From the IMG/VR virus record IMGVR_UViG_3300013126_000300, positions 1-21,032 of that record: 21,032 nt of DNA; one strand, 5' to 3'. The notes under the pieces were generated by a model. That model was not told where the DNA came from. It saw only the letters and a program-made list of their open reading frames with translations, and did no database searches. Shown piece by piece: positions 1 to 21,032 of the stretch (its first letter is position 1; each line of letters opens with the position of its first letter). The stretch comes from a virus. A program made the position numbers and the translations under genes.

Positions 1-2
1 CA

Positions 3-458
3 TCCAAACAAATTGAGTATATGATTGAACAGGGATTATTGGAACAACCTAATACATATGTTCCTACTCGAAGAAAGGATATAAATGCAGAAGCAGCAGA
101 ACGCATGAAAGCAGAAGCACAACGTAGAAAAAATCAAACACCCAAAGAAGCAGCAGCAGAAACAAAATCATACGAAACTCAAAGAGCGGATGGAGGATAT
201 GGTCCTTCGGGAGGCCAAAGTCCTGATGTTGAAGATCAGCCTGGTGGATTTTATGGAAACTCAGCAAAACCAGCAACAGAAACAGCAAAATCAGCAACAG
301 CAACAGCAAAATCAGCAACAGCAACAGCAAAACCAGCAGCAGCACCAAAACCATCGAAAAAGCCAATAGGTGATTATGTTACATCAAGAGGGGAGAAAAA
401 GAGCTGGAAAACAGGCGTATTTAAAGAACCGACACATTACGTAATGAACAAAAGATAA
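3..458 (+). CDS. Unrecognised protein, 3' part only, with Ala/Lys-rich repeat linker
   Basis: The reading frame is already open at base 3, so the true start probably lies left of the window; the first internal Met is at base 21. About 151 residues are visible. The N-terminal part is charged and probably helical (EAAERMKAEAQRRK). It is followed by a Gly/Pro-rich stretch, four 7-residue Ala/Lys/Thr repeats and a basic tail with the segment KPIGDYVTSRGEKKSWKTGV. No membrane segment or catalytic motif is visible. In T4-like phages gp13, the other neck protein, usually lies just upstream of gp14, so this could be an extended gp13 C-terminus. I see no sequence motif that proves it, and the low-complexity end is unusual for gp13. 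The function is unknown. Confidence is for the presence of a real coding region. Confidence 0.7.
   Translation, partial: SKQIEYMIEQGLLEQPNTYVPTRRKDINAEAAERMKAEAQRRKNQTPKEAAAETKSYETQRADGGYGPSGGQSPDVEDQPGGFYGNSAKPATETAKSATATAKSATATAKPAAAPKPSKKPIGDYVTSRGEKKSWKTGVFKEPTHYVMNKR
264..347 (+). repeat. Four tandem 21-bp coding repeats (7 residues each)
   Basis: Four head-to-tail 21-bp units start at 264, 285, 306 and 327. Each begins GCAAAA[C/T]CAGCA. They are in frame and encode AKPATET, AKSATAT, AKSATAT and AKPAAAP. Units 2 and 3 are identical. The product is a flexible Ala/Thr linker with regularly spaced lysines. The unit length is a multiple of three, so copy number can change without breaking the frame. 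Confidence 0.9.
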
Positions 459-463
459 TTTTC

Positions 464-485
464 AATGGTCACTAGCCCATTTTTT
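464..485 (+). terminator. Weak candidate terminator hairpin
   Basis: A 5-bp stem (AATGG at 464-468 with CCATT at 477-481) is followed by a T-run ending at 485. It lies 5 bases after the stop of the preceding gene and just before the ribosome-binding site of the endonuclease remnant. The short stem makes it a weak call. Confidence 0.25.
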
Positions 486-502
486 AATGTTGAGGATAAT
501 AA

Positions 503-610
503 ATGAGCAAAGCATTTGTATATTGTTGGACTGACAAAAAAACAAACATGCTTTATGTTAGTTCACATAAAGGAAATGTCAATGACGGATACGTTTGTTC
601 AAGCAAATAA
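503..610 (+). pseudogene. Truncated GIY-YIG-type homing endonuclease remnant
   Basis: An ATG at 503, with GAGG at 492-495 as ribosome-binding site, opens a 35-codon frame ending in TAA at 608-610. The peptide contains FVYCWTDKKTNMLYV, SSHKGNVNDGY and VCSSK. From memory this matches the N-terminus of phage GIY-YIG-like endonucleases, which begin [Y/F]VYCWTD...NMLYVGSHKG...DDGYxCSSK and continue for 100 or more residues. Everything after CSSK is missing. The next bases are the ribosome-binding site of gp14, and none of the catalytic Arg/Glu helices remains. It looks like the stub left after partial deletion of an inserted endonuclease. It is in the same frame as gp14, separated from it by this single TAA. 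It could still be translated as a short peptide that couples translation into gp14. Confidence 0.65.
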
Positions 611-622
611 AGGAGACTGAAT

Positions 623-1363
623 ATTACTACCAGTCCGTTTTTCAACAATTTTAATAGATCGTCAGAACAAGAACTCTTAGAAGATTTAGTCGTAGAGTCC
701 ATAAAAATATATGGCCAAGATTTCTTCTATCTTCCTAGACGAAGAAATAATTTTGACGGTCTATATTATGAAGATGACACTTCATCTTTTGATACAGCAT
801 ATCTTATAGAGATGTATATCAAGACATTTGACGGATTTCAAGGTCAAGGATCATTTATGTCAAAATTTGGTCTTGAAATTAGAGATCAAATGGTTTTTTC
901 TGTTGCTAGACGGACATTTGCTAATGATATTACAACAGAAGAACAGAATATTATTAGACCACGTGAAGGAGATTTACTTTATTTTCCTTTGAATAAAAAG
1001 TGTTTTGAAATCAAATATGTAAATAATAAACCATTTTTCTATCAGTTAGGTGATCTTCAGATGTTTGATATGGATTGTGAACTGTATGAATATTCAAATG
1101 AAAGATTTCTGACAGGTATAGCAGAAATAGATGCGTTACAATTGGATCATTCGTTTAATTCTATAGATTATGGTCTTAAGACAGAAAATGGATTTGTTTT
1201 ATTGACGGAAGATGGTGATTACTTGATAACTGAACAGTATGATGATATTCAAGAATTATTTGATCCATTGGCTGACAATAATAGATTGAGAGATGAAATT
1301 ATTGAAGATGATATTATAGATTTTTCAGAAAATAATCCATTTGCGGAATCACAGAGGTATTAA
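623..1363 (+). CDS. gp14: Neck protein gp14, apparently with an ATT start codon
   Basis: This is the T4 gp14-type neck protein, which with gp13 closes the packaged head and provides the site for tail attachment. The segments SSEQELLEDLVVESI, IKIYGQDFFYLPR, MSKFGLEIRDQM and LPFNKKCFEI-like residues (FPLNKKCFEIKYV) are typical of the exo-T-even versions. The first in-frame ATG is at 812, but homology-like sequence extends upstream to about 620 and there is no ATG there. AGGAG at 611-615 is spaced 7 bases from an in-frame ATT at 623. Starting there gives 246 residues, close to the 256 of T4 gp14; starting at 812 would give 183 and lose conserved sequence. CTG at 617 is too close to the ribosome-binding site. 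The frame also continues upstream through TAA 608-610 into the endonuclease remnant. The product is clear; the exact start is inferred. Confidence 0.85.
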   Translation: MTTSPFFNNFNRSSEQELLEDLVVESIKIYGQDFFYLPRRRNNFDGLYYEDDTSSFDTAYLIEMYIKTFDGFQGQGSFMSKFGLEIRDQMVFSVARRTFANDITTEEQNIIRPREGDLLYFPLNKKCFEIKYVNNKPFFYQLGDLQMFDMDCELYEYSNERFLTGIAEIDALQLDHSFNSIDYGLKTENGFVLLTEDGDYLITEQYDDIQELFDPLADNNRLRDEIIEDDIIDFSENNPFAESQRY

Positions 1364-1364
1364 G

Positions 1365-2051
1365 ATGAAACGATTAAGAGAAATATTGCAAATTGATGAA
1401 ATGGTGGCAAGCAATCCTATTAGAGCAAATGATCCAGATTTTAAAATTGAAGATGATAGAACAATAGATAATATTGATGGTGCTGATAAGTATGTTCAAT
1501 TGCTTCATCATGATAAAAAAGGCGCACCTCCAGTTGAAACAGAACATGGCCATCATATTTATTATTCTCATGAGCTCCTTTCGTCTGAAAAAAATATTGG
1601 TGTATTTAAGATGGCACTTGTAGATCCAAAAACAAAAAGCGTAGATTTTCATGTTCAAGGACCAACAATTCTTCATTCTCCTATTGGAAAAAATATTCCT
1701 GAATGGACCCTTGAAGAGTTGCACTTGAAAAGCAAAGACAAAGATAAAAGAGCAATTTCAAACTCCAACTCACATCCTTTATATAGAACTATTATGAGAC
1801 TCGGTGGAATATTAAATCACTATTCTATGTCAGATGGAGCAAAAAAAGCATACAAAAGATTTCATGCCAGATATAATCGTAATATTGTACATTGGGATCA
1901 AGATAGAAAAACAGGCCAATTATTACCTGCTAGTTCGCTTAGATTTAATAATCCTAGATATAATAGACAAAGAATGTATTCAGGAAAAGAGAGATTTTCA
2001 CCAGCGATGAGACGGGATTTTTTTAACAAATTACATCAAGGAACTGATTAA
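1365..2051 (+). CDS. Unrecognised basic phage protein between gp14 and gp15
   Basis: The protein has 228 residues. I chose the ATG at 1365, one base after the gp14 stop, because AGAGG at 1352-1356 fits it; an in-frame ATG at 1341 lies inside gp14 and has no such site. The N-terminus MKRLREILQIDE resembles the M-K-x-[F/L] capsid-targeting-like peptide seen in several other proteins of this window, with IDE as a loose [L/I]xE site. The rest is rich in His, Lys and Arg (for example VETEHGHHIYYSHELL and KRFHARYNRNIVHW), with a basic C-terminus. No known domain is recognised. The TAATG overlap with gp15 implies translational coupling, so it is expressed with the neck and tail genes and may be a virion or assembly protein. 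Confidence 0.75.
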   Translation: MKRLREILQIDEMVASNPIRANDPDFKIEDDRTIDNIDGADKYVQLLHHDKKGAPPVETEHGHHIYYSHELLSSEKNIGVFKMALVDPKTKSVDFHVQGPTILHSPIGKNIPEWTLEELHLKSKDKDKRAISNSNSHPLYRTIMRLGGILNHYSMSDGAKKAYKRFHARYNRNIVHWDQDRKTGQLLPASSLRFNNPRYNRQRMYSGKERFSPAMRRDFFNKLHQGTD

Positions 2052-2887
2052 TGTTTGGTCACGGACCATTTTATTTCTCAACAATCAGAAAAATGGTATC
2101 TACTTTTGGTACATGTTTTAATGAGCTTTATATCACACGAGACGATTCAGATGGTGATACACTTCAAACTATGAAAGTTCCATTAACATATGGACCTAAA
2201 GATAAACTCTTAACCCGTGTTGATGCTGACCCAAACATTGAAAGAAAAACATCAATCACTCTGCCAAGAATGTCTTTTGAAATGATCGGCCTTACCTATG
2301 ATAGCATCAGAAAACTAAACTCAGTCGGTAAAATTGCTAGAAAAGATGATTCAAATGCCAACAAACTAAAAAGACAATATAATCCTGTTCCTTATAATCT
2401 TGATTTTAATCTCTATATCTATGTCAAAAATCAAGAAGACGGTACAAAAATTATAGAACAAATTCTTCCGTTCTTTACTCCAGAATGGACACCAACAGTT
2501 AATATAATTCCTGAGATGAATATCGCAATGGATGTTCCTATCATTCTCAATTCTGTCGGATTTGAAGACGTTTATGAAGGAGCATTTACAGAACGCAGAG
2601 TCATAATTTGGACATTATCATTCACAATGAAGACATATTTTTATGGTCCTGTTGTATCAAAGCCTATAATCAAGGTATCAAACACACAATTTTATGTGCC
2701 TGCGTCTTTCAGTAATGCTGCGATATCAAATACGGATGTGATTGGTAGAGTTACAGTAACTCCTGGATTAGATGCGAATGGAAATCCAACAAGTAATAGT
2801 AGTATAAGTATACCATACAGTCAAATAGAAATAGATGATGATTTTGGATTTATAATTGATATTGAGGGACAAATTCTAACACAATGA
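2051..2887 (+). CDS. gp15: Tail terminator / sheath stabiliser gp15
   Basis: This is the gp15 family protein. In T4 it forms a hexameric ring at the head-proximal end of the tail, holding the last tube and sheath rings and docking to the neck. Diagnostic segments are near the N-terminus (STIRKMVSTFGTCFNELYIT) and at residues about 40-50 (MKVPLTYGPKDKLL). The core β-domain carries NPVPYNLDFNLYIYVKNQED and QILPFFTPEWTPTVNIIPEM. The length of 278 compares with 272 for T4 gp15. The C-terminal 60 residues are Asn/Ser-rich and less typical. The start overlaps the previous stop (TAATG), and the stop overlaps the gp16 start (ATGA). Confidence 0.93.
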   Translation: MFGHGPFYFSTIRKMVSTFGTCFNELYITRDDSDGDTLQTMKVPLTYGPKDKLLTRVDADPNIERKTSITLPRMSFEMIGLTYDSIRKLNSVGKIARKDDSNANKLKRQYNPVPYNLDFNLYIYVKNQEDGTKIIEQILPFFTPEWTPTVNIIPEMNIAMDVPIILNSVGFEDVYEGAFTERRVIIWTLSFTMKTYFYGPVVSKPIIKVSNTQFYVPASFSNAAISNTDVIGRVTVTPGLDANGNPTSNSSISIPYSQIEIDDDFGFIIDIEGQILTQ

Positions 2888-3282
2888 GTGATTCAAATAA
2901 TGATATTATTGCTCAATCTTTAAATTTGACTCCGTTAATACCAAATAAAAAAGAGATAAAAGCAATAATTAAAAATGACGAATATGAAACTGCCAAAGAA
3001 AACATGAATAATGTTATTCAAGTTGGAACTGATGCTCTATCTGAGTTAGCAACAATGGCACAACTGTCTCAAGATCCTAGAGTTTATCGTGTTATGACTG
3101 AATTATTATCTGCAATGGTAACAGCAAATAAAGAATTGGTTGAAATAAAAAAATTAAATCATGAAATTGAACAACAAAACAATGAAAATCAACCAAAGAC
3201 AATTAATCAAAATCTATTTGTAGGGTCAACCGCTGAATTGGCAAAAATGTTGGAAAATGTAAAAAATGCAAAAAACACTTAA
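2884..3282 (+). CDS. gp16: Small terminase subunit gp16
   Basis: The protein has 132 residues. The position between gp15 and gp17 and the segments ALSELATMAQLSQDPRVYRV, MTELLSAMVTANKELVEIKK and FVGSTAELAKMLENV are those of T4-type gp16. In T4, gp16 forms a multimeric ring that recognises DNA and stimulates gp17 ATPase and cutting. The middle (roughly residues 45-100) reads as long helices able to form the central coiled-coil. The protein is somewhat shorter than T4 gp16 (164). It overlaps gp15 by ATGA and the next gene by 17 bases, so the block is translated as a coupled unit. Confidence 0.88.
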   Translation: MSDSNNDIIAQSLNLTPLIPNKKEIKAIIKNDEYETAKENMNNVIQVGTDALSELATMAQLSQDPRVYRVMTELLSAMVTANKELVEIKKLNHEIEQQNNENQPKTINQNLFVGSTAELAKMLENVKNAKNT

Positions 3283-3490
3283 ACAAATTTTAACAAAGCG
3301 TGTGTATACACCAGAACAACTAGCTAAAAAGCACAATGTTGACTTGCAGTCAATTATGCAGCAACTTGAAATGGGTATTGAAGTAGAAAAAGAACACACC
3401 AAACATAAAACCATTGCGAGACAAATAGCATTGGCTCACCTTGCAGAGTTTCCTGACTATTATTCAAGACTAAAAAAGATAGAAAAATGA
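3266..3490 (+). CDS. Small DUF5661-like protein
   Basis: The protein has 74 residues. The pattern YTPEQLAKKHNVDL, then LEMGIEVEKEHT, then ARQIALAHLAEFPDYYSRL matches a small family that I know as DUF5661, common in phages and uncharacterised. The conserved parts are an LAxKH[N/G]V helix, an EHT motif and an A-x-x-I-A-x-x-H-L-x-E-x-P-D-Y-Y helix. Its N-terminus MQKTLKQIL again resembles the capsid-targeting-like peptide, but no [L/I]xE cleavage site follows. It overlaps the gp16 end by 17 bases and the next gene by ATGA. In T4, gp16 and gp17 are adjacent, so this gene is an insertion in the terminase operon. The function is unknown. Confidence 0.8.
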   Translation: MQKTLKQILTKRVYTPEQLAKKHNVDLQSIMQQLEMGIEVEKEHTKHKTIARQIALAHLAEFPDYYSRLKKIEK

Positions 3491-4080
3491 AATCTTTTTT
3501 ACAGTTTCTAGACGAAGCAATTGTTGATAATATGTCTGATCAAGACATTATAGGGTTAATTCAACACAGAGCAAAAAATCCGAACGTTTCTCAAAAACCA
3601 TATGCAAATCTTGCTGGGTATACTTCAGAACAATTGTTCAGCAAAAACGGAATATTCAACCATCCAAGAACACGGCAACTAGCCAAAGACAACAACTTAG
3701 AATTGCCTTCTAATAATACTCTTATTACTACACATGAAACAAGAATAAAAAAACTAGGTGGTGTTGAAGGAATAACCAAACAAAGAAAACAAGGTAAATC
3801 AGAACACAATATTTTTGGTAAAAATAACATGAGTACTGCCAGTTACTTTGATTCGACGTATAAGAACCATCCTTCCTATCATCCTCCTAATAAACGTCAA
3901 ATGATTCCAATAGACAACAAAACAAAACAAAGTATTATTGATCATCATAATCAAGGATTGAGTTTTGGGGAAAATGCAAAGAAGCATAAAGTAACAAGAA
4001 GTGGGGTTGCTGGAATTATTAGTAGAGCCAGACGACAAGGGTTAATTAAAATAAACTCAAAACAAAGATCAAATGGATAA
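3487..4080 (+). CDS. Putative capsid-targeted DNA-binding protein with GcrA-like HTH
   Basis: The protein has 197 residues. It begins MKSFLQFLDEAIVD, which closely resembles the T4 internal-protein targeting peptide (MKTYQEFIAEA). It contains LDE followed by A, an ideal gp21 cleavage site. Residues about 143-186 (KTKQSIIDHHNQGLSFGENA, then KKHKVTRSGVAGIISRARRQ) look like a helix-turn-helix. They resemble GcrA, the alphaproteobacterial sigma70 cofactor, whose helix contains the pattern VTRNAVIGK...GL. The middle is basic and unrecognised. The gene overlaps its neighbours by 4 bases (left) and 8 bases (right, gp17), and is absent at this place in T4. Inference: a protein packed in the head, trimmed by gp21, able to bind DNA, and possibly delivered into the host. 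It could instead be a free endonuclease-type insertion with a DNA-binding tail, but no nuclease motif is visible. Confidence 0.72.
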   Translation: MKSFLQFLDEAIVDNMSDQDIIGLIQHRAKNPNVSQKPYANLAGYTSEQLFSKNGIFNHPRTRQLAKDNNLELPSNNTLITTHETRIKKLGGVEGITKQRKQGKSEHNIFGKNNMSTASYFDSTYKNHPSYHPPNKRQMIPIDNKTKQSIIDHHNQGLSFGENAKKHKVTRSGVAGIISRARRQGLIKINSKQRSNG

Positions 4081-5710
4081 TATATCAGGATATCGCGGTT
4101 CAAATACTCTTAAAAAAGCAAATGTTCCTATTGAATGGAGCACATCTCTCCTTCAAGAATTTTTAAAATGCTCTCAAGATCCAATATATTTTGCTGAATC
4201 TTATATGAAGATCGTGAATGTTGATAAAGGACTTATCACGATTCCACTCTATGATTATCAAAAAGAAATCATTGATACAGCCAAAAATGAAAGATATACA
4301 GTCGCAGAATGTTCTCGTCAGTCAGGAAAAACAACTGCTATTACAGTATTCGTATTATGGTATATCATTTTTCACCCTAATAAGACAGTAGCAATTCTTG
4401 CTAATAAAGGTGATACAGCAAGAGAAATACTGGGCAGAATACAGCTTGCGTATGAACACTTACCTAACTGGCTTCAACAAGGAGTCGTGGAATGGAATAA
4501 AGGCTCGTTTGTGCTTGAAAATGGTTCAAGGGTACTGGCCGCTGCTACCTCCTCAAATAACATTCGTGGATTCGCAATTAATGTTTGTATCATTGATGAG
4601 GCGGCATTTGTTGAAAATTGGAATGAATTCTTTACCTCAGTATTTCCAACAATATCATCTGGCCAATCTACAAAACTCATTCTTATCTCTACCGTCAATG
4701 GTCTAAATCATTTTTATAAAATCACATCACTTGCCAGACAAGGTAAAAACGGATACAAAATTATTTCTGTTCCGTGGAATAGTGTTCCAAACAGAGATGA
4801 TAAGTGGAAAGAACAAACCCTTGCGGCAATGAATTATGATTATGATAAATTTGCTCAAGAATTTGAAAATGAATATGTTGGATCTTCAGGAACTCTCATC
4901 GCAGGCTGGAAATTAAAAGAATTAGTTCCACAGACTCCAATCCAAGAACATAGCAGTATAACGCAATATATCAAACCAGACAAAAAAAGAGTTTATGTTG
5001 GGACAGCAGACGTATCAAGAGGAAAAGGACTAGATTACTCAACACTTCAAATTATTGATGTGACAGAAATGCCATACCAACAAGTTCTCTCGTTTAGAGA
5101 TAATATGATCACACCAGGAGATTTTGCCGAAATTATCAATAGAATTGGAAGACAATATAACAATGCGGCCATATTAATAGAAATCAATGATATAGGTCAG
5201 CAAGTTGCTGAGACACTATACTTTGATTATGAATATGAGAATATGTTGTTCACAGAATCTGCAGGCAAACAAGGCAAAAAAATTACTCAAAGTTATAAGT
5301 CTGTAAGTACAGATAGAGGTATTAGAACAACAAAAACGGTTAAATCTGTTGGATGTTCAATGCTTAAACTTTTGATTGAGCAAAATCAATTAATGATTCA
5401 TGATTTTAATACAATCAATGAATTATCTACATTTTCAAAAAAAGGCAACTCATATGAAGCGGAGATTGGTTGCCATGATGACCTTGTTATTTGCTTGATT
5501 CTATTTGCTTGGTTAACTGAGCAATTATATTTCAAAGATTTGACTGATATTAATACACTTATCAAATTGAAAGAAAAAAGTGCTGAAGAGATTGAGAATG
5601 ATTTATTACCATTTGGATATATTGATGATGGTAGATCAGAATACATTGACGACATAACAAAAAATCCAAATGAATGGATATTATCAGACAATCCTATCTA
5701 TAAAATATAA
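4073..5710 (+). CDS. gp17: Large terminase subunit gp17
   Basis: This 545-residue protein is the packaging motor ATPase plus nuclease, which docks on the portal and cuts concatemeric DNA. The ATPase domain shows Walker A SRQSGKTT (residues 81-88), Walker B CIIDEA (172-177) with catalytic Glu176, and coupling motif ISTVNG (205-210). The C-terminal RNase H-fold nuclease has the three acidic clusters TADVSRG (Asp313), ILIEIND (Glu370) and CHDDLV (Asp469/470). T4 gp17 is 610 residues; the difference lies mainly at the ends. The start at 4073 overlaps the previous gene by 8 bases and lacks a strong ribosome-binding site, consistent with coupled translation. There is no intein here, although gp17 is a common intein site in related phages. 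Confidence 0.97.
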   Translation: MDNISGYRGSNTLKKANVPIEWSTSLLQEFLKCSQDPIYFAESYMKIVNVDKGLITIPLYDYQKEIIDTAKNERYTVAECSRQSGKTTAITVFVLWYIIFHPNKTVAILANKGDTAREILGRIQLAYEHLPNWLQQGVVEWNKGSFVLENGSRVLAAATSSNNIRGFAINVCIIDEAAFVENWNEFFTSVFPTISSGQSTKLILISTVNGLNHFYKITSLARQGKNGYKIISVPWNSVPNRDDKWKEQTLAAMNYDYDKFAQEFENEYVGSSGTLIAGWKLKELVPQTPIQEHSSITQYIKPDKKRVYVGTADVSRGKGLDYSTLQIIDVTEMPYQQVLSFRDNMITPGDFAEIINRIGRQYNNAAILIEINDIGQQVAETLYFDYEYENMLFTESAGKQGKKITQSYKSVSTDRGIRTTKTVKSVGCSMLKLLIEQNQLMIHDFNTINELSTFSKKGNSYEAEIGCHDDLVICLILFAWLTEQLYFKDLTDINTLIKLKEKSAEEIENDLLPFGYIDDGRSEYIDDITKNPNEWILSDNPIYKI

Positions 5711-5727
5711 CATAAAAATCTCCTTTT

Positions 5728-5735
5728 AATAAATA
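5728..5735 (+). promoter_or_regulatory. Candidate late promoter for gp18 (one mismatch)
   Basis: AATAAATA differs from the T4 late box TATAAATA at the first base. It ends 45 bases before the gp18 ATG, a spacing like that of the perfect boxes before gp19, gp22 and gp23. The 70-base gap between gp17 and gp18 is one of the few real intergenic spaces in the structural block, which favours a promoter. Confidence 0.45.
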
Positions 5736-5780
5736 TAATCAAAATACAATAATAACAATCCTAAAAAAGGAGAATAAAAT

Positions 5781-8291
5781 ATGTCTTTTCTCGTTTCCCC
5801 AGGAGTACAAGTAAGAGAAATTGATCTTACAACAATTGTGCCTTCTGTCTCTACCACTGAAGGCGCTTTAGCTGGCGTATTTAGATGGGGTCCAATCAAT
5901 CAAAGAGTTCTTATTGATTCTGAAACATCTCTTGTTCAAAGATTTGGTAAACCAACAAATTTTAATGCTGAAACATTTTTTACTGCCGCATCTTTTCTAG
6001 GATATGGTAATAGACTTTTTATTTCAAGAGCCGCAAATACAGCAGGTGTATCACCATCGGTAACTTGTAACGTTCAGTCAGCAAACGCAACAGTAACTCT
6101 GTCAACTGGCAATACAGCCGAGCTTCAAATTGGCCTTATTCTTATCTCATCAGCAAATTCTGGCGTATCATCAGGCGCTACAATTGCTTCTATCGTCAAT
6201 TCTACAGCATTTACATTGACATCAAATACATCAGCAATTGCAACCACGACAAACGACGAACTTCAGTTTGTATCAAATACTGCCTTTTCTGCTGTAGCAA
6301 ATACAGCAGCAGTCGCAAATCTTGAATATCAAATTATCAGAAATGAAGATGACTTTGAGACAAAAGACGGTACCTTTGATTCAGACGTTAAATTCGTTGC
6401 TAGATTTCCAGGAGAACTAGGAAATTCTCTCAGAGTATCTGTATGCGGAAATTCAATCGGATATTCTTCAACAATTAATCTTGCGTCATATGGCACAAGA
6501 TCCACATTTACTGTTGCTGTTAATTCAAATACAACAACTTTCTCTGTTGCTGCTGCGTCAAATACAAATGCCCTTACAGACATCGCATCTCTCAAAGCAC
6601 TTTTAAATGTGACAGATCTTCTTGAGATTGGCAACACAACACTCGGTCAGCAATATATGAAAATTACCTCACTTGGTAATACTGCTGTATTTGGCAACGT
6701 TGCTTCAAACACATTTGTGACAACATCAACTGGAAATACAACAGTTCTTGTTGTCAACTCTACTGGTGGTTCAGCAGTAGCAACATCAAATACTGATACT
6801 ATATTTGCTGGTATGACATTTACAGCTGGTAATACTGCTCTATTAGACTTAGTTGTTGATTCTGTCACAAATACAACAGCGTTTACTGTCACAACAGCAC
6901 CATCAGTGTCTGCCAATACAGCAGAAATGACAATATCACCAAGAGCAACATTTGTTGTTAATTTTGAAGATCAGTTCAAACTTTCAACAAACTTTGTTTA
7001 TAATTCAGCCAACGCATTTATAAGAACAGTAAACAGATACTGGACATTCTTCAATTTCATTGATACAGCACCAGGACAATCTGATTATGTCATCAATTTC
7101 GGCAACTCATCTATTAATTCAGATGAGCTTCATATCGTTGTCGTTGACGAAGGCGGCAAGATCACTGGTCAGCCAGGAACTGTTCTTGAAACATATAGAT
7201 CTGTATCAAGAGCAACTGATGCGAAAACAATTGATGGTGGTGCAAACTACTGGAAAACAGTTATCAACGATGCATCTCAATATATCTATGCTGTCAATGA
7301 CATGTCTGGTGCCACATCAGCAACAGCCACCAATCTTGTTAGCTCAACATTGGACGTTGAAACTTTTGATTTTGTTCTGGGCAGAGATGGCAAAGACGAG
7401 ACAAATATTGAACAATCAATTCTTACAAATGCTTATGACTTATTTAAATCAAAAGAAGATGTAGATATTTCACTTGTTCTTCAAGGCAAAGCAAGATCAT
7501 TTACTTTAGCAAACTATCTTATTGATAACATTGCTGAAACAAGAAAAGACTGTATCGTTTTAATTTCACCACAAAAAGGCGATGTTGTTAATAATATCAG
7601 TAATGAAGCCGCTGCTATCGTTTCTTTTAGAAACAACTTAAGATCTACATCATATGCTGTACTGGATTCTGGATATAAGTATATGTATGATCGGTACAAT
7701 GATATTTACAGATATATTCCATTGAATGGTGATACAGCAGGTCTTTGTGTCAGGACAGATGCGACAAACGATCCTTGGTATTCACCCGCAGGATTTAATC
7801 GTGGTCAGATTAAAAATATTGTCAGACTTGCGTATAATCCAAAACAGGCAGATAGAGATACACTGTATAAAGCAGGAATTAATCCTGTTGTGACATTCCC
7901 TGGACAAGGAACAATTCTGTTTGGTGATAAAACTCTATTAGCTAAACCATCCGCATTTGATAGAATCAATGTTCGCAGGTTGTTCATCGTTCTTGAGAAA
8001 GCGATCTCTGAAGCATCTAAGTATTCACTCTTTGAGTTCAATGATGAATTTACAAGACTTCAATTTAAGAATCTTGTTGTTCCTTATCTTAGAGATGTTC
8101 AAGGTAGAAGAGGTATTACAGACTTCTTAGTTGTTTGCGATGGATCAAATAATACACCTGAAGTTATTGATCGGAATGAATTTATTGGGGACATTTACAT
8201 AAAACCTGCAAGATCAATCAATTTTATTCAGTTGAATTTTGTTGCTGTTAGAACTGGCGTCAGTTTCAATGAAATCGTTGGGCGCTTCTGA
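5781..8291 (+). CDS. gp18: Contractile tail sheath protein gp18
   Basis: This is the sheath subunit, which polymerises round the gp19 tube and contracts on infection. The N-terminus VSPGVQVREIDLT and the following WGPINQRV and QRFGKPT segments are the typical start. The C-terminal domain shows RRLFIVLEKAISEASKYSLF, FNDEFTRLQFKNLV and YIKPARSINFIQLNF. The protein has 836 residues against 659 in T4. The surplus lies in Ser/Thr/Asn-rich β-type segments at about residues 95-165 and 315-390, which share NSTAFTLTS/TNTTAFTVTT-like strands. They are probably surface domains inserted in the conserved core. GGAG precedes the ATG at good spacing. DNA in the inserts is rich in tcaaatac/acagca words, suggesting growth by duplication. 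Confidence 0.96.
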   Translation: MSFLVSPGVQVREIDLTTIVPSVSTTEGALAGVFRWGPINQRVLIDSETSLVQRFGKPTNFNAETFFTAASFLGYGNRLFISRAANTAGVSPSVTCNVQSANATVTLSTGNTAELQIGLILISSANSGVSSGATIASIVNSTAFTLTSNTSAIATTTNDELQFVSNTAFSAVANTAAVANLEYQIIRNEDDFETKDGTFDSDVKFVARFPGELGNSLRVSVCGNSIGYSSTINLASYGTRSTFTVAVNSNTTTFSVAAASNTNALTDIASLKALLNVTDLLEIGNTTLGQQYMKITSLGNTAVFGNVASNTFVTTSTGNTTVLVVNSTGGSAVATSNTDTIFAGMTFTAGNTALLDLVVDSVTNTTAFTVTTAPSVSANTAEMTISPRATFVVNFEDQFKLSTNFVYNSANAFIRTVNRYWTFFNFIDTAPGQSDYVINFGNSSINSDELHIVVVDEGGKITGQPGTVLETYRSVSRATDAKTIDGGANYWKTVINDASQYIYAVNDMSGATSATATNLVSSTLDVETFDFVLGRDGKDETNIEQSILTNAYDLFKSKEDVDISLVLQGKARSFTLANYLIDNIAETRKDCIVLISPQKGDVVNNISNEAAAIVSFRNNLRSTSYAVLDSGYKYMYDRYNDIYRYIPLNGDTAGLCVRTDATNDPWYSPAGFNRGQIKNIVRLAYNPKQADRDTLYKAGINPVVTFPGQGTILFGDKTLLAKPSAFDRINVRRLFIVLEKAISEASKYSLFEFNDEFTRLQFKNLVVPYLRDVQGRRGITDFLVVCDGSNNTPEVIDRNEFIGDIYIKPARSINFIQLNFVAVRTGVSFNEIVGRF

Positions 8292-8354
8292 AGTAATAGG
8301 AAAGTTTTAATTCTGTATAAAAATTCAAAAAGCTGGATTTTGATTTCAAAATAA

Positions 8355-8362
8355 TATAAATA
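8355..8362 (+). promoter_or_regulatory. Late promoter for gp19
   Basis: A perfect TATAAATA, the -10 box used by the T4 gp55 late sigma factor, lies 37 bases before the gp19 ATG in a 108-base non-coding gap. No -35 element is expected for this class. Confidence 0.85.
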
Positions 8363-8399
8363 GTAGAAAACATCTCAATAAAAAATAAAAGGAACGACA

Positions 8400-9011
8400 A
8401 TGGCTTTTAATATAGAAACATTCAAATCAGAGGGTCTCCGTCTAGGAGGTGCGAGACCTTCGCTTTTCGAGGTTCAAATTCCAGATTGGCCAGGTGCTCT
8501 ACCAGGAGCACCTTCACAACTTAGATTTTTAGCAAAAGCAACTTCATTGCCTCCATCCATTATTTCTGAAATTGAAGTTCCATACTTTGGTAGAAGAATT
8601 AAAATTGTCGGAGACAGAGCATATCCAAACTGGACAATGACTGTTATGAACGAAGAGGATTTCTATGTCAGACAATCTCTCATGGCATGGCATACTCAAA
8701 TGAACACAGAACAAAGAAATACAATGGCAGGAGATGTTAATACAAACATTTCTTCATACAAAAGAAATATCTATGTATTTCAATATTCAAAGGCAGGCGG
8801 AATTGATGCGGGTACAAATCCAGAGCCAATTTTCTCTTGTACAATCGTCGGTGCATTTCCTGTCAATATTTCCCAGATCGGCCTCGATTGGGAAGCAGTA
8901 AACCAAGTTGAGCAGTTTGATGTTGAATTTGCGTATGATTACTGGGTTCCACGAGTTATTTCTGAAAGTGTGTCAGACTCTAGAACAACATTGGAAGAGA
9001 TCAGACTCTAG
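8400..9011 (+). CDS. gp19: Tail tube protein gp19
   Basis: The protein has 203 residues and forms the hexameric rings of the inner tail tube through which DNA passes. Typical segments are SEGLRLGGARPSLFEVQIP, LAKATSLPPSIISEIEVPYF, GRRIKIVGDRAYPNWTMTV and FDVEFAYDYW. GGAA at about 8391-8394 and a perfect late promoter precede it. The end is odd: a 28-bp tandem duplication places a TAG at 9009-9011, so the protein ends EEIRL. Without the duplication it would end EEIVR with TAA at what is now 9037-9039. The change affects only the last two residues, so the protein is probably functional. Confidence 0.96.
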   Translation: MAFNIETFKSEGLRLGGARPSLFEVQIPDWPGALPGAPSQLRFLAKATSLPPSIISEIEVPYFGRRIKIVGDRAYPNWTMTVMNEEDFYVRQSLMAWHTQMNTEQRNTMAGDVNTNISSYKRNIYVFQYSKAGGIDAGTNPEPIFSCTIVGAFPVNISQIGLDWEAVNQVEQFDVEFAYDYWVPRVISESVSDSRTTLEEIRL

Positions 9012-9030
9012 AACAACATTGGAAGAGATC
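8973..9030 (+). repeat. Exact 28-bp tandem duplication across the gp19 stop
   Basis: Bases 8973-9000 (TCAGACTCTAGAACAAC... to GAAGAGA) are repeated exactly at 9001-9028, followed by two more shared bases. Because 28 is not a multiple of three, the second copy is read in another frame and supplies the present gp19 stop. The second copy is otherwise non-coding leader of the portal gene. Perfect identity suggests a recent event or an assembly artefact. Confidence 0.95.
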
Positions 9031-9057
9031 GTAAGATAATCTGGAAAGGATTATATA

Positions 9058-11760
9058 ATGGCAAAAGGTGAAAATACAAACGGATGGAATCTTTTTGGAT
9101 TCTCTTTTAAAAGAAAAGAAGAAAAAGAAACCATCAAATCTTTCACTCCAGAAATTAAAGATGATGGTGCCGTCGTCGTATCAGCTGGCGGCACCTTTGG
9201 TACATTCATTGATTTAGATGGTACAGTTAGAACAGAGGCAGAACTTGTATCAAGATATCGTGAGATGTCCATTCAACCAGAAATTGATAAAGCTGTCAAT
9301 GAAGTAATCAATGATGCTATTGTCAATGAAGAAGGTAAAGATTCTGTAGAAATTATTCTAGATGATTTGCCTGTGAAAGACAATCTGAAGAAAATAATCA
9401 CACAAGAATTTAAAAATATTTTGGATCTGTTAGATTTCAAACAAGATTCTTATGATATTTTTAAAAGATGGTATATTGACGGCAGATGCTACTATCATGT
9501 TATCATTGATGAAAAAGTGCCACAAGAAGGCATTAAAGAATTAAGATATATTGACCCCAGAACAATCCGAAAAGTAAGAGAAGTCTCTAAAGCAAGAGAT
9601 AAATTTACTGATGCGACAATTCAACGCACAAAGCAAGAATATTATATCTATAATGAACGAGGACTGAATTATGGATCAAAAGTTTTTTCTAATTTAGGAA
9701 CTACTGGATTAAAAATTCAGGTTGATTCTATTATTCAAGTCGTGTCTGGATTGATGGATTCAAATAATAAGATGGTTTTATCATATCTTCATCCAGGAAT
9801 AAAGCCATTAAATCAATTAAGATCATTAGAAGATGCGTCACTAATCTATCATTTATCTCGTGCTCCTGAGAGAAGAATTTTTTATCTTGATGTTGGAAAT
9901 TTGCCTAAGATGAAGGCAGAACAGTATGTTCGGGATATGATGGTCAGGTATAAAAACAAGTTAGCTTATAATGCGGATACTGGTGAGATCCGCGATGATA
10001 GAAAATTCATGTGTTATGCCCTAGACACTAAAATTCCTCTGTTGGATGGAAGAACACTTGAGCTTCAAGATTTAATCACGGAATACAAGCAAGGCAAATT
10101 GAATTGGGTATATTCTTGTGATCCAGTAACTGGTAAATTTGTTCCTGGTCCTGTCTCTTGGGCAGGCATTACTAAAAAGGATGCTCGTGTTGTGAGAGTT
10201 ACATTTGATAATGGCAAGAGCGTTGTTTGTACACCAGACCATAAGTTTCCTGTATGGGGTAAAGGACTGGTAGAAGCACAACATCTTGTTGGTGAATCTA
10301 TTATACCAGGATATAGACGCCAAGAAAAATTGAATTCATCAAGCAAAGAATATGAACAGATGTATCAAAACGAAACAGGAACATGGGAATTTACTCATAG
10401 ACTGGTTTCACGCTGGAAAGATGAAAATAATATAACAGAGCAGTTTTTATATGAAACCGATACGATAGATAGACGTGTTGTTCATCATAAAGATTTTAAT
10501 AGACTAAACAATGCTCCTGACAATTTGGTTATAATGGACTATGATGACCATATTAATTATCATTCAGCAATAGTTTCTGATAGAAATCGTGATAAATGGG
10601 CAACAGATAAACATATAAGAAATAAAAATCTTAATATAATTACAAGAAAAGACCTCAATAGAATTGTAAAACTTCTTGGATTCAAATCTTGGAATGATTT
10701 CAAAAATGGCATAGTTATTGATGATAAAAGATATTCAAGCTATAATCAAGCAATAAAAAATCTTGATGTTACAACCGTCAGGCATTCTCTCAACTCTGAA
10801 CTATCTTATCGTGGATCAGAGAATTGGAAGAAAAAATTGTCTGATGCCAGAAAAGGCAAAGCATCAATCTCAAAGACATGGAAAGTCTTTAAGCCAGATG
10901 GTCAAATTGAAATTGTTGAAAATCTAAATAAATATGCGAGAGATAATAATCTCAGTGTATCAAATATGAGAAATTCATCATCAAAGGGATATAAAGCAGA
11001 AGTTTTAAAAAATCATAAAGCAGTTTCTGTTGAGTGGTTAGATGAAAACATTGATGTCGGATGTATTACTGTTGATTTAGAAGAAACATATCATAGCCAT
11101 CATACATATCTTTTGGATATTGGTGTGTATACAAAAAATACAATGTTGGAAGACTACTGGTTTCCAAGACGAGAAGGAGGTAGAGCAACAGAAGTCTCTA
11201 TTCTTCAAGGAGGAACAGCACTTCCTCAATTGCTTCAATCAGTAGAATATTTTCAAGATAGATTATACAGATCCCTTCAAGTCCCTAAATCAAGAATGAA
11301 TCCTGATACTGTATATACATTAGGCAGAGCAACTGAAATCAGTAGAGATGAATTAAATTTTGCTAAATTTATTGATAGAATCAGAGGCAAATTTTCATTC
11401 TTATTTTTAAAAGCATTGGAAAAACAATTAGTTCTCAAAGGAATTGCGACTCCTGAAGACTGGGAACAAATCAAAAAATTTATTAGATTTAGATACCTGA
11501 GAGATAACTATTTTACAGAATTAAAAGATATGGAAATTCTTGGAGAGAGACTAAATAGATTAACACAAATCAGTATGTATGCTGGAAAGTATTATTCAAA
11601 TACTTGGATTAGAAAGAATATTTTGAGACATACTGATGAAGATATTTTGAAAATGGATGAACAGATAGCACAAGAATCTCAGATGATACAGTATAATCCA
11701 GAATTATTACAGCAACAAGGACAACCAGAAGGACAGGAGAAAAAAGATGAATCCAAGTGA
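9058..11760 (+). CDS. gp20: Portal protein gp20 interrupted by an in-frame intein
   Basis: The portal forms the dodecameric head vertex ring that nucleates prohead assembly and is the channel for packaging. The extein parts are residues 1-318 (RYREMSIQPEIDKAVNEVI, RRIFYLDVGNLPKMKAEQYV, NADTGEIRDDRKFM) and 695-900 (TMLEDYWFPRREGGRATEVS, QVPKSRMNPD). Removing the 376-residue intein (319-694) leaves 524 residues, the size of T4 gp20. The junction KFM/TMLEDYW is contiguous in known gp20 proteins, which places the insert exactly. GGA at about 9047 serves as ribosome-binding site. The end overlaps gp67 by 14 bases. The C-terminus is Gln-rich. Splicing must occur for a working portal. Confidence 0.97.
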   Translation: MAKGENTNGWNLFGFSFKRKEEKETIKSFTPEIKDDGAVVVSAGGTFGTFIDLDGTVRTEAELVSRYREMSIQPEIDKAVNEVINDAIVNEEGKDSVEIILDDLPVKDNLKKIITQEFKNILDLLDFKQDSYDIFKRWYIDGRCYYHVIIDEKVPQEGIKELRYIDPRTIRKVREVSKARDKFTDATIQRTKQEYYIYNERGLNYGSKVFSNLGTTGLKIQVDSIIQVVSGLMDSNNKMVLSYLHPGIKPLNQLRSLEDASLIYHLSRAPERRIFYLDVGNLPKMKAEQYVRDMMVRYKNKLAYNADTGEIRDDRKFMCYALDTKIPLLDGRTLELQDLITEYKQGKLNWVYSCDPVTGKFVPGPVSWAGITKKDARVVRVTFDNGKSVVCTPDHKFPVWGKGLVEAQHLVGESIIPGYRRQEKLNSSSKEYEQMYQNETGTWEFTHRLVSRWKDENNITEQFLYETDTIDRRVVHHKDFNRLNNAPDNLVIMDYDDHINYHSAIVSDRNRDKWATDKHIRNKNLNIITRKDLNRIVKLLGFKSWNDFKNGIVIDDKRYSSYNQAIKNLDVTTVRHSLNSELSYRGSENWKKKLSDARKGKASISKTWKVFKPDGQIEIVENLNKYARDNNLSVSNMRNSSSKGYKAEVLKNHKAVSVEWLDENIDVGCITVDLEETYHSHHTYLLDIGVYTKNTMLEDYWFPRREGGRATEVSILQGGTALPQLLQSVEYFQDRLYRSLQVPKSRMNPDTVYTLGRATEISRDELNFAKFIDRIRGKFSFLFLKALEKQLVLKGIATPEDWEQIKKFIRFRYLRDNYFTELKDMEILGERLNRLTQISMYAGKYYSNTWIRKNILRHTDEDILKMDEQIAQESQMIQYNPELLQQQGQPEGQEKKDESK
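10012..11139 (+). mobile_element. Intein with HNH homing endonuclease in the portal gene
   Basis: The intein has 376 residues, from Cys1 (CYALDTKIPLLDGRTLEL, block A) to Asn376 (LLDIGVYTKN), with Thr as +1 residue. Block B is VVCTPDHKFPVWG with Thr74 and His77. The block F region is CITVDLEETYHSHHTYLLD at about 351-369. Between them lies an HNH module: RRVVHHKDFNRLNNAPDNL, then His180 and His184 (DDHINYH). It is followed by NUMOD-like DNA-binding segments (KKKLSDARKGKASISKTWKV and a PDGQIE...LNKYARDNNLSVS helix). Residues 375-376 are Lys-Asn instead of the usual His-Asn. The single long open frame and the conserved flanks show a protein element, not an intron. Removing it restores the portal precisely. 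Confidence 0.93.
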
Positions 11761-12058
11761 TATTATTCAAGCAGCAATTGATGAAAATCCATTAGATGTT
11801 CAGAATACTGTTTCTGATCTGATGTTAAATAAAATTAGAGATGCCGTTGATCTTAAAAAAATTGAAATGGCGCAACAATTTTTTGATGCTGTTCCTGAAG
11901 ATGGTTGGGACAATGAAGATGATGAAGATGATGATTCTGATGACGAAGAATTTGATGATGAAGATGTAGATTATGACGAGGATGATGAAGAATTTGAAGA
12001 CGATGAAGAAGAGTTTGATGATGATTATGAAGCCGAAGAGGACGAAAAAAATCAATGA
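11747..12058 (+). CDS. gp67: Prohead core protein gp67
   Basis: The protein has 103 residues: a short N-terminal part (MNPSDIIQAAIDENPLDVQN, VSDLMLNKIRDAV, FFDAVPEDGW), then about 45 residues that are almost all Asp/Glu with some Phe/Tyr. This is the arrangement of T4 gp67, a small acidic prohead-core protein cut by gp21 during maturation, and it sits in the T4 position between gp20 and gp68. It overlaps the end of gp20 by 14 bases and its stop overlaps the next ATG (ATGA). The acidic tail may mimic DNA charge inside the core; that is an inference. Confidence 0.88.
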   Translation: MNPSDIIQAAIDENPLDVQNTVSDLMLNKIRDAVDLKKIEMAQQFFDAVPEDGWDNEDDEDDDSDDEEFDDEDVDYDEDDEEFEDDEEEFDDDYEAEEDEKNQ

Positions 12059-12447
12059 AACAATTAAGACAGATTTTATCACAGACAGATAAAGAAAATG
12101 ATTTGGGCAAATATAAGCCCAAATCTCCTGATGAACAAAAGTTTGTCGGTAAACATAAAATTCAAGTAACCGCTGATGCCGCTGGTAATGGTGATGAAGT
12201 TTTTAAAGCTTCAAATGTAAAAACATATGAAAGAAAAGATCATCATGGATATAATCCTGGTGAGGATGAAAAAGTGTATGAAGATTATATAGAAGAAGTT
12301 TTATCAGTTTCTGATGGTATGGGAACTTGGATTAAAGATTTTCAATCTTCTGATGATCCAAAGTTTACAGGCAAATCAAAAGAAAAGAGACGCGAGATGG
12401 CTATTGCTGCGTATCTCTCAGCAAAAAGAGAAGCAAAGAGAAAGTAA
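12055..12447 (+). CDS. Prohead core-position protein (gp68-like)
   Basis: The 130 residues lie where T4 has gp68, the second small prohead core protein (141 residues). The N-terminus MKQLRQILSQTDKEND resembles the targeting-type peptide, without a clear [L/I]xE site nearby. The C-terminal pattern (GMGTWIKDFQSSDDPKFTGK, then SKEKRREMAIAAYLSAKR) is one I have seen at the end of several uncharacterised phage proteins. There it seems to be a stand-alone basic helical module. The middle is charged and unrecognised. Assignment to gp68 rests on position, size and charge, not on detectable identity. Confidence 0.65.
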   Translation: MKQLRQILSQTDKENDLGKYKPKSPDEQKFVGKHKIQVTADAAGNGDEVFKASNVKTYERKDHHGYNPGEDEKVYEDYIEEVLSVSDGMGTWIKDFQSSDDPKFTGKSKEKRREMAIAAYLSAKREAKRK

Positions 12448-12453
12448 TTCAAG

Positions 12454-12816
12454 ATGTCTGTTGTTCATAATAGAAAAAATCTTTCATTAGTCGTTCATGC
12501 GACTGCCAATCTAAGCCTAACAATCGCTGGTAATAATTCTGTATCAAATGTTGCTATAACGGATGAAGTATTATTAGGTGCTGCCATTAAACAGGTATGG
12601 TGGGGATCAGAAGCAGGTGCTGGAACTTGGATTGTCAAAAGAGGGTCTAATACTGTAGGAGTTTATGATTCAACTGGATGGCACGATTATGCTGGTAATG
12701 GATGTATGCTGAATAAAGATTCTGGAGCAACATTGGTGTTAGAACTTGATGGTACAGCAAATGGATTCATAATGTTAGAACTTCAAAAAATAGGCACACT
12801 GCCATCAAATTACTAA
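12454..12816 (+). CDS. Unrecognised small β-rich protein in the head cluster
   Basis: The 120-residue product is rich in Val, Gly, Asn and Thr with alternating hydrophobic residues. Examples are LSLVVHATANLSLTIAGNNS, IKQVWWGSEAGAGTWIVKRG and GATLVLELDGTANGFIMLEL. The pattern suggests a compact β-sandwich. There is no signal peptide or cysteine cluster. It is placed between the gp68-position gene and gp21 and is not part of the T4 set. The ribosome-binding site is weak. Being inside the head-assembly operon suggests a virion or decoration role, which is an inference. Confidence 0.75.
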   Translation: MSVVHNRKNLSLVVHATANLSLTIAGNNSVSNVAITDEVLLGAAIKQVWWGSEAGAGTWIVKRGSNTVGVYDSTGWHDYAGNGCMLNKDSGATLVLELDGTANGFIMLELQKIGTLPSNY

Positions 12817-12826
12817 GGAAAGTAAA

Positions 12827-13474
12827 ATGTTACTTATCACAGAATTAATAGAGAATGTTCAATATATAACAGAAGCGTCTGAGAATGGAAAGAAGAATCT
12901 TTTCATTGAAGGACGGTTTATGGCATACGGTGAACCAAATAGAAACGGAAGAGTATATTCTGAGTCTGTTATGAGAAAAGAAGTTGATAGATATGTCAAA
13001 GAAAACGTGACACAAAAAAGAGCGTATGGAGAATTAAATCATCCATCTGGTCCACAAATTAATCTTGATAGAGTATCACATCTCATTGAGAAATTAGAAG
13101 TTCAATCTGGTGGTACTGTTTATGGCCGAGCAAAAGTGCTTGATACCCCTATGGGTAATATTGCGAAAGGTCTTATTGACGGTGGGGCAAATCTAGGAGT
13201 TTCTTCAAGAGGATTAGGTTCATTGAAAGAAGGCAAAAATGGTATTATGGAAGTTCAGAACGATTATAGACTTGTAACAGCAGGTGATATTGTTGCTGAT
13301 CCCTCTGCACCAGGAGCATTTGTTAAAGGTATATTAGAAAATGTTGAATGGGTCTATAATGAATCAAATGGAGAATGGATTCAAGAATCTAGACATAAAA
13401 TGAAAAAAATGAATAAAAGAGAACTAGAAGAATCTATGACTCAGTTCTTTGAAAAGTTTCTAAAAACGCTTTAA
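12827..13474 (+). CDS. gp21: Prohead maturation protease gp21
   Basis: The protein has 215 residues, against 212 for T4 gp21. It is the serine protease of herpes-assemblin type fold that digests scaffold and trims the capsid protein in the prohead. Visible motifs are GRFMAYGEPNRNGRVYSESV, the catalytic His72 in GELNHPSGPQ, the serine in LGVSSRG (Ser126 or 127) and DIVADPSAPGAFV. The N-terminus VQYITEASENGKKNL contains ITE/A, a consensus self-cleavage site at residues 14-17. AAGGAAAG precedes the ATG. The C-terminal 25 residues (MKKMNKRELEESMTQFFEKF) are helical. Confidence 0.96.
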   Translation: MLLITELIENVQYITEASENGKKNLFIEGRFMAYGEPNRNGRVYSESVMRKEVDRYVKENVTQKRAYGELNHPSGPQINLDRVSHLIEKLEVQSGGTVYGRAKVLDTPMGNIAKGLIDGGANLGVSSRGLGSLKEGKNGIMEVQNDYRLVTAGDIVADPSAPGAFVKGILENVEWVYNESNGEWIQESRHKMKKMNKRELEESMTQFFEKFLKTL

Positions 13475-13475
13475 T

Positions 13476-13483
13476 TATAAATA
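13476..13483 (+). promoter_or_regulatory. Late promoter for gp22
   Basis: A perfect TATAAATA starts 2 bases after the gp21 stop and ends 32 bases before the gp22 ATG. It lets scaffold and capsid be transcribed above the level of the upstream head genes. Confidence 0.85.
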
Positions 13484-13515
13484 TATAAAAAATATCTATC
13501 AAGGAGATAATCTAA

Positions 13516-14571
13516 ATGTATAAAAATAAAAATGGTAAGAATGGCAAAAATGGTGAGAACAATGAAGAAGATGAGAATGAAAAAAATGGCCATTCTAAAA
13601 AGCCTATGAAAGAGCAGTCAGAGACTTCTGCTGCTAAAACATTAGAGACCCATGATTCTGGTGATACAGGATATGAACCAGCATCAAAAGCAGGTGCAAT
13701 GGCAACTGTTATGGGTGCGATGTCTAAAATGTCACCAAACGATCTCAATGGATTCATGAAAATGTTTATGACTTCCAAAGAGCTTGCTGCTGCTATTCCA
13801 GATGATGCTGCTGCTAGAAACGCTGCGTCTATTGCTGCTAAAGGGGCAATGAAAGAAGATGTAGCAGACTTATTTGGTTCAGAAGAACTATCTGAAGAAT
13901 TCAAAGAAAAAACAACAATTCTATTTGAAGCTGCTGTATCCGCAAGAGTCATCGCAGAGACAGCAAGAATTGAAGAAGAATATCAAACACGTCTAGAAGA
14001 AGAAGTTTCACAAGTTACTGAAGTTCTTTCAGAGCAGATTGATGATTATCTAACATATGCTGCGGCTGAATGGATGAAAGAGAATGAAGTTGCTATTGAA
14101 TCTTCACTTAGAAATGAGCTTTCTGAAGAATTTATTAAAGGTCTTCGGAATCTCTTTGCTGAGCATTATATCTCATTCCCAGAAGAAGAAGTTGATGCGG
14201 TTGAAGCATTAGCAGAAAAAGTTGACTCACTAGAAACAAAACTTAACGAGCAAATCAAAAACAATATGGAACTTGTTTCACTTGTTGAAGATTATAATAA
14301 ACATTACATTTTTAATGAAGTGTCTGAAGGACTTGCCCTTACACAAGTTGATAAATTTAAAACATTGGCCGAAGGCGTTGATTTTGAAAATGATGAAAAT
14401 GTCTATAGGCATAAACTTGAAGTTATTAAAGAGCAATATTTTGGCGTCAAATCAAAACCATCCATGCTCAATGAAGAAGTTGAAATTGAAACATCGGATG
14501 AGCAACCTAGATACCTTGAGCCACAAATTGCTTCTTACGCAAGAGCAATCTCAAGAACAATTAAGAAATAA
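13516..14571 (+). CDS. gp22: Prohead scaffold (core) protein gp22
   Basis: The protein has 351 residues (T4 gp22: 269), mostly helical and acidic, and forms the internal core on which gp23 assembles. Recognisable parts are FMKMFMTSKELAAAIPDDAA and the long coiled-coil-like region with EEEYQTRLEEEVSQVTEVLS and LTYAAAEWMKENEVAIE. Also typical is NEVSEGLALTQVDKFKTLAE. Consensus gp21 sites are present, for example ILFE/A and TLAE/G, as expected for a scaffold destroyed on maturation. The extra length is in the N-terminal 60 residues, a low-complexity Lys/Asn/Gly/Glu stretch (KNKNGKNGKNGEN). GGAG lies ahead of the ATG. Confidence 0.94.
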   Translation: MYKNKNGKNGKNGENNEEDENEKNGHSKKPMKEQSETSAAKTLETHDSGDTGYEPASKAGAMATVMGAMSKMSPNDLNGFMKMFMTSKELAAAIPDDAAARNAASIAAKGAMKEDVADLFGSEELSEEFKEKTTILFEAAVSARVIAETARIEEEYQTRLEEEVSQVTEVLSEQIDDYLTYAAAEWMKENEVAIESSLRNELSEEFIKGLRNLFAEHYISFPEEEVDAVEALAEKVDSLETKLNEQIKNNMELVSLVEDYNKHYIFNEVSEGLALTQVDKFKTLAEGVDFENDENVYRHKLEVIKEQYFGVKSKPSMLNEEVEIETSDEQPRYLEPQIASYARAISRTIKK

Positions 14572-14576
14572 TTTTT

Positions 14577-14584
14577 TATAAATA
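14577..14584 (+). promoter_or_regulatory. Late promoter for gp23
   Basis: A perfect TATAAATA lies 5 bases after the gp22 stop and ends 33 bases before the gp23 ATG. It gives the major capsid gene its own late transcript, as in T4. Confidence 0.87.
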
Positions 14585-14617
14585 AAAAAGATAACCTAAA
14601 ACAGGAGAAAACTACAA

Positions 14618-15991
14618 ATGTTAACTGAAGAACTCAACAATAAGTGGAAACCAATTTTAGAGCATGAAGAACTCGCTCCAATCAAAGACATTCACAAAAG
14701 AAATGTTACAGCGGTTCTCCTCGAGAATACCGAAAGAGCCCTTCGTGAATCAGGTTCACTCGGTGCACAGCAGTTTCTAACAGAAACTGGCGTACCTGTC
14801 AACCAAATGGGTGCATCTTCTTCAACAGCAGGTACAGGCAACATCGACATCTTCGATCCAGTTTTGATCTCACTAGTAAGACGTGCAATGCCAAACCTCA
14901 TTGCATATGACATCTGCGGCGTTCAGCCAATGACAGGTCCAACAGGACTTATCTTCGCAATGAGAGCCCATTATGCAAACTCATCTGCAATTGGTACAGA
15001 AACCTTCTACAATGAAGTCAATACTTCATTCTCTACAGTCGTTTCTGGTAACTCAACAGTCAATAATCCAGGTGCTCGGCAAATCGGTACTCTACCAGGT
15101 TCAGCGTCAAATACTGTTAACCTTGCGACTACTAATACATACAACTACTCAGAAGGTATGTCAACAACTCAGTTGGAATCACGTGGTTCTAACTCAACAA
15201 ACGTGTTTGCTGAAATGGCATTCACAATTGATAAAGTTCCTGTAACTGCAAAAGGCCGTGCGCTAAAAGCAGAATACACAATGGAACTCGCACAAGACCT
15301 TAAAGCAATCCATGGTCTTGATGCTGAAACCGAACTTTCCAACATTCTTTCTGCTGAAATTCTTGCTGAAATCAACCGTGAAGTTGTTCGGACCATTTAT
15401 GTCACCGCTGCCAGAGGTGCTACTGAAGGCACAACCACATCAGGTGTGTTCGATCTTGACACAGACTCAAACGGCCGTTGGTCAGTTGAGAAATTCAAAG
15501 GTCTTATGTTCCAAGTTGAAAGAGAAGCGAATAAAATTGCTAAAGATACCCGGAGAGGCAAAGGCAATATCGTTATCTGTTCATCTGATGTCGCATCAGC
15601 CCTTCAAATGGCAGGTATCCTAGATTATGCTCCAGCTCTTAACTCAAACAATCTTCAAGTTGATGACACAGGCAACACTTTTGCTGGCGTCCTTAACGGC
15701 AGAATGAGAGTTTATATTGACCCATACGCAACTGGCGGTAACTATATGGTCGTCGGTTATAAAGGGTCAGGAGCATTTGATGCTGGTCTCTTCTATTGCC
15801 CATACGTTCCTCTCCAAATGGTTCGTGCGGTCGATCAAGATACATTCCAGCCAAAAATCGCATTCAAAACACGCTATGGAATGGTAAGCAATCCATTCTC
15901 ACAAGGTTCGACTCTTACTAATCAGGGTTCGCTTCTAGAGGACGCTAACGTTTATTATCGTCGGGTAATTATAACAAATCTGATGGGCTAA
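14618..15991 (+). CDS. gp23: Major capsid protein gp23
   Basis: This is the HK97-fold capsid subunit, 457 residues against 521 in T4. Key segments are FDPVLISLVRRAMPNLIAYD, ICGVQPMTGPTGLIFAMRAH, KGRALKAEYTMELAQDLKAI, AETELSNILSAEILAEINRE and PKIAFKTRYGMVSNPFS. The N-terminal propeptide probably ends at LTE (residues 54-56), followed by T instead of the usual A/G, so the cut site is a guess. The gene has its own late promoter upstream and a strong terminator downstream. Its codons use more C-ending forms than the neighbours, as expected for the most highly made protein. No gp24-type vertex gene follows. Confidence 0.98.
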   Translation: MLTEELNNKWKPILEHEELAPIKDIHKRNVTAVLLENTERALRESGSLGAQQFLTETGVPVNQMGASSSTAGTGNIDIFDPVLISLVRRAMPNLIAYDICGVQPMTGPTGLIFAMRAHYANSSAIGTETFYNEVNTSFSTVVSGNSTVNNPGARQIGTLPGSASNTVNLATTNTYNYSEGMSTTQLESRGSNSTNVFAEMAFTIDKVPVTAKGRALKAEYTMELAQDLKAIHGLDAETELSNILSAEILAEINREVVRTIYVTAARGATEGTTTSGVFDLDTDSNGRWSVEKFKGLMFQVEREANKIAKDTRRGKGNIVICSSDVASALQMAGILDYAPALNSNNLQVDDTGNTFAGVLNGRMRVYIDPYATGGNYMVVGYKGSGAFDAGLFYCPYVPLQMVRAVDQDTFQPKIAFKTRYGMVSNPFSQGSTLTNQGSLLEDANVYYRRVIITNLMG

Positions 15992-16015
15992 TTTAAGTAC
16001 CATCTTTGTCACACT

Positions 16016-16053
16016 AAATAAGTCTAGGATTAATTTCCTAGACTTATTTTTTT
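16016..16053 (+). terminator. Intrinsic terminator after gp23
   Basis: A 14-bp stem (16016-16029 with 16036-16049; core AAGTCTAGGA/TCCTAGACTT) with a 6-base loop runs into seven T. It begins 25 bases after the gp23 stop. The ribosome-binding site of the next gene (GGAG at 16056-16059) follows directly, so any readthrough transcript would carry the hairpin in its leader. Confidence 0.9.
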
Positions 16054-16066
16054 ATGGAGAATTGCT

Positions 16067-16429
16067 ATGAAACCTGTAGATCAAGCATATTTTTATGATA
16101 AAGGTGAGATAGGAGATTGTGTTAGGGCTGTCACGGCTTCTATATTAGAATTAGATTCAAAAGACGTGCCTCACTTTGTCAAAGATCAGCCTGGCAGCGA
16201 CTGGTATAGCACATGGGAACAGTTTATGATTGATCATGGTACAACGCCGATCATGCTAACTGGGCCATGGGAATCTCCACCAAAACTTGTTGGATTTTAT
16301 CTTGCGTCTGGGCAATCAGAAAGAAATTGTAGACATATAGTAATAATGTATAATGGAAAAATGATACATGATCCACATCCTTCTAGAGCTGGATTAATTG
16401 ATATTGAAGCTGTTTGGATGTTAAAATGA
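16067..16429 (+). CDS. Putative papain-like fold protein
   Basis: The protein has 120 residues. The pattern GDCVRAVTASILELD (Cys18), a central VPHF and Trp-rich segment, then RNCRHIVIMYNGKMIHDPHP (His90, His101, Asp102) recurs in small phage proteins. I read it as a degenerate papain-like or C39-like cysteine peptidase fold, with Cys18 and His90 as likely catalytic pair. Enzyme activity is not shown by sequence alone. It is preceded by the gp23 terminator and a good GGAG site, with no clear promoter of its own. It opens an accessory island absent from the core T4 order. Confidence 0.68.
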   Translation: MKPVDQAYFYDKGEIGDCVRAVTASILELDSKDVPHFVKDQPGSDWYSTWEQFMIDHGTTPIMLTGPWESPPKLVGFYLASGQSERNCRHIVIMYNGKMIHDPHPSRAGLIDIEAVWMLK

Positions 16430-16573
16430 AAAAGCTCAGCGTTATCATCTGATAGATTAAAATCTAAATGGTCTGATCCAGAGTGAAAAGAGCGGCAAAC
16501 AACCGACAAACACTCTTTCAATATAATATTAAAACTATCAAACGAATCTGAAATCCAGATATAATATCAAGAT
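16430..16573 (+). other. Non-coding stretch with several small hairpins; possible structured RNA
   Basis: No open frame fits here. Small stems are visible: TAGATT/AATCTA near 16456, AGAGTG/CACTCT spanning about 16480-16515, and ATCTG/CAGAT around 16550. It ends in the strong terminator at 16574-16605. It could be an untranslated 3' region or a small RNA. It lacks the conserved T-arm of a tRNA, and no clear promoter is visible. Confidence 0.3.
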
Positions 16574-16605
16574 AAAAGAGGCAGAGCAATCTGCCTCTTT
16601 TTTTT
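16574..16605 (+). terminator. Strong bidirectional terminator between convergent genes
   Basis: A perfect 12-bp stem (AAAAGAGGCAGA at 16574-16585 with TCTGCCTCTTTT at 16590-16601) has a GCAA tetraloop. T-runs flank it on the + strand side, and the A-run gives T on the - strand. It lies between the + strand papain-like gene and the stop of the - strand gene, so it can end both transcripts. Confidence 0.9.
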
Positions 16606-17509
16606 ATGGAAGATCAATTGTATTTGCTGCTCCAAAAATTAGATGAGTTTTGGCGGCAACTTTTGTCATCATACTATACATTGTATCATCTTGAATTTCA
16701 TCCCTTAACATATTCAATGATTTTTCTTTTGATGGGGCAAATAACATAGCATCCTTAGAATTTTTAATTAGAATGGCTGAATTCTGAATTTTCTTAGTAT
16801 TATAATGGGTAATTTTACTTTGATGCGTTGATCCTTTATTTTGTGAAAGTGTTAGAGTATGTTTGCCGTCAACTTCAGAAATATAAATGTTATTTGCGAC
16901 GACGATAGAATGGATGTTTTGATCATCAAAGATCAATTTTTTGGTCTTTTTTCCAAACAAAATATCACGTACCCAATCATCAAATATTGGCGTATTTGGC
17001 AATAGAAACTTTCGCCGAGCGACTTGAATTTTGGTTTTTGTGGAATTGAAGTCATATTCATTATTATCAAATAAGTAGTAAAGAATTCTGCTCAAAACTG
17101 AGATTGTGACTTTGTCTTCCGATGGGGAAAATCCAAATCCTAGATTGTTGTTCTTTTTAACATCAATCCTATAAACAATTTCATTTTTTCTACGAAACGA
17201 AATGTCCATTTTTTCATTTCCAGGATGATGTCTAATATCATCTACTTTAATTGGTCCGAAGTCTGGAATATGGAGTTTTAATTTTCCAGACTTTGAATTT
17301 GATGATATATAATTCATCATGTTATAAACAGTCATTCGCTCATGGTCTTCTGAAACTTTAAGATCAAGGTCTTCTTTTTGATATGTTTCTATATGATTGG
17401 GATCAAGGTATTCTTGTTTACCAACGATGTGAGTTTCAGTTTGATTAATAATTTTTACGACCGATCCGCGGTCACGGCCAAATTTGATAGTTGCATATTT
17501 CACAGTCAC
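16604..17509 (-). CDS. Unrecognised protein on the opposite strand, early-type gene
   Basis: The 301-residue product is the only gene of the window read leftward. It starts with GTG, 6 bases after AAAGGA. The N-terminus VKYATIKFGRDRGSVVKIIN, then THIVGKQEYLDPNHIETY, could be a small β-barrel. The rest is mixed and basic, with segments such as ISVLSRILYYLFDNNEYDF and FDDWVRDILFGKKTKKLIFD. No known domain, membrane segment or catalytic motif is recognised. It has its own sigma70-type promoter and shares the bidirectional terminator. Expression is therefore probably early, before the surrounding late genes. The function is unknown. Confidence 0.78.
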   Translation of the reverse strand: MTVKYATIKFGRDRGSVVKIINQTETHIVGKQEYLDPNHIETYQKEDLDLKVSEDHERMTVYNMMNYISSNSKSGKLKLHIPDFGPIKVDDIRHHPGNEKMDISFRRKNEIVYRIDVKKNNNLGFGFSPSEDKVTISVLSRILYYLFDNNEYDFNSTKTKIQVARRKFLLPNTPIFDDWVRDILFGKKTKKLIFDDQNIHSIVVANNIYISEVDGKHTLTLSQNKGSTHQSKITHYNTKKIQNSAILIKNSKDAMLFAPSKEKSLNMLRDEIQDDTMYSMMTKVAAKTHLIFGAANTIDLP

Positions 17510-17546
17510 GATACATCCTTTCGTTAGACGTTACATATGGTCTATC

Positions 17547-17574
17547 AGTATACTGGCAAATTCATCCGTGTCAA
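17547..17574 (-). promoter_or_regulatory. Sigma70-type promoter for the leftward gene
   Basis: On the - strand, TTGACA (17574-17569) and TATACT (17552-17547) are separated by 16 bases. The -35 is perfect and the -10 matches five of six. Transcription would start near 17540, about 30 bases before the GTG start. This is a host-polymerase type promoter, implying early expression. Confidence 0.8.
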
Positions 17575-17592
17575 CCATAAAAGTGATGAAAG

Positions 17593-17600
17593 TATAAATA
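17593..17600 (+). promoter_or_regulatory. Late promoter reading into the accessory genes
   Basis: A perfect TATAAATA on the + strand lies 76 bases before the GIY-YIG-fold gene. It is divergent from the early promoter beginning 19 bases to its left. A hairpin at 17638-17663 lies between it and the gene. Confidence 0.75.
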
Positions 17601-17637
17601 CTCATAATAAGAAGAATAAATAGTCTAGACAATCTCA

Positions 17638-17663
17638 GGGAACAGATATCTGTTCCCTTTTTT
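17638..17663 (+). terminator. Hairpin with T-run in the leader of the GIY-YIG-fold gene
   Basis: A perfect 20-base palindrome (17638-17657, arms GGGAACAG and CTGTTCCC around ATAT) is followed by six T. It has the form of an intrinsic terminator. No + strand gene ends upstream of it, so it can act only on transcripts from the late promoter at 17593 or on readthrough. AGGA for the next gene starts 3 bases after the T-run. An attenuator or a 5' stabilising stem are alternatives. Confidence 0.7.
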
Positions 17664-17676
17664 ATAGGAATATGAT

Positions 17677-17964
17677 ATGGCATATATCTATGTAATAGGT
17701 GAGCATCAGAAACCATATAAGATCGGAATTACGAATAATCCTGAAAGGCGATTAAAGAATTTACAAACTGGTCATCCAAAGAAATTATATATACATTATA
17801 CAGAAATGATATCTGATAATCAAGTTAGAGAACTTGAACAGATTATCCATGAAACAATTAGACATAAAAGAATGCATGGTGAATGGTTTGATATAGAATT
17901 AAATGAAGCTATAGCAGAAGTTAAATACGCAAGGATAAGATATTCGAATGATGAAATCATTTAA
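17677..17964 (+). CDS. GIY-YIG-fold protein of MUG113/T5orf172 type
   Basis: The protein has 95 residues. YIYVIGE at 3-9, YKIGITNNPERRLKNLQTG at 14-32 and MHGEWFDIEL at 67-76 are the hallmarks of the MUG113/T5orf172 branch of the GIY-YIG nuclease superfamily. Arg24/25 and Glu54 (RELEQIIHE) are in the places of the catalytic Arg and Glu. The protein consists of the nuclease-type core only, with no separate DNA-binding domain, so it is not an obvious homing endonuclease. It overlaps the next gene by 17 bases. A late promoter and a leader hairpin lie upstream. Confidence 0.82.
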   Translation: MAYIYVIGEHQKPYKIGITNNPERRLKNLQTGHPKKLYIHYTEMISDNQVRELEQIIHETIRHKRMHGEWFDIELNEAIAEVKYARIRYSNDEII

Positions 17965-18475
17965 GCAATTTATCAAAGAATCTAAAAGAAATAAATCTGA
18001 TCCGCATGAACGAGTTATAAGAGTATTGGCAACAATTGGTCGATTATCACATAAATATAGAGATCCTACTGATTGGGATGCTGATATCCATCCAAACAAA
18101 AAATCTATTATGTCTGGTAGAACATTTTATGGAGAATGTGACAGAGTTTCGCATTGCGTTGCAGACAGACTTAAAAGTAAATATCCTTCGGTTAAAGTTG
18201 TATATTCTAAAAAATTTGGGCAACCATATCCAGATGATCCAGACGGCAGTGACGGATTAACAGGACATTCTTGGGTAGAAATACCAGAAACAGGTCATTA
18301 TATTGATCCATCACATGATATGTTTAGAATACGCGGTTTTAGAACAAATATTCCAATACGAGGAGGAATTTTTCCTCAAAGCGCAATAAAAATAGGAAAG
18401 ATTGGTGATTCGTATTATAAAAGATATTATCTTTCCGGCAAAAAAGTGGATCCGTTATGGCCAAAGGGGAAATAA
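17948..18475 (+). CDS. Putative capsid-targeted protein with Cys/His/Asp (papain- or transglutaminase-like) motif
   Basis: The product has 175 residues from 17948, or 174 from the second Met at 17951. The N-terminus MKSFKQFIKES is nearly identical to that of the protein at 3487 and resembles T4 internal-protein targeting peptides. IKE is a loose gp21 site, but the next residue is S, not A/G. Counting from the second Met, the body shows YGECDRVSHCVADRL (Cys63), GHSWVEIPETGHYIDPSHDM (His106, Asp119). This Cys...HxW...DPS order is typical of papain-like and transglutaminase-like folds. There is no signal peptide. It overlaps the preceding gene by 17 bases and lies 3 bases before the next ATG. 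Inference: a head-packed enzyme delivered to the host. The alternative is a cytoplasmic late enzyme. Confidence 0.68.
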   Translation: MMKSFKQFIKESKRNKSDPHERVIRVLATIGRLSHKYRDPTDWDADIHPNKKSIMSGRTFYGECDRVSHCVADRLKSKYPSVKVVYSKKFGQPYPDDPDGSDGLTGHSWVEIPETGHYIDPSHDMFRIRGFRTNIPIRGGIFPQSAIKIGKIGDSYYKRYYLSGKKVDPLWPKGK

Positions 18476-18478
18476 ACA

Positions 18479-19000
18479 ATGACAGCACTTGATAATATTC
18501 CAGAGAACAAAAACTTTTTATCTCCTTTAGGATTTAAGTTTCAAATCAAAAAATCTCCTCATCTTAACTTCTTTGTTCAGAATGTTAACATACCAGGTAT
18601 CACACTCGCACCTCCAACATCCGGCAATCCATTCGTCAGACTCTCATATCCTGGTGACCATATTCAATATGATGATATCATGGTCTCATTTAAAGTGGAT
18701 GAAGATCTTCAAAACTACTTAGAAATCCATAACTGGATTAGAGATTTAGGATTTCCTAATAAATTTGATGAATATAGAAGGATTCAAAAAGTTGCACCAA
18801 CAACAGGTCTAGGTATTAGATCAGATATCTCATTGATTATTTTATCTTCTGCCAAAAATCCTATATATGATGTAACTTTCAAAGATACATTTCCAGTCTC
18901 ATTATCATCTCTAATCTTTGATACAACATCCAATGATGTGAATTATATTGAAGCCTCTGCAACTTTTAGATATACATCATTTGATATAAATCTTATATAA
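18479..19000 (+). CDS. Probable tail structural protein (tube-like family)
   Basis: The protein has 173 residues. The layout NFLSPLGFKFQIKKSPHLNF, FVQNVNIPGITLAPP, YDDIMVSFKVDEDLQNYLEI and HNWIRDLGFPNKFDEYR follows the pattern of phage tail-tube-fold proteins. In those, an 'F-x-x-I-P-G' strand, an 'L-x-[V/I]-x-F-x-V-D-E-[D/E]' strand and a 'W-[I/M/L]' helix occur in that order, as in gp19 here (MTVMNEEDFYVRQSLMAWH). I recall such proteins annotated as structural in cyanophages. It is not gp19 itself, so a minor tube, cap or terminator component is possible. GGGGA precedes the ATG. The exact role is uncertain. Confidence 0.6.
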   Translation: MTALDNIPENKNFLSPLGFKFQIKKSPHLNFFVQNVNIPGITLAPPTSGNPFVRLSYPGDHIQYDDIMVSFKVDEDLQNYLEIHNWIRDLGFPNKFDEYRRIQKVAPTTGLGIRSDISLIILSSAKNPIYDVTFKDTFPVSLSSLIFDTTSNDVNYIEASATFRYTSFDINLI

Positions 19001-19006
19001 TATTGT

Positions 19007-19034
19007 TTGACTTCATAGCTTTTTAGACTATAAT
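19007..19034 (+). promoter_or_regulatory. Sigma70-type promoter for uvsY-uvsW
   Basis: TTGACT (19007-19012) and a perfect TATAAT (19029-19034) are 16 bases apart, beginning 7 bases after the preceding stop. The start would be near 19041, about 20 bases before the uvsY ATG. It allows the recombination genes to be made before late transcription. Confidence 0.82.
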
Positions 19035-19060
19035 ATATTCAAGAAATTATGGAGTCAAAC

Positions 19061-19495
19061 ATGGATATTACAGAAATACAATCTTTATGGGATCAAGATT
19101 CTCAAATCAATGAGTTAAAACTCGCAGAGGAATCTATTAAAATACCATCACTTCACGCAAAATATCTTCGTCTTTATTCTGAATCTAAAATTCAACTCCT
19201 AAAACTTCAACAAGCCTATAAAGCCCTCTACTGTGATAAAAAAGAATTCCTTATCAATCCCACACAAGAAGACATGAAAAAAAATAATTGGCAAATACCC
19301 GAAAGAGGCAAACTCCTCAAAAATGAAATTGATTCATACCTCCAAGGAGATAGAGACCTCCTGAAATTAGAACTTAAAATAGGCATAGAACAAGAAAAAA
19401 CAGACTACCTCAAATCCATCCTTCAATCCCTAAACTCAAGGGGATTTATAATCAAAAATGCTATAGAAGATAGAAAGTGGATGTCAGGACAATGA
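19061..19495 (+). CDS. uvsY: Recombination mediator UvsY
   Basis: The protein has 144 residues (T4 UvsY: 137). UvsY loads the UvsX recombinase on single-stranded DNA coated by gp32. The C-terminal segment LNSRGFIIKNAIEDRKWMSG aligns with the T4 end (xKSRGFAIKHxxDMRxFxxG). The middle (GDRDLLKLELKIGIEQEKTD) matches the helical core. I place the start at 19061 because GGAG at 19051-19054 has correct spacing to it; an in-frame ATG at 19049 has no such site. The stop overlaps the uvsW start (ATGA). In T4 uvsW lies upstream of uvsY; here the order is uvsY then uvsW. Confidence 0.9.
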   Translation: MDITEIQSLWDQDSQINELKLAEESIKIPSLHAKYLRLYSESKIQLLKLQQAYKALYCDKKEFLINPTQEDMKKNNWQIPERGKLLKNEIDSYLQGDRDLLKLELKIGIEQEKTDYLKSILQSLNSRGFIIKNAIEDRKWMSGQ

Positions 19496-20922
19496 TTCAA
19501 ATATTGAAATATAATGAAACATTTATCAAAATAATTGCTGAAAAATTTATATGCCATGAGCTTCAGGATTATTTCACATTTTATGTTCCTGGTTATAAAC
19601 ATATGCCAGCATATAAACAAGGGAGATGGGATGGTCAGATAAAACTATTTAATCTCAAAACACATCTCATATATTTTGGGCTCTTTCATCAGATATTAAA
19701 ATTCGCAAACCAGAGAGATTATGAAGTATCATACTCATCTGATTTTGCTGATACACCATTTTCAGTCTCAGAAGCAACCACATTTATTAAATCTTTAAAT
19801 TTGCCATTTGAAGTTCGGGACTATCAAGTTAATTCTTTTGTTCATGCTGTCAGAAGTCATAGAAGATTAATTTTAAGTCCTACAGGATCAGGCAAGTCTT
19901 TATCAATATATCTTCTGTATAAGTATTATAATACTAAAACACTTCTTATAGTTCCTACGACGGGTCTTGTTCATCAGATGGCATCAGATTTTAAGTCTTA
20001 TGGTTATGATCAAGAGATTCATACGATTACATCAGGTAAAGAAAAGAATTCTGACTGTAATTTGATTATTAGTACATGGCAAAGTATCTATAAGATGGAT
20101 AAAGATTGGTATAGTCAATTCAATTTATGTATTGTTGATGAATCGCATCTTGCCAAAGGACAATCTCTGACAACAATTATGACGAATCTTGTATCTTGTA
20201 AATACAAGTTTGGATTTACAGGAACTTTAGATGGCACTGCGACCAATAAAATGGTTCTAGAAGGATTATTTGGTCAAGTTTATCAAACAACGACAACAGA
20301 TACATTGATAAAAGAAGGACATCTTGCTGAATTAAAAATCAAATGTATTGTTTTTAAGTATTCGGATGAGATTAGAAAGATGGCTAAACATCTGAATTAT
20401 CAGCAAGAGATTGATTATATTGTTCATAATATGAGTAGAAATAAATTTATCAAGAATTTAAGTCTATCATTGGAAGGAAATACTTTAATACTTTTTCAGT
20501 ACGTGGAAAAGCATGGCAATGTTTTGTATCAATTAATCAAACATGCGACAGATAGACCTGTGTATTTTGTTCATGGTGGAATTGATGGAGAAGAGAGAAA
20601 TGATCTAAGACAATTGGTTGAGACGCAAAATAATGCGATTATCATAGCATCAGTTCAAGTATTTTCAACCGGAATAAATATTAAAAGCCTGAAGAATATT
20701 ATATTTACATCTCCTTCTAAATCTAGAGTCAGGACACTCCAATCAATTGGAAGAGTTCTGAGAAAAACAGAAGATAAAACAAATTCTGTCTTATATGATT
20801 TGGTTGATGATTTGTCTTGGAAAAGTAGAAAAAATTACACATTAACTCACTTTATAGAAAGACTAAAGATATACAATCAAGAAAAATTTCCATTTAAAAC
20901 ATATAATGTAGAATTAAAATAA
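19492..20922 (+). CDS. uvsW: Superfamily 2 helicase UvsW
   Basis: The protein has 476 residues from the ATG at 19492, which forms an ATGA overlap with uvsY and has CAGGA upstream; a longer in-frame start at 19477 lies inside uvsY. UvsW unwinds R-loops and branched DNA, moving replication from origin-dependent to recombination-dependent mode. The N-terminal domain contains FYVPGYKHMPAYKQGRWDGQ. Motif Q/I is FEVRDYQ...SPTGSGKS (130-136), motif II VDESH (215-219), motif III GFTGTLDG (241-248), motif V FSTGINI (391-397) and motif VI QSIGRVLRK (417-425). It is shorter than T4 UvsW plus UvsW.1 at the C-terminus. Confidence 0.95.
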   Translation: MIQILKYNETFIKIIAEKFICHELQDYFTFYVPGYKHMPAYKQGRWDGQIKLFNLKTHLIYFGLFHQILKFANQRDYEVSYSSDFADTPFSVSEATTFIKSLNLPFEVRDYQVNSFVHAVRSHRRLILSPTGSGKSLSIYLLYKYYNTKTLLIVPTTGLVHQMASDFKSYGYDQEIHTITSGKEKNSDCNLIISTWQSIYKMDKDWYSQFNLCIVDESHLAKGQSLTTIMTNLVSCKYKFGFTGTLDGTATNKMVLEGLFGQVYQTTTTDTLIKEGHLAELKIKCIVFKYSDEIRKMAKHLNYQQEIDYIVHNMSRNKFIKNLSLSLEGNTLILFQYVEKHGNVLYQLIKHATDRPVYFVHGGIDGEERNDLRQLVETQNNAIIIASVQVFSTGINIKSLKNIIFTSPSKSRVRTLQSIGRVLRKTEDKTNSVLYDLVDDLSWKSRKNYTLTHFIERLKIYNQEKFPFKTYNVELK

Positions 20923-20931
20923 GGAGAAATC

Positions 20932-21032
20932 ATGTCTAATGATCCAGATATTAAGCATATTAGATTGATTAATGGGGAAGAAATTATAGGAAATATTATT
21001 GATCAGACAAAAACAAAATGGATGATTTCAGA
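20932..21032 (+). CDS. Small protein, 5' part only; possibly Sm-like
   Basis: The gene starts at ATG 20932 with AAGGAG just upstream and runs off the right edge after about 33 codons (MSNDPDIKHIRLINGEEIIG, then NIIDQTKTKWMIS). A [R/K]-L-[I/V]-N-G-E-E-[I/L]-I-[G/A] strand at the N-terminus recalls small cyanophage proteins with an Sm-like barrel. With only a third visible this remains a guess. It follows uvsW by 9 bases and is probably co-transcribed. Confidence 0.75.
   Translation, partial: MSNDPDIKHIRLINGEEIIGNIIDQTKTKWMIS

Follow-up and report, generated by a model that had tools for sequence, protein, structure and literature searches.

The internal proteins (IPs) of bacteriophage T4 are diverse defence proteins whose sole common feature is a capsid-targeting leader, or CTS (PMC3012670). 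In IPI, IPII and IPIII the leader spans 10 residues, with functional positions 4, 7, 8 and 10 and an [LI]xE cleavage site; the mature proteins are basic, the phage encodes its own gp21-type protease, and the payloads vary with the leader alone conserved (PMC3012670, PMC9026906). Packing of IPIII requires only the first 10 residues, in which positions 4 and 7 hold the targeting information and positions 8 and 10 serve processing (review of Black's work; PMC9026906). Alt, another head-packed T4 protein, is an ADP-ribosyltransferase that acts on the host at once. Outside T4, few functions are known for head-packed proteins. As a rule about sequence, the leader can be recognized directly in genomes.

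We analyzed the 21,032 nucleotides (the window) of a 21-kb IMG/VR record from a T4-like myovirus whose late genes run gp14-gp15-gp16-(slot)-gp17-gp18-gp19-gp20 (with intein)-gp21-gp22-gp23-(slot)-gp3-uvsY-uvsW, in which gp3 was assigned from position and weak tail-tube similarity. The closest isolates by gp17 are the Sinorhizobium phages phiN3 and phiM12 (55% identity). Features of the window are listed in Table 1. We read P0001, the product of the ORF at 3487-4080 between gp16 and gp17, as a basic T4 IP-type head protein that carries a CTS and a DNA-binding domain, at a probability of about 0.7. The traits of the T4 IPs named above recur here, but those proteins are encoded near gene e, whereas P0001, known from sequence alone, occupies the gp16-gp17 slot, carries a C-terminal helix-turn-helix (HTH) and has no detected sequence similarity to them. 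ORF136 of Synechococcus phage S-CREM2, also a T4-like phage, shares the slot, has a leader (MQTFSMFFSE; the protein begins MQTFSMFFSEDAGD) and a lysine-rich payload, and was detected in virions; the payload of ORF136 is unrelated in sequence and no HTH was recognized in it. With Alt, P0001 would share immediate action on the host as a packed protein, but Alt is an enzyme acting on RNA polymerase, with its own propeptides and no HTH.

Table 1. Features of the window that bear on P0001, its leader and its slot
Feature	Position	Strand	Details
P0001, candidate CTS-tagged internal head protein	3487..4080	+	197 aa; 187 aa and pI 10.3 after the predicted cleavage
P0001 capsid-targeting leader MKSFLQFLDE, residues 1-10	3487..3516	+	predicted gp21 cut between E10 and A11
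P0001 C-terminal helix-turn-helix, ~residues 141-190, recognition helix VTRSGVAGIISRARRQGL	3907..4056	+	predicted structure and sequence searches
DUF5661 ORF, start MQKTLKQILTKR, weaker leader	3266..3490	+	basic, pI 9.6; probable second cargo of gp16-gp17 slot
gp16, small terminase, upstream border of slot	2884..3282	+	profile searches
gp17, large terminase, downstream border of slot	4073..5710	+	profile searches
gp21, prohead protease, expected leader cutter	12827..13474	+	Peptidase_S77 E=2e-34; second profile search E=3e-73
Second strict leader ORF MKSFKQFIKESKRN, gp23-gp3 slot	17951..18475	+	174 aa; pI 9.7
Basic ORF, weaker leader-like start MKRLREILQIDEM, possible further cargo	1365..2051	+	pI 9.6
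gp20, portal, with in-frame intein, ~residues 327-674	9058-11760		Intein_splicing E=1e-7; weak HNH match

The N-terminus of P0001 is certain, because its reading frame, open from 3457, has no start codon before 3487, its start shares 4 bases (ATGA) with the upstream DUF5661 ORF (stop at 3490), and its last 8 bases are also the first of gp17 (start at 4073). The initial annotation had the protein beginning MKSFLQFLDEAIVD, and this start, the length and the strand were all confirmed; the peptide MKTYQEFIAEA that it gave as the start of T4 internal proteins is right for ipII and ipIII. At the positions defined in IPIII, P0001 has F4 and F7 (targeting) and L8 and E10 (processing), so that the proposed LDE/A cleavage site agrees with the mutationally defined processing positions. 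The motif [LI]xE occurs once in P0001, at residues 8-10, and its absence from the mature part is not significant as a sign of protease resistance (39% of shuffles also had none). A gp21-type prohead protease gene (Peptidase_S77) is present in the same phage. A tblastn search with a 20-residue leader query, too short for this purpose, gave no match.

We compared the occurrence of the leader with chance using the strict motif MK[ST][FY]xxF[IL]xE and degenerate DNA patterns. In T4, a search of 99 kb with the strict motif picked out ipII, ipIII and 61.1 only, and the degenerate DNA motif returned the same three from the whole T4 genome, with 0 matches for a reversed control. Five distinct start-codon peptides fit the motif across T4-like loci, against a mean of 0.0035 (maximum 2) in 2000 position permutations. 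In the viral collection, a first degenerate DNA pattern fell on the start of an ORF of at least 40 codons in 121 of 125 cases among the matches listed. A second pattern, searched in full against 2.9 million viral contigs, matched 73 stretches; an ORF begins at 72 of these, and a permuted pattern of equal degeneracy matched 0.

The tagged payloads are diverse and basic. Among the matches listed for the first pattern they group into 43 clusters; cytidylyltransferase/NMNAT-like proteins make up a 49-member cluster among the matches listed, where DUF5661, GNAT acetyltransferase, AAA/zeta-toxin-like kinase and lytic-transglycosylase (DPBB) domains are also found. Some tagged proteins belong to PHROGs families already labelled 'internal virion protein' or 'internal head protein'. 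The median pI of the payloads is 9.6, and 87% exceed 8.5, compared with 22-28% of untagged ORFs.

Among the matches listed, tagged ORFs that adjoin T4-like head genes are on the same strand as these, mostly between gp16 and gp17, gp23 and gp3, or gp3 and uvsW, and the window holds strict tagged ORFs in the first two of these slots. In its nearest relatives (terminase 68-77% identical) the gp16-gp17 slot is kept and the cargo exchanged: loci L003 and L005 encode a 136-aa protein (MKSFFNFILEM), L004 one of 179 aa (MKSFKQYLYEK) and L008 one of 192 aa (MKTFKQFLAEM), while L007 and L008 encode a 329-aa DUF5661 protein (MKTFKQFVSSH); in L006 the slot has an ORF without a tag. The slot does not always hold cargo: in phiM12 and phiN3 (L082 3399-3989, L083 3402-3986) the ATPase region of the terminase occurs a second time, in truncated form, between gp16 and gp17, and the phiM12 copy has no leader. 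DUF5661-like ORFs with a clear leader occur in L204 and L242 (MKTFSQFLLEATDP...) and also in L249, and in L007 DUF5661 forms the C-terminus of a leader-like protein in the gp16-gp17 slot. Such sequences give DUF5661 the appearance of a head-cargo family; the literature searched held no paper on it. DUF5661 proteins were also seen repeatedly adjoining terminase genes.

The position between the terminase genes and the strongly basic character of P0001 (pI 10.3) would also suit a protein that binds DNA at the terminase to help package or condense it; the leader would then be for scaffold docking, and delivery would have no function. We consider this rather unlikely: relatives fill the slot with unrelated proteins, which argues that its content is not a packaging essential, and several tagged payloads are enzymes (cytidylyltransferase/NMNAT, SAM lyase).

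In the T4-like cyanophage S-CREM2, the leader is associated with virion proteins. Its published proteome (mass spectrometry; PMC10665884, Table 3) contains both ORFs that lie between the terminase genes. With a pattern set before the rest of the genome was inspected, all three matching ORFs were virion-detected (136; 154, a cytidylyltransferase; and 6, a SAM hydrolase; P=0.013). Applying the position 4/7/8/10 rule to the 217 annotated ORFs selected ORFs 6, 13, 14, 136 and 154, 5/5 of which were in the virion vs 47/212 of the others (Fisher P=6.8e-4, an optimistic value, since ORFs 13 and 14 were already known when the rule was framed). In this phage, the sole full-proteome T4-like cyanophage tested genome-wide, the leader thus found five virion proteins with no false positive, among them the SAM hydrolase, a kinase and the cytidylyltransferase, whose presence the authors had reported without a targeting sequence. 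Those authors suggested that these virion enzymes may be encapsulated (PMC10665884), and targeting is not mentioned in their paper according to a text search. Virions of cyanophages repeatedly contain NMNAT- or cytidylyltransferase-like proteins (PMC9602691, PMC3037559); no paper tying the CTS to cyanophage virion enzymes was found in the literature searched. Two ORFs of S-SCSM1 bear the pattern: its NMNAT has a virion-protein annotation and was reported from the proteome (PMC9602691); the second, a 106-aa ORF just before gp17, lacks such an annotation and counts against our reading of P0001, as does T4 61.1, which has the motif but is not a known virion protein. The proposal that a T4-type CTS directs head packing has good support from the motif positions, the slot with its swapped payloads and the virion proteome of a T4-like relative, from which we infer that P0001 itself is packed.

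Behind the leader, P0001 is strongly basic (residues 11-197, pI 10.28; net charge of the full protein +16, K+R minus D+E), with no cysteine and no tryptophan. The helix-turn-helix noticed at its C-terminus was recovered by AlphaFold2 without an alignment as a three-helix HTH (helices 144-155, 160-167 and 171-183; pLDDT ~77-89 over 141-190), with the recognition-helix stretch at residues 169-186; confidence is mostly low over residues 11-140. The top Foldseek hits of the model were mostly DNA-binding HTH domains, none at E<=0.001; over the whole model no match is significant, confident modelling being limited to the HTH. The best Pfam matches of the HTH are HTH_SB and HTH_28, all below curated cut-offs, and the best PDB chain match is the Sleeping Beauty HTH (E=0.056). 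That P0001 binds DNA is likely. The payload is an orphan: searches of viral and genome contigs, phages and plasmids found no relatives of residues 11-140, phages gave only a 39-aa HTH match and plasmids a weak match (E=0.8), and no relative was found within seven of the closest contigs.

The transposase family HTH_SB as best Pfam match, together with an intein and a GIY-YIG-family ORF in the window, would fit a remnant or free-standing homing-type endonuclease, or a transposase-derived DNA-binding protein, whose leader match is coincidental. Homing genes are frequent in T4-like phages. Such an origin is nonetheless improbable: no nuclease or transposase catalytic domain (HNH, GIY-YIG, LAGLIDADG, DDE) was found in P0001 with Pfam, NCBIfam or PHROGs, a start-codon leader with all four functional positions lies far above chance, and the overlaps with both neighbours point to an integrated operon gene.

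The initial annotation likened the HTH to GcrA, a regulator defined by an HTH at the N-terminus and, at the C-terminus, a sigma-interacting domain with Cys motifs. Its quotation of the GcrA recognition helix was correct, solved GcrA having GVTRNAVIGKVHRLGL, and the letter pattern VTR..V.G....R....GL of that helix occurs in both proteins. A local likeness stands, at 18/39 identical positions in BLAST (46% over 39 aa) to the HTH of the GcrA of phage Pam5, but profile and PDB searches placed Tc1-type and generic HTHs first; membership of the GcrA family does not stand. The profile PF07750 gave no match at E<=1 with whole P0001 or at E<=10 with the HTH alone, while the control, Pam5 GcrA, scored 7e-16. 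Alignment with the solved GcrA chains 7ye1 and 5yix confined the likeness to the HTH, and a search of genome contigs for GcrA relatives from which to build a GcrA HTH profile found none. P0001 was rejected as a GcrA, its HTH being at the wrong end (141-190 of 197) and the CxWP/FCG/YC sigma-interacting domain missing.

That P0001 is a phage-encoded GcrA which works together with host sigma70 on methylated GANTC sites is accordingly very improbable: the local HTH similarity speaks for it, but PF07750 is absent, the domain order is reversed, there is no Cys-rich sigma-interacting domain and indeed no cysteine, and GANTC in the window is only mildly below expectation (77 vs ~96), not the marked depletion that would hint at GcrA/CcrM. 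The statement that P0001 works like GcrA is unsupported. Another reading makes P0001 a packed transcription factor that, through its HTH, would act on promoters of the host or the phage and change transcription ahead of phage gene expression; this is unlikely, yet clearly less so than a phage GcrA. The HTH likeness to a GcrA regulator and the precedent of Alt, head-packed too and acting on host RNA polymerase (PMC9026906), favour it, but P0001 has no recognizable sigma- or polymerase-binding domain and profile searches liken its HTH to Tc1-type and generic HTHs.

Because it joins a T4-type head address tag to a DNA-gripping domain, P0001 probably enters the head together with the viral DNA and reaches the host cell with it. 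In the pathway that we infer, the CTS would dock P0001 onto the prohead core and the gp21 protease would cut it after E10, leaving a strongly basic 187-residue protein; this mature form would remain among the packaged DNA, be ejected with the genome and enter the cell at the next infection, where the C-terminal HTH would give it DNA binding. By analogy with T4 IPI*, its most likely role would be to protect or manage the genome as it enters the cell (anti-restriction or another form of counter-defence), and we take DNA protection and counter-defence as the default since the T4 internal proteins are a diverse defence set with the CTS alone in common. Altering early transcription would be the next most likely role. 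On a bolder and doubtful extension, a T4-like phage would inject a CTS-packed, sequence-specific regulator that resets host or phage transcription before phage gene expression, from one of several cargo-swapping late-operon slots.

The opinion that no system of this form has been described is partly wrong. Diverse internal proteins with a CTS are what the T4 IP system is known for (PMC3012670, PMC9026906), and the principle of delivery is already known from T4; a CTS-tagged HTH payload, by comparison, did not appear in the literature searched. As far as the searched papers show, two elements are new: this HTH payload, and the finding that uncultured T4-like phages widely place the tag in fixed slots among their late genes, a rule that an independent proteome supports. 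Such fixed slots provide a route to delivered anti-defence and takeover proteins in uncultured phages, and P0001 extends the list of tagged cargo by a predicted DNA-binding payload.

Several further observations concern tagged or neighbouring ORFs. T4 gene 61.1 (L286 18966-19130, 54 aa) starts MKTFKEFIKEDMVAGDSGG, a full CTS, and judging by its start T4 may have in it an internal protein that has been overlooked. Starts of the YRG/YHGT type are seen in leader-tagged ORFs of L087 (13335-13676), L200 (1211-1858), L248 (1085-1591) and L181 (3736); none of these ORFs has a Pfam match, and inspection by eye suggests ADP-ribosyltransferase folds, which would recall T4 Alt. In S-CREM2, the adjacent virion ORFs 12-15 (L378, 7704-13331, minus strand) comprise a Cas9-like annotation, a hypothetical protein, an APH-like kinase and a further hypothetical protein, and look like a cargo operon; ORFs 13 and 14 have leaders, and ORF 12 has a leader-like FASFMAEAAVD ~20 residues in, so that its start was perhaps wrongly called.

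In the window, the tagged orphan ORF of the gp23-gp3 slot has a Cys...GHSWVE...DPSHD layout that by eye recalls a papain- or transglutaminase-like triad, its single-sequence model being poor. Also between gp23 and gp3 are a 301-aa ORF without a family (16604-17509, minus strand), one of few long minus-strand ORFs in the window, and a T5orf172/GIY-YIG-like ORF (17677-17964, plus strand).
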